From an uncultured Pelagibacteraceae bacterium (GTDB lineage Bacteria; Pseudomonadota; Alphaproteobacteria; Pelagibacterales; Pelagibacteraceae): a stretch of 64,000 nt of DNA. The DNA lies in the NCBI GenBank assembly GCA_902540275.1, contig CACBMB010000007.1, positions 1 to 64,000 of the forward strand, read 5' to 3'. The notes under the pieces are model-generated. The model did not search any database and had not been told where the DNA came from. It was given only the letters and a program-made list of their open reading frames with translations. A program made the translations under genes and the position numbers. Shown here one piece after another: positions 1-64,000 of the stretch (the stretch's first letter is position 1; the number at the start of each line of letters is the position of its first letter).

Positions 1-36
1 ACAAAAAAAGTTGTTCAATATTTAGAGAAAAATTAA
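1..36 (+). CDS. 3' end of an upstream gene (partial)
   Basis: The frame starting at base 1 encodes TKKVVQYLEKN and then TAA at 34-36. This stop shares its last base with the ATG of the next gene (a TAATG junction), the commonest junction type in this window, so these bases are probably the C-terminus of a co-transcribed upstream gene. Eleven residues are too few to name a family. It could also be chance open frame in AT-rich leader DNA. Confidence 0.4.
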   Translation, partial: TKKVVQYLEKN

Positions 37-1175
37 TGAAAAAGATTGGCATTATTGGAGCTGGTATTTCAGGACTATTTATTGCTAATTTATTTAAAAA
101 AAATTCAAATTATCAAATTACAGTTTTTGAAAAAAACCATGCAATTGATTTAGATGAAGGTTATGGAATTCAGTTATCAGTTAATAGCGTGAAGCTTTTA
201 AACCAAATTGGATTTGATAAATTTAAAGATGATAAAAAGTTCAATCCAGATAAAATAAATTTCTATTCTATTAAAAGCTCCAATAAGATATGTGATTTGG
301 ATATTTCTGAATTTAATTCAAAAGAATGTAAATATACAACTTTGAAAAGGTCTGACTTAGTCAATTTTTTAAAGATGGGTTTAGAGCATTTAATTAAAAC
401 CAGTCATAATATTTCAAAGATAGATCAAGAAAATAAAAAGATTAAACTTCATTTTGAAAACAATGAAATTTTTGAATGTGATTATTTGATAGTATCAGAT
501 GGAGTTTTTTCAAAAAGCAAAAGTCTTATCTTAAATAATCAAACTCAACCAAGGTTCAATAAAATGTTGGCTATAAGAGGTACAATACCTAATTCCCAAA
601 AAATTGATTGTAAGAATATTTCGTTGTTTTTAGGTCCTGATTTTCATCAGGTAATTTATCCTGTAAGTCCTAGTGGAGATTTAAATTTTATAGCGATATT
701 GAAATATAACCTTTCAATAAATGAACAAAAAAACCATTTGTTATTCAATGATGATAATTTTATCAAAAAAATTTTAGATGATATTCCATTAGAGATGAGA
801 GAATTTCTAAATGAAATTAAGCAATTAAAGATATTCCCAGTTTTTATCAGCAATAATTTTTCTAAATTAAAAAATGATAATATTCATTTTATAGGAGATG
901 CTCTTTTTGCTTTTCCTCCATCATTTGCTCAGGGCGCATCACAGTCAATAGAGGGTGCCTATGAATTATTTAAAAGTATAGAAAACAAAACAGAAATTAG
1001 TTATCTTAAAAATAGGGTTGGTAAAATTAGAATGGTTAATAACAGATCAAAATTTAATCAATTTGCATTTCATTTATCTAATCCTTTAACTACATTTTTA
1101 AGAAATATTTTTTTGAAAAAATTGGTTAAAAATAAGAAGTTTTTAGAAAGCTATCTTGGTAAAATTTATAGATAA
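36..1175 (+). CDS. FAD-dependent monooxygenase (UbiH / salicylate hydroxylase-like fold)
   Basis: A class A flavoprotein hydroxylase of 379 residues, normal for the family. The N-terminal Rossmann motif GAGISGLFIANL (about residues 8-19) binds the ADP part of FAD and is followed by an acidic strand end (VFEK). The second FAD motif, GDALFAFPPSFAQGAS (about 288-303), corresponds to the GDAxH-PxxGQG segment; the usual His is replaced. Such enzymes use NAD(P)H and O2 to hydroxylate aromatic or quinone-like rings. No membrane segment is visible. Substrate cannot be told from sequence: ubiquinone precursors or small aromatics are both possible. Its stop overlaps the convergent ccrM stop by 10 nt, and its ATG shares a base with the stop of the upstream frame. 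Confidence 0.75.
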   Translation: MKKIGIIGAGISGLFIANLFKKNSNYQITVFEKNHAIDLDEGYGIQLSVNSVKLLNQIGFDKFKDDKKFNPDKINFYSIKSSNKICDLDISEFNSKECKYTTLKRSDLVNFLKMGLEHLIKTSHNISKIDQENKKIKLHFENNEIFECDYLIVSDGVFSKSKSLILNNQTQPRFNKMLAIRGTIPNSQKIDCKNISLFLGPDFHQVIYPVSPSGDLNFIAILKYNLSINEQKNHLLFNDDNFIKKILDDIPLEMREFLNEIKQLKIFPVFISNNFSKLKNDNIHFIGDALFAFPPSFAQGASQSIEGAYELFKSIENKTEISYLKNRVGKIRMVNNRSKFNQFAFHLSNPLTTFLRNIFLKKLVKNKKFLESYLGKIYR

Positions 1176-2245
1176 CTTTTATCTACAAGGAATTTTTGTC
1201 TTAAATTGTCTATTGGCACAAAAGAACTACCTAATTTAAAATACCAATAAGTCCATCCGTTACAGCTTTCAGCACCTAAAATTGTAGCTGCCACTTTATG
1301 AATTGAACCTTCAGTCTGGGCATGTTTGATGCTGCCATCAGCCATTATTTTTGCACTAATTTTCCTCTTATTATCAAAAATAGTGGTACCTGGTTTAATA
1401 ATTCCTAATTCAACTAATGAGCCAAAAGGTATTCTTGGTTTAGATCTATTGTTCTTAAGAGTATCTAAATAATGATCTTCTATAGGTTTTGTTTTTTTTA
1501 ATCTTTGTTCTGCAGCTTTGAAATAGTTTTTTTCTTTTTCAATTCCGTAATAATTTCTACCCAATTTTTTTGCAACTGTTGCGGTTGTTCCTGATCCTAA
1601 AAAAGGATCTAAAACAAAATCATTTTTATTTGAAGTTGCTAATAAAATTCTGTGAATTAAAGCCTCTGGTTTTTGCGTAGAATGCACTTTTCTACCATTC
1701 TTCTTTAGCCTCTCAGATCCGTTACAAATTGGCAATTCCCAGTTAGATCTCATTTGAAGATCGTCATTTAAACACTTTAAGGATTGATAATTAAAAGTGT
1801 ACTTTGATTTTTCGGACTTAGATGCCCAAATTAATGTTTCATGGGCGTTCGTAAAACGTGTTCCTCTAAAATTTGGCATGGGATTTCTTTTATTCCAAAT
1901 TACGTCATTTAAAATCCAAAAACCTAAATTTTGAATAGCTGTACCAACTCTAAAAATATTGTGATAACTACCAATTACCCAGATAGCTCCATCTTTCTTT
2001 AAAATTCTTTTACATTCATTCAACCATGAACAAGTAAAATCATCATACTTTTTAAAATTTTCAAATTGATCCCATTTGTCATTTACCGCACTAACCTTAG
2101 ATCTGTCTGGTCTTGTTAATTCACTTTTTAATTGTAGGTTGTAAGGAGGGTCAGCAAAAATTAAATCAAACGTCTCATCAGGAATTTTTTTTAGTTCTTC
2201 TAAACTATTTCCATTAATTAATTTATTTTTGAAATCTAAATTCAT
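1166..2245 (-). CDS. ccrM: Adenine-N6 DNA methyltransferase CcrM (GANTC)
   Basis: Cell-cycle methylase predicted to methylate adenine in GANTC. A beta-class N6 methylase with catalytic ADPPYNLQL near the N-terminus and the SAM-binding DPFLGSGTT motif about 200 residues later. The CcrM-type C-terminal domain (IPFGSLVELGIIKPGT and the later GSIHKVAA segment) separates it from other N6 methylases. I start it at ATG 2245 because an AGGA Shine-Dalgarno lies just upstream. A longer frame reaches a TTG at 2272 but lacks that support. The product is then 359 residues, normal for CcrM. It lies downstream of rnhB, as in many alphaproteobacteria. Its leader carries three GANTC sites, which suggests methylation-sensitive autoregulation. 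Confidence 0.93.
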   Translation of the reverse strand: MNLDFKNKLINGNSLEELKKIPDETFDLIFADPPYNLQLKSELTRPDRSKVSAVNDKWDQFENFKKYDDFTCSWLNECKRILKKDGAIWVIGSYHNIFRVGTAIQNLGFWILNDVIWNKRNPMPNFRGTRFTNAHETLIWASKSEKSKYTFNYQSLKCLNDDLQMRSNWELPICNGSERLKKNGRKVHSTQKPEALIHRILLATSNKNDFVLDPFLGSGTTATVAKKLGRNYYGIEKEKNYFKAAEQRLKKTKPIEDHYLDTLKNNRSKPRIPFGSLVELGIIKPGTTIFDNKRKISAKIMADGSIKHAQTEGSIHKVAATILGAESCNGWTYWYFKLGSSFVPIDNLRQKFLVDKSYL

Positions 2246-2264
2246 TTTTCCTAAAAATAAATTA

Positions 2265-2313
2265 GACTCCAAAAAGATTCATTGGTCAACCTACGATTGA
2301 ATTATTTAGATTC
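2265..2313 (-). promoter_or_regulatory. Cluster of three GANTC sites upstream of ccrM
   Basis: GACTC at 2265-2269, GATTC at 2276-2280 and GATTC at 2309-2313 fall 20-70 nt upstream of the ccrM ATG at 2245. At AT-rich base composition a GANTC is expected only once every few hundred bases, so three in 49 bases is dense. In Caulobacter the ccrM promoter itself contains GANTC sites whose methylation state affects transcription. Seeing the same arrangement here suggests feedback by CcrM; the function is inferred. Confidence 0.45.
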
Positions 2314-2350
2314 GATTTGTGTAATTTTTTTTTAAGACAACTAGATATGG

Positions 2351-2367
2351 TGTTTCTACGTGAAACT
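2351..2367. other. parS-like imperfect palindrome between rnhB and ccrM
   Basis: TGTTTCTACGTGAAACT at 2351-2367 has GTTTC (2352-2356) and GAAAC (2362-2366) as inverted arms around TACGT. It matches the ParB centromere consensus TGTTTCACGTGAAACA except for one extra T in the centre and the last base. The one-base insertion breaks exact symmetry, so ParB binding is doubtful. It could instead be a weak hairpin after rnhB or a chance match. Confidence 0.25.
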
Positions 2368-2927
2368 TATCTAATTCTATTAATAGGTGAAAAATTTTTT
2401 CTATGATGGGATGTAATGCCTAAATTTTTAATAGCTTTCAAATGTTCTTTAGTTCCATAACCAAAATTTTTATCCCAATTATAACCTTTAAATTTTTTTC
2501 CAAGAGCAGATATCATCTTATCACGTGTAACTTTTGCAATTATAGAGGCTGCTGAAATTGATGGTATTTTTTGATCACCTTTAATAACACAAATAAGATT
2601 ATAATTCTTAATATTTGGCGATTTATTTCCGTCTATTAAGACAAGGGAAGGTTTTTTTTTTAATTTAATAATTGCTCTTTTCATAGCAAGCATACTTGCA
2701 TGAAATATATTTATTTTTTCAATTTCTTTGACTGAAGCTTTACCTATAGCCCATATAGAGTTTTTTTTTATATATTTTTCTAGAGTTTCTCGCCTAGATT
2801 TAGATAATTTTTTAGAATCTTTTAATATTTTTTTGTCTATTGATTTATTTAATATCACTGCAGCAGCATACACAGGCCCTATTAAGCTACCTCGTCCTAC
2901 TTCATCAACACCGGCAATAATTTTCAT
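2367..2927 (-). CDS. rnhB: Ribonuclease HII
   Basis: Cleaves RNA in RNA-DNA hybrids and removes single ribonucleotides from DNA, in the cytoplasm. The 186 residues open with the diagnostic IAGVDEVGRGSLIGPVYAAAV (first catalytic DE pair near residues 7-8). LVLIDG near residue 96 carries the third acidic residue, and the ISAASIIAKVTRD segment follows. Length is on the short side of normal but complete. The ATG at 2927 shares one base with the stop of the upstream UDG gene, so the two are probably co-transcribed and translationally coupled. Confidence 0.95.
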   Translation of the reverse strand: MKIIAGVDEVGRGSLIGPVYAAAVILNKSIDKKILKDSKKLSKSRRETLEKYIKKNSIWAIGKASVKEIEKINIFHASMLAMKRAIIKLKKKPSLVLIDGNKSPNIKNYNLICVIKGDQKIPSISAASIIAKVTRDKMISALGKKFKGYNWDKNFGYGTKEHLKAIKNLGITSHHRKNFSPINRIR

Positions 2928-3646
2928 TAAATTTTTATTTTAAGATCTTTAATTTTTTGTTTAATTTTTTTTAAGTCTTCCCAAGAAAATTTTTTGTTTT
3001 CAGGAAATCTAATCAAATATGATGGATTGAATGTAATCATAATTGGATATGTTTTTTTATTTAGTATTATTTCTTTCCACTTTCCTCTTTCGTGAGTAAT
3101 TTTGCTACTTAATCCAACTAAAGCTTCCATAGCTGTGCTGCCCATTAAAACAATTATTTTTGGGTTAATTATTGAAACATGTTTTTTTAAAAAAATTGAA
3201 TATCGTTTTATTTCTTGTGCTGTAGGTTTTCTGTCCTCAGGTGGTCTAAAATTTATAGAATAGGATAAATATACATCTTCTATTTTAATATTTATCGCAG
3301 CTAACATTTTTTTTAAAAGAGCACCCACTTCCCCCTGAAAAACTTTACCCGATCTTTCCTCTTCTAAACCTGGTGCCTCACCAATAAATATAATTGGACT
3401 ATTAACATCACCATCCCCTAAAATTATGCCGTTTGAATTATCTTTTAAATTACAATTTTCAATTGAACTTATCTCTTTTTTTAATTCTAATAATCTCTTT
3501 GGTTTATTTAAGAGTTCTGAAGTATTGATATTATCCAAAATATTGATCCTATTTATTGGTTTATTGCCAAAAATGAACTGTTCCTCAAAAATATTTATAA
3601 ATTCCTGATCATATTTGGCATTTTGATTTAAGTCTCTTTTAGTCAT
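2927..3646 (-). CDS. Family-4-like uracil-DNA glycosylase without Fe-S cysteines
   Basis: Predicted to excise uracil from DNA. After an N-terminal extension of about 70 residues comes the family 4/5 motif A region GEAPGLEEERSG, then FRPPEDRKPT and a late NPSYLIR. Two deviations are visible. The whole protein has a single Cys, so the four-Cys 4Fe-4S cluster of classical family 4 enzymes cannot form. The usual HPxxLLR motif has Asn for His. Alphaproteobacterial relatives often have WRPPGNR with reduced cysteines, so this may be a lineage feature. I choose ATG 3646 over the upstream TTG at 3655. That leaves only 11 nt to the divergent ATG at 3658. Confidence 0.8.
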   Translation of the reverse strand: MTKRDLNQNAKYDQEFINIFEEQFIFGNKPINRINILDNINTSELLNKPKRLLELKKEISSIENCNLKDNSNGIILGDGDVNSPIIFIGEAPGLEEERSGKVFQGEVGALLKKMLAAINIKIEDVYLSYSINFRPPEDRKPTAQEIKRYSIFLKKHVSIINPKIIVLMGSTAMEALVGLSSKITHERGKWKEIILNKKTYPIMITFNPSYLIRFPENKKFSWEDLKKIKQKIKDLKIKI

Positions 3647-3657
3647 AAAGTACAATT

Positions 3658-5343
3658 ATGTTTAAAAAAATTTTAAATTTTTTTTTTATTATTACATTAT
3701 CCTACCAAAGCACTTCCCATTCTAAAAGCACTAGTTTAGAAAGTTTTGATTCAAAAGATTTATCAAATTATTTTTCAGGCATAGTTGCATTTGAAAATAA
3801 AAAAAATTCAGATGCGTTAAGATTTTTCAATTCATCAAAAGTTTTACTTAATCAACATGATCCTTATTTAAAAAGATATATAACATCTTTAGTTTTAGAA
3901 AATAAAGTTCCTCAAGCAATAAATATACTTTTAAAAAATAAAGATGAAAAAAATGCAGATTTCTTTGATGCTCATTTATTGTTAATTTTAGATAGTTTAA
4001 AAAAAAATAATATCGAAAAAGCATATACTGATTTAAATATTGCTTTTAAGTTTGCAGAAGAAAACAGATTTAATTCAGTAATATTAGAAACATTAAATGA
4101 ATACATATTTGTTTTTAAAGAAAAAAAATTATCTAACGAAAAGAAAAATTTTGGAAATTTATCAATTATAACAGAAACCTTTCAAAGATGTTTTTTAGAT
4201 GATATAAAAACTGAAAATTATTTCTCTAACCTCATAAATAAGAATGACGCAGATTATACAAGATATATTTATTTTTATCTTACTTATTTGATCAAAAAAA
4301 ATAAATTTAATGATGTAAAAGAGATAACATCTAAAATTGATTATTTAAATTCAACATTACTTTTATCTCAAGGAAAAAGTTGGATAGAGTCACAAAATTA
4401 TAAAAAATTTCAAAAAATATTTTCGTGTCAAAATCACAATGATATTATAAGTGAGTTTTTGTTTTTAATTTCAAATCTTTATTCATCACAAGATAACTTT
4501 GAAAGATCAAATTTCTATTTATATCTCTCAAATTATTTAAATCCAAAATTTGTATATAATTTATCTTTAGTTGTAGAAAATCATTTTCTTAACGAGGATT
4601 ATTTGAAATCGAGGAAAATTCTATTTAATTTCAAAAAAAAAGATAAATTTTATTATTGGTTTCGTCTAAAGAAAGAGGCTCAAATAATTGCAAAACAAAA
4701 AAATCAAAAAGCATCGTTAGATTATATTACTTCTGAGTTTGATAAGATAGAAAAACCAAATAATAAAATAATTTTTGACATAGCAAATTTTTATAAAAAT
4801 ACAAAAAATTACGAAAAAGCAATCGAATACTATACAAAAGTAATTGATGATTTAGATAATAACTCAGATATTAAGTCAGATCTTCTTTACAGAAGAGGGG
4901 GAAGTTATGAAAGAAAAGGAGATTATATTAATGCTGATAAAGATTTACAAGAATCTTTGAAAATTGATCCGAGTGATGCATATGTTTTAAATTATCTAGC
5001 TTACTCTTGGCTAGAAAGAGAATATCAAATTGATAAAGCAATAGAAATGTTAGAATTAGCTTACAATTCTACAGAAGACGACCCTTATATTATAGACTCT
5101 ATAGGATGGGCTTATTACTTAATAAATGATTACTCAAAAGCAGAAGAATTTTTGAGAAGAGCAGTAGAGCTTATGCCAGATGACCCAATAGTAAACGATC
5201 ATTATGGAGACATATTGTGGAAATTAAACCAAAAAATTCAAGCAAGATATTTTTGGAAAAATGTACTTAAAATGAAAGATGTTGAAGAAGAGATGATTAA
5301 AAAAATAAATATTAAATTAATTGAAGGACCAAAAAATTCATAA
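3658..5343 (+). CDS. Secreted or periplasmic TPR-repeat protein
   Basis: A 561-residue protein with a probable N-terminal signal sequence (MFKKILNFFFIITLSYQS, cleavage around residue 21). The first two thirds are Lys/Asn-rich helical repeats. Clear tetratricopeptide repeats follow at roughly residues 375-530, including NYEKAIEYYTKVI, GDYINADKDLQESLKIDPSD and DYSKAEEFLRRAVELMPDDP. TPR arrays bind proteins, so it is probably an assembly or scaffold factor at the envelope. In many alphaproteobacteria a TPR protein precedes ispE, as here (4 nt gap). Its precise role is unknown to me. Confidence 0.8.
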   Translation: MFKKILNFFFIITLSYQSTSHSKSTSLESFDSKDLSNYFSGIVAFENKKNSDALRFFNSSKVLLNQHDPYLKRYITSLVLENKVPQAINILLKNKDEKNADFFDAHLLLILDSLKKNNIEKAYTDLNIAFKFAEENRFNSVILETLNEYIFVFKEKKLSNEKKNFGNLSIITETFQRCFLDDIKTENYFSNLINKNDADYTRYIYFYLTYLIKKNKFNDVKEITSKIDYLNSTLLLSQGKSWIESQNYKKFQKIFSCQNHNDIISEFLFLISNLYSSQDNFERSNFYLYLSNYLNPKFVYNLSLVVENHFLNEDYLKSRKILFNFKKKDKFYYWFRLKKEAQIIAKQKNQKASLDYITSEFDKIEKPNNKIIFDIANFYKNTKNYEKAIEYYTKVIDDLDNNSDIKSDLLYRRGGSYERKGDYINADKDLQESLKIDPSDAYVLNYLAYSWLEREYQIDKAIEMLELAYNSTEDDPYIIDSIGWAYYLINDYSKAEEFLRRAVELMPDDPIVNDHYGDILWKLNQKIQARYFWKNVLKMKDVEEEMIKKINIKLIEGPKNS

Positions 5344-5347
5344 GTGT

Positions 5348-6190
5348 ATGAATTTTAGTAAAATTAAATCATTTGCTAAAGTTAATTTAGCTCTCAATAT
5401 TATTAGTAAATCAAGTAAATTACATAATATTGAAAGTTTGGTTACTTTTATAAATTTTTATGATTTAATTTTGATTAAAGAGATTAAATCAAAAAAAAAT
5501 CGTATTTCTTTTACTGGTAAATTTTCAAAAAATATTAATTCAAATAATACAGTTTCAAAATTATTTAAAATTTTAGATGAAAAAAAATTAATCAGCAAAA
5601 AATTTCACATTAGAATTATTAAAAATATACCTCAAAAAGCAGGTTTGGGTGGTGGCTCTATGAATGCTGCAAATATTTTGAATTATTTGATAAAAAAAAG
5701 ATTGATTTGGATAAGTAAAAAAGAAATTTTAGAAATAGCAAGTTTTGTGGGATCTGATGTTATTTTAGGTTTAGAGACCTGTAATTCAATTTTAACCTCA
5801 AAAAATTTAATAAAAAGATTTAGAAATTGTAAAAAAATGTACACATTAGTTATAAAACCACCTTTTGGTTGTTCAACTAAAGAAATATTTTCTAAAGTAA
5901 ATAAGTTTGATAAGATAAAATTTAATAGACCTTCTAAGAGAATGTTTCATACAGATTTTTTAAAAGAAGCGCAAAATTCATTAGAAAAAATTGTTATTAA
6001 TAAGTACTCGATTTTAAAAAAAATTCGTTCATATTTGAGTAATTTAGAAAAGCCAATTTTTGTTAGAATGACAGGCTCAGGATCTGCATTTATTGCATAT
6101 TATCATTCAAAAAAACAATGCGACATAGCTAAAAAACAATTTTGTAGAGATTATAAAAAATACTGGTGTATAAGTTCAAAAACTATATAA
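5348..6190 (+). CDS. ispE: 4-diphosphocytidyl-2-C-methyl-D-erythritol kinase
   Basis: ATP-dependent kinase of the MEP (non-mevalonate) isoprenoid pathway; it phosphorylates the 2-hydroxyl of CDP-methylerythritol. GHMP-kinase features: the N-terminal KSFAKVNLALNI with the catalytic-region Lys, the ATP loop PQKAGLGGGSMNAA (about residues 96-109), and the C-terminal MTGSGSAFIAYY loop. I start it at ATG 5348, four bases after the TPR gene's stop. The upstream in-frame ATG at 5321 lies inside that gene and adds nine unlikely residues. The product is 280 residues, normal length. Confidence 0.94.
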   Translation: MNFSKIKSFAKVNLALNIISKSSKLHNIESLVTFINFYDLILIKEIKSKKNRISFTGKFSKNINSNNTVSKLFKILDEKKLISKKFHIRIIKNIPQKAGLGGGSMNAANILNYLIKKRLIWISKKEILEIASFVGSDVILGLETCNSILTSKNLIKRFRNCKKMYTLVIKPPFGCSTKEIFSKVNKFDKIKFNRPSKRMFHTDFLKEAQNSLEKIVINKYSILKKIRSYLSNLEKPIFVRMTGSGSAFIAYYHSKKQCDIAKKQFCRDYKKYWCISSKTI

Positions 6191-6222
6191 ATTTCATTTT
6201 TTGTGTTATACGAAATTATAAT

Positions 6223-6296
6223 TGGGGCGTAGCCAAGCGGTAAGGCACGGGTTTTTGGTACCTGCATCCTAGGTTCGAATCCTAGCGCCCCAGCCA
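6223..6296 (+). tRNA. tRNA-Gln (anticodon TTG)
   Basis: A 74-nt cloverleaf. Acceptor TGGGGCG (6223-6229) pairs fully with CGCCCCA (6286-6292), with discriminator G and an encoded CCA (6294-6296). The anticodon stem CGGGT/ACCTG encloses TTTTGGT with anticodon TTG at 6255-6257. The T arm has canonical TTCGAAT. The U1-A72 end pair is typical of bacterial glutamine tRNA. The next gene, the CCA-adding enzyme, begins only three bases after the CCA, so both probably share one transcript. Confidence 0.97.
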
Positions 6297-6299
6297 AAT

Positions 6300-7574
6300 A
6301 TGAAAAACTTATTAGATAAATTATTTTTAAGAAGCAACAATCTAGATCATATCAGTAAAAATATAAAAGATCTCTCAAGCAACACTCCGATATCAAAAAT
6401 TTTTGATGCTATAGAGTCTTATTCTTCATCAAGTGAAATTAGATATGTTGGGGGCTGCATTAGAAAGATTATCAATAAGGAAAAAGTTGATGATATTGAT
6501 TTAGCAACTAACTTAGAACCAATTCAAGTTTGCGAGGCCTTAGGTCGAAATAAGATTAATTTTCATGAAACTGGAATTAAACATGGAACGATTACTGCTT
6601 TAAACGATAATTATAAATTTGAGATTACAAGTTTAAGAGAAGATGTTTCTACAGATGGCCGACACGCTCTAGTTAAATTTTCTAAAGATTGGAAAATGGA
6701 TGCTTCTAGGAGAGATTTTACAATAAACGCAATTTATGCAGATAAAGAGGGTAATTTGTTTGATCCTTATAATGGTAAAGAAGATCTAAAAAAAGGAGAA
6801 ATTAATTTTATTGGTGATACAGAAACAAGAATAAAAGAAGATTATTTAAGAATACTAAGATATTTTAGATTTTTTTTGAATTATTCAAAACAGAAACATA
6901 AGCCAGAAATTATCAAATTTTTAAGAATGAATATTGATGGCATTTCAAAACTATCAAAAGAGAGACTTTTAGATGAATTAAGAAAAATGATTAATTCAAA
7001 ATCTCTTATAGAACTATCTAAAGACAAAATAAGTTTAGAATTTATTAAGATTATTTTTCCAGAGTTAAAATACTTTAATATTTTCACAAAAATTAATTCA
7101 TATTTATATGAAATACTTCAAGAAGTAGACTTTATTTTTCTAATTTCTTTATTAATGATTGATGAAACTGATAATGCTGATTATTTCATTTATAAGTTTA
7201 ATATCTCAAAAAAAGACCAAAAAAGAATAAAAAATATAGATGAATTTTACAAAGAAAAATTAACATCGAAAACATTTAATGAAAATAATTTAAATAGTAT
7301 TTTTTATTATAAAGGTAAAGAGGCATTGATTGATATTTTATATTTTAAATTATTTAAATCAAAAAAATTTGATAATCATTTAATTGAATTAACAAAGTTA
7401 TTTAAAGAAAAATCAATTCCTATTATGCCTATCAAAGCAGATATTTTGATGTCGAAATATAAAATACCAGAGGGTAAAATTTTAGGAAACAAGCTGAAAT
7501 TAATAGAGGATATATGGGTAAAAAATAATTTTAAAATTTCAGATAATGAAGTTGATAATATTATAAATAATTAA
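6300..7574 (+). CDS. cca: CCA tRNA nucleotidyltransferase / poly(A) polymerase family
   Basis: Adds or repairs the 3'-CCA of tRNAs with CTP and ATP. A class II nucleotidyltransferase of 424 residues. The signature RYVGGCIRK (GG at residues 51-52) precedes DDIDLAT with metal-binding Asp65 and Asp67. DASRRDFTINAIY and RILRYFRF match the ribose-selecting and template-region motifs. Its ATG lies three bases after the encoded CCA of tRNA-Gln, so once the tRNA is excised the message would be almost leaderless with no Shine-Dalgarno. The N-terminus (about 48 residues before the GG motif) suits this start. Its last four bases overlap the convergent greA stop. Confidence 0.92.
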   Translation: MKNLLDKLFLRSNNLDHISKNIKDLSSNTPISKIFDAIESYSSSSEIRYVGGCIRKIINKEKVDDIDLATNLEPIQVCEALGRNKINFHETGIKHGTITALNDNYKFEITSLREDVSTDGRHALVKFSKDWKMDASRRDFTINAIYADKEGNLFDPYNGKEDLKKGEINFIGDTETRIKEDYLRILRYFRFFLNYSKQKHKPEIIKFLRMNIDGISKLSKERLLDELRKMINSKSLIELSKDKISLEFIKIIFPELKYFNIFTKINSYLYEILQEVDFIFLISLLMIDETDNADYFIYKFNISKKDQKRIKNIDEFYKEKLTSKTFNENNLNSIFYYKGKEALIDILYFKLFKSKKFDNHLIELTKLFKEKSIPIMPIKADILMSKYKIPEGKILGNKLKLIEDIWVKNNFKISDNEVDNIINN

Positions 7575-8047
7575 ATGTACTTTACGTCTTTAATTTCAAA
7601 ATTTTTAGTTCCTGCTGGAGTAATTATTTCAACTAAATCATTCTTATTTTTTCCTATTAAACCCTTACCGATAGGTGATTGGAAATAAATTAATTTATTT
7701 TTTAGGTCTGCCTCGTCTTTACCAACAATTTGATAATCTATTTTTTCACCTGTATCTAAATTTTCTAAGTACACAGTTGAACCAAATATGACTTTACCTT
7801 CATTATTTAATTTTGTTACATCAACAACATTTGCTCTTGCTATGATATCATTAATTTCAGTTATTCTGCCTTCATTATGAGATTGCTCTTCTTTTGCAGC
7901 ATGATATTCAGCATTTTCTTTTAGATCACCATGAGATCTTGCTTCAGCTATTGCAGCAACTATTTCTGGTCTTTTTTTTTCTTTTAAAAAAATCAATTCG
8001 TCTTTTAATTTTTTTAATCCTTTTAGTGTGATGGGTTCTTTCTCCAT
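7571..8047 (-). CDS. greA: Transcription elongation factor GreA
   Basis: Rescues backtracked RNA polymerase by stimulating transcript cleavage through the secondary channel. 158 residues, exactly the family length. N-terminal coiled coil (residues 1-75) with the acidic tip region and the EARSHGDLKENAEYHAAKE signature. The C-terminal FKBP-like domain includes YQIVGKDEAD and SPIGKGLIGK. ATG 8047 directly follows hemF's stop (8049), so hemF and greA look co-transcribed, with trmL upstream. Confidence 0.97.
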   Translation of the reverse strand: MEKEPITLKGLKKLKDELIFLKEKKRPEIVAAIAEARSHGDLKENAEYHAAKEEQSHNEGRITEINDIIARANVVDVTKLNNEGKVIFGSTVYLENLDTGEKIDYQIVGKDEADLKNKLIYFQSPIGKGLIGKNKNDLVEIITPAGTKNFEIKDVKYI

Positions 8048-8048
8048 A

Positions 8049-8876
8049 TTATTTCCATTTAGCTAATGGTGGTAACGACATAAGTATACCTTCAACATTG
8101 CCGCTAGTTTGTAATCCAAATTTTGTTCCTCTATCATACAATAAATTAAATTCTGCATATCTACCTCTCTTAACATATTGTGCTTCTTTATCTTTTAAAG
8201 TCCATTTTTTTTTAATTTTTTTATTTATAATTTTTTGAAAAATAAATTGAAATGTCACACCAAGATCTCTTACAAATTTAAAATCTTTTTCAAAGTTATC
8301 TTTTTTGTAATCAAAAAAGATACCCCCAATTCCTCTTGGTTCTTTCCTATGAGGCAAATAAAAATATGTATCGCACCATTTCTTATATTTAGGGTAATAA
8401 TTTTTATTATGGCGATTACACATATCTTTTAAAATTTTATGAAATTCTTTTTTTTCCAAATCATCTTTTTTAGATGGGGTTACATCCATACCGCCACCAA
8501 ACCATTCTTGAGTAGTGCAGATATATCTCGTATTAAAATGCATGGCTGGAATTAGAGGATTTTTCATATGCATGACTACAGAAATTCCTGATGCCCAAAA
8601 ATTTGGATTATCTTTAGCACCAAGAATATTTTTTTGAAATTTTTTGGGAAATTTACCATATACCTCAGAAAAATTTACTCCAACTTTGTCGAATACTTTT
8701 CCATTTTTAAGTATTCTGTACTCACCTCCTCCCTCATTCTTTTTTTTGTTTCTTTTCCATGTGGTTATTTCAAATTTAATCTTATTTTTTTCAAGATTAC
8801 TAATACTAGTGCAAATAGAGTTCTGCAAAGTTTTGAACCAACTACTTGTTAGATCTTTTTTAATATTCAAATTCAT
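8049..8876 (-). CDS. hemF: Oxygen-dependent coproporphyrinogen III oxidase
   Basis: Converts coproporphyrinogen III to protoporphyrinogen IX by two O2-dependent oxidative decarboxylations in heme synthesis. Family segments are visible: GGGEYRILKNGKVFDKVGVN, FWASGISVVMHMKNP, AMHFNTRYICT, WFGGGMDVTP and the late RGRYAEFNLLYDRGTKFGLQ. 275 residues, slightly short but complete. Only the aerobic enzyme is seen here, which suits an aerobic surface-ocean bacterium. It lies between trmL and greA on the minus strand with 1-2 nt gaps. Confidence 0.96.
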   Translation of the reverse strand: MNLNIKKDLTSSWFKTLQNSICTSISNLEKNKIKFEITTWKRNKKKNEGGGEYRILKNGKVFDKVGVNFSEVYGKFPKKFQKNILGAKDNPNFWASGISVVMHMKNPLIPAMHFNTRYICTTQEWFGGGMDVTPSKKDDLEKKEFHKILKDMCNRHNKNYYPKYKKWCDTYFYLPHRKEPRGIGGIFFDYKKDNFEKDFKFVRDLGVTFQFIFQKIINKKIKKKWTLKDKEAQYVKRGRYAEFNLLYDRGTKFGLQTSGNVEGILMSLPPLAKWK

Positions 8877-8877
8877 A

Positions 8878-9351
8878 TTAAATAAATTTTGTTTGTTTTA
8901 AACTTTCAGCTAAAATAATCGCGACTGATGTTGCAATATTAAGCGATCGCATATTCTTTTTCATAGGTATTTTTAATCTATTTTTGATGTTTTTGTGTAC
9001 TTTATTTGGAACGCCTCCACTTTCTCTTCCAAACAAAATTGTATCATTTTTGTTAAATTTAAAACTAGTGTAAGATACCGAAGCTTTAGTTGTCATCAAT
9101 ACAATTCTTTGATTCTCTTTCGATTTAAAAAAATGATCTGAACTTTCGTAGAATTCTATTTCATCAGAGTTCATATAATCCATAACCACCCTTTTAAATC
9201 TCTTATCACTTATTAAAAAGCCACATGGCTTAATAATCTCTAATTTTGCCCCAAGACAAGCACACGTCCTTATTATCGCTGCAGTATTTTGAGGAATATC
9301 TGGTTCAAATAATGCAATTTTTGGCCTCTGATTTGTTAATTTCTGTGTCAT
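8878..9351 (-). CDS. trmL: tRNA (cytidine(34)-2'-O)-methyltransferase
   Basis: A small SPOUT-class methylase that 2'-O-methylates the wobble base of certain leucine tRNAs. Typical features at 157 residues: IALFEPDIPQNTAAIIRTCACL at the start, the knot segments ILFGRESGGVPNKVH and RSLNIATSVAIILAE. No extra RNA-binding domain, as in TrmL rather than TrmH. Its ATG at 9351 diverges from petA across a 91-nt AT-rich spacer that must hold both promoters. Confidence 0.9.
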   Translation of the reverse strand: MTQKLTNQRPKIALFEPDIPQNTAAIIRTCACLGAKLEIIKPCGFLISDKRFKRVVMDYMNSDEIEFYESSDHFFKSKENQRIVLMTTKASVSYTSFKFNKNDTILFGRESGGVPNKVHKNIKNRLKIPMKKNMRSLNIATSVAIILAESLKQTKFI

Positions 9352-9442
9352 TCTTACAGTAGTAAATTTACTATTTTATATTATATGAAATCATATATTT
9401 AAGTAGAAATATTCTATATTGGATATATTTAAATAAGCTAAT

Positions 9443-9952
9443 ATGTCAGAAAAAAAAACTAACAGAAGAGACTTTTTATTCACAGCCACATATGCAGTTG
9501 GAGCAGTTGGTGTAGGCGCAACAATTTGGCCTATGATAGATCAGATGAATCCCGATGCTTCTGTAAAAGCATTGGCAAGCACTGAAGTGGATGTGAGCAC
9601 TGTAACTCCAGGAAAAACAATAACTGTTTTATGGAGAGGTAAACCAGTTTTTATTAGAAGAAGAACTCAAGATGAAATAGCTGAAGCTAGATTAGTAAAG
9701 TTAGAGGATTTAAAACATCCAGAGAAAGATGAAGACAGAGCTAAAGATCCGGAGTGGCTTGTTATGCTGGGAGTATGCACTCATCTTGGCTGTGTTCCTT
9801 TAGATCAAAAAGGTGATTACAATGGTTGGTTTTGTCCATGTCATGGTTCTCATTATGATATATCAGGAAGAATAAGAAAAGGTCCTGCACCAACAAACAT
9901 GGAAATTCCTAAATATGAATTTGTTAATTCTAATACAATTAAAATAGGATAA
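9443..9952 (+). CDS. petA: Cytochrome bc1 Rieske iron-sulfur subunit
   Basis: Ubiquinol-cytochrome c reductase subunit carrying the high-potential 2Fe-2S centre that takes the first electron from ubiquinol. The N-terminus [17 protein letters not shown] combines a twin-arginine motif with the single membrane anchor. The cluster ligands are in CTHLGC (about residues 112-117) and CPCHGSHYD (about 132-140). It heads petABC, five bases before the cytochrome b ATG. The leader 9352-9442 is AT-rich with no strong Shine-Dalgarno. The petP/petR-type regulators at 19.5-20.6 kb are candidate controllers. Confidence 0.97.
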
Positions 9953-9957
9953 TAATT

Positions 9958-11220
9958 ATGAGTGATCACGAGTATACCCCGAAATCAAAATTTGGAAAAT
10001 GGTTTAACGATCGTTTGCCGCTTCTTACACTTGCAAATCATCTAACCGATTATCCAACTCCTAAAAATTTAAACTATTGGTGGACGTTTGGCGGAATTCT
10101 AACGTTTTGTTTAATTACACAAATTGTAACAGGTTTAGTTCTAGCAATGCATTATATTGCTCATGCAGACATGGCTTTTGATAGTGTTGAGCACATAATG
10201 AGAGATGTAAATTACGGTTGGTTAATAAGATACATTCATGCAAATGGTGCATCAATGTTTTTTCTAGCAGTTTATATTCATATATTTAGATCTTTATTTT
10301 ATGGGTCTTACAAAGCTCCCAGAGAAATAATTTGGATAATTGGTATTATTATTTATCTTTTAATGATGGCGGCAGCATTTATGGGATATGTTCTTCCATG
10401 GGGACAGATGAGTTTTTGGGGCGCAACAGTAATTACAAACTTATTTAGTGCAATACCTTTAGTTGGAGAGGGAATAGTGACATGGTTATGGGGTGGTTAT
10501 TCAGTTGATAATCCTACATTAACCAGATTTTTTACACTTCATTATTTGATACCATTTTTAATTTTAGGTTTGGTTGTTTTACATATTTGGGCACTACATA
10601 TTCCAGGTAATAATAATCCAGTTGGAATAGATATAAAAAAACCATCAAAAGATACAGTTCCATTTCATCCTTATATTGTAATTAAAGATGGTTTTGCTTT
10701 ATTGATGTTTATGATTGTATTCGCATTTTTTGTTTTTTATACGCCAAACATATTAGGTCATGCAGACAATTATATTGAGGCTGATCCACTAGTGACACCA
10801 GCACATATTGTACCTGAATGGTATTTATTACCTTTTTATGCAATCTTAAGATCAGTGCCTGACAAATTATTAGGAGTTGTTGCTATGCTTTCTGCTATTT
10901 TTATTTTGGCTGCTTTGCCTTGGTTAGATACTTCTAAAATTAGATCAGCAGTATTTAGACCTTTATATAGACAATTTTATTGGATACTTGTTGCTGACGT
11001 TTTGATATTAGGTTATGTGGGAGCAATGCCAGCAGAAGGATTATATTTGTTAGTAGCAAGAATAGCTACTGCATACTATTTCTTGCACTTTTTAGTAATT
11101 TTACCTGTTCTTGGTTTTAAAGAAAGAACCCTTCCTTTACCTTTGAGTATAACTGAGCCTGTTTTGGGTGGGTCACCAAATCTAGCTGCAGCAAAAAAAA
11201 AAGTGAGTTTAAATAGTTAA
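9958..11220 (+). CDS. petB: Cytochrome b of the bc1 complex
   Basis: The central membrane subunit, binding two b hemes and both quinone sites. 420 residues, with hydrophobic helices from about residue 35 to the C-terminus. Heme-ligand His pairs sit in the helices containing [13 protein letters not shown] / YIHIFRS and TLHYLIPFL / VVLHIWALH. The Qo-site PEWY motif appears in [16 protein letters not shown] (about residue 280). The length is that of the bacterial form, not fused to cytochrome c1. Its stop is immediately followed by the GTG of the next gene. Confidence 0.98.
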
Positions 11221-12000
11221 GTGAAAAATTTTTTTAGAATATTATTCTTAATATCACTACTTATTGGATTTCAATATAACTCTAATGCTGCTGAAAAAGT
11301 TGAATATTTAAAAACTGATTGGAGTTTTAAAGGACTTTTTGGAAAGTTTGATAGAGCTGCACTTCAAAGAGGATATCAAGTTTACACCGAGGTTTGTTCA
11401 TCTTGCCACTCCATGAAATATTTGAGTTATAGAAACTTAGCGGAAAAGGGTGGACCAGAATTTAGTGAGGAGCAAGCAAAAGCAATAGCAGCATCTTTTG
11501 AAGTTAAAGATGGACCAAATGCTGATGGGGATATGTTTACAAGACCGGGTAAATTATCAGATAAATTTGTTATGCCTTATGAAAACAAAAAAGCTGCCCA
11601 AGCAGCTAATGGTGGTGCATATCCACCAGACATGTCAGTTTTAGTTAAAGCAAGGGGTGGAGGAGTAGATTATATATATTCACTGCTTCAAGGATATGAA
11701 GACCCACCTCCAGGTGTGACTTTGGATGATGGTGTTTATTACAACAAGTATATGTATGGAAATAAAATCAAAATGGCAAATCAGTTATCTGATGGTTTAG
11801 TGGAATATTCTGATGGAACAAATGCGACAGTAGAACAAATGTCTAAAGATGTAACAACATTTTTAATGTGGGCAGCAGAACCACATTTAGAGTCAAGGCA
11901 CCAGATGGGTTTTAAAGCAATCGTATATTTGATAATTTTAACAATATTAGTCTACTTTAGTATGAAAAAGATATGGTCACGTATTAAAACGGAAGTTTAG
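11221..12000 (+). CDS. petC: Cytochrome c1 of the bc1 complex
   Basis: The periplasmic c-type heme subunit that passes electrons from the Rieske centre to cytochrome c. A signal peptide at residues 1-24 ends at a SNAA-type site. The heme attachment motif CSSCHS (about residues 59-64) and a C-terminal membrane helix (about 231-249, IVYLIILTILVYFS) are visible. The likely sixth ligand is Met in the KFVMPYENK region or a later Met. The start is GTG with no gap to petB. Its last 24 bases overlap the end of convergent ychF. Confidence 0.96.
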   Translation: MKNFFRILFLISLLIGFQYNSNAAEKVEYLKTDWSFKGLFGKFDRAALQRGYQVYTEVCSSCHSMKYLSYRNLAEKGGPEFSEEQAKAIAASFEVKDGPNADGDMFTRPGKLSDKFVMPYENKKAAQAANGGAYPPDMSVLVKARGGGVDYIYSLLQGYEDPPPGVTLDDGVYYNKYMYGNKIKMANQLSDGLVEYSDGTNATVEQMSKDVTTFLMWAAEPHLESRHQMGFKAIVYLIILTILVYFSMKKIWSRIKTEV

Positions 12001-13050
12001 AACATCACCATCTTTTACAACATAATCTTTTCCCTCTAGTCTCATTTTTCCGTTAGTTTTTGAGTTTAACCATCCACCATTGGTAATAAAATCACTATAA
12101 GATACTGTTTCAGCTCTAATAAAGCCTTTCTCAAAATCAGTATGAATTTCACCTGCAGCTTTTGGTGCCGTACAATTTTTTTGAATAGTCCAAGCTCTAG
12201 TTTCCTCAGGACCTGATGTGAAATAAGTTTCTAATTCAAGAATTTTATAACCTTTTTGAATTAACATATCTAACCCAGTTTTTTTAAGACCTATCATTTC
12301 CATATAATTTTTTTTCTCAGTAATATCCAATTCATTTATTTGATTTTCTATATCTGCAGAAACAATTAATGTATTTTCACTGTTATATTTATCTATAAAT
12401 GCTTTTGTATATTCATTACCGTTTTGAACACTTTTTTCATCTACATTGCAGACAAATATTTTAGGTTTTAAAGATAATAATCCACTTTGATTAAGTTGTT
12501 TTTTATTAAATTCAGAGTAAAGAATTGATAAGTCTTTATTATTGTTAATAAAATCTAAAGCTTTTTTTAAGATTTTTAATTGTTCCTCATCAACATTTTT
12601 CTTGTTGTTTTTTTCAAGTCTTTTTTGAATTGACTCGAGATCGGCTAGCATCATTTCTGTCTCAATAATTTCAAGATCTCTAACTGGATCTACATTAGGG
12701 TTTACATTTTGAATATCATTCGAATCGAAGCATCTAATCATATGAATTATTGCATCAACTTCTCTTATATGTGATAAGAATTTGTTTCCAAGTCCTTCAC
12801 CTTTAGATGCACCCTTAACTAAACCAGCAATATCTACAAATGATATTGAGGTATTAATTATTTTTTTTGATTGAGATATTTTAGCTAAATTCTCAAGTCT
12901 TTGATCAGGAACGGCGACTACACCAACGTTAGGATCTATTGTGCAAAAAGGAAAGTTTGCAGCTTGAGCTTTGTTTGAATTTGTTAAAGCATTAAATAAA
13001 GTTGATTTACCAACGTTAGGTAATCCTACAATTCCACATTTAAAACTCAT
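11977..13050 (-). CDS. ychF: Redox-regulated ATPase YchF (Obg-like)
   Basis: A universally conserved P-loop NTPase that binds ribosomes and prefers ATP to GTP. GLPNVGKSTLFNAL (residues 8-21) is the P-loop. DIAGLVKGASKGEGLG is G3 and the switch region, and the NVDE variant replaces NKxD, which explains the ATP preference. A central coiled coil and a C-terminal TGS domain (from about residue 275) follow. 357 residues, slightly shorter than the usual 363. Its ATG shares a base with the pth stop, a pairing common in bacteria. Confidence 0.96.
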   Translation of the reverse strand: MSFKCGIVGLPNVGKSTLFNALTNSNKAQAANFPFCTIDPNVGVVAVPDQRLENLAKISQSKKIINTSISFVDIAGLVKGASKGEGLGNKFLSHIREVDAIIHMIRCFDSNDIQNVNPNVDPVRDLEIIETEMMLADLESIQKRLEKNNKKNVDEEQLKILKKALDFINNNKDLSILYSEFNKKQLNQSGLLSLKPKIFVCNVDEKSVQNGNEYTKAFIDKYNSENTLIVSADIENQINELDITEKKNYMEMIGLKKTGLDMLIQKGYKILELETYFTSGPEETRAWTIQKNCTAPKAAGEIHTDFEKGFIRAETVSYSDFITNGGWLNSKTNGKMRLEGKDYVVKDGDVLNFRFNT

Positions 13051-13610
13051 TATTTATTATTTACTGTGCTAGAAAATAAATCTAATTTTTTCTCCACAAG
13101 AATTGATATTGACTCAGTAATATTTTTTGAAATTTTATCAATTCCTAAAGTTTCTTCTTCATCAAAATTTTGTAAAACATAGTCTGCAACTTCAATATTG
13201 TTCTTGGGTTTTCCAATACCAATTCTTACTCTAGAATAATCTTTGCCAATAAATTTATCTATTGATGCAATACCATTGTGTCCTGCACTTGAACCACCAA
13301 ATTTTGCTTTTATTTTGCCGAATTCTATATCTAGATCATCATGAAAAACGACAACATCTTCAGCGTCAATTTTAAAATATTCAATTAATTCTCTTATACA
13401 AATTCCAGAATTATTCATAAAAGTGAGAGGTTTTATGGCATAAATCTTTTTGTTATTTATATTTCCAGTTGTTAGTAAACCTTTAAACTTAGGTTTTTGC
13501 TTTGAAAGGCCAAATTTCTTATTTATAGAGTCTATAATTTTAAACCCTACATTATGTCTGTTATTTTCACTATCTTGTGTTGGATTACCTAGACCTACAA
13601 ATAAAAGCAT
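13050..13610 (-). CDS. pth: Peptidyl-tRNA hydrolase
   Basis: Releases tRNA from peptidyl-tRNAs that drop off the ribosome. LLFVGLGNPTQDSENNRHNVGFK has the catalytic His within RHNVGF (about residue 19-20). LTFMNNSGICI and VVFHDDLDIEFGKIK carry the other conserved Asn and Asp, and GGSSAGHNGIASI is present. 186 residues, normal. It lies between rplY and ychF in the order found across alphaproteobacteria, with a 1-nt overlap to ychF. Confidence 0.97.
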   Translation of the reverse strand: MLLFVGLGNPTQDSENNRHNVGFKIIDSINKKFGLSKQKPKFKGLLTTGNINNKKIYAIKPLTFMNNSGICIRELIEYFKIDAEDVVVFHDDLDIEFGKIKAKFGGSSAGHNGIASIDKFIGKDYSRVRIGIGKPKNNIEVADYVLQNFDEEETLGIDKISKNITESISILVEKKLDLFSSTVNNK

Positions 13611-13645
13611 AAATTATTGAGATTTAAATTCCAAATTTTATTTGA

Positions 13646-14392
13646 TTATTTTTTCTCTTCAGCAGATTTTTTTTCAGCAGGTTTTTTATCTGCATTTTTT
13701 TTATCACCCTCTGCTGCTGGTTTATCACCCTCTGGTGTTGGTTTATCACCATCTGCTGCTGAAGCTTCAGCTCCCTCAGCTCCTTCTTCACCTTCTGCAG
13801 CTTCACCTTCTGCTGGTTTTTCTGGTTCTTTCATTACAGTCGGTGCTGCAAGAGTTGCAATTACAAAATCTCTACCTTGAATAGTAGGAACCACCTCTGG
13901 ATCAAGTTGTACTGAAGAAATTTTGAAACTTGAACCAATATCTATACCATCAAGGTCTAAAGTTAGATTTGCTGGTATCTTTTCACTTGGACATTTTAAC
14001 TCAACTTTTCTTCTTACAATGTTTAAAACACCACCTCTTTTTAGTCCTGGTGATTTTTCATGATTAATAAAGTTCACTGGTACTTCAATCTTGATTTTGA
14101 CACCAGGTAAAACTCTTAAAAAATCAACATGAGTTGGTTCATCACTTATAATATCATACTTAACTTCTCGCGGTAAAACATTATGAGGTTTTCCATTAAT
14201 ATTTAAAGATATAATGCTTGATAAGAAATTTTCTTTTTCTATAAGAATTTTAAGTAATTTTTTTGAAATTGTTATCTTCTGATTTTCTTCTTTACCACCG
14301 TAAATTATTGCTGGAACATTACCACTGTTTCTAATGCTACTAAGCTGACCTTTAGTGGTATTTTCTCTAATGCTTGCTTCTAAAGAATTCAT
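13646..14392 (-). CDS. rplY: 50S ribosomal protein L25 (Ctc form) with long charged tail
   Basis: Binds 5S rRNA in the large subunit. The N-terminal L25 domain (residues 1-92) includes LEASIRENTTKGQLSSIRNSG and VDFLRV. The TL5/Ctc-type beta domain runs to about residue 188. The last 60 residues form a low-complexity tail, first acidic (EGEAAEGEEGAEGAE) and then built of DKP and DKK/EKK units, ending lysine-rich. Many alphaproteobacterial L25 proteins have an acidic tail, but this one is two-phase and repetitive. The repeats create open but unconvincing frames on the other strand. It lies between prs and pth. Confidence 0.95.
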   Translation of the reverse strand: MNSLEASIRENTTKGQLSSIRNSGNVPAIIYGGKEENQKITISKKLLKILIEKENFLSSIISLNINGKPHNVLPREVKYDIISDEPTHVDFLRVLPGVKIKIEVPVNFINHEKSPGLKRGGVLNIVRRKVELKCPSEKIPANLTLDLDGIDIGSSFKISSVQLDPEVVPTIQGRDFVIATLAAPTVMKEPEKPAEGEAAEGEEGAEGAEASAADGDKPTPEGDKPAAEGDKKNADKKPAEKKSAEEKK

Positions 14393-14435
14393 AAAACACA
14401 GTTTTTTAACTCATGTTGATAAATAATCAAGGTAA

Positions 14436-15368
14436 TTATTTAAATAAATCTGATACTGAATTAGAGTTTGAAATTCTTTTAATAGCCTCTCCCATTAGTC
14501 CTGAAATTGGTAAAACTTCAATATTTTTTACATTTTTTGTTCTAGCAACGTTATCAATAGTATCTGTTATTACCAAATTTTTTATGACAGAATTTTTAAT
14601 TTTCTTAACTGCTTCACCACTTAGCACACCATGTGTGACATAAACATAAACCTCTTTAGCTCCTCTTTGCTTTAATGCCTTTGCTGCACTTACAATCGTT
14701 CCACCAGAGTCAATAATATCATCTACAATTATACAAGTTTTACCTTTTACATCTCCAACTATATTCATCACTTGAGATTGACCAGGCTTTGGTCTTCTTT
14801 TATCAACAATAGCTAGACCAACATTCAAAATTTTTCCAAGAGCTCTTGCTCTCTCTGTTCCACCAACATCTGGCGCAATACAAATTGTATTTCTACTTTT
14901 TATCTTTTTTTTGATATGTCTTGCAAAAATTGGTGTTGCAAAAAGGTTATCTACAGGAATATCAAAAAAACCTTGTATTTGCCCCGCATGCAAGTCTACT
15001 GTTACAACTCTATCTGCTCCAGCTTTAGTAATTAAATTAGAAACAAGTTTTGCAGAGATTGAAGTTCTAGGAACAACTTTTCGATCTTGTCTTGCATAAC
15101 CAAAATAAGGGATGACTGCAGTAATATTTTTTGCTGATGATCTCTTTAGAGCATCAATGCAGAGCAATAATTCCATCAGATTATCGTTCGCAGGTGATGA
15201 AATTGACTGAATAATAAAAATACTATTACCCCTAATATTTTCATTTATTTCAATGTAGATTTCTCCATCAGAAAATTTTCTTATACTAGAATTTACAATT
15301 TTAGTTTTTAAATATTTAGCAATATTTTTACTTAGAGCTTTATTGCTATTTCCTGTTAATAATTTCAT
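14436..15368 (-). CDS. prs: Ribose-phosphate pyrophosphokinase
   Basis: Makes PRPP from ribose 5-phosphate and ATP for purine, pyrimidine, histidine and NAD synthesis. At 310 residues, a class I enzyme. It shows KFSDGEIYIEI, the ATP-binding YFGYARQDRK, the catalytic VDLHAGQIQGFFDIPVDNL and the PRPP loop IVDDIIDSGGTI. It is in the lgt-midA-pgeF-prs-rplY-pth-ychF minus-strand run, eight bases after pgeF. Confidence 0.98.
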   Translation of the reverse strand: MKLLTGNSNKALSKNIAKYLKTKIVNSSIRKFSDGEIYIEINENIRGNSIFIIQSISSPANDNLMELLLCIDALKRSSAKNITAVIPYFGYARQDRKVVPRTSISAKLVSNLITKAGADRVVTVDLHAGQIQGFFDIPVDNLFATPIFARHIKKKIKSRNTICIAPDVGGTERARALGKILNVGLAIVDKRRPKPGQSQVMNIVGDVKGKTCIIVDDIIDSGGTIVSAAKALKQRGAKEVYVYVTHGVLSGEAVKKIKNSVIKNLVITDTIDNVARTKNVKNIEVLPISGLMGEAIKRISNSNSVSDLFK

Positions 15369-15376
15369 TGAAAAGT

Positions 15377-16138
15377 TTAATTAATCATAATTATTGAAAT
15401 ATTTCTACCATAATCAGCATGATTTAGTCGTAAAGATCGTCTAGCACTGAAAAATTTATTTTTAGCTTCAAAAGTATCTATATTTATGTGTTCAATATTA
15501 GAGATTTTATTGGATTTGAGTTGTGATTTTATATATTTAGGTAAATCAAAATAAATTGTCTTTTTTCTAGTTTTAAAGAATATTATATTTTTTTTTGTTT
15601 TTTTTAAAAATTTTCTTAAAAAATCATCCCTTACATTATAATTTTTTTTTGTTATACATGGACCTATAACAGCATGAATATTCTTTGGTTTACAACCTTT
15701 CTTTAACATAAACTTAATAACTTTACTTATTATATCTTTATAAGCTCCTTTCCATCCAGCATGAATTGCAGCAACTATTTTTGACATATTATCGTAAATT
15801 AATATTGGTGCACAGTCGGCTGTCAGAATTCCTATCGGTAATTTTTTTTGATCAGTAATTACCGCATCAGCTTTTAGTCTTTTTTCATTTATTCTAAAAT
15901 ATTTATTAACAAAAATAAATTTATTACTGTGCGTTTGATGGAGGAGGAATATTTTTTTCGATTTCTTACTTATTTTATTTTTTACAATTTCTAAGTTTTG
16001 TTTGATATGTTTTTTTTTATCATTTGAACCAGGTCCACAGTTTAAACTTTGATAAATTCCTTTAGATTTTCCACCTTCTTTGTTAAAGAAACCATGAGAA
16101 ATACTTTTTAATTTTTTTAATTTTTTTGATTTTATCAA
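15377..16138 (-). CDS. pgeF: Peptidoglycan editing factor PgeF (YfiH / multicopper-like laccase domain)
   Basis: Family members remove misincorporated serine from UDP-MurNAc peptides; they were formerly called polyphenol oxidases. Diagnostic metal-site motifs are LLHQTHSNKF, LTADCAPILIYD and AAIHAGWKGAYKDI, plus IGPCI later. 253 residues, normal. The start is TTG at 16138; there is no ATG before the conserved SISHGFFNK segment, so a TTG is needed. It begins four bases after the midA stop. Its place behind lgt and midA is conserved in alphaproteobacteria. Confidence 0.9.
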   Translation of the reverse strand: MIKSKKLKKLKSISHGFFNKEGGKSKGIYQSLNCGPGSNDKKKHIKQNLEIVKNKISKKSKKIFLLHQTHSNKFIFVNKYFRINEKRLKADAVITDQKKLPIGILTADCAPILIYDNMSKIVAAIHAGWKGAYKDIISKVIKFMLKKGCKPKNIHAVIGPCITKKNYNVRDDFLRKFLKKTKKNIIFFKTRKKTIYFDLPKYIKSQLKSNKISNIEHINIDTFEAKNKFFSARRSLRLNHADYGRNISIIMIN

Positions 16139-16141
16139 TTC

Positions 16142-17188
16142 TTAAAATCCTAAATTAAATTTATTACTTTTATTTTTGATTAACATAACTTTAAAAATAT
16201 TTCCCATCTGTTTTTCATCTATTAATCTTTGTAACCTATAGTAGATATCTGCTTTTTTTAAAAATGGTAGGTTCTTAGATATTATTTCAGCCCTTTCTTT
16301 TATACCAATATTAATCAAAAAATTTCTTTGTGTTGCAGTTAGTTCTTTGAGTCCTCCTATTTTTTTTACTATTCTTTTAAATAGATTAAAATTTATATTG
16401 TGAGTTATATCAGAGCTACCGACATTATTTAGGACATTTGAATATTTTTGATTTGATATTGCTTGAAGTGTATTTTTCATTTTTTCATCAAAATATCCGT
16501 AATCTATAATAAGTATTCCTCCATTATTTTTTTTTATGATTTTGGATAAAACCTCTAAATATTTCACTCCTAATTCAGAATATTCAATAAAATTTTGTTT
16601 ATGGCTAATTCGAAATTTGATCTTTTTTTCAAAAGTTTTCATATTAAATTTTTTATCAAAAAAAAAGGCTCTAGATTTGTTTTTCATTTTTACATATCTT
16701 TCAAACCATGAATTTTCCATCTTAATGAATTGTTTTATTGCTATTGAGTCAAAAAATTCATTTGCAATAAAAATTGTAGGATTTTTTTTAATTTTATTAA
16801 TATTAGTTAACCAAATTATACTATTTCCTTTAAGATTTTTTTTTTGAATTTTTATTAGAAGCGGACTCTTTTCATGAATAAAGATATTGCAAGAATTAAA
16901 AAAATTAGGAAAATTTTTAAAACTTTCAATTAAAATTTTCATCATTTGACCATTACCTGCTCCGAGTTCTATTAGATTTAAATTTTTTGGAGAACCTAAA
17001 TTTTGCCAAAAATTTACGATCCAAACAGCAATCATTTCAGAAAATAATCTGGAGATATTAGGCGCAGTTGTAAAGTCTCCCTTTTTACCAAAAGGATTTT
17101 TTTTCATGTAATATCCTTTTTTTTTATCGTAAAGAGATAAATTTATATAGTCATCTAGTGGAATACTATTTTTATGTTTTGATTTCAT
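16142..17188 (-). CDS. MidA/NDUFAF7-type SAM-dependent methyltransferase
   Basis: A class I methylase of the DUF185 family. The human homologue NDUFAF7 dimethylates an arginine of complex I subunit NDUFS2, so a role in NADH dehydrogenase assembly is likely. The SAM loop is LIELGAGNGQMMKIL (about residues 71-85). The N-terminal PLDDYINLSLYDKKKGYYMKKNPFGKKGDFTTAP matches the family, as do IANEFFDSIAI and ILIIDYGYF. 348 residues, normal. It overlaps lgt by 17 nt. The target here is inferred from the eukaryotic family, not shown. Confidence 0.85.
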   Translation of the reverse strand: MKSKHKNSIPLDDYINLSLYDKKKGYYMKKNPFGKKGDFTTAPNISRLFSEMIAVWIVNFWQNLGSPKNLNLIELGAGNGQMMKILIESFKNFPNFFNSCNIFIHEKSPLLIKIQKKNLKGNSIIWLTNINKIKKNPTIFIANEFFDSIAIKQFIKMENSWFERYVKMKNKSRAFFFDKKFNMKTFEKKIKFRISHKQNFIEYSELGVKYLEVLSKIIKKNNGGILIIDYGYFDEKMKNTLQAISNQKYSNVLNNVGSSDITHNINFNLFKRIVKKIGGLKELTATQRNFLINIGIKERAEIISKNLPFLKKADIYYRLQRLIDEKQMGNIFKVMLIKNKSNKFNLGF

Positions 17189-17948
17189 TTTTTTTAAATA
17201 TTAAATAAATACCAATAATAAAAAAAATTAAGCTAATAATTTGCCCCATAGTTAAATTGAAAAATAAGTATCCTAATTGTTCATCAGGGACTCTTAAAAA
17301 CTCAACTATAAATCTAAAAAAAGAGTAAAAAGTTAAAAATATTCCTGAGATTGTTCCTGGAATTTTTAGAAAACCTTTATATCTAAAATAAAGTAAAATT
17401 ATAAATAGTATTAAACCTTCTAATGCAGCCTCATACAATTGAGATGGATGACGAAATAAATTATCAACTTTAGTAAATTTAACCGCCCAAGGCATTTTTG
17501 TTTCGATACCGTAAAGTTCAGAATTAATATAATTAGCTATTCTTCCAAAAAAAATACCTATAGGAGAAACTAATGCAACTATATCCAAATATTCAAAAGG
17601 ATTATGATTATTTTTTTTTGCGAATAAGAATGTTGCTAAAATTACTCCTAAAAGACCACCATGAAATGACATACCTCCCTGCCAAATCATTATTATTTCA
17701 TTTAGATTTTGTGAGTAGTAACCAAAGTTATAAAAAAAAACATAGCCCAGTCTACCTCCAATAATTATTCCCAAAATTAAATAAGTTAAATAATCATCAA
17801 AATTTTCTTTAATTTTCTCAGTTGAAATAAATATTTTTTTACTTAAAAACCACCCAATTAATATTCCTGCTATATATGCTAAAGAATACCATCTTATTTC
17901 AAGAGTGAAAATTTGAAAAGCTACTGGGTCAAAATTATTAGTGAACAT
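17172..17948 (-). CDS. lgt: Phosphatidylglycerol-prolipoprotein diacylglyceryl transferase
   Basis: The first step of lipoprotein maturation in the inner membrane: diacylglycerol is transferred to the lipobox Cys. A 258-residue protein with about seven membrane helices. Signature GRIANYINSELYG (about residues 140-152) contains the conserved Arg/Asn. IGGRLGYVFFYN, HGGLLG and HPSQLYEAALEG are also present. BamD at 62.2 kb is a substrate candidate. lgt heads a long minus-strand operon and diverges from ubiK across 50 nt. Confidence 0.97.
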   Translation of the reverse strand: MFTNNFDPVAFQIFTLEIRWYSLAYIAGILIGWFLSKKIFISTEKIKENFDDYLTYLILGIIIGGRLGYVFFYNFGYYSQNLNEIIMIWQGGMSFHGGLLGVILATFLFAKKNNHNPFEYLDIVALVSPIGIFFGRIANYINSELYGIETKMPWAVKFTKVDNLFRHPSQLYEAALEGLILFIILLYFRYKGFLKIPGTISGIFLTFYSFFRFIVEFLRVPDEQLGYLFFNLTMGQIISLIFFIIGIYLIFKKNEIKT

Positions 17949-17998
17949 TTTTAATAATAATTATAAATTAAAACTATAATAAGTTATTATATAAATAT

Positions 17999-18250
17999 AT
18001 GAAAAATTCGAAAATAGTCATTGATAAACTAACAAAATTATTTGAACAGGGTTTAATTTCATCAAAAGATCTCACGTCAGAGTTATTAACAATATTAAGG
18101 TCAAAAAGAGATGAATTGGTATTTAGACTAAAATTAACTAGCAAAGATGAATTTGATGTACTTTCCAAAAGAGTTGAAAACTTAGAAAAAAAAATAGAAA
18201 AATTACAAACAAAAAAAAAATTAAAATCTAAAAAGGTAAAAAAATCTTAA
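17999..18250 (+). CDS. ubiK: UbiK-family accessory factor (BMFP domain)
   Basis: A small 83-residue protein. UbiK in Enterobacteria assists ubiquinone biosynthesis, binding UbiJ and lipids. The first half is helical (IVIDKLTKLFEQGLISSKDL). The second half has the BMFP core DEFDVLSKRVENLEKKIEKL, a coiled coil, and then a very lysine-rich end. It diverges from lgt as in many alphaproteobacteria. Its 3' end overlaps the convergent kinase gene by 23 nt. Confidence 0.85.
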   Translation: MKNSKIVIDKLTKLFEQGLISSKDLTSELLTILRSKRDELVFRLKLTSKDEFDVLSKRVENLEKKIEKLQTKKKLKSKKVKKS

Positions 18251-19547
18251 CTCCAAGACCATTCATTTTTGATTTTTCTAAGTTTATATTTCCACCATGC
18301 GACCTAATTATATCGGATGCTATAGATAATCCCAAACCGACACTTGACTTAGAATCGGCTCTACCTTTATTTATTTTGTAAAATGGTTTAAATACATTTT
18401 CATATTCAATTTCTGGTATACCAGGCCCATCATCATCAATTTTAATAAATATATTATTATTATTTTTGTTAAGCTCTATATTAACTTTTTTTCCATACTT
18501 TATGGCATTATCTATCAAATTGTTGATACATCTTTTAATCAAATTTTTTCTTCCATTAAAATAAATTCTATCAATTAAATTTTTCGATATATTTTCTTTG
18601 TCGTATTTTTTTATTATTTCATTAATTAATTCAGTCAAATTGAACATTTCATCTTTTTCTTGAAAAGATGATTTTGCGAATTGAAGATATTCATTAAGCA
18701 TTTTTTCCATTTCATTGATATCTTCGGCCAATTTATTTGATAAATCTTTGTCTTTTATAAATGCTATCTGTAATTTCATTCTCGTTAATGGCGTCCTTAA
18801 ATCATGACTAATTCCAGAGAGCATCTCTGATCTTTGATTCAAATGTCTAATTATTCTTTTTCGCATTTTATCAAATTCATAACCTGCTTTTCTAATTTCG
18901 GAAGCTCCAGAAGGCTTAAATTCTTCTATCTCTTCCCCCTTGCCAAATTTTTCTGCAGCTCTAGCAAGATTTGTTATTGGTCTAGTTTGATTTTTTAAGA
19001 ATATTAACGAAATTAAAACCATTATAGATGCTGGTACAGTAATCCATAAAGCAAATATTCTGGCTGATGAGCTTGTTATTCTATCTCTTGGGACTAAAAA
19101 TTTAAAATAACCATCCTCATATTTAATTCTTATATCAATTAATTCTTTGTAATTTGTCGTATCGAACCAAAAATTTTTTTCATTGAATCTTGATTTTAAT
19201 TCTCGTCTAAGTGTTCTATCTATAGGACTAAACCATCTTTCATTATAAATAAAATTAAAATTTTCATCTTTTACATACTCAAAATTCAAATCTTGGTATA
19301 CAGAAAATAAATTAGTTATTTCCTCTTTGTTATATTCTTCATTATTATAGAATTCTAAGAATGTACTCATTTCATTTACAAGAGCTCTAGTCATTCCTTT
19401 TGTAGTTTTTATCCAAAGACTATCAAAGAAGACAATTGTAATTACAAGTTGCAAGAAAATAACTGGTATTGCTACAATTAATAATGCTCTATAAAATAAA
19501 CTTTTTGGGAGTATATTTTTTATTAATCTATTCAATCCATAAAACAT
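18228..19547 (-). CDS. Sensor histidine kinase (EnvZ-like)
   Basis: Membrane sensor partner of the response regulator just upstream. Two membrane helices (about residues 18-40 and 155-178) flank a periplasmic domain of about 115 residues. A HAMP segment follows, then the H-box SGISHDLRTPLTRMKLQ with the phospho-accepting His, the N-box NLIDNAIKYGKK and G-boxes DDGPGIP and GLGLSIASDI. I start at ATG 19547, preceded by AGAGGT and overlapping the regulator by 20 nt. An upstream TTG at 19601 would add 18 residues and a 74-nt overlap. EnvZ/RegB-like sensors see osmolarity or redox; the signal here is unknown. Confidence 0.88.
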   Translation of the reverse strand: MFYGLNRLIKNILPKSLFYRALLIVAIPVIFLQLVITIVFFDSLWIKTTKGMTRALVNEMSTFLEFYNNEEYNKEEITNLFSVYQDLNFEYVKDENFNFIYNERWFSPIDRTLRRELKSRFNEKNFWFDTTNYKELIDIRIKYEDGYFKFLVPRDRITSSSARIFALWITVPASIMVLISLIFLKNQTRPITNLARAAEKFGKGEEIEEFKPSGASEIRKAGYEFDKMRKRIIRHLNQRSEMLSGISHDLRTPLTRMKLQIAFIKDKDLSNKLAEDINEMEKMLNEYLQFAKSSFQEKDEMFNLTELINEIIKKYDKENISKNLIDRIYFNGRKNLIKRCINNLIDNAIKYGKKVNIELNKNNNNIFIKIDDDGPGIPEIEYENVFKPFYKINKGRADSKSSVGLGLSIASDIIRSHGGNINLEKSKMNGLGVKIFLPF

Positions 19548-20205
19548 ATCCTGCACCTCTATTTGTTTGTAAAAATTTTGGTTTTTTTGGATCAGACTCA
19601 ATTTTTTTTCTTAATCTAGTTATTATTACATCAATAGATCTTTCTTTATCTAAATCTATCAGTTTGCCAATATCTTCTCTTGAAAAGGTTTTGCCCGGGT
19701 TATTAATCATTTTTTCTAATATTAATTTTTCTGTCTTATTAATTTTAAATTCTTTATTATTTTTAGAAATTAAAAGTTTATTAAGATCAATTTTAACCGT
19801 CTCAAATTCAATAACTCTTTTAGAATTTATTTTTCTTGTTTTACTAATGATATTTTTGATTCGAAGAATTAATTCTTTAGGCTCAAATGGTTTTGGTAAG
19901 TAATCGTCAGCACCAATTTCTAAGCCCTCTATTCTTTCGTCAGGATTTCCTTTAGCAGTTAATAATATTATTGGTGTTTCCAATTCTTTTTTTTTTTCAT
20001 TTATGAAATCTAAACCACTTTTACCTGGCATCATAATATCTAAGATGATTAAATCGAATTCAATAACTTTAACTTTTTCCATTGCATCTTCTGCACTATC
20101 AGCAGTAGTAACCAAATAATCATTTTCATTAAGATATTTTTTGACTAAAGATCTGATTCCATCATCGTCATCTACAACCAATATATGTGCTTTAAATTTA
20201 TCCAT
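19528..20205 (-). CDS. petR: OmpR-family response regulator (PetR-like)
   Basis: A DNA-binding two-component regulator of 225 residues. The receiver domain has the acidic pocket VVDDDDGI, the phospho-acceptor Asp in LIILDIMMPGKSG, LLTAKGNPDERI and the switch Lys in DDYLPKPFEPKEL. The winged-helix effector follows (about 130-225, RSIDVIITRLRKKIE and GAGYVLW). In Rhodobacter the petP-petR pair, a MarR-type protein plus an OmpR-type regulator, is needed for petABC expression; the same pair is found here. The symbol rests on that context and on the neighbour's resemblance to PetP. Confidence 0.8.
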   Translation of the reverse strand: MDKFKAHILVVDDDDGIRSLVKKYLNENDYLVTTADSAEDAMEKVKVIEFDLIILDIMMPGKSGLDFINEKKKELETPIILLTAKGNPDERIEGLEIGADDYLPKPFEPKELILRIKNIISKTRKINSKRVIEFETVKIDLNKLLISKNNKEFKINKTEKLILEKMINNPGKTFSREDIGKLIDLDKERSIDVIITRLRKKIESDPKKPKFLQTNRGAGYVLWIE

Positions 20206-20635
20206 TAATAATCTTTTTTAATACATTATCAAAATTAATAACCTCTTCTGAGCTTGAATTTAACAAAGCATTGTAAATTCTTTTTTTTTGTATGTTAAAA
20301 ATTTCATCAAATATTTTTTTACCTTTTTCATTTAAAAAAGCATGTTTTACTCGTGAGTCTTTATTATCTTTTTCAAAATTTATAATCTCTAATTTTGAAA
20401 GGTCTTTAAGAACTCTGTTTAAACTTTGTTTTGTTACTTTTAATTTAGCCATTAATTCTGAAATTGAGATACCCTCATACATAGATAATAAGTGAATAAC
20501 TTTCTGATGGGCTAGTCCTAAAGAATATTTACTAAGGACTTTTTTAGAGTCAGAAAATGTTTCCCTGTAACTTAAGAATAATTTTTCGATTAGCTCTTTT
20601 AATTGATCATCTTTAAGATATAAAAGTTCTTTCAT
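20198..20635 (-). CDS. petP: MarR-family regulator (PetP-like)
   Basis: A winged-helix regulator of 145 residues. The start LLYLKDDQLKELIEKLFLSYR and the recognition region AHQKVIHLL then VTKQSLNRVLKDL closely resemble alphaproteobacterial PetP, in which AHHRVL and ITKQSLxRVL are typical. The wing follows (DNKDSRVKHAFLNEKG). It is first in a tight operon with the response regulator (8 nt overlap) and the kinase. The leader to ilvE (20636-20698) must hold divergent promoters. Direct control of petABC at 9.4 kb is a hypothesis. Confidence 0.8.
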   Translation of the reverse strand: MKELLYLKDDQLKELIEKLFLSYRETFSDSKKVLSKYSLGLAHQKVIHLLSMYEGISISELMAKLKVTKQSLNRVLKDLSKLEIINFEKDNKDSRVKHAFLNEKGKKIFDEIFNIQKKRIYNALLNSSSEEVINFDNVLKKIING

Positions 20636-20698
20636 TATAGGTAAGTTATATTGACATATTATAGATACAAAGATATTTTTCAGTAAGAATTTTTTTCA

Positions 20699-21580
20699 AT
20701 GATACCTTACGATAAAAGATCTGGCAAAATATGGTACAATGGCGAATTAGTAGATTGGTCAGATGTCAAACTTCATGTATTGAGCCATGGTTTGCATTAT
20801 GCAAGTTGTGTTTTTGAGGGAGAAAGAGTCTACGATGGTTCCATATTTAAGCTGGAGGAGCATACTTCAAGATTATTTCACTCAGCAAGAAGAATGGGTT
20901 TTGAAATCCCATATAGCGAAGATGAAATTAATTCAGCGAGTAAAAATATTATTCTAAATCAAAAAGTTGAGAACGGTTATGTGAGACCTGTTGCATGGAG
21001 AGGAAGTGAGATGATGGCTATTTCTGCTCAGCAAACAAAAATTCATGTTGCAATTGCAACTTGGGAATGGGGTTCTTATTTTGATCCTAAACTTAAAGTT
21101 GAAGGAATAAGATTAAATATTTCTAGCTGGAGAAGACCTGCTCCTGACACAATTCCATGGGACACTAAAGCATCAGGTCTATATATGATTTGTACATTAT
21201 CAAAACATGAGGCAGAAAAACAAGGTTACACAGATTCTTTAATGTTAGATCATGAAGGAAATGTTGCTGAAGCAACCGGGGCGAATATTTTTTTTAAAGA
21301 TAAAAATGGAGAATTACATACGCCTATACCAGATTCATTCTTAGATGGAATCACAAGAAGAACTGTAATTGAAATAGCAAAATCAAAAAATATTAAAGTT
21401 CACGAGAGAAAAATAAATCCTAAAGAGCTTTCAAATTTTGTTGGATGCTTTTTAACAGGTACAGCAGCAGAAGTAACACCAGTAGCATGTATTGCTGATT
21501 ATAAATTTAAAGTTTGTAAAATGATTATTGACTTAAATGAGAGTTACCAGTCTCTAGTAAAAAAGAAAAAGGCAGCCTAA
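20699..21580 (+). CDS. ilvE: Branched-chain amino acid aminotransferase
   Basis: A fold-type IV PLP enzyme that transfers amino groups between glutamate and the branched-chain keto acids. The PLP Lys is in DTKASGLYM (about residue 160). EATGANIFF and GTAAEVTPV (phosphate and cofactor contacts) are present, and the N-terminus has the VHVLSHGLHYASCVFEGERVY-like segment (VKLHVLSHGLHY). 293 residues, normal. It is a single gene, with its last four bases overlapping the convergent pgsA stop. Confidence 0.95.
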   Translation: MIPYDKRSGKIWYNGELVDWSDVKLHVLSHGLHYASCVFEGERVYDGSIFKLEEHTSRLFHSARRMGFEIPYSEDEINSASKNIILNQKVENGYVRPVAWRGSEMMAISAQQTKIHVAIATWEWGSYFDPKLKVEGIRLNISSWRRPAPDTIPWDTKASGLYMICTLSKHEAEKQGYTDSLMLDHEGNVAEATGANIFFKDKNGELHTPIPDSFLDGITRRTVIEIAKSKNIKVHERKINPKELSNFVGCFLTGTAAEVTPVACIADYKFKVCKMIIDLNESYQSLVKKKKAA

Positions 21581-22161
21581 TCTTTACTATCTTCTGATAT
21601 TGCATGATCTATACCTTTACGCATATACTCATATCCCGTAAAAAGAGTTAGAGCGGCAGAAAGCCATAAAAGTATAATCCCTATCGTTTGAGCATTGTAA
21701 TCTTGAAAATTTATAATTTTATTTCCAGTCTCTCCAGAAAGCAAAAGAGCAATAGAAATCATTTGTAAAACAGTTTTAAGTTTTGCCAGGTTAGATACTG
21801 GCAGTTTAATTTTTCCTTTAGCCAAAAATTCTCTTAGACCAGAAATTAAAATTTCTCTTGTTAAAATAATTATTGCTGCAATCACTTCATAGTTACGAAT
21901 TGTACCATCCATGACTAGAAGAATTAGAGCTGTAGCTATAATAATTTTATCAGCAATAGGATCTAGTAATTCACCCAGTTTTGACTCTTCCCCTAGAAAT
22001 CTAGCTAACATTCCATCTAAAAAATCTGTGAACGAAGCGACTATAAACAAAATTAATGCAGTTAAATCTCCATAGAAGCCAGGCAAATAAAAAGCTAAAA
22101 CAAAAAAAGGAACAATTAAAATTCTTCCTACAGTTAGAATATTTGGTATTTTTTTTAGCAT
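21577..22161 (-). CDS. pgsA: CDP-diacylglycerol-glycerol-3-phosphate 3-phosphatidyltransferase
   Basis: Makes phosphatidylglycerol phosphate, the committed step to phosphatidylglycerol, in the inner membrane. The CDP-alcohol phosphotransferase signature runs from DFLDGMLAR to ELLDPIADK (about residues 46-72), with the DG-AR-G-D-D pattern intact. About four to five membrane helices; 194 residues. It lies six bases after uvrC, an association seen widely in Proteobacteria. Its product is the lipid donor for Lgt at 17.2 kb. Confidence 0.95.
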   Translation of the reverse strand: MLKKIPNILTVGRILIVPFFVLAFYLPGFYGDLTALILFIVASFTDFLDGMLARFLGEESKLGELLDPIADKIIIATALILLVMDGTIRNYEVIAAIIILTREILISGLREFLAKGKIKLPVSNLAKLKTVLQMISIALLLSGETGNKIINFQDYNAQTIGIILLWLSAALTLFTGYEYMRKGIDHAISEDSKD

Positions 22162-22167
22162 ATCTTT

Positions 22168-24003
22168 TTATTCGTGAAAAAAATTATATATCTTTTTTGC
22201 AACTTTTTCCTCAACACCTTCTACAGATTTGATTTCATCTAAGCTTGCAGACTCAACAGATCTTGCTGAGCCAAAATGATTTAATAACGCTCTTTTTCTT
22301 ATAGAGCCTATTCCCTCAATTTGATCAAGTAATGATTTGCTAATTCCTTTTTTCCTTTTAGCTCTATGAGCACTTATGGCAAATCTGTGAGATTCATCTC
22401 TAATTCTTTGAAGAAAAAAGAGAGTAGAGTCATTTTTTGCAAATTTAAATTCTTTACCATTATGGAAAAAAACTTCATTACCACTATTTCTTTGTTTTCC
22501 TTTGGCTATCGCGACTATTGGTAAATCATGAAGCCCTAGTTCATTTAGAGTTTCTCTTGCAACGGAGTATTGGCCTTTTCCACCATCAATGAGGACTAAA
22601 TCAGGAAAAGTTAGATAATTATCTTTTTCTTGGATAGCTCTTTTAAATCTTCGATTTAGTACTTCACGCATCATACCATAGTCATCTTGCTCATTCTTTT
22701 GAATTTTAATGTTAAATTTTCTATACCTTTTTTTAATAAATCCTTCATCTCCATAGGCGATTAATGCACCAACACTATTAGTTCCTTGGATATGACTATT
22801 ATCGTAAACCTCTATCAAATTAATATTAGTTTCTAGATTAAATTTATTAGCTACTGCATCAAATAATTCTCTATTATTCTGACTTTCATAAAGTTTTCTA
22901 GTTAGGCTATCTTTAGCATTTTTAATTGCCTGATTAATTACTTTTAACTTTGATCCTTTTTTTGCAACAGATATATCAATTTGTTTTTCCTCTTTTTGAG
23001 ATAGAGTTTTTTCAATTAAAATTTTTTCTTTGATTTCTTCAGATAATATAATTGATGAAGGAACACTTTTATTTTCATAAAATTGAGAAACAAAAGAATT
23101 CAATATATCACTTAGTTTTTCATCAGGATCATGCTTTGGAAAAAAAGCTTGATTACCCCAATTTTGTTTTGAACGATAAAAGAAAACCTGAATGCAAGTT
23201 TTACCAGACTCTTTATAACCGGCGATTACATCAGCTTCAATTAAATTTGCTTCATTAATTCTTTGTGATGATTGAATAATATTCAAAGATTTTATTCTAT
23301 CTCTTAAGATTACAGCTTTTTCAAAATCTAAATTATCACTTGCCTTTTCCATTTGGTCTGAGAGACTTTTTTGTATTTTTCTTGATTTGCCAGATACAAA
23401 TTCAATCGCATCATCGACTGTTTTTTTATAGTCATCTTTTTCTATATACCCAACACATGGACCAGAACATCTTTTGATTTGATATAAAATACAAGGGCGC
23501 TCTCTATTTTTAAAAACTGTATCATCACAAACTCTTAAATGAAAAATTTTTTGTATCATTTTTATAGTCCAATTTGCAGATCCAGCAGATGCAAATGGAC
23601 CAAAATAAAAACCTTCTTTAGTTTTTTTCCCTCTATGTCTTTTTATTTGCGGCCATTTATCTTTGTTACCAATAAAAATAAATGGAAAAGACTTATCATC
23701 TCTTAAAAGAATATTAAATTTTGGTTTATATTTTTTGATTAAATTTGCTTCAAGAAGTAGAGCTTCACTTTCATTTGATGTAGTTGTTATCTCAAGTTTT
23801 TTTGTTTGAGATAACATTCTTTCAGTTCTTATAATATGATTTTTTTCTGCTACATAACTTTTAAGTCTGTTAGGTAAATTTTTTGCTTTACCCACATAGA
23901 GAATATCCCCTTTGTCATTTAACATCCTGTAAACACCAGGAAGTTTAGGAATTAGAGGTAGTTCTTTTTTTATTACTTCTTTACCAATTTCAGAACTTAT
24001 CAT
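22168..24003 (-). CDS. uvrC: Excinuclease ABC subunit C
   Basis: Makes both incisions around lesions in nucleotide excision repair. Domains in order: GIY-YIG nuclease ([22 protein letters not shown], about residues 22-43), a Cys-rich segment ([16 protein letters not shown]), the UVR helix pair ([21 protein letters not shown]), the RNase H-like 5' nuclease ([27 protein letters not shown]) and tandem HhH motifs. I start at ATG 24003, overlapping folB by 14 nt. The longer frame begins with TTG at 24033. 611 residues, normal. uvrB is in the same run. Confidence 0.97.
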
Positions 24004-24415
24004 GACTTCTTTTTTTGGTAATTTGTATACCAACAGATGAACATTGTTTTAAAATTTCTAATTTTTCAATTTTTAACATTATCTTTGCAATTCTTTTATC
24101 TTTAAACAGTTCATCAAAAACAGCTTCAGCAAGAGTTTCCAAAAAATTATAATGTTTCTTTTTGACCAACTTTGAAATGAGTTTGACAATAGTGCTGTAA
24201 TTAACAATAGATTTGATATCTTTATCATTTGATGGTTTTTTATCTTGATAATCTATTTCAAGACTAAATTTTACTCTTTGGGCTTTTTCTTTTTCAAAAT
24301 CATAATAGCCAAGCTTCAAATCCAAAATAAGTTCATTAATTAGAATTTTTTTCTCATAGTTAAATAAGCTTTTGGATTTATCAATTTTAACAATCTTAAA
24401 ATTATTTTTTCTCAT
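23990..24415 (-). CDS. folB: Dihydroneopterin aldolase
   Basis: Folate pathway enzyme converting dihydroneopterin to 6-hydroxymethyl-dihydropterin and glycolaldehyde; tunnel-fold. After an N-terminal extension of about 20 residues comes the family pattern [26 protein letters not shown] (split here), then [29 protein letters not shown] with the catalytic Glu, and a C-terminal [10 protein letters not shown]. 141 residues. It sits near an SDR resembling pteridine reductase, which supports a pterin theme, although a hydrolase gene separates the two. Confidence 0.88.
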
Positions 24416-25549
24416 TTATAGCAAATTTTCTTTAAAGAAATTGATGAATTGAGGCATATATACATCCATATTATCTCCACCAATGGTAACACCTCTAGAG
24501 AGACACTTTTCTTTTTTCATAGCTTTAAAAACTTTTTTGAAAGTTTTTCTTGGTTTATTTTGAGCCGCTTCGTACCAAGCCTCTTCACTAGGAAAAATTT
24601 TATATTTGTCTATTAGCCACTCTTTCCATATTGGATTGATAACTTTACCGTTATTATCAATATATACATCAGGACAATCATGAAGTGTCATTGCCATTTT
24701 TTCTTTCCAAGGTTTTTTACCAGCATGCCAAACATGGTACCAGCCTTCTTTAATATCAATTTTTACTTTACCTGGTGGAGCTTTTATTCTTTCTGCATGT
24801 TCTTTACAATACTTTGCTAAAGTCCAGTCATCTGCTCCTCCGTGTACTACAAGTAATGTTGTATTAGAGGTTAATTCAGGCTCTCTAAAAAAACCAGCCA
24901 TTCTACATTCTGCTGCTTCTGGAAGAATTGCGTCGAAACCTTTAGTACCCTCAATAAATTTTGAAGTAAATTTTACATCTGACAAATAAAATGAGTTTGT
25001 TCCACCTCTAGAGTGACCGGTAGTTCCAAATTTTCCATTTGATCTTGGGTGTGATTGTAAAACTTTTAATGCCATCATAGCATCAATTGCACCATTAATT
25101 AGAGGAACTTTAGACTGATCTCTCCAAGTTGCTCTTGCACCTCTAGGACAAAAATTATCTATAAATAATACACCAATGCCGTTATTTAAAAGATTTTGTG
25201 TTGCATGATAAACAAAGTCATTCCAAACATAATCACCTGGGCCACCACTGCTGTGAGTATAAAATACTATTGGAACTTTATCATTTCCCTTTGGTAATTG
25301 TAGGTACCCTGTTATCTCAATAGGGTTTTTCAAATGTCCATCAATTAATACTGTTCTTTGATCAAATCCAGTGTATGAGTTAAATTTTATTATCTCTCCA
25401 CCTTTGTGAGTTTTTAATTTAGCAATACCATTCAACATTGATTTTCTTTTGGTACAATTTTCTTTAGAATTAAAATCAATTTTTGTTGAATGTGCCAAAA
25501 GATTTGTTGTAAAAAAAATTGCAAATATTACTAGAATTATTCTTTTCAT
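24416..25549 (-). CDS. Secreted alpha/beta hydrolase (dienelactone-hydrolase-like)
   Basis: A probable exported serine hydrolase of 377 residues. The start ATG 25549 overlaps the SDR stop as ATGA and gives a clear signal peptide ([19 protein letters not shown]). A longer frame from 25582 would bury it. The nucleophile is in GTTGHSRGGTNSF. GGADDWT carries a likely acid, and GWYHVWHAG the His. HSSGGPGDYVWNDF resembles the oxyanion region of DLH-like enzymes. The substrate is unknown; ester or lactone hydrolysis is likely. It lies inside a repair and pterin gene run to which it has no evident functional link. Confidence 0.75.
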   Translation of the reverse strand: MKRIILVIFAIFFTTNLLAHSTKIDFNSKENCTKRKSMLNGIAKLKTHKGGEIIKFNSYTGFDQRTVLIDGHLKNPIEITGYLQLPKGNDKVPIVFYTHSSGGPGDYVWNDFVYHATQNLLNNGIGVLFIDNFCPRGARATWRDQSKVPLINGAIDAMMALKVLQSHPRSNGKFGTTGHSRGGTNSFYLSDVKFTSKFIEGTKGFDAILPEAAECRMAGFFREPELTSNTTLLVVHGGADDWTLAKYCKEHAERIKAPPGKVKIDIKEGWYHVWHAGKKPWKEKMAMTLHDCPDVYIDNNGKVINPIWKEWLIDKYKIFPSEEAWYEAAQNKPRKTFKKVFKAMKKEKCLSRGVTIGGDNMDVYMPQFINFFKENLL

Positions 25550-26282
25550 TCTTTCCCTTTTATTATATCTGGTGTTTGCCAATTTAAGCTTTGACCACTA
25601 TCTATTGCCAAAACTTGACCTGTAATAGAACTGTTTTTTATAAAAAAGTCAACTGCATTACAAATCTCATTAACATTAACTTGTTGTTTAAGTGGAGTTG
25701 CTAAATATTGATTTTTAAAGTGTTTTTCAGATTGTCTTTTATTTTTAATTGTTGGTCCAGGAGCTACTCCATTAACTCTTATTTTAGGTGAAAGGCTCAT
25801 CGCACTAGTTTTGGTCAAAGTATATAAACCAGTTTTACTTAATGTGTATGAGAAAAAAAATGGGGTTAGTTTAAATACTCTTTGATCAATTATATTAATA
25901 ATATTATTATTTTTTCCTTTGATATTTTTTGAAAATTCTTTTGATAAAAGAGCAGGAGCTTTAAGATTTATAGAAATATGTTTTTCCCAGCTTTTAGATG
26001 TAAAATTTTCTAATTTATCGTTTTCAAATAATGAGGCATTATTTATTAAGCAGTCAAAAAATTTCATTTTTGATTTTGAAAATTTAATAATTTTAATGAT
26101 ATCTTTTTCCTTACTAAGATCTCCTTTAACTAAATAAATTTTTGTTCCATAATATTGAAGTTTTTTCTTTAGATTTTCAGCTTTTGATTTAGATTTATGG
26201 TATTGAATTACAATTTGCTTATTTGGACCTGATAATTTTTCAGCTATAGCAGCACCAATTCTTGTTGCTCCACCAGTAATAA

Positions 26283-26301
<19 letters not shown>
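25546..26301 (-). CDS. SDR oxidoreductase of the pteridine reductase / FolM type
   Basis: An NADP-dependent short-chain reductase, 251 residues. The cofactor motif is [12 protein letters not shown] (about residues 9-20), with the RIG form used by PTR1 and FolM. The catalytic set is Asp-Tyr-Lys rather than Ser-Tyr-Lys: IDQRV supplies Asp 13 residues before Tyr in SYTLSK, the spacing of Asp181 and Tyr194 in trypanosomatid PTR1. GPGPT and [14 protein letters not shown] follow. Likely reaction: reduction of dihydropterins (dihydromonapterin or dihydrofolate). folB lies two genes downstream. It overlaps uvrB by 19 nt. Confidence 0.82.
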
Positions 26302-29681
<3,380 letters not shown>

Positions 29682-30626
29682 TTAGTGAGCCAAAAACTTT
29701 TCAGCCTCTAAGGCTGCCATACATCCCATTCCAGCTGCGGTGACTGCTTGTCTAAATGTTTTATCTTTAACATCACCAGCTGCGTAAACACCAGGTATAT
29801 TTGTTTCTGTTGAGTCTGGTTTAGTTATTAAATATCCTTCATTATCCATATCTAATTGGTTTTTAAATAGTTGTGTAGCTGGATCATGGCCTATTGCGAT
29901 AAATAAACCATCTATTTTCAATTCACTAATGTTGTTAGTTTTAACATTCTTTACTTTTATACCTTTTACGTTTTTTGGTTCTTTATCACCAACAACATCC
30001 TCAATTACAGAGTCCCAAATGATTTCGATTTTTTTATTTTCCATTAATTTCTTTTGAAGCATTTTTTCGGCCCTTAAACTATCTCTTCTGTGTATCAATT
30101 TTACCTTAGATGCAAATTTCGTTAAGAACATTGCTTCCTCAACAGCCGCATTACCACCACCTACAACTGCAACTTCTTTATTTTTAAAAAAGAAACCATC
30201 ACATGTGGCACATGCTGAAACTCCAAATCCTCTAAATTCTTGCTCAGATTTCAAATTCAACCATCTTGCTTGGGCACCAGTCGAAATAATTATACTATCA
30301 GCCGTATATTTTTGACCGCTATCCCCGATTGCTTCAAAAGGTTTTGATTTTAAATTCACCGAAGCTATATGATCTTCAATCATTTCAGTTCCAACAGCTT
30401 TAGCTTGATCTTTCATCTGATCCATAAGCCAGGGACCTTGGATAACATCAGCAAAACCAGGATAATTTTCAACGTCAGTAGTAGTAGTTAATTGTCCACC
30501 AGGAGCTGAACCGTAAACTAAAATTGGATTAAGCATTGCTCTAGCAGCATAAACTGCAGCAGTGTATCCGGCCGGACCAGATCCAATTATTAACACTTTT
30601 GTGTGTTTAGTTGGATTTTGACTCAT
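29682..30626 (-). CDS. trxB: Thioredoxin reductase
   Basis: A flavoprotein passing electrons from NADPH to thioredoxin. The FAD motif is IIGSGPAGYTAAVYAA. The redox-active disulfide is in SACATCDGFFF (CATC, about residues 137-140). The NADPH motif is VVGGGNAAVEEA, and the C-terminal FAD motif is GVYAAGDVKDKTFRQAVTAAGMGC. 314 residues, normal. A single gene diverging from the ELM1-like gene across 21 nt. Confidence 0.97.
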   Translation of the reverse strand: MSQNPTKHTKVLIIGSGPAGYTAAVYAARAMLNPILVYGSAPGGQLTTTTDVENYPGFADVIQGPWLMDQMKDQAKAVGTEMIEDHIASVNLKSKPFEAIGDSGQKYTADSIIISTGAQARWLNLKSEQEFRGFGVSACATCDGFFFKNKEVAVVGGGNAAVEEAMFLTKFASKVKLIHRRDSLRAEKMLQKKLMENKKIEIIWDSVIEDVVGDKEPKNVKGIKVKNVKTNNISELKIDGLFIAIGHDPATQLFKNQLDMDNEGYLITKPDSTETNIPGVYAAGDVKDKTFRQAVTAAGMGCMAALEAEKFLAH

Positions 30627-30647
30627 ATGAAAGCTATATAGTAATTA

Positions 30648-31598
30648 ATGTCTAAATTAAAAGGTTTATTATTAACAGAAGGTATGCATGGCATGATTAG
30701 TCAGGTGGAAGGTCTAGCTAAGGCATTAGACTTAGATTTTATGCACGAAAAAATTGAACTAAATAATTTTTGGAAACTTATTCCACCAAAAATAACTCCA
30801 ATACAATCTTTTGTATTTAAAAATCAAATTTATGAAAAGTTCGATATTATTATATCTTGCGGAAGAAAGAGTGTAATTCCTTCACTTTATTTAAAGAAAA
30901 AGTTCAAAAAGAAAATAATGAATATTCATATTCAAGATCCGAAAGTTTCACTAGATAACTTTGATTTTGTTGTCATTCCTGAACATGATGGAGTAAATGG
31001 TAAAAATGTCATAACAACTAAGGGAGCAATTCATTATTTGAGAGACGAGGAGTTAGCTGGAAATAAAGATTATTTGAAATCTCATATCAAGAAAGAAAAT
31101 TTAGTTACATTAATTGTAGGAGGACCAAATAAATATTATGATTATAATGAAGAATCTATCCAAGAAATATTCTCAAAAATTGATAAAAATTTTATCAAGA
31201 AAGGATTTCAGTTAATATTTATTCCCTCAATGAGAACACCTCAAAAAATAATTGATTTAGCAAAGAATTTTTTTAACAGTGATCAAATAATTATTACTGA
31301 AGTTGATAAAAAAGCTTATCTTTCCTCTTTAAAAATATCAAATCATATTGTCGTAACTTGTGACTCTACTTCTATGATTTCAGAGGCTGCTATAACAGGA
31401 AAACCAATTTATGTAGCTCAAATGCCTTCAATAAAAAAAAATGAGAGATTTGTTAAATTTTTTGAATTATTTAAATCTCTAAATGTTATTAAAGATTTAG
31501 GAAATACAGTTGAAAATTGGAATTACGAAAAACTTAATGAAACCAATAGGATATCGAGTTATATAAAGGAAAAAATAAAAAATTATGAATTTTCTTAA
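30648..31598 (+). CDS. ELM1-family (DUF1022) protein, putative glycosyltransferase-like
   Basis: 316 residues resembling the plant mitochondrial-fission factor ELM1 and its bacterial homologues. These adopt a GT-B-like fold and are sometimes annotated as nucleotide-sugar glycosyltransferases. Visible: EGMHGMISQVEGLAKAL near the start, IISCGRKSVIPSLYL, NIHIQDPKV, LVTLIVGGPNKYY, SMRTPQKII and CDSTSMISEAAITGKPIYV, the last typical of a GT-B donor-site loop. No membrane segment is seen. The biochemical role in bacteria is not established. It overlaps the next gene by 14 nt, implying coupling. Confidence 0.8.
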   Translation: MSKLKGLLLTEGMHGMISQVEGLAKALDLDFMHEKIELNNFWKLIPPKITPIQSFVFKNQIYEKFDIIISCGRKSVIPSLYLKKKFKKKIMNIHIQDPKVSLDNFDFVVIPEHDGVNGKNVITTKGAIHYLRDEELAGNKDYLKSHIKKENLVTLIVGGPNKYYDYNEESIQEIFSKIDKNFIKKGFQLIFIPSMRTPQKIIDLAKNFFNSDQIIITEVDKKAYLSSLKISNHIVVTCDSTSMISEAAITGKPIYVAQMPSIKKNERFVKFFELFKSLNVIKDLGNTVENWNYEKLNETNRISSYIKEKIKNYEFS

Positions 31599-32247
31599 TT
31601 CCATTTTAAAACAATCAAAAAAACATGAATTCCCGTTTGATCATTGGGAGTATGACAATGCTCTTACTGATGAACAAATTAAAGAAATAATTAATACCGA
31701 CATTCCTGACGTAAGAAAGCATAACCTTTCATATGATGGCACACGTGCAATTGATGGGGGAGCAGCCGAGTTTAGAGAGGGGATCGCATCTGGCGGCAAA
31801 GCTTTAAAATTCAGATGTTTTATAACTAAAGAAAATGCTTTTCAATTTCCAAATTTAGTAAATTTTATCAAAGAACTTCAGTCTAAAAAAACTTATAAAA
31901 CAATTTCAAAAATGATTAAGAAGGATTTATCTAACTCTTATGTAAGAGTTGAGGTAATTTGTGATAGAGAAGGATTTTGGCTTAAACCCCATTGTGATAT
32001 TAAAGAAAAATTAATGTCAGGTTTAATTTTTGTAAATAAAACTAATGAGTCTGAGGATTTAGGAACCGATTTTTATAATAAAGACCTAAAAAAAGTCAAA
32101 ACAGTACCCTATAAACATAATTATGGTTATTTTTTTACTAGTGGTCACGATACATGGCATGGAATGGAAAAGAAAAAAATTTTAAAAGAAAGACGATGTA
32201 TACAAGTTAATTATGTAACTTTCCCTACTGATTGGAAAGTAGAATAA
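31585..32247 (+). CDS. 2-oxoglutarate/Fe(II)-dependent oxygenase family protein
   Basis: 220 residues with a double-stranded beta-helix iron site. LKPHCDIKEK gives the HxD pair (about residues 133-135). The distal His is in GHDTWHGMEKK, and Arg in KERRCIQVNYVTF is the likely 2-oxoglutarate anchor. Family members hydroxylate proteins, sugars, lipids or small molecules. The substrate is unknown. Its start lies inside the ELM1-like gene (14 nt overlap), so the oxygenase may act on that protein's product. A 2OG enzyme with a plain core and no extra domain. Confidence 0.75.
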   Translation: MNFLNSILKQSKKHEFPFDHWEYDNALTDEQIKEIINTDIPDVRKHNLSYDGTRAIDGGAAEFREGIASGGKALKFRCFITKENAFQFPNLVNFIKELQSKKTYKTISKMIKKDLSNSYVRVEVICDREGFWLKPHCDIKEKLMSGLIFVNKTNESEDLGTDFYNKDLKKVKTVPYKHNYGYFFTSGHDTWHGMEKKKILKERRCIQVNYVTFPTDWKVE

Positions 32248-32265
32248 ATTAAGTTTAGTTTTAAA

Positions 32266-32517
32266 TTATATTAGATTTAGATTTCCTAATATTCCCATAA
32301 CCAGCAAAAAACCAAACATCAAGCAAATACCTGTAATAGCTTTTAATTGATCATCATTGGAGCTGTCGTCAATTTTCCAATAATTGTTGTGATTTAATTC
32401 AAAATTTTTTGAGACTTTTATTTTTTTATCTTTTGGAAATTCCAAAACTTTAGCATCAAATAAACTCGCCTTCTTTTTAACAGCATCCTCAATATATTTA
32501 TGCAATTCTGAACTCAT
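32266..32517 (-). CDS. Small protein with one C-terminal membrane segment
   Basis: 83 residues, not recognised. The N-terminal half is hydrophilic with a helical start (ELHKYIEDAVKKKASLF). The last 24 residues (about 60-82, TGICLMFGFLLVMGIL) form one membrane helix, giving a tail-anchored layout. ATG at 32517. It lies downstream of carAB on the same strand, 81 nt after the carB stop, and its end lies 18 nt from the convergent oxygenase gene. The open frame, ATG start and clear helix support a real gene. Confidence 0.55.
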   Translation of the reverse strand: MSSELHKYIEDAVKKKASLFDAKVLEFPKDKKIKVSKNFELNHNNYWKIDDSSNDDQLKAITGICLMFGFLLVMGILGNLNLI

Positions 32518-32598
32518 ATTTTATTTTAACATTTAATTAAAAAATAAAATATATAACAACGAAATAACTAATCATTTTGGGTTCAACCCTAAGGTGAA

Positions 32599-35500
32599 TT
32601 AATTTATATCTTGTAAAGATTTGATCTCTAATTTTTTTATTTTAAGAGATTTAATTGCTTCTAAACAAGCGTAAGCAGTGGACATATTGGTACAATAAGG
32701 AACTTTATTTTTTAAAGTAGCTCTTCTCAAGGCTATTGCGTCACTGATACGGAAAGCTTTATTGCCACCACCAGTATTGATAACAAGAGAAATTTTTTTG
32801 GCATCTAATACATCAACAATATGTGGTGAACCGCTACTTACTTTATTTATTATTTTACATTTCATCCCAAATTTTCTTATATATTCTGCAGTTCCCTTTG
32901 TTGCAGAAAGTTTAAATTTTAACTTTGTAAGCTCTTTAGCCAAATTAATTCCCTCATCTTTATGAGAATTTTTAAGAGATATAAATGCCAGACCCTCTTT
33001 TGGTAATGAATTAGCAGCTGCAATCTGACTTTTAGCAAAAGCCATACCAAAATCTCTATCAAAGCCCATCACTTCACCAGTAGATTTCATTTCTGGTCCT
33101 AAAAGCAAATCACTGTTCGGAAATTTGTTAAAAGGAAATACGGCTTCCTTGACTGCAAACATACCTTTTGATTTATCCCTAAGATTAAATTTAGATAATT
33201 TTTCTCCAGTCATAATTCTCGAAGCAATTTTTGCAAGAGGCAAACCTTTTGCTTTAGAGACGAAAGGAACAGTTCTGCTTGCTCTTGGATTAACTTCGAT
33301 TACATAAATTTTATCTTTTTTTATTGCAAATTGTATATTCATGAACCCTTTTACATTTAAAGCTAAAGCTAATTTCTTTGTTTGACTTTCGATTTCTTTA
33401 ATAAGGTAAGGCTTAATTGAGATAGGAGGTAAGCTACAAGCTGAGTCTCCTGAATGAATTCCAGCCTCCTCAATGTGTTGCATTATACCTGCTACAAAAA
33501 CTTCTTTTCCATCTGATAAAGCATCAACATCTACTTCCATAGCTTGGTTTATGAATTTATCTATTAAAATTGGATTTTCTTCTGCAGCTTTAAATGCTTC
33601 TTCAACAAAATTTTTTAATTTGCTTTTTTCATAAACGATTTCCATTGCTCTTCCACCTAAAACGTATGAAGGTCTAACAATTAATGGTAAGCCAATTTTT
33701 TCAGCTATTTGAATTGCTTGTTTATAGTTTTTAGCAATACTACTGTCAGCTTGTTTTAATTTAAGTTTATTCAAAAGATTCCTAAATCGATCTCTGTCTT
33801 CAGCTAAATCAATTGATGTGTATTGTGTTCCTAAGATTGGAAGTTTGTTATCATGCAAAAACTTTGCAAGTTTAATTGGAGTTTGGCCACCAAATTGAGC
33901 AATAATTCCAACCAGGTTTCCTTTTTCTTTCTCTTTTTTTATTATATTAAAAACATACTCCTCTTTTAGTGGCTCAAAGTATAATCGATCACTAGTATCA
34001 TAATCTGTTGAAACTGTTTCAGGATTACAATTTACCATAATAGTCTCAAATCCAGCTTCTTTTAAAGAAAAACTTGCCTGACAGCAGCAATAATCAAATT
34101 CTATCCCTTGTCCAATTCTATTAGGTCCACCACCCAGTATAATAATTTTTTTCTTTGTTGATGGATATGCTTCACATTCTGAATTAATTGAGAAACTTCG
34201 TTGATACGTTGAGTACATATAGGGTGTGAATGATTTAAATTCAGCCGCACATGTATCAACTTTTTTATATACAGGCATTACATTAAGTGCTGATCTTTTT
34301 CTTCTTACAATATCTTCGGACGTATTTGACAATTCTGATAATTTTTTATCAGAAAATCCAATGGATTTTATCCTATTAAATTCTTCAAAATCTTTTGGAA
34401 GACCCTTGTTTTTCAATTTTATTTCATTATCAACAATTTCTTTAATTTGCTCTAAGAACCAAGGATCAATTTTTGACAGAGCAAATATTCTTTTTAAATT
34501 TATTTTTTTTCTAATTGCTTCTGCGACTAATAAGAGTTTATTTGGAATATTTTCTTTAAGCTTTTTTTCAATTTCTTTTTTATTTAAATCAAATATTCTA
34601 TCTAATCCTGAAAAACCAGTTTCAAGAGATACCAAAGCTTTTTGTAAAGACTCTTTAAAGTTTCTTCCTATAGCCATCGCTTCACCAACTGATTTCATTG
34701 ATGTACCTAGAGTTGCTGGTGAAGTTGAAAATTTTTCAAAAGTAAATCTTGGAATTTTAGTTACCACATAATCAATACTTGGTTCAAATGAAGCAGGTGT
34801 TACTTTGGTGATTTCATTTTTTAATTCATCTAAAGTATAACCAACTGCAAGTTTTGCAGCAACTTTTGCAATCGGAAATCCAGTAGCTTTAGATGCAAGA
34901 GCTGACGATCTTGATACACGTGGGTTCATTTCGATTACAACCATTCGACCATTTTTAGGATTAATTGCAAATTGAACATTTGATCCACCTGTCTCAACCC
35001 CAATTTTTCGTAAACATGCAATAGAGGCGTTTCTCATTACTTGAAATTCTTTATCAGTCAAAGTAAGAGCCGGAGCAACAGTCACTGAATCCCCAGTATG
35101 TATCCCCATTGGGTCAACATTTTCAATTGAGCAGATGATGATGCAGTTATCTTTTCTATCTCTTACAACTTCCATTTCAAATTCTTTCCAGCCCTCTAAA
35201 CATTCTTCAACTAAAACTTGGCTAACCGGAGACTCATGAAGTCCATTTTTAATTATTTTAAGGTAATCTTTTTTATTTTTAGCTATGCCACCACCAAGCC
35301 CTCCAAGTGTAAATGCTGGTCTTATAATTGCAGGAAGGCCAATCTTTTTTAAAACTTTAGAAGCTTGATTAATATTGTTTACAATTTCAGATTTAGGTAA
35401 ATCCAAACCAATATCGATCATATTTTTTCTAAATTTTTTCCTATCTTCTGCATTTGCAATTGCTTTAGAGTTGGCTCCTATGAGTTCAATCTTATATTTT

Positions 35501-35826
35501 TTTAAAATTCCCCTTTTCTCAGCTTCCATTGCAAGATTAAGTGCAGTCTGACCACCCATAGTAGGAAGAATTGCATCTGGTTTCTCTTTTTTTAAAATTA
35601 ATTCTAGAACCTCTAATGTTATTGGCTCTATATAAGTTTTATCTGCAATATTTGGATCAGTCATAATTGTTGCAGGGTTGGAGTTGATTAGAACCACTTT
35701 ATAACCCTCATCTTTTAATGCTTTACAAGCTTGAGTACCTGAATAATCAAATTCGCATGCTTGACCAATTATTATTGGTCCAGCTCCTACAACCAATATC
35801 TTTTTAATATCTCTTCTTTTTGGCAT
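32599..35826 (-). CDS. carB: Carbamoyl-phosphate synthase large subunit
   Basis: Makes carbamoyl phosphate from bicarbonate, ATP and ammonia (from CarA) for pyrimidines and arginine. Two homologous ATP-grasp halves are visible, each opening with an ATP/phosphate loop: [23 protein letters not shown] (split; about residues 9-31) and [21 protein letters not shown] (split). [20 protein letters not shown] and [20 protein letters not shown] mark the two active sites. The C-terminal 140 residues form the MGS-like allosteric domain ([12 protein letters not shown]). 1075 residues, normal. It overlaps carA by 23 nt. Confidence 0.99.
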
Positions 35827-36997
35827 TTTTTTTCATATTGTTAATAAATTCTTCGAACAAGTAGACACTATCATGTGGTCCAGGGTTTGACTCAGGATGA
35901 TATTGTACTGAAAATATAGGTTTGTTTTTGAGTCTTATTCCTTCAATGGTATCATCAAAAAGAGATTTATGAGTTACTTCAATTTTTTTTGGTAAAGTTT
36001 CCTCGACTACTACAAACCCGTGATTTTGACTGGTAATTTCAACTTTTTCATTAACTAAATTTTTGACAGGGTGGTTTGCCCCCCTATGTCCCAATTTCAT
36101 TTTTTTTGTTTTTCCACCTAAAGCTAATGCTAAAATTTGATGACCTAAACAAATCCCAAAAATAGGTAAGTTTTTTTTAATTAATTCATTAATTATTTCT
36201 ATTGCATATTTTCCTGTTGCTGCAGGATCGCCAGGTCCGTTAGATAAAAATATTCCATTTGGTTTGAGCTCTAAAATTTTTTTTGCAGAAGTTTTGCAAG
36301 AAACAACTGTTATTTTGCATTTAAAATCTGAAAAATATCTTAAAATATTTTTTTTAATTCCATAGTCTATTGCAACCACATGAAAAGAATTCTTTGTATT
36401 TTTTTTATATCCTGTTTCTTTTTTCCAAGTTTTAAGGCCATTCCAAATATAGTTTTTTGAAGTTGTTACTGTTTTTGCTAGGTCAAGACTTTTTAATCCA
36501 CTCCATTTAATTGTTGAGTTAATTAGTTTGCTCACATTAAATTTTCCATTTTTTGAATATGATATTGTCCCTTTAGGCGCCCCTTTATCTCTAATAAAGT
36601 TTGTTAGACTTCTAGTATCTAGTCCTGTAATTCCAACAATTTTATTTTTTTTTAGCCAGGTATCTAAATGCAAAAATGCTCTATAATTTGAAGGAGAAGT
36701 TATTTCAGAATTTAAGATTACACCCCTTGCCCAGATTTTGTCAGACTCAACATCCTCTTTGTTTGTTCCAACATTTCCAATGTGTGGGAATGTAAAATTA
36801 ATAATTTGTCCTGCATAGGAGGGATCAGAAATAATTTCTTGGTAACCGGTTAAAGAAGTATTGAAGCAAACTTCACCAGTTGCTTCTCCTTGATAACCAA
36901 TTCCAATCCCTTTAAAAATCTTCTTGTTTTCAAGAACTAAAATGCCTGTATTAAATTGTGAATTTTTTGAGTTTGTTTTTTTTGCTTTTTTGATCAA
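35804..36997 (-). CDS. carA: Carbamoyl-phosphate synthase small (glutaminase) subunit
   Basis: The class I glutamine amidotransferase that delivers ammonia to Car[19 protein letters not shown] has the nucleophile Cys. The His and Glu of the triad are in [15 protein letters not shown]. The N-terminal domain has [21 protein letters not shown]. The start is TTG at 36997 because no ATG precedes the conserved [13 protein letters not shown] segment. It carries a Lys/Asn-rich 15-residue leader and a lysine-rich tail. 397 residues. The 125-nt spacer to the divergent yqeY gene shows no riboswitch or attenuator that I can recognise. Confidence 0.97.
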
Positions 36998-37122
36998 TTA
37001 CAACTCATAAGTTAAAGGTTAATACAATAATTGGTTTATTATCGCAACAAAGATGTATTATAAAATTGTAAAAAAACAATTTTTCTTTTGAAGATTTTTT
37101 TCTTTAAAGTAGATTAAAAAAA

Positions 37123-37584
37123 ATGTCTTTAAAAGAAACAATACAAACAGAATACAAAAACGCCTTAAAATCAAAAGATAAGGTAAAAATATCAACTTAT
37201 AGGTTAATTTTATCTTCTATCAAAGACTTAGATATTACCAATAGATCAGGGCCCAATAAAAAGGAGACTGATGACGAAGATATTAAAAAACTTTTTAAAA
37301 AAATGGTTAAACAAAGGGCCGAATCAATTGAGATTTATAAAAAAAATAATCGAGAAGATTTACTTAAAATAGAACAAAACGAACATGATATTTTAATAGG
37401 TTTTCTTCCGAAACAACTTGATGAAAAAGCCACAAAAAAAATATGTGAAGAAATAATTTCTAAATTAGGGGCATCATCAATTAAAGATATGGGAAAAGTT
37501 ATGGGAGAATTAAAAAAAAATTATGCAGATGAGATAGATTTTGCAAAAGCTGGAATACTTATAAAAGAATTATTAAATAATTAA
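37123..37584 (+). CDS. YqeY / GatB-tail domain protein
   Basis: 153 residues related to the C-terminal tRNA-binding domain of GatB. Features: LKETIQTEYKNALKSKDKVKISTYRLI at the start, VKQRAESIEIYKKNNREDL, IGFLPKQLDEKA and GKVMGELKKNYADEIDFAKAG. Freestanding members may bind tRNA, but function is not settled. yqeY commonly precedes dnaG and rpoD, as here. Its stop shares a base with the dnaG ATG, so they are likely co-transcribed. Confidence 0.88.
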   Translation: MSLKETIQTEYKNALKSKDKVKISTYRLILSSIKDLDITNRSGPNKKETDDEDIKKLFKKMVKQRAESIEIYKKNNREDLLKIEQNEHDILIGFLPKQLDEKATKKICEEIISKLGASSIKDMGKVMGELKKNYADEIDFAKAGILIKELLNN

Positions 37585-39359
37585 TGAAATATCCAAAAGA
37601 ATATCTTGATGAGATTAAAACAAGATTAAAAGTATCAACAGTAGTTTCTAAGTTTGTAAACTTAAAAAAAAGAGGAAAGGAGTATGTTGGTCTTTCACCC
37701 TTTAAAAATGAAAAAACACCCTCATTTACTGTTAATGATGAAAAAGAATTTTATCATTGTTTTGCTACCTCTGAACATGGAAATATTTTTGACTTTGTAA
37801 TGAAAACACAAAATTTAAGATTTGGTGAAGCTGTAAAATACTTAGCTAATCTTGCAGGTATGCAGCCTTATATTTTTTCAAAACAAGATGAAGAGAGGGA
37901 GAGGAAATGGAAAGAATATTCATCTATCTTTAAACGTTATGTCGATTTTTATCATGAGGAACTTTTAAAAAATGAGACATATACAAATGTTCGCGAGTAT
38001 TTGAAAAATAGATCTTTGAATAAACAGCAAGTAAAAAAATTTAAAATAGGTTATATAGAAAAAAAACCAAATTTTTTCGAAAAATTCAAAAATGATTTTA
38101 AGATAGAGGATTTATTAGAAACTGGTTTATTTTATTTGGATGAAAAAAAGAAAATTTATGTTGAAAGGTTTAGAGGTCGTTTAATATTTCCTATAAATAA
38201 TATTTCTGGACAACCTATTGCTTTAGGAGGAAGGATTATTGAAAAAAGTGATTATCTTGCTAAATATATAAACTCACCTGAGACATTATTTTTTAAAAAA
38301 GGTTCAAATTTATATAATTTAGATTTAGCAAGAAAACTATCTAATAAGTTAGATGAAATTTATCTTGTTGAAGGTTACATGGATGTTATTGGATTAAGTA
38401 AAAATGGGGTTGAAAATGCTGTAGCTAATTTAGGAACTTCACTTACTGATAAGCAAATTTTAACTTTAAACCAATTTTTTGATGACATAATTATTTGTTT
38501 CGATAGTGATGAAAGTGGTTACAAGGCTGCTTTAAGAGCTGCTGAAAATTCTATAAAAGAATTAAAGCCTGAAAAAAATATTTCATTTTTATTTTTGCCA
38601 GACAAAGAAGATCCAGATAGTTTTATAAATAAAAACGGTAAGAATTATTTTATCGATTATTCGAAACAAAATAAAATTTCAATACATCAATTTATTTTTA
38701 GTCATTATAAAAAACAGACTGAAAATAACCCATCTTCAATGGCAATTTTTGACAAAAAGTTAAGATCAATAGCAAATACAATTAGGGACGAATATATAAA
38801 AAAATATGTTTTAGAATATTTCCTAGAAAAAATTTCTGACTTAGCTCCACATACTAGTCAAAATAAAAAAAATTATTTCACGAAAAAAACAAAATCTTTA
38901 GATGTTACCAAAAAACATTACAATGAAAGTCATTCTTTAACTGCAGTAGAATTAAAAGAATTTTCTGTATTATACTTAATTATGACTAACCTTAAATTAT
39001 TCAAAGAAAATATTCAATTAATAGAAAATATAAAAATATTTACAGATATAAATAAACAAATTTTCGAAAAAATTATTTTAAGCCTTAAATCAGAGGATAA
39101 CACTTCAATCAGCGCTCTAGATATTGATAGTCAATTAATTGGTAAAATAAATAAATTTGCACCTATTAAATATATTTTACAAAATAAATCTAATAATGAG
39201 TATGAGATAATTGAATTATTGGATGATATTAGGAGAGATCTAAATAACTATGATTTGGAATTTAGAATAAAGGAATTAGAATCTAAGTTTTCAAAAGATT
39301 TAAGTGAAGTTACTTTTAACGAGTTAAAAGAGCTTAAAAAAAAGCAAAATATCAATTAA
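37584..39359 (+). CDS. dnaG: DNA primase, degenerate zinc-binding domain
   Basis: Synthesises RNA primers at the replication fork. The N-terminal domain is recognisable (YVGLSPFKNEKTPSFTV, then FYHCFATSEHGNIFDF), but of the four zinc ligands (Cys-His-Cys-Cys in E. coli) only Cys59 remains; the others are Ser38, Lys41 and Thr62. The catalytic core is intact: VERFRGRLIFPI, then the Toprim centre LVEGYMDVIGL and ICFDSDESGYKAA with the acidic metal ligands. A helicase-binding C-terminal region follows. 591 residues, normal. The loss of ligands is unusual because this domain guides template recognition. Confidence 0.95.
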   Translation: MKYPKEYLDEIKTRLKVSTVVSKFVNLKKRGKEYVGLSPFKNEKTPSFTVNDEKEFYHCFATSEHGNIFDFVMKTQNLRFGEAVKYLANLAGMQPYIFSKQDEERERKWKEYSSIFKRYVDFYHEELLKNETYTNVREYLKNRSLNKQQVKKFKIGYIEKKPNFFEKFKNDFKIEDLLETGLFYLDEKKKIYVERFRGRLIFPINNISGQPIALGGRIIEKSDYLAKYINSPETLFFKKGSNLYNLDLARKLSNKLDEIYLVEGYMDVIGLSKNGVENAVANLGTSLTDKQILTLNQFFDDIIICFDSDESGYKAALRAAENSIKELKPEKNISFLFLPDKEDPDSFINKNGKNYFIDYSKQNKISIHQFIFSHYKKQTENNPSSMAIFDKKLRSIANTIRDEYIKKYVLEYFLEKISDLAPHTSQNKKNYFTKKTKSLDVTKKHYNESHSLTAVELKEFSVLYLIMTNLKLFKENIQLIENIKIFTDINKQIFEKIILSLKSEDNTSISALDIDSQLIGKINKFAPIKYILQNKSNNEYEIIELLDDIRRDLNNYDLEFRIKELESKFSKDLSEVTFNELKELKKKQNIN

Positions 39360-39427
39360 TACTTAATAAATTAGTAATGGATTTTTTTCGATTAAGCATT
39401 ATATAAGACTCTTCTAATTATACAGCT

Positions 39428-41254
39428 GTGGAAAGAATAATTACAAAGTCGTTCGCTAGATTAATGGGTCGTGGTACTCATAGAGGTTTCATAACTTATG
39501 AAGAGCTTAGTAAGTCTTTAGGTAAAAGAAATCTATCTGATGAAAACTTGTCTAAAGCTTTTTTGCACATTTTAGATGAAAAAATTACATTAGTTGAAAA
39601 AAAATCTGATTACAAAGTTTTAAGAAAAAAAGAAAGTTCTTCTAAAGACGAAGGCAAGAGTATAGAAAAAAGCGATGATCCTATAAGAATGTATTTAAGA
39701 GAAATGGGAGGTGTTGAATTACTTTCTAGGGAAGGTGAAATCGCAATTGCAAAAAGAATTGAAGCAGGAAAAGATGTAATGTTAATTGCATTATCTCAAA
39801 GTCCCATAACTGCTCAGCAATTTTTCGACTGGAATGAAAAATTAACTAAAGATGAAATTTTAGTAAGAGAAATTATTGATATAGATACCAACTATATGGA
39901 AGATGAGAGCACAGGACCAAGTGCAAAACAAAAAAATTCTGGTGAAACCGATAAAGAAGAAAATTCAAATGATGAGAGTGAAGATGATTTTAATCCTACC
40001 CTTGCAGCAATGGAGACAGAAATTAAACCAAAAGTTTTAAAAACAGTAAATACCTTAACAAAAGAATACAACAAATTAATTAAATATCAAAAAGAAAAAT
40101 TGGAATGTGTTTTAAATTCACAAATATTTTCGTCAACAAAAGAAAAAGGTTATGAAAAAATAGTTAATGATATTTTAGAAAATATTAAATCCTTACAATT
40201 ATCTCCTTCAGTTTTGGAAGAATTAGTTCAAAAACATTATATAGAAAATAAAAAAATAATTTCTTTAGAAGGAAACTTGTTAAGGTTAGCAATAGATCAA
40301 AAAATACCTAGAAATGAATTTATAAAATTTTATGTAGGAAATGAAATTAACCCTAATCTTAAAAAATTTTTAGATACCAATTCTCTTTGGAAACAATTTT
40401 TTACAAAAAATAAGATAGAATTTAAAAACATAAGAGAAAGATTAATTGAAATTAGTCATAAATTAGGAATGTCTGTCACTGATTTCAAAAAATTAGTAAG
40501 TAGAGTTCAAAAAGGTGAGAAAGAGTCAAGAATCGCCAAAAAAGAAATGGTTGAAGCTAATTTAAGATTAGTTATTTCTATTGCAAAAAAATATACTAAC
40601 CGAGGTCTTCAATTTTTAGATTTAATTCAAGAGGGAAATATTGGTTTAATGAAAGCTGTTGATAAATTTGAATACAGAAGAGGTTATAAATTCTCAACCT
40701 ATGCAACATGGTGGATTAGACAAGCAATTACTAGATCTATTGCTGACCAAGCTAGAACAATTAGAATTCCAGTTCATATGATAGAAACAATAAATAAGAT
40801 TGTTAGAACTCAAAGATTAATTTTAAGTGAATTTGGTAGAGAGGCAACTCCTGAGGAATTAGCAAAAAAATTAAGAATGCCTTTAGACAAAGTTAGAAAA
40901 GTTTTAAAAATATCTAAAGAACCTGTTTCATTAGAAAAACCGGTTGGAGATGAGGAAGATAGTAGTTTAGGTGATTTTATAGAGGATACAAAAGCTCTTG
41001 CTCCTTTGGAACAAGCTATAAAATCAAATTTAGGTGAAGCTACAACAAAAATATTATCGACTTTGACACCTAGGGAAGAAAGAGTTTTAAGAATGCGTTT
41101 TGGTGTTGGAATGAATACAGATCACACCTTAGAGGAAGTTGGTTTACAATTTTCAGTAACTAGAGAGAGAATAAGACAAATTGAAGCCAAAGCGCTAAGA
41201 AAACTTAAACATCCTAGTCGATCTAAACAATTAAAAAGTTTCTTAGAAAGTTAA
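39428..41254 (+). CDS. rpoD: RNA polymerase primary sigma factor (sigma-70)
   Basis: The housekeeping sigma. Region 1.1-like N-terminus (residues 1-70), region 1.2 [21 protein letters not shown] (split), then an acidic non-conserved insert (SNDESEDDF). Region 2 follows: [27 protein letters not shown] and [17 protein letters not shown]. Region 3 comes next, and region 4 has the helix-turn-helix [17 protein letters not shown]. 608 residues. The start I accept is GTG 39428. A TATAAG at 39402-39407 could be a promoter -10 element 20 nt upstream. It follows dnaG, the classic macromolecular synthesis arrangement. Confidence 0.97.
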
Positions 41255-41268
41255 ATATAATATCTTAA

Positions 41269-41343
41269 GGGCCGTTAGCTCAATAGTAGAGTACTGCATT
41301 GACATTGCAGGGGTAGTTGGAGCGTAACCAACACGGCCCACCA
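41269..41343 (+). tRNA. tRNA-Val (anticodon GAC) with non-canonical T-loop
   Basis: 75 nt. Acceptor GGGCCGT (41269-41275) pairs fully with ACGGCCC (41333-41339); discriminator A and encoded CCA (41341-41343). Anticodon stem CTGCA/TGCAG encloses TTGACAT, anticodon GAC at 41301-41303. The T stem GTTGG/CCAAC is perfect, but its loop is AGCGTAA (41321-41327) instead of TTCRANN. The D-loop AATAGTA is one base short and has A where G18 is expected. All four stems are intact, so this is a folded tRNA with an altered elbow, not a decayed copy. Confidence 0.9.
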
Positions 41344-41403
41344 TCTAATTTAAATTATCTTATTGATTCTATTAAAGTAACAAAGTAAAAATAAATCTCA
41401 TTT

Positions 41404-41480
41404 GGGCCTGTAGCTCAGTTGGTTAGAGCAGTACACTCATAATGTATTGGTCCCAGGTTCGAGTCCTGGCGGGCCCACCA
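41404..41480 (+). tRNA. CAT-anticodon tRNA (Ile2 with lysidine, or elongator Met)
   Basis: 77 nt cloverleaf. Acceptor GGGCCTG (41404-41410) pairs with CGGGCCC (41470-41476), then A and encoded CCA. Anticodon stem GTACA/TGTAT encloses CTCATAA, anticodon CAT at 41438-41440. Canonical D-loop AGTTGGTTA and T-loop TTCGAGT. It is not the initiator, since C1 is absent and the first pair is G-C. The C4-G69 and C5-G68 pairs match determinants described for TilS, and the acceptor resembles alphaproteobacterial isoleucine tRNAs, so Ile2 is slightly favoured over elongator Met. Confidence 0.93.
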
Positions 41481-41494
41481 ATTATAAAAAAAAT

Positions 41495-42085
41495 CTAATT
41501 TTTTGAAAATTCCTCTAAAGTTTTAAATAGAATATTTATATCGCCATTATTTGAGTTTAAAATTGACGCAAACTCCTCTTTTTGTGTTCGAGCTAAACTT
41601 AATCCTTCTATAATTAAATCTCTAATTTGAGGATTTTCAGGATTTTTAGTATAAATTCTCCAGTCAATTTTTACCTCAGGTCTTTGCTCTGTGGCTTTTA
41701 ACAAACTATTAACAATTGTATATTTTTCACTCAATTTTTCTTTACCAAAAACATCTATTTCAGGATTGGTGTATTCTGCCAATCTACTTGAAAAACTTTT
41801 CAAAAAATATTGTTCAAATAAAATTGCGTACTTTTTTTTTTGGGCATCATCTAAACTTTTTCTTGCTGAACCGAGTGTATAGAAACCAATACCATTAATA
41901 TCTACAGTATCTTTTGCAATCTTTTTTAATTCCTCAATTTTTTGCTCTTTAGAGATATCATTGGATAAAATTTTTGAAGCTCTATTAACTGTTGATTGAA
42001 CAAAAACATCAGGTTCTGTTGAATTGACATTCAATAGACTTAGAAAATATATAAAAATAATCAAAACAAATTTTTGTTTTTTCAT
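41495..42085 (-). CDS. mlaC: MlaC-type periplasmic phospholipid carrier
   Basis: Tol-Tol-Ttg2/MlaC family, shuttling phospholipids between outer-membrane MlaA and the inner-membrane MlaFEDB transporter. An N-terminal signal peptide (about residues 1-22, FVLIIFIYFLSLLNVNS) is visible, then a helical start and the family's beta-sheet core (YTIVNSLLKATEQRPEVKIDWRIY, with LIIEGLSLARTQKEEF). 196 residues. It lies 18 nt downstream of mlaA on the same strand. No mlaBDEF genes are in the window. Confidence 0.85.
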   Translation of the reverse strand: MKKQKFVLIIFIYFLSLLNVNSTEPDVFVQSTVNRASKILSNDISKEQKIEELKKIAKDTVDINGIGFYTLGSARKSLDDAQKKKYAILFEQYFLKSFSSRLAEYTNPEIDVFGKEKLSEKYTIVNSLLKATEQRPEVKIDWRIYTKNPENPQIRDLIIEGLSLARTQKEEFASILNSNNGDINILFKTLEEFSKN

Positions 42086-42103
42086 TTTATTTTATTTTAA
42101 TTA

Positions 42104-42889
42104 TTAATTTTCAATTTCTTCCCAGTCACTGTCATCCTGAGTGCTGATTATTTTTTTTGAATTTAATATTTTTTGTTGTCTGTCCTGTAAGTACAAACTT
42201 TTAACAGATGCATAAAAATCAACAGAATTTTTTTTCAAATTTTCAATTGAGTTGTAGTTTTTTGCTCTAAAATCTACGCCTCCAGTTACTTTAGACATAT
42301 AATAATCCTCATGACTTACATATTGAGTGTCATTTTTTACAGTAACATTATACCAAGGATCTCCCCCTAAAAAATTAAATGTTGTAGCAACCGTATCTCT
42401 AGCAGTGCTTGGACCAAGAACTGGCAAAACAATATAACAGCCAGGACCCACTCCATGCTTGGCCAAAGATTGTCCATAATCTTCTTTTTCATACTCTTCT
42501 AGACCAAGATATGTTGCAACATCAATTAAACCTAATAACCCGATAGTTGTATTGATTAAAAATCTACCTGTATTTACTCCAGCTTTTGAAAAATCACCCT
42601 GAAGAACATTGTTTGGAATCGTTACTAAGCTTGACAGATTATCAAGTGAGTTGCTTACTCCTGTTCTTACCGGAGAGGGTAAGACTTTATAAACACTTGC
42701 GACAGGTTTAAATATAATTCCATCAAGAGCATTATTAAAAGCAAATGTAACTCTATTTAGTTTTTCAAAACAATCTTTAACTTCTGCAGGCTCATTTTTT
42801 TTTAATAAAAGTTCACCATCTGAAGCCGCACTAACATTAGTAACTAGCGCAATAGTTGTAATTATAATAATTGCAATTTTCCTAATCAT
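42104..42889 (-). CDS. mlaA: MlaA (VacJ) family outer-membrane lipid asymmetry protein
   Basis: Removes surface-exposed phospholipids from the outer membrane. CFEKLNRVTFAFNNALDG is the family's N-terminal core (usually DPFExxNR). NNVLQGDFSKAGVNTGRFLINTTIGLLGLIDVA and YGQSLAKHGVGPGCYIVLPVLGPSTARD are diagnostic. E. coli MlaA is a lipoprotein; here the signal peptide (MIRKIAIIIITTIALVTNVSA) has no lipobox Cys and looks cleaved by signal peptidase I. I start at ATG 42889; the frame begins two codons earlier with GTG. 261 residues. Confidence 0.92.
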   Translation of the reverse strand: MIRKIAIIIITTIALVTNVSAASDGELLLKKNEPAEVKDCFEKLNRVTFAFNNALDGIIFKPVASVYKVLPSPVRTGVSNSLDNLSSLVTIPNNVLQGDFSKAGVNTGRFLINTTIGLLGLIDVATYLGLEEYEKEDYGQSLAKHGVGPGCYIVLPVLGPSTARDTVATTFNFLGGDPWYNVTVKNDTQYVSHEDYYMSKVTGGVDFRAKNYNSIENLKKNSVDFYASVKSLYLQDRQQKILNSKKIISTQDDSDWEEIEN

Positions 42890-42941
42890 AAGCACTCTTA
42901 TATTATATTCAAATCTAATGTAAATTAAGTATTTATAATAA

Positions 42942-43685
42942 ATGCGATCAAAAATGGGCTTAAATTTGACTAGAAATTATTCATACAATTTTAGTCCGAC
43001 TAAAAGAGCAAAAAAATTAATAAAGTTCATAATCCTTCATTACACCGGAATGAGGAAAGAAACCGACGCGATAAAAAAACTGTGTGATTACAACTCAAAA
43101 GTAAGCTCACATTATTTTATTAAAAATAGTGGTAAAATATTGAATTTAGTTCCAGATTTATATGCAGCTTGGCATGCGGGTAAATCTAAGTGGAAGAAAT
43201 TTGATTTATTAAATAAGTACTCAATTGGTATTGAAATAAATAATCCAGGGCATGAGTTTGGTTACAATAAATTTAATTCAAAACAGATTAATTCTTTGAA
43301 AAAGTTATTAAGTTTTTTGATACAAAAATATAATATTAAGTTAGTTAATGTTTTAGGTCATTCAGATATAGCGCCAGATCGAAAAAAAGATCCTGGAGAG
43401 AAATTTCCTTGGGAAAAATTAGCAAAAAAAAATTTATGTAAATGGCATACTCTGAATAGAAAAAAGATAAAAAAATTTAGAGGAATTTCTGTTTCAGATA
43501 AGGAAAAAAAAAATTTTTTGAATAATTTATCTAAAATTGGTTATAATCTTAAAATAAAGAAAATTTTTGACAAAAACACTAGATTTATAATAATTGCATA
43601 CCAAAGACATTTTAGACAAGAATTGATTGATGGAAAGATAGATAAAGAATGTCTTTTAATAAGTAAAAATCTTATAAAATCTTAA
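42942..43685 (+). CDS. N-acetylmuramoyl-L-alanine amidase (AmiD/AmpD-like)
   Basis: A zinc amidase cutting between MurNAc and L-Ala. The amidase_2 core runs from ILHYTGMRKETDA (zinc His) to LGHSDIAPDRKKDPGEKFPW (second His and Asp). SSHYFIKNSGKI and WHAGKSKWKK lie between. The last 80 residues resemble a small peptidoglycan-binding helix bundle (LSKIGYNLKIKK then FIIIAYQRHFRQELIDGKID). 247 residues, AmiD-like rather than AmpD-like. No clear signal peptide is seen, so whether it acts in the cytoplasm on recycled muropeptides or is exported is open. It diverges from mlaA across 52 nt. Confidence 0.88.
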   Translation: MRSKMGLNLTRNYSYNFSPTKRAKKLIKFIILHYTGMRKETDAIKKLCDYNSKVSSHYFIKNSGKILNLVPDLYAAWHAGKSKWKKFDLLNKYSIGIEINNPGHEFGYNKFNSKQINSLKKLLSFLIQKYNIKLVNVLGHSDIAPDRKKDPGEKFPWEKLAKKNLCKWHTLNRKKIKKFRGISVSDKEKKNFLNNLSKIGYNLKIKKIFDKNTRFIIIAYQRHFRQELIDGKIDKECLLISKNLIKS

Positions 43686-43729
43686 ATTTATTTCTTGAAA
43701 TTTAATAATTAAATTATAAGTTGTTTTTT

Positions 43730-44087
43730 GCCAGATAAATGACTTATCACTTTAAATTTTATTTAAAGAGGAAAGTCCGGGCTCTACAAGGATACAGTGC
43801 CAGGTAATTCCTGGCGGGGGCGACCCTAGGGATAGTGCCACAGAAAATAAACCGCCATAACATGGCAAGGGTGAAAAGGTGTGGTAAGAGCACACCGGTT
43901 CTATTGGTAACAATGAACGCTGGAAAACCCCACTGAGAGCAAGACTAAGTAGAGATGACATTGTGAAAACTAAAAGCCATCCTTGGCTAGTCATCAGGGT
44001 TAGTTGCTTGAGCTTAAGAGTGATCTTAAGCCTAGACAAATGATAAGTTTAAATGACAGAACCCGGCTTATAGTTTATCTGGCAAAA
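43730..44087 (+). ncRNA. rnpB: RNase P RNA (class A)
   Basis: The catalytic RNA that matures tRNA 5' ends. Helix P1 is GCCAGATAAA (43730-43739) with TTTATCTGGC (44074-44083). Universal core segments: GAGGAAAGTCCGGGCT near 43769, ACAGAAAATAAACCGCC, AAGGGTGAAAAGGTG, GGTAAGAGCACACCGG and AGAACCCGGCTTATAG near 44057. Core order and spacing suit a bacterial type A molecule of about 355 nt. A TATAAG at 43715-43720 is a plausible -10 element about 10 nt upstream of the 5' end. The T-run before P1 (43724-43729) is not part of the mature RNA. A minus-strand open frame here is a shadow. Confidence 0.95.
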
Positions 44088-44190
44088 TTAGAACCATCCT
44101 TAAGTAATTAATATTAATGTTCTCGTTTTGATTCACTTTCCATAAATTATTAAATAAAAAACCTTTGTATTAAACCTCAAATTGTATGTA

Positions 44191-44219
44191 TTGACTCTGA
44201 GATAAAAAACCCATATTGT
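44191..44219 (+). promoter_or_regulatory. Candidate mraZ promoter
   Basis: TTGACT at 44191-44196 is one mismatch from the -35 consensus, and TATTGT at 44214-44219 lies 17 bases downstream as a weak -10. The -10 overlaps the first two MraZ boxes, so bound MraZ would block polymerase. The 44084-44190 stretch between rnpB and this promoter shows no gene. Confidence 0.4.
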
Positions 44220-44236
44220 CCCATATATTCCCATAT
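44210..44236. promoter_or_regulatory. MraZ operator: three CCCATAT repeats at 10-bp period
   Basis: CCCATAT occurs at 44210-44216, 44220-44226 and 44230-44236, exactly one helical turn apart. On the minus strand each reads TGGG plus one base with a 5-nt spacer, the arrangement described for E. coli MraZ, which binds three such direct repeats and represses its own operon. The last box ends 26 nt before the mraZ ATG. Site function is inferred from pattern and position. Confidence 0.8.
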
Positions 44237-44262
44237 AAGGGAATTTAAGGAATTTATGGTTT

Positions 44263-44718
44263 ATGTTTTTATCGACGTACCAAAACAAATTAGACAAAAA
44301 GGGAAGGGTGTCAGTGCCTGCAAGTTTTAGATCTTATTTATCTAACTTGGGTTATAATGGAGTAATTTGTTATCCATCATTTAATAATCAATCTATAGAG
44401 GCGTGGCCACAAGATCGAATAGAAAAAATTTCTAATGCGATAGAATCTTTAAATCCTTTTGAAGAAAAAAGAGATTTTTTTGCAACATCAGTTTTGTCAG
44501 AAAGTATTAATTTACAATTTGATGGTGAAGGAAGAATTTCATTAACATCGAAATTATTAAAGCATGCAAAAATAAGAAGTAGCATGATTTTTGTTGGTCA
44601 AGGAAAAACATTTCAAATATGGGAACCAACAATTTTTGAAAAATTTAGGACAAATGCCAGAAAAAAAGCAAATTTAAATCGAGCGAGTCTTAAATGGGAG
44701 CATCAACTTAATAAATAA
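44263..44718 (+). CDS. mraZ: Transcriptional regulator MraZ
   Basis: Regulator of the division and cell wall cluster, with an AbrB-like double-repeat fold forming rings. Each half has the DxxxR pattern: [14 protein letters not shown] (about residues 11-24) and [17 protein letters not shown] (about 86-102). [15 protein letters not shown] is the classic start. 151 residues, normal. AAGGAA at 44247-44252 is a likely ribosome binding site. It is first in the cluster, behind its own three-box operator, and 14 nt before ftsZ. Confidence 0.96.
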
Positions 44719-44732
44719 CGGGGGATAGAAAA

Positions 44733-46184
44733 ATGACAATTAACTTTAAAGTACCAGAAATAAAAGAATTAAAACCTAGAATATTAGTCCTAGGAGTTGG
44801 GGGAGCTGGAGGTAACGCAATAAATGAAATGATCGATGCGGGTGTAGAAGGCGTTGAATTTGTTGCAGTAAACACTGATGCTCAAGATTTAAAAACAAGT
44901 AAATCCAAAACAAGGATTCAACTTGGTTTAAATTTAACTAAAGGGTTAGGTGCTGGAGCAAAACATGAGATAGGCCTAGCTGCAGCTAATGAGTCTTTAA
45001 ATGATATTGTTGATATTCTAAAAGGTGCAAATATGGTTTTTATTACAGCTGGAATGGGTGGAGGAACTGGCACAGGTGCTGCGCATGTAATTGCAAGAGC
45101 TGCAAAAGAATTAAATATTCTGACAGTAGGTGTAGTAACTCTTCCATTTTTATATGAAGCTCCATCAAGAATGAGAAGAGCGCATGAAGGCCTTGAGGAA
45201 TTAAGAAAACATGTAGATACTATTATAGTAATTCCTAATCAAAATTTATTCAAAATTGCAAATGAACAAACCACTTACAAAGAGTCTTTTCAATTATCAA
45301 ACAGCATCTTAAGACATGGAGTTCAGAGTGTAACAGATTTGATGGTAAAAGATGGTCTTGTTAATTTAGATTTTGCTGATGTTGAAACTGTTATGAGCTC
45401 TATGGGAAAAGCAATGATGGGAACAGGAGAAGCAGAAGGAGAAGGTAGAGCAGCCAAAGCTACAGAATTAGCTTTAAACAATCCACTTATTGATGATTAT
45501 TCTTTAAAAGGTGCAAAAGGTTTATTGATAAATATTACTGGTGGTGAAGACTTAAAACTTTTCGAGGTAGATGAAATCGTCAATAAAATAAGATCCGAAG
45601 TGGATGTAGAAGCTGAAATTATAAATGGATCAATTATTGATCCATCTTTAGATGGTAAAATTCGTGTTTCGATAGTTGCTACTGCTTTGGATGGTCAACA
45701 GCCAGAAAGTAAATCAGTAATTAATATGGTACATAGAATCCAAAATCGTAATCCTGGATATTCTGATTTTACTACAAGCAATGGAACTCCTACATTTAAT
45801 TTTACTAATGCAAGCACAAATCCAATTTCACATGGTGCTAATGCTTTAAAACTTGATAATGAAGTGATGAGTGAGGATATTAACAACGATTCTGTTGATG
45901 AAATAAATAATCAATATCATGAAGAATTGTTAAAGAACCAAGAAGTTGAAAATACATTAGATGAAAATGAAATGTCATTTTCTCATGATATTGAGTCATC
46001 TTTGGAAAATAAAAATGAGCCATCAAATGATTTAAAAGAATTTGGTGTTGATACTAGAGAACCAGATTTATTTAATTCTGATGATCCTAATCCAAGCTCA
46101 GATAATCTGCTCGAGACCTCAGAAGAAGAAAACGAGGAAGATGATCTCGAAATACCTGCATTTTTAAGAAGACAAAAGAATTAA
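44733..46184 (+). CDS. ftsZ: Cell division GTPase FtsZ
   Basis: Tubulin homologue forming the Z ring at mid-cell. GTP site [16 protein letters not shown]-terminal [14 protein letters not shown]7 catalytic loop [12 protein letters not shown]. The core ends about residue 320. A disordered acidic linker of some 150 residues then leads to the C-terminal peptide [10 protein letters not shown], the part that normally binds FtsA. 483 residues, slightly long because of the linker. A strong GGGGGA Shine-Dalgarno precedes the ATG. Its position between mraZ and rsmH is unusual, as ftsZ normally follows ftsA at the far end of the cluster. Confidence 0.98.
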
Positions 46185-46202
46185 TGGTCTTCGAAAAAAT
46201 AA

Positions 46203-47213
46203 ATGGAAGCCACCATGGTATCGGATGCTCCAAAACATTATCCGGTATTGCTAAGTGAATTAATTAGCATTATTACCCCTCAACATGGTGGCACATTTAT
46301 TGATTGCACATTTGGTCAAGGCGGATATTCAAGTAAGATTTTAAGTTATAAAAATACTAAAGTAATCGCTCTCGATAGGGATATTGAAAGTAAAATTAAA
46401 GCTGATGAAATTTTTGATAAGTTCAACGAAAGATTTGTTTTTAAAAATAAAAAATTTAGTCAATTAGATAATTTTAAGCTCAGAAATGAAAATGTTAGAT
46501 CTGTAATTTTTGACTTAGGCTATTCATACACACAAATTAAAGATCCAAAAAAAGGCCTATCTTTTGATTCATCTGGTGATTTAAATATGAAAATGGGTTT
46601 AAATGATTTCTCGGCTAACGAGGTAATAAATAAGTTGGATGCTATTGAGTTAGAAAAAATCTTTAAATTCTTTGGAGAAGAAAAAGAGGCAAAAAAAATT
46701 GTAGTAAATATTGTTAAAGAGAGAAAAAAAAAAAATATTAATACAAAAAAATTAGTTGAAATAATTAAAAAAACAAAAAAGAAAAAAAATTTTAAAATTC
46801 ATAGTGCTACAAAAATTTTTCAAGCTTTAAGAATTTTTGTGAATAAAGAAATAAGCGAGTTAATAAAAGGATTGATAGCAGCTTCAAAAATATTAAAAAA
46901 AGATGGTGTGTTAGCAGTTGTTACGTTTCATTCACTTGAAGATAAAATTGTTAAATATTTTTTCAGAAGTTTGTCAGAAAAAAAAAGTATTTCTCGTTAT
47001 GTGCCTAAATTAGATGAACCGGATACAATATTCAAATTGATACAAAAAAAACCCATTACACCTTCCGCAAAAGAATTGAAAGAAAATTTTCCTTCAAGAT
47101 CTGCTAAATTAAGATACGTCATAAAAATGAATGATGTATATAAATTTGAAACAGATATTTTGAATAAATTTAATCACTTAATTGAAATTGAGAATTTTGG
47201 AAATAAATTATGA
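46203..47213 (+). CDS. rsmH: 16S rRNA (cytosine(1402)-N4)-methyltransferase
   Basis: MraW/RsmH, methylates N4 of C1402 in the ribosomal P site. [19 protein letters not shown], the SAM loop [33 protein letters not shown] and the C-terminal [14 protein letters not shown] are characteristic. Two starts are possible. ATG 46203 gives 336 residues. ATG 46215 has GGAAG five bases upstream and would give 332. The second is equally plausible. It ends in an ATGA overlap with ftsL. Confidence 0.96.
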
Positions 47214-47479
47214 AAAAAATTGTAGTTATTACATTAATGTTTTCTCTAATTCTAATTACTACTATTGTAAAAAATTCTACTAAAAAATTTGAAGATGAAA
47301 CATTTTTAATTAAGGAAAATATAAGAAGTTTAATAAAAGATTATGAAAAATCAAAATTAGAATTTGATTATTTAAGTTCAGCCGAAAAGCTTATCGAATA
47401 TCAACAATTATATTTTGAGAATAAATTAGTTCAAAAAAAAATAAAGGAAATTAGTAGTTTTGAATTAAATCATGAATAA
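47210..47479 (+). CDS. ftsL: Cell division protein FtsL
   Basis: A small bitopic membrane protein of the divisome. 89 residues: one membrane helix at about 4-20 ([17 protein letters not shown]), then a coiled coil ([29 protein letters not shown]) ending in the short segment near [11 protein letters not shown]. Sequence identity to known FtsL is always low, so the call rests on size, topology and place between rsmH and ftsI. ATGA overlap with rsmH and 8 nt overlap with ftsI. Confidence 0.82.
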
Positions 47480-49163
47480 TGAAAATAGAATTATTTTAGA
47501 AGAGCAAAAAAATGATTATATCTTTAGTAAAAGTAAATCAAATTTAAATATCAATTTTAATCGAATAGCTTTTATTTTTTTTGTTTTTTTTATTATATCT
47601 GTAATTTTTTCAATACACCTTATTCATCTAGGTTCTAGAAATTTAAAAAATACTATCAAAATTGATCCCGTTGAATCAAATAAGGAATTTTATAGGGCTG
47701 ATATTGTTGACAGAAACAATGAATACTTGAGTAAAACAATTAGTTCAATAGACATAGGCATAAGTCCGTCACAAATTATTGATGAGAAAAAGTTAATTCT
47801 AAATCTAAGGTATATATTTCCAGATAAAGATTATTCTGAAATAAAAAAAAGAATTAATAAGGGAAAATTTTTTTATTTTGAAAAAAAAGTATCAGATGAA
47901 AATTATGAAAAATTAATGAGACTTGGAGACAAGTCTATAGAACCTAGGGCAAACATTATTAGATTATATCCACAAAAGAATCTATTCAGTCATATAATTG
48001 GTCAAATTGATAGCGACAATAATGGAATATCAGGTTTAGAAAAATCCTTAGATAATGATTTAAAGAAATTTTCCAATCCTATTAGATTAAGTGTAGATTC
48101 GAATATTCAATATCTCATTAGAAAAGAATTAATCGAATTTAATAAAATTTTTCAGACTAAAGGCAGCGCTTCGCTTTTAATGAATATTCACAGTGGAGAA
48201 ATACTGTCCTTTGTTTCATTACCAGATTTTGATTTGAATGAGAGAAAACAAATTAAAGATAAAAATTACATTAATCGAGTAAGCAAAGGATCTTATGAAT
48301 TGGGATCTGTATTTAAACCTTTTACTTTTGCGGCTGCACTAGATATGGAATTAATTGAGCCATCAACAGAATTTTTAAACTTGCCTAAGTCGATCAAATG
48401 TTCAGGATTTCCAATCAGAGAATATGATAAAGAAATTCCAAGCAGTTTAACTGCGGAAGAAATATTAGTAAGATCTGGAAATATTGGATCAGTTAAGATA
48501 GCTCAAAAAATAGGTGAAGAAAAATTTAAAAATTTTTTAGAAAAAATAGGTGTTATTGGAAATTTTAATTTTGATCTAGAGGAAGTAGCTGTTTATAAAA
48601 ATTTTTCTATGGGCAAATGCAAATTAGCTACAGCTGCATTTGGACATGGGATAACTACAACTTTGTTGCAACTAGCTAAAGGTTATGCAGTTATATCTAA
48701 TGGCGGATATGACGTTGAACCAAAATTAGTAATTAGAAATTCTGATAAGTTAATGAGTGAAAAAAAATCAATTTTAAAGAAAGATGTTTCAGAGAAATTA
48801 GTAAAAATTTTAAGAAAAATCGTTACTGATAGTCAGGGTACTGCAGGTTTAGCAAATGTTGAAGGATATGAAATTGCTGGTAAAACAGGAACCGCTGAAC
48901 AGGTAATTGATGGTGAGTATTCAAAAAATAAAATAAATACTTTTGCATCAGTTTTTCCGTCATCAAAACCTGAGTTTGTTTTTATTGTTATGCTCGATTC
49001 ACCAAAAGGCTCTCCAACTTATGTTTATAACTATAGAAATAAAAAAGGGAGTTTTACTGGAACACCTTTTAATACTGCAGGATGGACTTCTGTTGAAGTT
49101 GCAGGTCAAATTATAGAAAAAATTGGGCCTATTTTAGCCACAAAGTATCTTCAAATTTATTAA
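47472..49163 (+). CDS. ftsI: Septal peptidoglycan transpeptidase FtsI (PBP3)
   Basis: Class B penicillin-binding protein cross-linking septal wall. One N-terminal membrane helix (about residues 33-53) after a 32-residue cytoplasmic tail. The pedestal domain begins FYRADIVDRNNEYLSKT. Transpeptidase motifs are SXXK in GSVFKPFTFAA, SxN in RSGNIGS, and KTG in IAGKTGTAEQ. 563 residues, normal. It follows ftsL with an 8-nt overlap and ends two bases before murEF. Confidence 0.97.
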   Translation: MNNENRIILEEQKNDYIFSKSKSNLNINFNRIAFIFFVFFIISVIFSIHLIHLGSRNLKNTIKIDPVESNKEFYRADIVDRNNEYLSKTISSIDIGISPSQIIDEKKLILNLRYIFPDKDYSEIKKRINKGKFFYFEKKVSDENYEKLMRLGDKSIEPRANIIRLYPQKNLFSHIIGQIDSDNNGISGLEKSLDNDLKKFSNPIRLSVDSNIQYLIRKELIEFNKIFQTKGSASLLMNIHSGEILSFVSLPDFDLNERKQIKDKNYINRVSKGSYELGSVFKPFTFAAALDMELIEPSTEFLNLPKSIKCSGFPIREYDKEIPSSLTAEEILVRSGNIGSVKIAQKIGEEKFKNFLEKIGVIGNFNFDLEEVAVYKNFSMGKCKLATAAFGHGITTTLLQLAKGYAVISNGGYDVEPKLVIRNSDKLMSEKKSILKKDVSEKLVKILRKIVTDSQGTAGLANVEGYEIAGKTGTAEQVIDGEYSKNKINTFASVFPSSKPEFVFIVMLDSPKGSPTYVYNYRNKKGSFTGTPFNTAGWTSVEVAGQIIEKIGPILATKYLQIY

Positions 49164-49165
49164 TA

Positions 49166-52027
49166 ATGTTTCTCAAAGATTACTTTCCTGGAATAGAAAA
49201 AAAATTTCAAAAATATTTTTTTTCTTATATCTCTTTTGATAGTTCAAAAATAAAAAAGAATTTTATTTTTTTTGCAATTAAAGGCAATAATCATGATGGT
49301 CATGATTTTATAAATCATGCCATAAAAAAAGGAGCAAAAATAATTATCCATGAAAAAAAATTTACAGGGTTAAAGAATGAAATTTTATTTATATATACTA
49401 AAAATATTAGAAAGTTATTGGCTGAGATTGCTTTTAGAATAAATTTTGATAAACCAAATAATTTAGTATCTGTTACAGGCACTAATGGCAAATCCTCTAT
49501 TGCTGATTTCTATTTTCAAATACTTCAATTAAATAAAAAAAAAGTTGCTTCTATAGGGACATTAGGCATCAGAACTAATAAATCATTTAAAAGTTTATCA
49601 AATACAACAATAGATCCAATTAAATTAAGTGAAATATTAAAAAATTTAAAAAAACAAAAAATAGAGAATGTTATTATGGAAGCATCTAGTCATGGATTAA
49701 AACAACATAGATTAGATGGATTATTGTTTGATATAGGTATTTTTACGAATCTTTCTCATGATCACTTGGATTATCATAAAAACTTTAAAGAATATTTGAA
49801 TGCAAAAATGTATCTATTTAGAAAGTTATTAAAAAAAAATGGAAATATTGTTACTGATTATTCCATTCCTGAATTTAAAAAAATTAAAAAAATTTCTAAA
49901 ATCAAAAAATTAAAACTTAATTTAATTTTAAGTGATAAAAAAGATTTAGGGATAAAAGTTGTTTCACATATATTCGATGGGGAAAAACAAATAGTTATTT
50001 TAAATTATAAAAAAAAAATTTTAGAATTTAAAGTCAATTTAATTGGAAAGATTCAGATTAAAAATGTATTAATGGCTATATTAGCCGCCGAAAAAAGTGG
50101 TATTAAAATTTCTAACATTATCAAAAATCTAAATTATTTAAAACCTATCAACGGTAGATTAGAAAAGATTGGTCAAATCAAAAATAACTCGAAAGTGATT
50201 TTAGATTATGCTCACACCCCTGAAGCTTTAAAAACTGTTTTAGAAAATTTGAAAGAACAATTTCCAAATAATAAGATTTCAATAGTATTTGGCTGTGGCG
50301 GAGATCGAGATATTAAAAAGAGATCTAAAATGGGAAAAATTGCAAACATTTATTGTAATCAAATTTATATAACAGATGATAATCCAAGAAATGAAAATCC
50401 AAACTTAATTAGAAAAGAAATTAAAAAAGAAATAAAAAAAAAAGATTTATTTGAAATCGCTGATAGAAAAGAAGCTATAAATAGAGCTATCTTTAATCTT
50501 AAAAGTTCTGAAATTTTATTAATAGCTGGAAAGGGTCACGAAACTACTCAAACTTATAAGAATAAAGTTAGATTTTTTTCTGATAGAGAAGTTATTAAAG
50601 TAGCAATAGAAAATAAAAATAAAGATTTATCAAATAATATTAAATTAAACATCATTAAAGAGATCTCAAAATCAAAGTTATCGTTAAAAAAAATTAATTT
50701 TAATAATGCAGTAATTAATTCAAGAGATGTGAATAGAAATGATATTTTTTTTACTATTAAAGGAAAAAAAAATGATGCTCACAGATATTTAAGCGAGGTA
50801 TTTAGAAGAAAAGCATCAATTGCGATTGTTGAAAAAATACTAAAGAAATCAAATTATACAAAACAAATAAAAGTAAAAGATACTTTGAATTTCTTAACTA
50901 GGTGTGCGACGACTTTGAGAGATTCTTTAGAAACTAAGTTTATAGCAATCACAGGAAGTTGTGGGAAAACATCACTTAAAGATATGTTGGGACTTGTTTT
51001 AAACAAACATTTTAAAACCACTTTTTCAAAAAAATCTTTTAATAATAAATATGGGGTTCCTTTAAGTTTATTTAATATAAATCAGAGAGATAAATTTGGT
51101 GTATTAGAAGTTGGAATGGATAAAAAAGGAGAAATAGATTTTTTGTCAAAAATTATTAAACCCGATGTGGGAATGATAACAAATATAAGCTTTGCCCATA
51201 TAAAAAATTTTAAGAATATTTCAGAAATCGCAGCTGCAAAGGGTGAAATCATTAATAATATTAATAAGCATGGGTCAATTATCCTTAATGCAGATGATAA
51301 ATTTTTTGATTTTCACAAAAAATTAGCAGCTAAAAAAAATATAAAAGTTTTTTCTTTTTCTTTTAATAAGAAAAATGCAACCGTTTATATAAAAAAAATC
51401 ATTAAACAAAAAAATATGTTTAAAATTATTTTTAGGATTAATGATTTAGAAAAATATTTTTATATAAGAAGAGATTTTAAAAGTTTTTTATATAATATTT
51501 TAGCTACACTTACGGTCATACAAATTTATTTTGATGTGACCAAATTAAATAAAAATATATTTTTGAATATTAAATCAACAGAAGGCAGAGGAGATATTTC
51601 AAAAGTAACACTGAATAAGAGAGAAATTTATCTTATAAATGAAAGCTATAATTCCAACCCGTTATCTTTGACCTCAGCTTTACAAAATTTTAATAAAATA
51701 AATGTAAATGATAAAAAAAAACATATCTTATTAGGAGATATGCTTGAATTAGGAAATCATTCGAAAAAATTACACATCTCTATCGCAAAAGAAATTAATA
51801 AAATTTCGGTAAATAAGGTTCATGTAATTGGTAGTGATATTAAAGAAACTTTTAAAAAAATTCATAAAATTAAAAAAGGATTAATTTTAAAAAATGATTC
51901 GGAATTAAATAAACTTATAGTAAACAATTTGAGGGATGGTGATTATTTAATGGTAAAAGGATCAAATTCAACGGGTTTATTTAATCATATAAGTAAATTA
52001 AAAAAGATAAATACTTATGCTTTATAA
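49166..52027 (+). CDS. MurE-MurF fusion: two muropeptide ligases in one chain
   Basis: A 953-residue single frame. Residues 1 to about 480 are MurE (adds meso-diaminopimelate to UDP-MurNAc-L-Ala-D-Glu): ATP loop VTGTNGKSS at 103-111, [10 protein letters not shown], and DDNPRNENP near 403, the DNPR motif marking diaminopimelate specificity. From about 487 to the end it is MurF (adds D-Ala-D-Ala): [18 protein letters not shown] loop ITGSCGKTS near 595-603, NEVGM-like [11 protein letters not shown], and [11 protein letters not shown]. No start signal or stop occurs at the junction. It overlaps mraY by 11 nt. Confidence 0.95.
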
Positions 52028-53102
52028 TTTTCTTTTAAATTTTGTAGATATTTTTTCTTTTTTAAATGTGTTTAAATACATAACTTTTAGAACTGGTTTA
52101 GCAGTATTTACTTCATTAATTATAGTTCTACTAATTGGGAATCCATTTATCAGATTTTTTGCTAATAAAGAAATTACAAATCCAATAAGAGATGATGGCC
52201 CCTCAGATCATATTATAAAAAAAATTGGGACACCGACAATGGGAGGTTTAATTATTTTAACAGGATTATTAATTTCAGTATTAATGTGGGGTAATTTAAA
52301 AAATATTTACGTAATTTTTGCTCTATATATTGCAATATCGTTTGGGTTACTAGGAGCTTATGATGACTATAAAAAAATAAAATATAAAAATTCTTCAGGG
52401 ATATCATCTAAAATAAAATTAATAATTCAAATCATACTTGCTATAATAGGATTGTTATTTTTAAATGAATTTTCAAATAATGCTGATTTAACAAACTTAT
52501 TTTTTCCATTTTTTAAAAACTTAATAATAAATTTAGGTTGGTTTTTTATTCCTTTTGCGGTTTTTGTAATTGTTGGATCATCAAATGCTGTTAATTTGAC
52601 GGACGGTTTGGATGGTCTAGCAACAGTACCAGTTATTCTAGTTGCTGTTTGCTTTGCTTTTATAAGTTACGTAACTGGAAATATAGTTTTCTCAGATTAT
52701 TTACAAATTCCATATATTGAAGGCACAGGAGAAATTTCAATTTTTTGTGGAGCTATTATAGGAGCTTGTTTAGGTTTTCTGTGGTTCAATGCACCGCCTG
52801 CAAAAATATTTATGGGTGACACAGGATCTCTTTCTCTTGGAGGTTCTTTAGGAGCTGTGGGAATTATAACAAAACACGAAATAGTTTTAGCAATAACTGG
52901 TGGACTATTTGTTTTAGAGGCGGTTTCAGTTATGGTTCAAGTTATTTCTTTCAAATTAACTGGAAAAAGAATATTTAAGATGGCGCCTATACACCATCAT
53001 TTTGAAAAAAAAGGTTGGCCCGAATCTACTGTTGTAATTAGGTTTTGGATTATCTCAATTGTTTTGGCAATGGTTGGCTTAGCTACATTAAAACTTAGAT
53101 AA
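52017..53102 (+). CDS. mraY: Phospho-N-acetylmuramoyl-pentapeptide transferase
   Basis: An integral membrane enzyme transferring phospho-MurNAc-pentapeptide to undecaprenyl phosphate to make lipid I. About ten membrane helices. GAYDDYKKI supplies the Asp pair, [10 protein letters not shown] and [12 protein letters not shown] the other acidic loops, and [13 protein letters not shown] the His-rich loop. 361 residues, normal. Its ATG lies within the end of murEF. Confidence 0.98.
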
Positions 53103-53113
53103 AAGGCATAAGT

Positions 53114-54406
53114 TTGAATATCTTTATAAATAAAAAAATATTGATTTATGGTTTAGGGAAAAGTGGATTGTCTTCATTCACGTTTCTGAAGAAAAAAAGT
53201 GAAATATTTTTATATGATGATAATTTTTCGAAGGTCCAAGCTTTAAATTTAAAAAAAAATATAATTACTTATAAAAACATATTAAAATCAAGATTTGATC
53301 AAATAATTATAAGCCCTGGAATTGATATTAACAAATGTAAATTGTCTAAATTTCTTAAGAAAAACAATGATAAAGTTTATTCTGATTTAGATGTTTTTTA
53401 CTCATTTTATAAAAATGATTGTATTACAATTACAGGCACAAATGGAAAGTCTACAACATGTCAACTTCTGTATGAAATTTTATTACATCAAAAAGCTGAT
53501 GTTAAATTAGTAGGAAATATTGGAAACCCAATTTTGTCTGTTAAAAGAGTAAATAAAAAAACAATATTTGTTATCGAGGCTTCTTCTTATCAATTAGAAT
53601 ATAGTAAAATTTTTAAATCAAAATATGCAGCTATCCTCAATATATCTCCGGATCATATTGAGAGACACAAAACTTTAAAAAGATATATTAAATCTAAATT
53701 TAAATTATTTAAGAATCAATCAAAAGAAAATTTTGCTTTTGTTAAAAAAAATGATTTTCTTATCAGTAAAGAATTAAAAGAAAATAAATTGAATTGTAAA
53801 GTTATAAAAGTAAATACAAAAAAAAATAACAAACTAATAGAGAAAACAAAAAACCAATATTTTCTGACCGAAACTAATAAAGAAAATTTTTTATTTGCCT
53901 TTGAAATATCTAAAAAATTAAAACTAAAACAAAGTTTAATAAAGCAAACAATTCAAAAATTTAATGGATTAAAATATCGTCAACAAATTATTATTAAAAA
54001 AAAATTTCTTACAATTATTAATGACTCTAAATCTACGAGTTTTTCCTCATCTATAGGAGTTCTTAAATCAAATCAAAATATTTATTGGTTATTAGGTGGA
54101 ATTCCTAAGAAAGGAGATAAATTTATTCTACCAAGCAAATATTTTAAAAATATCAAAGCTTTTGTATATGGTAAAAACAAAAAATTTTTTAACCAAAAAC
54201 TAAAAGGTAAGATTGAATATAAAAATTTTGATAATCTAAAAGATGCACTAAAAAAAGTTTTTATGATTATTAATAAGAATAAATTTATTTATAAGACAAT
54301 ATTGTTTAGTCCATGTGCCGCATCATTTGATAGTTTTAAAAATTTTGAGGACAGAGGTTCTTATTTTAATAATTTGATTAAAAAGTATTTAAATGGTGCA
54401 AAATAG
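53114..54406 (+). CDS. murD: UDP-N-acetylmuramoyl-L-alanine:D-glutamate ligase
   Basis: Adds D-Glu to UDP-MurNAc-L-Ala. YGLGKSGLSSF at the start is the UDP-binding Rossmann loop. ITGTNGKSTTCQLLYE is the ATP loop, EASSYQLEYSK and ISPDHIERH follow, and SKSTSFSSS and LGGIPKKGD mark the C-terminal domain. The start is TTG 53114 with AAAAGG about 8 nt upstream; there is no usable ATG. 430 residues. It overlaps ftsW by 14 nt. Confidence 0.95.
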   Translation: MNIFINKKILIYGLGKSGLSSFTFLKKKSEIFLYDDNFSKVQALNLKKNIITYKNILKSRFDQIIISPGIDINKCKLSKFLKKNNDKVYSDLDVFYSFYKNDCITITGTNGKSTTCQLLYEILLHQKADVKLVGNIGNPILSVKRVNKKTIFVIEASSYQLEYSKIFKSKYAAILNISPDHIERHKTLKRYIKSKFKLFKNQSKENFAFVKKNDFLISKELKENKLNCKVIKVNTKKNNKLIEKTKNQYFLTETNKENFLFAFEISKKLKLKQSLIKQTIQKFNGLKYRQQIIIKKKFLTIINDSKSTSFSSSIGVLKSNQNIYWLLGGIPKKGDKFILPSKYFKNIKAFVYGKNKKFFNQKLKGKIEYKNFDNLKDALKKVFMIINKNKFIYKTILFSPCAASFDSFKNFEDRGSYFNNLIKKYLNGAK

Positions 54407-55517
54407 ATCAATATATAATTTATATTATGAATGGTGGAAAAATATTGATAAATTTTTGTTTTTTTTGATAATTTTACTATTTATCACGGGATTATTTTTT
54501 TCATTAGTGTCTACATCTTTGTTAGTTTCAGATAAATTGAATACGAATGATTATACTTTTTTCTTTAAACACTTATCTTTTGTTTTTTTAGGTATCATTA
54601 TAATATTCATTTTATCTTCTATAAATGAAGAGAGGTTATTTAGAATTTCTCCAATAATCTTTCTATTATCTATAGTTTTTTTATTTTTAGTACCTATTAT
54701 AGGTGTCGAGGTTAATAGTGCCAAAAGATGGATTGATTTTTATTTTTTACCACGATTCCAACCAATTGAATTAGTTAAACCATTTTTAATAATTATAATT
54801 AGTATTATTTTGAGTAGCGAAAAATATTCAAATATTTATTTTAAGTATCTAGTTACATTTTTAATAACAATACTAATAACAATATTATTAGCTGCTCAGC
54901 CAGATATTGGACAGACCTTACTAGTTCTTTTTAGTTGGTCAGTTTTAATCTTTATATCAGGAGTTAATATTATTTTTTTATCAGTTTCATGTTTGATCAT
55001 ATCAATAATTTTATATTTTTTAATTAGATTTGTTCCTAAGTTTGAATACATTAAAAATAGAATATTATCATTCTTTAATAGTGAAACAGGAACTCATAAT
55101 GCACAATCTGAAAAAGCAATTGATTCTATTACAAGCGGAGGATATTTTGGTAAAGGAATCGGAGAGGGAACTCTTAAAGGAAGAGTGCCAGAAGCTCATA
55201 CTGATTATATAATTTCTGTTATTTCTGAAGAGTTTGGCGTAATTGCCATAATTTTAATCTTATTCTTATTTTTAATATTTATTTATGCAGTGTTTAAAAA
55301 AGTTCATTTAGAAAATAAAGAAAGGATTAAATTAATTTTAGTTGGTTGTGTAAGTCTTATTTTAGTCCAAGCAATGATTCATATTGGAGTAAATATCAGA
55401 TTATTTCCTACCACAGGAATGACACTTCCTTTTATTAGTTATGGTGGTTCCTCAATTATAAGTGTTTCAATTTTATCTGGAATTATTTTGAACTTGACTA
55501 AAAGAAGAATTAGATAA
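54393..55517 (+). CDS. ftsW: Septal peptidoglycan polymerase FtsW (SEDS family)
   Basis: A membrane glycosyltransferase partnering FtsI. About ten membrane helices over 374 residues. SEDS landmarks: NSAKRWIDFYFLPRFQPIELVKPF, AAQPDIGQTLLVL with the essential Asp, GGYFGKGIGEGTLKGRVPEAHTDYI and FPTTGMTLPFISYGGSS. It has a short cytoplasmic N-terminus. One base separates it from murG. Confidence 0.97.
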   Translation: MVQNRSIYNLYYEWWKNIDKFLFFLIILLFITGLFFSLVSTSLLVSDKLNTNDYTFFFKHLSFVFLGIIIIFILSSINEERLFRISPIIFLLSIVFLFLVPIIGVEVNSAKRWIDFYFLPRFQPIELVKPFLIIIISIILSSEKYSNIYFKYLVTFLITILITILLAAQPDIGQTLLVLFSWSVLIFISGVNIIFLSVSCLIISIILYFLIRFVPKFEYIKNRILSFFNSETGTHNAQSEKAIDSITSGGYFGKGIGEGTLKGRVPEAHTDYIISVISEEFGVIAIILILFLFLIFIYAVFKKVHLENKERIKLILVGCVSLILVQAMIHIGVNIRLFPTTGMTLPFISYGGSSIISVSILSGIILNLTKRRIR

Positions 55518-55518
55518 T

Positions 55519-56583
55519 ATGCAAAAAAAAATTTTAATTACCACTGGAGGTTCAGGCGGTCATGTAATACCTGCATTAATTCTTTATAATCATTTATTTA
55601 AAAAATTTGAAGTACTTGTAACAACAGATAAAAGAGGATTGAACTTTTTTAACAAAAACATCAGCAAGTTTAAAATTATAAATACTCCAAAATTAAGTAA
55701 TATATTTTTATTACCTGTAAATTTATTTAAAATATTATTTTTAACTTTTGAATCATATTTTTTAATAAAAAGTCAGAATATAGAAAAAATTATTTCTACA
55801 GGGGGATATATGTCTTTACCTTTAATTTTAGCTGCGAAATTTTGTAAATTAAAAATTTATTTATTGGAACCAAATTTAGTTTTAGGACGTGCTAATAGAT
55901 TTTTTCTAAATTCTTGTGAAAAAATTTTTTGCTATAGTGATCAAATTAAGAATTTTCCTAATCACTTCAAAGATAAGATAATTTTAATCAATCCCTTAGT
56001 CAGGAAGGAATTTTATAAAATTAATCAAGTCTCGACAAAAAAAAATCAATTTAATTTATTGATAATAGGAGGGAGTCAGGGTGCAAGAATTTTTGATGAA
56101 AATTTAAAAAATTCTATTGTCAATATTTCAAAAAAATACTCAATAAAAATTATTCAACAAACAAGCAAAAAAAATGTTACAAATCTTGAGAAATTTTATT
56201 CAAATAAAAATATTAAAAATTTCATATTTTGTTTTAATGAAAATTTTAAAGAAATAATTCAAGAAACTGATTTAGGTATTACTAGGGCTGGAGCCTCGAC
56301 TTTAGCAGAATTGTCAATATCAAATATACCATTCTTAGCTGTTCCACTGCCATCATCAAAAGACAACCATCAACTAGAGAATGCAAATTTTTATAAAAAT
56401 AAAGAATGTTGCTGGGTCCTTGATCAAAAAAAATTTGAAAATGATATTGAGCAGACTCTGTTAGATATTTTAAAAAATAGAGAAGATTTATTGAAAAAAA
56501 AAGAAAATTTAAAGAAATTAAATTACCAAAATTCATGGATTAATGTTAATCAAAAATTATTAAAGGCTTTAAATGAAAATTGA
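55519..56583 (+). CDS. murG: UDP-GlcNAc:lipid I N-acetylglucosaminyltransferase
   Basis: A peripheral inner-membrane GT-B enzyme making lipid II. TTGGSGGHVIPALIL at the start is the glycine loop for the lipid-I diphosphate. TGGYMSLPLILAA, LLIIGGSQGARIFDE and TRAGASTLAELSISNIPFLAVPLP form the donor site. 354 residues, normal. It overlaps murC by 11 nt. Confidence 0.97.
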   Translation: MQKKILITTGGSGGHVIPALILYNHLFKKFEVLVTTDKRGLNFFNKNISKFKIINTPKLSNIFLLPVNLFKILFLTFESYFLIKSQNIEKIISTGGYMSLPLILAAKFCKLKIYLLEPNLVLGRANRFFLNSCEKIFCYSDQIKNFPNHFKDKIILINPLVRKEFYKINQVSTKKNQFNLLIIGGSQGARIFDENLKNSIVNISKKYSIKIIQQTSKKNVTNLEKFYSNKNIKNFIFCFNENFKEIIQETDLGITRAGASTLAELSISNIPFLAVPLPSSKDNHQLENANFYKNKECCWVLDQKKFENDIEQTLLDILKNREDLLKKKENLKKLNYQNSWINVNQKLLKALNEN

Positions 56584-57970
56584 ATTAGCAAAAAATGAAA
56601 TAATCCATTTTGTTGGTATTGGTGGAATTGGAATGAGTGGTCTCTCCTTAATTATGAAAAGTAAAGGTTTTAGAATTCAGGGAAGTGATATTTCTTCAAA
56701 TAAAAATATTGAAAGATTAAAAAAAGAAAAAATAAAGATTTTTATTGGCCATAAAAAACAAAATCTTAAAAACGCAACAATAGTTGTCATGTCTTCAGCA
56801 ATAAAAAAAAATAATCCAGAATTGTTGGAGGCAAAAAGAAAAAATCTACCAATTATTAAAAGAGGTAAAATGTTAGCCCATATCGTCACTTTAATGAAAA
56901 ATATTGTTGTTGTAGGTTCTCACGGAAAAACTACAACTACTTCTTTGATAACCTCTATCTTTCAAAGAACCAAAATTGATCCAACAATAATAAATGGTGG
57001 TGTTATTAATTCAATTAAAAGTTCCGCCAAACTTGGAAAAAGTGATTGGTCAATTTTAGAAGCTGATGAGTCAGATGGTAGTTTTGTTCATATACCTCCA
57101 ACCTATTCTATAATTACCAATATAGATAGAGAACACATGGATTTCTACAAATCTATGGAGGAATTAAAGAATTATTTTATACAGTTTTTAGAGAAGGTCC
57201 CTTCTTTTGGAAAATCATTTATTTGCATTGACGATAAAATGAATATTGATTTAATTAAAAATTTAAAAACTAAAAATTTTTATACTTATGGAAGCAATTT
57301 AAAATCCAATTTTTTAATAAAAAATATAAAACAAAATAAAGAATTTACAGATTTTGATTTAATTATAAATCTTCCTAATCAAAAAAAAAAGAGTATCAAA
57401 AAAATTAGAATACCTCTTCTTGGTATGCATAATGTAAGAAATTCTGTTGCAGCCATTGCTGTTGCTTTAACAGTTGGAATATCAATTTCAGACATAAAAA
57501 GAGGACTGTTAAATTTTGAAGGTGTTCAAAGAAGATTTAATAAGATTTTCACTTATAACAACATCGATTTTTATGATGATTATGCTCATCATCCAACAGA
57601 AATCGAGTTTGTTTTGGATGGAGTGAACAAGGTATATAAAGATTTTGATAAAGTTTGTGTTTTTCAACCACATAGAATTTCTAGATTAAAAGATTTAAGG
57701 AAAGAATTTTCTTTCGCATTTAAAAAAGCTGATATTGTTATTTTATGCCCAATTTATACCGCAGGAGAAAAAATTAAATTAGGTTTTAATTATATTAATT
57801 TTGCAAAGGAAATTATTAAAAATTCTAATGTAAAATTATTTATAGTTGAAAACAAAATTCAATTAGCAAAATTTATTAAAAGTAATATTTATGGAAGAAA
57901 AATTGTTATTGGAATGGGTGCAGGTACTATTACAAATTGGATGAGAGATTTGCCAGAATATATAAAATGA
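56573..57970 (+). CDS. murC: UDP-N-acetylmuramate:L-alanine ligase
   Basis: The first amino-acid ligase of the pathway. HFVGIGGIGMSGLSLIM is the N-terminal loop and VVGSHGKTTTTSLITSIF the ATP loop. EADESDGSF, NIDREHMDFY, and the C-terminal DDYAHHPTEIEFVL and FQPHRISR segments are all present. 465 residues, normal. It is joined to murB by an ATGA overlap. Confidence 0.98.
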   Translation: MKIELAKNEIIHFVGIGGIGMSGLSLIMKSKGFRIQGSDISSNKNIERLKKEKIKIFIGHKKQNLKNATIVVMSSAIKKNNPELLEAKRKNLPIIKRGKMLAHIVTLMKNIVVVGSHGKTTTTSLITSIFQRTKIDPTIINGGVINSIKSSAKLGKSDWSILEADESDGSFVHIPPTYSIITNIDREHMDFYKSMEELKNYFIQFLEKVPSFGKSFICIDDKMNIDLIKNLKTKNFYTYGSNLKSNFLIKNIKQNKEFTDFDLIINLPNQKKKSIKKIRIPLLGMHNVRNSVAAIAVALTVGISISDIKRGLLNFEGVQRRFNKIFTYNNIDFYDDYAHHPTEIEFVLDGVNKVYKDFDKVCVFQPHRISRLKDLRKEFSFAFKKADIVILCPIYTAGEKIKLGFNYINFAKEIIKNSNVKLFIVENKIQLAKFIKSNIYGRKIVIGMGAGTITNWMRDLPEYIK

Positions 57971-58875
57971 AAACAAATCAATTAAAAATTTTATTAAAGG
58001 AATTTAACACTAATGTAAAATTTGAGTATGATTTGAAAAAAAAGAATTGGTTTAATATTGGAGGAAAGACTAAAGTTTATTATAAGGCAGACAATTTGAA
58101 AGATTTAGTAAATTTTATTAAAAAAATTAATAATGAGGAAAAGATATTTATTTTAGGCGCAGGCTCCAATACTTTAATTTCAGATAGTTTATTTGATGGT
58201 ATTGTAATTAAGTTAGGCAAAAATTTTAATAATATTTCATTGTTAGGAAATGATATAATAATTGCTGGAACCGCTGTTTTAGATAAAACTTTATCAGATT
58301 TTGCAATAAAAAATAGTTTAAGTGGATTTGAATTTTTATCTTGTATTCCTGGCACCATAGGAGGTGGAATAAAAATGAATGCAGGATGTTTTGGAAAAGA
58401 ATTTAAAGATATATTAGTATCAATACAAGCAATCAATTATTTGGGACATGTAGTAACAATTCCAGTAGAAGAGATAAAATTTGATTATAGAAATAACAAC
58501 TTACCTGAAAACTTAATTTTCCTAAGTGCATCTTTTAAAGGTGAAAAAGCTGATTTTAAAAAAATTGAAGAAGAAACAATCAGGCTTAAAGCTGAAAAAG
58601 AAAAAAAACAACCAACCAGAGTAAAAACAAGTGGAAGCACTTTTAAAAATCCAATATTACAAACGCAAAAAAAAGTGTGGGAACTTATAAAAGAATCAGT
58701 TCCATTAGACATAACCTTTGGAGATGCTTGTATTTCAAAAAAACATTGTAATTTTTTTGTCAACAAAGGTAATGCGTCTTATGAAGATATGAAAAAGTTA
58801 ATTGATTTTGTGTCTAATAAAGTTTTAGAAAAGACTGGTATTAGTTTAGAAACAGAAATTAAAATATTAAAATAA
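57967..58875 (+). CDS. murB: UDP-N-acetylenolpyruvoylglucosamine reductase
   Basis: An FAD and NADPH enzyme making UDP-MurNAc. WFNIGGKTKVYYKA, GAGSNTLISDSLFDG (FAD site), IPGTIGGGIKMNAGCFG, and GSTFKNP with the proton-donating Ser are present, as is the C-terminal Glu in ETEIKIL. I start at ATG 57967, which overlaps the murC stop as ATGA; an in-frame ATG at 57937 lies inside murC and adds nothing conserved. 302 residues. No murA is in the window. Confidence 0.97.
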   Translation: MKTNQLKILLKEFNTNVKFEYDLKKKNWFNIGGKTKVYYKADNLKDLVNFIKKINNEEKIFILGAGSNTLISDSLFDGIVIKLGKNFNNISLLGNDIIIAGTAVLDKTLSDFAIKNSLSGFEFLSCIPGTIGGGIKMNAGCFGKEFKDILVSIQAINYLGHVVTIPVEEIKFDYRNNNLPENLIFLSASFKGEKADFKKIEEETIRLKAEKEKKQPTRVKTSGSTFKNPILQTQKKVWELIKESVPLDITFGDACISKKHCNFFVNKGNASYEDMKKLIDFVSNKVLEKTGISLETEIKILK

Positions 58876-58876
58876 A

Positions 58877-59791
58877 TTGAAAAAAAAAATTTTAATAATT
58901 TCCGGTGGTATTTCAAAAGAGAGATTAATTAGTTTGGATACAGGAAAACAAGTAGCAAAAGAACTAAAAAAAAATGGTTATCAAATAAAAATAAGTGAAC
59001 CAAATTTTAGTTTGCTGGATACCATTAAATTTTTTAAACCAAATATTATATTTAATGCTTTGCATGGACAGTTCGGGGAAGATGGTTATATTCAAACAAT
59101 TTTAGAAACTACAAATATTCCTTATACTCATTCAGGAGTTATTTCATCTGCAATTGCAATGGATAAAGAGTTATCAAAAAAAATTTTTACTAAAAATAAA
59201 ATACTAACGCCTAAATATTTTTTATATACATTTAATGAAACAAAATTCAAATTAATTAAAAAAATTGAGAAAAAATTAAAATTTCCTGTGGTGATCAAGC
59301 CTATTAATGAGGGATCTAGTGTAAATGTTTTTATTTGTACAAAATTAAATATTTTGAAAAATTTAAAATTTCTTAAAGAATATAAAAAAATTATAATTGA
59401 AGAATTTATTCCAGGTAGAGAAATTCAAGCTGCAATTATTGGTAAGCAGAAACTTGGAGCGATTGAATTAAAACCAAAAAGAAAATTTTATGATTATCAG
59501 GCTAAATATAATCCTAGGGCTAAAACAAAACATATTATTCCCGTAAATCTATCTAAAGAAAAATATAATACTTTAATGAATATAGCGCTTAAAACACACA
59601 AATTAATAGGATGTAAAGGTGTAACAAGATCAGATTTTAAATATTATAATAATAAATTTTATTTATTAGAAATTAATACTCAACCTGGAATGACTAAACT
59701 TTCTTTAGTTCCGGAGATAGCAGCTCATCGCGGTATTAGTTTTATAAAGTTGATTAAATTGATTTTAAACGATGCAAAGACAAGTAAGTAA
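58877..59791 (+). CDS. ddl: D-alanine-D-alanine ligase
   Basis: An ATP-grasp enzyme making the D-Ala-D-Ala dipeptide that the MurF half of murEF uses. IISGGISKERLISLDTG, NALHGQFGEDGYIQTILE, FPVVIKPINEGSSVNV and LEINTQPGMTKLSLVPE are the family landmarks. The start is TTG 58877, one base after the murB stop; no ATG precedes the conserved start. 304 residues. It overlaps ftsQ by 20 nt. Confidence 0.96.
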   Translation: MKKKILIISGGISKERLISLDTGKQVAKELKKNGYQIKISEPNFSLLDTIKFFKPNIIFNALHGQFGEDGYIQTILETTNIPYTHSGVISSAIAMDKELSKKIFTKNKILTPKYFLYTFNETKFKLIKKIEKKLKFPVVIKPINEGSSVNVFICTKLNILKNLKFLKEYKKIIIEEFIPGREIQAAIIGKQKLGAIELKPKRKFYDYQAKYNPRAKTKHIIPVNLSKEKYNTLMNIALKTHKLIGCKGVTRSDFKYYNNKFYLLEINTQPGMTKLSLVPEIAAHRGISFIKLIKLILNDAKTSK

Positions 59792-60443
59792 AAAAATATT
59801 TTTATATCTTTTCTTATTTATTTCTCTAACAACACTAAGTAATAAAAATTTGATTAATTTTCATTTACCTAACATAAATCAAATAGATATCTATGGCTTT
59901 GACCAAAGTGAAAATAATGAATTATATAAAAATTTAGAATTTTTAAAATCAGAAAATTTATTTTTTCTTAATAAAAAAAAAATTACTAAAATTTTAAATT
60001 CGAATAATTTAATAGAGAATTATCATATATCGAAAAAATTTCCATCCAAGTTAATTTTGAAAATAAATAAAACAAATTATCTTGCAATCACAAAGATAGG
60101 TGAAAAATTCTATTTCATTGGGTCAAATAAAAAATTAATTAAAACTCATAATGTAGATTTAAAACTTCCAGAAATTTTTGGTAATTTTGAAATTAAAGAA
60201 TTTATTCGAATTAAAAAATTAATAGATGAGACAAAATTTGGTTATGATGATATAAAATTTTTATATTTTTTTCCATCTGGAAGGTGGGACATTCATACTA
60301 ATTCTGGCATTGTAATTAAATTGCCAAAAACAAAAGTAAAAGAGAAATTGAATTTAGCACATTCATTATTGATAGGAGATAGATTTGAAGATTTAACATT
60401 AATTGATATGCGTCAAAAAAATCAGATAGTAGTAAATGAATAA
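59772..60443 (+). CDS. ftsQ: Cell division protein FtsQ
   Basis: A bitopic divisome protein. One membrane helix near residues 8-24 (IFLYLFLFISLTTLSN), then a POTRA domain (INQIDIYGFDQSENNELYKNL to KKFPSKLILKIN) and the FtsQ/DivIB beta domain (YFIGSNKKLI, FFPSGRWDIHT). 223 residues, shorter than the usual 260-310 because cytoplasmic and C-terminal extensions are trimmed. It overlaps the FtsA-like gene by 8 nt. Confidence 0.92.
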   Translation: MQRQVSKKIFLYLFLFISLTTLSNKNLINFHLPNINQIDIYGFDQSENNELYKNLEFLKSENLFFLNKKKITKILNSNNLIENYHISKKFPSKLILKINKTNYLAITKIGEKFYFIGSNKKLIKTHNVDLKLPEIFGNFEIKEFIRIKKLIDETKFGYDDIKFLYFFPSGRWDIHTNSGIVIKLPKTKVKEKLNLAHSLLIGDRFEDLTLIDMRQKNQIVVNE

Positions 60444-61140
60444 TTTAGATTTTGAAACTTTTTTATTAATCAGACCAAACAAGTTTGTAATATCTATTTT
60501 TAAAAAATCTGACTTTAAAAAAATTTATGAAAAAGAGATATCTGTAGAAAATAGTTCAGGTAAATTAGAAATAGATTCTCTAAAAGAATTTATTGATAAT
60601 AATATAATTGAGATTGAAAAAATTTTAGGTGATTTTATAGAAAAAATTTATTTAATAATTGAAAGTGATAAATTTTTTTCCATTAATTCTTCAATTAAAA
60701 AAAATTATTCTGGTAATTTTGTTGATCAAATACATTTAAATTATTTGATAAATGATTTAAAGAATCAATGTAAAAAAACTTTTGGGGATAATAAAATAAT
60801 ACATATTATTATTAATAATTTTCAAATTGATAAAAAGGATTATTCGTATTTTCCAAAAGATTTAAAGTGTGAAAATTTCTCTTTAGATGTAAGCTTCATT
60901 TGTCTTTCAAATGATTTAATAAATTCTATAGAGGCCATCTTAAATAGTTATCAAATATCTGTAGATAAAATAGTCAGTTTCAATTATGTAAAAAATTACT
61001 TTAAAGAAAACCTAAATTTAGATTTGTGTAGTATGACTAAGCAAATTATTTCGGGTATCAACCCAAATGAAGCTTTTTTAGTTCCTAAAACTCCAAAAAA
61101 TAAAGGGTTTTTTGAAAAATTTTTTCAACTTTTTAGCTAA
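60436..61140 (+). CDS. Truncated FtsA-like protein: SHS2 (1C) domain plus amphipathic tail, no ATPase core
   Basis: 234 residues in the ftsA slot (ftsQ before, lpxC after); FtsA is normally about 420. Residues 8-65 resemble the first FtsA strands and helix, but the phosphate-binding DxGT is replaced by IRPNKF. Residues 68-187 follow the 1C/SHS2 pattern: IEKIYLIIESDKFFSIN, a helix near 98-112, IIHIIINNFQIDKKDY (like HVIPQEYxID), LDVSFICLSNDLINSI and QISVDKIVSFNY (like LKVDxLV). Nothing then corresponds to domains 2A and 2B. The end, GFFEKFFQLFS (224-234), is an amphipathic helix like FtsA's membrane-targeting tail. Inferred: a membrane-bound division protein unable to bind ATP. The alignment was made by eye. 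Confidence 0.65.
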   Translation: MNNLDFETFLLIRPNKFVISIFKKSDFKKIYEKEISVENSSGKLEIDSLKEFIDNNIIEIEKILGDFIEKIYLIIESDKFFSINSSIKKNYSGNFVDQIHLNYLINDLKNQCKKTFGDNKIIHIIINNFQIDKKDYSYFPKDLKCENFSLDVSFICLSNDLINSIEAILNSYQISVDKIVSFNYVKNYFKENLNLDLCSMTKQIISGINPNEAFLVPKTPKNKGFFEKFFQLFS

Positions 61141-61202
61141 TTTGTATTTTACGGTAACATTTGTTGTTTTTAAATTCTTAGAAATAAAATCTAAAAAGAT
61201 CT

Positions 61203-62123
61203 ATGTCTTATTTAACCCAAAAAACTGTTTCATCTCTTACCAAATTTAGTGGTATTGGGTTACATACGGGTAAAAAATCTAGCATATGCATAAAACCAGC
61301 GGCACCCAATACAGGAATAATTTTTAAAAGAGTAGATTTAAATTTGAATAATATAATTTTTCCAAATTTTAATAATGTAACTAGCACTTCATTGAATACA
61401 ACAATATCTAATGAGTTTGGAGTTAAAGTCTCAACTATAGAACATTTGATGGGAGCTTTATTTGGTTTGGGTATAGATAATGCTTTAATAGAAATAGATA
61501 ATCAAGAAGTACCTATTCTAGATGGCTCCGCAATTCAATTTGTTCAAAAATTAGTTAGAACTGGTATCACTCCAAGTGAAGTACCAATTAAGATTATTAA
61601 AATAAAAAAAAGAGTAGAATATCTCAATGGCAAAAGGTCAATTATAATTGAACCATCTAAATTGAGTTTAAATATTGATTTTGAATTAAAATTTGACAAC
61701 CCAATTATTAACAACCAAAGAAATTTAATTAAAGTATATGAGGACGATTTAACAGACATTTATAATTCTAGAACTTTTTGCTTGTATGAAGATATTGAAA
61801 GAATTAAAAGTCAGGGATTAGCTCAAGGTGGAAGTTTGAACAATGCTATTGTTGTTAAAGATAAGGAAATTTTGAATAAAGAAGGATTAAGAAACAAAAA
61901 AGAATTTGTTAATCATAAAATTTTAGATTGTATTGGAGATTTATATACATGTGGTTATAGATTATTAGCTAATATCAAGTGTTCTCAAGGCGGTCATTTT
62001 TTAACAAATGAGTTACTAAAAAAAGTATTTGCAAATCAAGAGAATTATACAGTGTTAGAAATTAAAGAGAAAACTTTACCTCACACGCTCATTAATAAAA
62101 ATTTGCTTAAATCAATAGCATAA
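61203..62123 (+). CDS. lpxC: UDP-3-O-acyl-N-acetylglucosamine deacetylase
   Basis: The committed step of lipid A synthesis; a zinc hydrolase. QKTVSSLTKFSGIGLHTGKK at the start, STIEHLMGALFGLGIDNALIEID with the first zinc His, and NHKILDCIGDLYTCG with the HxxxD pair (second His and Asp). 306 residues, normal. In typical clusters lpxC follows ftsZ; here it follows the FtsA-like gene after 62 nt. Its presence shows the cell makes lipid A. Confidence 0.97.
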   Translation: MSYLTQKTVSSLTKFSGIGLHTGKKSSICIKPAAPNTGIIFKRVDLNLNNIIFPNFNNVTSTSLNTTISNEFGVKVSTIEHLMGALFGLGIDNALIEIDNQEVPILDGSAIQFVQKLVRTGITPSEVPIKIIKIKKRVEYLNGKRSIIIEPSKLSLNIDFELKFDNPIINNQRNLIKVYEDDLTDIYNSRTFCLYEDIERIKSQGLAQGGSLNNAIVVKDKEILNKEGLRNKKEFVNHKILDCIGDLYTCGYRLLANIKCSQGGHFLTNELLKKVFANQENYTVLEIKEKTLPHTLINKNLLKSIA

Positions 62124-62152
62124 ATTTTATTTTCAATTAATAATATAGATAA

Positions 62153-62989
62153 ATGAAAATTATTTTTACCCTAATTGTAGTTATGGTATTTTTTTTGTCT
62201 GGTTGTAAAAATAAAAAAGAGAAGACAATTGTTTTAAAGAGTGACGATTTAGAGGCACAAATGATCGAAGCTTATAATGAGGGTGTCAAAGCTTTTGAAG
62301 AGGGAGATATGTTATTTGCCGCAAAAAATTTTAATAATGTAGAAAATATTTATCCACAATCTATTTGGGCACCCAGATCAATATTAATGGCAGCTTATTC
62401 ATATTATTATCATGATTATTATGGCGATGCTATTTCAGAATTAAAAAGATTTTTGAAAAATTATCCAGAGAATGAAAACTATCCTTATGCTTATTATTTA
62501 ATGGCAAGCTGCTATTATGAGTTAATAGTAGATGAAAAAAAAGATTTATCATCGATACTAAAATCACAAGAATATTTTGAATATATTATTAAAAATTATC
62601 CTAATACAGATTTTTCTTTAGATGCGAAGTTTAAATTAAATTTAATAGATAATGTTTTGGCATCAAAAGAACTATATATTGGAAAATATTATTTATCTAA
62701 AAAAAAATGGATTCCAGCATTAAATAGGTTCAAAAATATTGTAAATAATTATGATCAAACTGAATATATTGAAGAAGCTTTACATAGATTGGTTGAGATA
62801 AATTATATTTTAGGATTAGAAAATGAGTCAAAAAAATATGCAGTTTTGTTAGGATATAACTATAAAAGTAGTCAATGGTATGAAGAGTCCTTTAAGGTTT
62901 TTAATAAAGAATACATAAGTCCTATCGAAAAAATCAAAAAAGATAAACAAAATTTTATTTTCAGAAAATTTAAAGAGTTATTTAAATAA
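62153..62989 (+). CDS. bamD: Outer membrane assembly lipoprotein BamD
   Basis: A lipoprotein of the BAM complex that inserts beta-barrel proteins. Signal peptide with lipobox LSGC (Cys18), matured by Lgt and its partners. TPR-type helices follow: EAYNEGVKAFEEGDMLFAAKNF, NVENIYPQSIWAPRS, YYGDAISELKRFLKNYPENENYPYA (split) and EYFEYIIKNYPNTDFSLDA. 278 residues, slightly longer than E. coli's 245. Position between lpxC and ligA is typical for alphaproteobacteria, except that recN, often in between, is absent. Confidence 0.95.
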   Translation: MKIIFTLIVVMVFFLSGCKNKKEKTIVLKSDDLEAQMIEAYNEGVKAFEEGDMLFAAKNFNNVENIYPQSIWAPRSILMAAYSYYYHDYYGDAISELKRFLKNYPENENYPYAYYLMASCYYELIVDEKKDLSSILKSQEYFEYIIKNYPNTDFSLDAKFKLNLIDNVLASKELYIGKYYLSKKKWIPALNRFKNIVNNYDQTEYIEEALHRLVEINYILGLENESKKYAVLLGYNYKSSQWYEESFKVFNKEYISPIEKIKKDKQNFIFRKFKELFK

Positions 62990-62991
62990 AA

Positions 62992-64000
62992 ATGAATTTT
63001 GAGGAAATTAAAAAAAAATATAATAAAAAGATTAATGAAATTTTAAAACATAATGAAAATTATTATGATAAAAATAATCCTTTAATATCTGATGAGAAAT
63101 ATGATGAACTTAAAAAAGAAATATTAGACCTTGAAAAAAAACACAAATTTTTAGCTAGTGATAAATCACCTTCAAAAATTGTTGGATTTAAACCCTCAAA
63201 AAATTTTAGAAAAGTCAAACATAGAGTTTCAATGTTATCTTTATCTAACGCATTTAATGAAGAAGATTTAATTAATTTTGAAAAAAAAATTATTAATTTT
63301 TTAGATAAAAAAAAAGATTTACAAATAGAGTATAGTGCTGAGCCTAAAATTGATGGTATATCCGCGTCTTTATTATATGAAAATGGAAAATTTATAACTG
63401 GATTATCAAGAGGAGATGGAAAAGAAGGTGAGGATATAACAGAAAATTTAAAAACTATAAAAGATATTCCACTTGAAATTGACTCAAAAAATTTTCCTCA
63501 AGAAATAGATATCAGAGGAGAAGTTTTTATTCGAAACTCAGATTTTAAAAAGTTATCCGACAAGTTTGCAAATCCAAGAAATGCTGCCTCTGGCTCTTTA
63601 AGACAAAAAAATCCAAATGAAACCAAAAAAATTCCACTTAGATTCATTGCTTACACATATGGATTTGAAAAAAATATGAAAATAGACACTCAAAGTGAAT
63701 ATTTAAAAAATTTAAAAAAATGGGGGTTTGTTACAAATCCATTAAACAAAACTATAATCGGTATTAAAAACTTATTTAAAAATTATATTGAAATTGAAAA
63801 AAAAAGAGATCAATTAGACTTTGATATAGATGGGATTGTTTATAAGGTAAATGATTTTAAACTTCAAAAAAGATTAGGCAATGTAGCTAACGCTCCAAGA
63901 TGGGCTATAGCCCATAAATTCTCTTCGACTAAGGGTGTATCTAATATAATAGATATTGATATTCAAATTGGTAGAACAGGGGCATTAACACCTGTTGCAA
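62992..64000 (+). CDS. ligA: NAD-dependent DNA ligase (5' part, cut by window edge)
   Basis: Seals nicks in replication and repair using NAD. About 336 residues are present from ATG 62992, two bases after the bamD stop. Visible: the NMN-binding domain Ia (YYDKNNPLISDEKYDEL), SMLSLSNAF, and the adenylated Lys in EPKIDGISASLL. RGDGKEGEDITENL, RGEVFIR, FANPRNAASGSLRQ, DFDIDGIVYKVN and RWAIAHKF follow. The frame is entering the OB domain (IQIGRTGALTPVA) when the window ends. The zinc finger, HhH and BRCT domains lie outside. Confidence 0.96.
   Translation, partial: MNFEEIKKKYNKKINEILKHNENYYDKNNPLISDEKYDELKKEILDLEKKHKFLASDKSPSKIVGFKPSKNFRKVKHRVSMLSLSNAFNEEDLINFEKKIINFLDKKKDLQIEYSAEPKIDGISASLLYENGKFITGLSRGDGKEGEDITENLKTIKDIPLEIDSKNFPQEIDIRGEVFIRNSDFKKLSDKFANPRNAASGSLRQKNPNETKKIPLRFIAYTYGFEKNMKIDTQSEYLKNLKKWGFVTNPLNKTIIGIKNLFKNYIEIEKKRDQLDFDIDGIVYKVNDFKLQKRLGNVANAPRWAIAHKFSSTKGVSNIIDIDIQIGRTGALTPVA

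Follow-up and report, generated by a model that had tools for sequence, protein, structure and literature searches.

A half-size FtsA in SAR11 bacteria that lacks lobe II

What kind of protein is made from a gene that lies at the ftsA position of a dcw cluster and encodes only 234 residues? The question is raised by the window analyzed here, a stretch of 64,000 nucleotides from an uncultured Pelagibacteraceae bacterium, whose AT-rich genome of 1.2 Mb is assembled in 19 contigs and is 94% complete. The dcw cluster starts at position 44263 and reads mraZ-ftsZ-rsmH-ftsL-ftsI-murEF-mraY-murD-ftsW-murG-murC-murB-ddl-ftsQ-half-size ftsA-lpxC, most of these gene names having been assigned by reading the translations. 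The half-size gene starts with ATG, overlaps the stop codon of ftsQ by 8 nt and is separated from lpxC by a gap of 62 nt. The genes and the peptide discussed below are the following:

44733..46184, + strand: ftsZ, between mraZ and rsmH
46140..46181, + strand: C-terminal peptide of FtsZ, kept although the FtsA domain expected to bind it is gone
58877..59791, + strand: ddl, a member of the conserved ftsA neighbourhood
59772..60443, + strand: ftsQ, upstream neighbour, overlapping the half-size ftsA by 8 nt
60436..61140, + strand: half-size ftsA, 234 residues, recognized as an open reading frame, by profile match and by its relatives
61203..62123, + strand: lpxC, downstream neighbour of the half-size ftsA

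The order ddl-ftsQ-ftsA-lpxC is shared by the window and the fetched loci long enough to show it, whether their ftsA is short or long, and bears out the original prediction that the 234-residue product occupies the conserved ftsA position; it is a positional orthologue of FtsA. A gene for a GspL- or PilM-like protein would be expected in a secretion or pilus operon, whereas this one sits in the division cluster. Concerning the cluster itself, ftsZ lies at its head (44263–46184), between mraZ and rsmH instead of behind ftsA, and a single open reading frame of 953 residues (49166–52027) contains two Mur-ligase modules and is apparently a MurE-MurF fusion.

Homology with FtsA was established by profile comparison in both directions. 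The NCBIfam entry TIGR01174 (FtsA) aligns residues 45–181 of the window protein with positions 45–179 of its 371 (E 7.7e-9), at a score of 35 bits against the full-length cut-off of 176, and the Pfam entry SHS2_FTSA covers residues 82–155 (E 0.0013), under its gathering score. Among 29 related short proteins, TIGR01174 matches 26 and SHS2_FTSA 8 at E 0.01. A profile built from 29 short forms ranks FtsA crystal sequences first, three of them with E under 0.01, its residues 46–189 being aligned with residues 53–194 of Escherichia coli FtsA (7q6d) at E 3.1e-4. The proposed similarity to FtsA is thus significant with TIGR01174, for the window protein and for 26 of the 29 short forms, and with the profile made from the short forms themselves. 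The same score far under the curated cut-off implies that half-size ftsA genes may go unnamed.

An AlphaFold2 model of the window protein, calculated from 74 sequences, has a pLDDT of 89.6 and a pTM of 0.83. Foldseek, run with this model, returned FtsA chains in all of its top 19 rows (one of them, 3wt0, bearing only the title 'cell division protein'), the best with an E-value of 1.5e-12, followed by PilM and GspL/EpsL, so that the suggested kinship with FtsA structures holds. VIA-align superposes residues 5–208 of the model on residues 8–389 of FtsA 7q6i_D (Z 12.9, 200 residues, 3.0 Å), which means that nearly all residues of the body are placed and that lobe II is skipped; with Staphylococcus aureus FtsA (3wqt_C) it gives a Z of 14.7 at 4.2 Å. 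A model of another short form, with 37% identity to the window protein, shows the same fold (pLDDT 87.4) and yields a Z of 14.0 over 202 residues at 2.9 Å against 7q6i_D, its top row being 3wt0_A with a Z of 17.1. Since both short-form models lie on FtsA chains, what is present is half of an actin fold rather than an SHS2 domain by itself. The original prediction was therefore right on the retention of the SHS2 domain and of the C-terminal helix, and wrong in taking the SHS2 domain as all that remains of the body: the first half of domain IA (β1–β3, α1, β4) survives too, as does the last IA helix. The window protein consists of FtsA lobe I (IA and IC, the latter inserted in IA according to profiles, model and structure comparison), the last IA helix, a conserved linker and a C-terminal amphipathic helix, laid out as follows:

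60448..60666, + strand: residues 5–77, first half of domain IA (β1-β2-β3-α1-β4), phosphate-1 motif lost (from model and alignment)
60667..60915, + strand: residues 78–160, domain IC (SHS2), limits approximate, Pfam match 82–155 (from profiles and model)
60916..61005, + strand: residues 161–190, end of a helix, strand and helix running from IC back to IA (from alignment and model)
61006..61050, + strand: residues 191–205, site of the lobe II gap (about 130 residues, IIA and IIB), then the last IA helix, 197–205 (from alignment and models)
61051..61104, + strand: residues 206–223, linker with conserved G207, N209, N211, E212 and K218 (from alignment conservation)
61105..61137, + strand: residues 224–234, GFFEKFFQLFS, predicted amphipathic membrane-targeting helix, the most conserved part (from moment and conservation)

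Alignment of short with long forms of the genus reveals a clean loss. One internal block of about 130 residues is absent; it begins ahead of the phosphate-2 strand (FIDIGF... in the long forms) and ends ahead of the last IA helix (...ICxSG..NKQEV), and the sequence flanking it survives on either side, with the linker and the GFFEKFFxxF tail. It is an in-frame deletion that has similar boundaries in the short forms and leaves the C-terminus in place. The missing block is lobe II, that is domains IIA and IIB with the ATP site, the filament interface and the site of the FtsZ tail (the domain naming follows PMC7613929 and general usage). What remains has lost the nucleotide motifs too. At the place of the phosphate-1 motif DxG the window protein reads LLIRPNK, and DxG is found in none of 50 short rows, as against 11/11 mid-length and 35/36 longer forms of the genus; the phosphate-2 and adenosine columns are empty in all 50 short rows, in which genome G393 is counted twice and from which L082, L086 and L088 (under 200 residues) were left out. 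The short forms are thus devoid of all three parts of the actin-like ATP site and, in alignment and model alike, of domains IIA and IIB, as had been predicted. Taking profiles, gene order, the alignments of long with short forms within the genus and the two structure models together, the view of this protein as a minimal FtsA with the 1C (SHS2) domain and the membrane helix kept, and the ATPase and domains 2A/2B lost, is upheld.

Beyond the genus, a single alignment shows DxG at phosphate-1 in 0/20 rows of a second family of the order and in 9/20 rows of other genera of the same family; the corresponding figures are 1/20 and 10/20 for the phosphate-2 motif, and 20/20 and 9/20 for the adenosine GxG. 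The second-family proteins (L015–L017, L019–L035) are full-length FtsAs in which IDIRADK or a similar stretch replaces the phosphate-1 DxG. Judging by these motifs, they are probably ATP-independent, and the use of ATP may have been lost earlier than the lobe.

Could a second FtsA supply what the short one lacks? No full-length ftsA, which would have contradicted the original prediction, was found with TIGR01174 in the window's own genome (94% complete) or in 11 other short-form genomes, four of the twelve being single contigs (G003, G005, G020 and G026). The only frames matched in these twelve genomes are MreB-like ones of 345–359 residues and DnaK-like ones of 644–655, together with the short gene itself in eight of them; in the window's own genome, the match of the smaller class reads as MreB by sequence and that of the larger class was taken for DnaK from its size and match range, and both were rejected as second FtsAs. 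In genomes with a long FtsA (G011, G015, G001 and G009) the same profile finds it at once, as a frame of 369 residues in G011. A separate gene for lobe II, as in a split FtsA, was not found in the twelve genomes with TIGR01174 either; the short gene itself went unseen at E 0.1 in four of the twelve, so that a very divergent lone lobe II could escape this search.

The short form is widespread and constant in length. At E 0.01, 195 of 300 genomes of the genus match the window protein (38 of the 45 good genomes), the 105 without a match being counted as neither short nor long. Frame lengths, taken for 150 of the matches listed, are 220–246 residues in 108 cases, 319–406 in 23 and under 220 in 19 (nine of which start within about 40 bases of the contig start, and two of which are broken), with none at 247–300. 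Among the best 80 of 188 confirmed relatives in named genome contigs, 79 frames are of 230–241 residues and one is of 161; this set favours short forms, since it was sought with the tail pattern and restricted to the 80 relatives closest to the window protein. At the same locus, other species of the genus have an FtsA of 363–406 residues. Across the order TIGR01174 finds matches in 294 of 297 genomes, MreB and DnaK being matched too; among the matches listed, other genera and the second family have FtsA frames of about 378–420 residues (a single one, at the end of a contig, has 320), and where their loci were fetched ftsA is in the same place. A class-wide search matched 24 of 387 genomes, with short frames (233–242 residues) in three, all of this genus, and frames of 342–452 residues in the 21 others; since most of the class, in which a normal FtsA is expected, escapes the profile, the absence of half-size forms elsewhere is weakly tested. 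In viral contigs no relative was confirmed by tblastn at E 1e-3, and no published account of a shortened FtsA in SAR11 was found in the open-access literature. An apparent frameshift or stop near residue 60–70 was seen in the short ftsA of L082 (G026, a frameshift), L086 (G399, a stop) and L223. The ratio dN/dS is 0.12–0.28 in 10 short pairs and 0.12–0.25 in 6 long pairs, and in the same 16 pairs 0.12–0.32 for FtsQ and 0.05–0.09 for LpxC. The half-size ftsA is under ordinary purifying selection and, with its constant length and its presence in many species of the genus, is a fixed form that is not confined to one strain.

Concerning its origin, the short form looks like the product of one deletion of lobe II from a normal FtsA. 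When the tree is built from lobe I and restricted to the genus, 49 short forms are separated from 47 long ones by a single branch (support 97.7), which is also found with the N-terminal half of FtsA (97.6) and, less firmly, with the part after 1C (87); for 1C alone a single short clade is not rejected (p 0.73). The neighbouring genes tell a different story and would favour several independent losses of lobe II within the genus: the trees of Ddl+LpxC (115 rows, and again with 92), FtsQ (91), LpxC (99) and Ddl (79) each need five changes between short and long, and in AU tests Ddl (p 0.001) and Ddl+LpxC (p 0.035) reject a single short clade, whereas FtsQ (p 0.19) and LpxC (p 0.51) do not. With other genera as the root, the FtsA tree implies two changes, because the root then falls among the fast short forms; at face value long forms would have arisen from short ones, which we rejected as a long-branch effect. 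This result and the verdict of Ddl count against a single deletion. Repeated loss nevertheless appears doubtful in view of the one branch in the FtsA trees and the similar deletion boundaries, and ftsA alleles were probably exchanged later between lineages by recombination.

The two ends of the division question, membrane and FtsZ, were then considered. The C-terminal GFFEKFFQLFS has an Eisenberg moment of 0.64 over its last ten residues, a median of only 4% of the shuffles of the last 11 residues of each of 50 short forms reach an equal moment, and these 11 residues show a mean column identity of 0.83 against 0.48–0.63 elsewhere in 74 sequences, so that the resemblance to the FtsA anchor noted at the outset is confirmed and membrane binding is predicted. 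The same 74 sequences are otherwise diverse (pairwise identity median 38%, minimum 25%), with E61, K62, H123, I174, G207 and E212 invariant. In the linker, part of which is modelled with low confidence, N209, N211 and K218 are conserved at 95% or more, and a similar linker (NKQEV) is present in the long forms of the genus. FtsZ still carries its IPAFLRRQ peptide, as reported originally for the window: EIPAFLRRQ[KT]N is found in 28/28 loci (15 with short, 5 with mid-length and 6 with long FtsA, and 2 from out-of-genus genomes), the sample being 30 genomes, two of them without an FtsZ match.

The known site of the FtsZ tail in FtsA is domain IIB (4a2a is, by its title, the FtsA:FtsZ-peptide complex); SepF and ZipA are other Z-ring anchors. 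In the window's own genome (94% complete) the best SepF match has an E-value of 0.225 and ZipA gives no match at E 1, and in 22 genomes MinC is never above its cut-off (weak matches in 11, best E 0.02). ZapA is present in all 22; not being known to have a membrane part, it was set aside as a new FtsZ tether. An FtsN-like SPOR protein was not found in these 22 genomes with long or short FtsA. SPOR matches occur in eight (not the window's own genome), five of them above the cut-off, and all eight are one frame of 253–284 residues, judged by eye to be an RlpA-like lipoprotein and rejected as FtsN; in 8/8 loci (L255–L262) this frame is flanked on its two sides, in a constant order, by an apparent lytic transglycosylase and an apparent D,D-carboxypeptidase.

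In textbooks FtsA is the actin of bacterial division, and its core is taken to be ATP-dependent polymerization together with the capture of the FtsZ tail in IIB. We infer that the half-size protein is unable to bind ATP, to hold the FtsZ tail in IIB or, having no IIA-IIB interface, to form actin-like protofilaments. Sections of PMC7613929 describe solved FtsA structures with the FtsN tail in the IA-IC cleft, and double filaments with lateral contacts through IC and longitudinal ones through IIA-IIB; in part of PMC11323482, binding of FtsN to 1C is proposed to favour double filaments primed to activate FtsWI. The reading that we consider rather probable is that deletion of lobe II has turned FtsA into a nucleotide-free, non-filamentous, membrane-bound docking adaptor of the divisome. 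The cleft fold, the IC domain and the anchor being kept and the rest lost, the IA-IC cleft and the IC surface would hold the cytoplasmic tails of downstream division proteins. The protein, perhaps dimerized through IC, would be in a state that resembles the depolymerized 'active' FtsA of E. coli. Lobe I or the linker would have gained a contact to FtsZ, or the link would be indirect, via another protein. Two results sit uneasily with the docking adaptor: FtsN, the best-studied partner of IC, has no counterpart among the SPOR proteins of the 22 genomes, and the unchanged FtsZ tail would fit an FtsA that still binds FtsZ somehow.

The latter point leads to a direct tether, in which the FtsZ tail would bind lobe I or the GxNxNEVxLxxK linker instead of IIB. 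With the FtsZ tail kept, SepF and ZipA not found in the window's own genome and MinC above its cut-off in none of 22, either such a new contact or an undiscovered anchor is called for, and the strong conservation of the linker, with G207 and E212 invariant, would suit the former. On the other hand, the known site for the tail is gone with IIB, the tail has other partners in other bacteria, so that its conservation does not single out FtsA, and an NKQEV-like linker already exists in the long forms and thus did not arise to replace IIB; a direct tether is in our judgement unlikely, though a serious contender. A relic on its way out, with FtsA dispensable, another anchor at work and the remaining half in a minor structural role, would agree with the fast evolution of the protein and with the erosion of ATP motifs in other parts of the order. 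It is hard to reconcile with the narrow length range of the best relatives, a dN/dS in the range of that of FtsQ, a nearly invariant membrane helix and a high-confidence fold in two divergent members, and we regard it as improbable. As for a broken, mis-assembled or frameshifted normal ftsA, breaks, real or apparent, occur in a small number of members (L082 and L086), but many separate isolates agree on an in-frame deletion with the C-terminus kept, and these conserved intact short forms refute that explanation, which retains a negligible chance.

Extending the docking adaptor to a large part of the SAR11 clade, we tentatively suggest, at somewhat less than even chances, that FtsA there binds neither FtsZ nor ATP and serves as a half-actin plate on which late division proteins dock, the FtsZ tail being held by an undiscovered membrane anchor. 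SAR11 are very abundant ocean bacteria, and if this holds, their Z-ring tether is still to be discovered. In many species a natural deletion has removed exactly the core of FtsA (ATP and FtsZ-tail sites) and spared the membrane helix and the IA-IC part. In sister species the same operon still encodes the complete protein, and the contrast amounts to a natural domain dissection. The need for FtsA filaments in division, and other possible FtsZ tethers, thereby become testable, and the finding challenges the usual textbook account of what ties the division ring to the membrane.

Comparison with known systems sets these proposals in context. SepF and ZipA would do the tethering job that the half-size FtsA leaves open, and neither was found in the window's own genome. 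The cytoplasmic domain of GspL/EpsL is a small actin-like adaptor scaffold which keeps more of the second lobe. It belongs to another machine, and among its structures (1yf5, 4pht) 4pht reaches a Z of 10.8 and 10.4 with the two half-size models, as against 11.8–17.1 for FtsA chains. PilM binds ATP and is not known to have a membrane helix; it differs from the half-size FtsA in keeping both lobes and in serving another machine. PilM of type IV pili (5eou, 2ych) is FtsA-like with an IC domain, and the tail of bitopic PilN lies in its IA-IC cleft, as described in sections of PMC7613929. With canonical FtsA (TIGR01174; 7q6d, 7q6i, 1e4f, 3wqt) the half-size protein shares the place in the operon, the IA and IC fold, the last IA helix and the C-terminal amphipathic helix, whereas it lacks IIA, IIB and the nucleotide motifs, counts 234 instead of about 400 residues and falls far under the family cut-off. 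The long FtsAs of the genus (363–406 residues, e.g. L066–L079) and of other genera are at the same locus and have a like linker and membrane helix, but lobe II is kept, with DxG at phosphate-1 in 46 of 47 long forms within the genus; of all long sequences, those of the genus are closest to the half-size FtsA.
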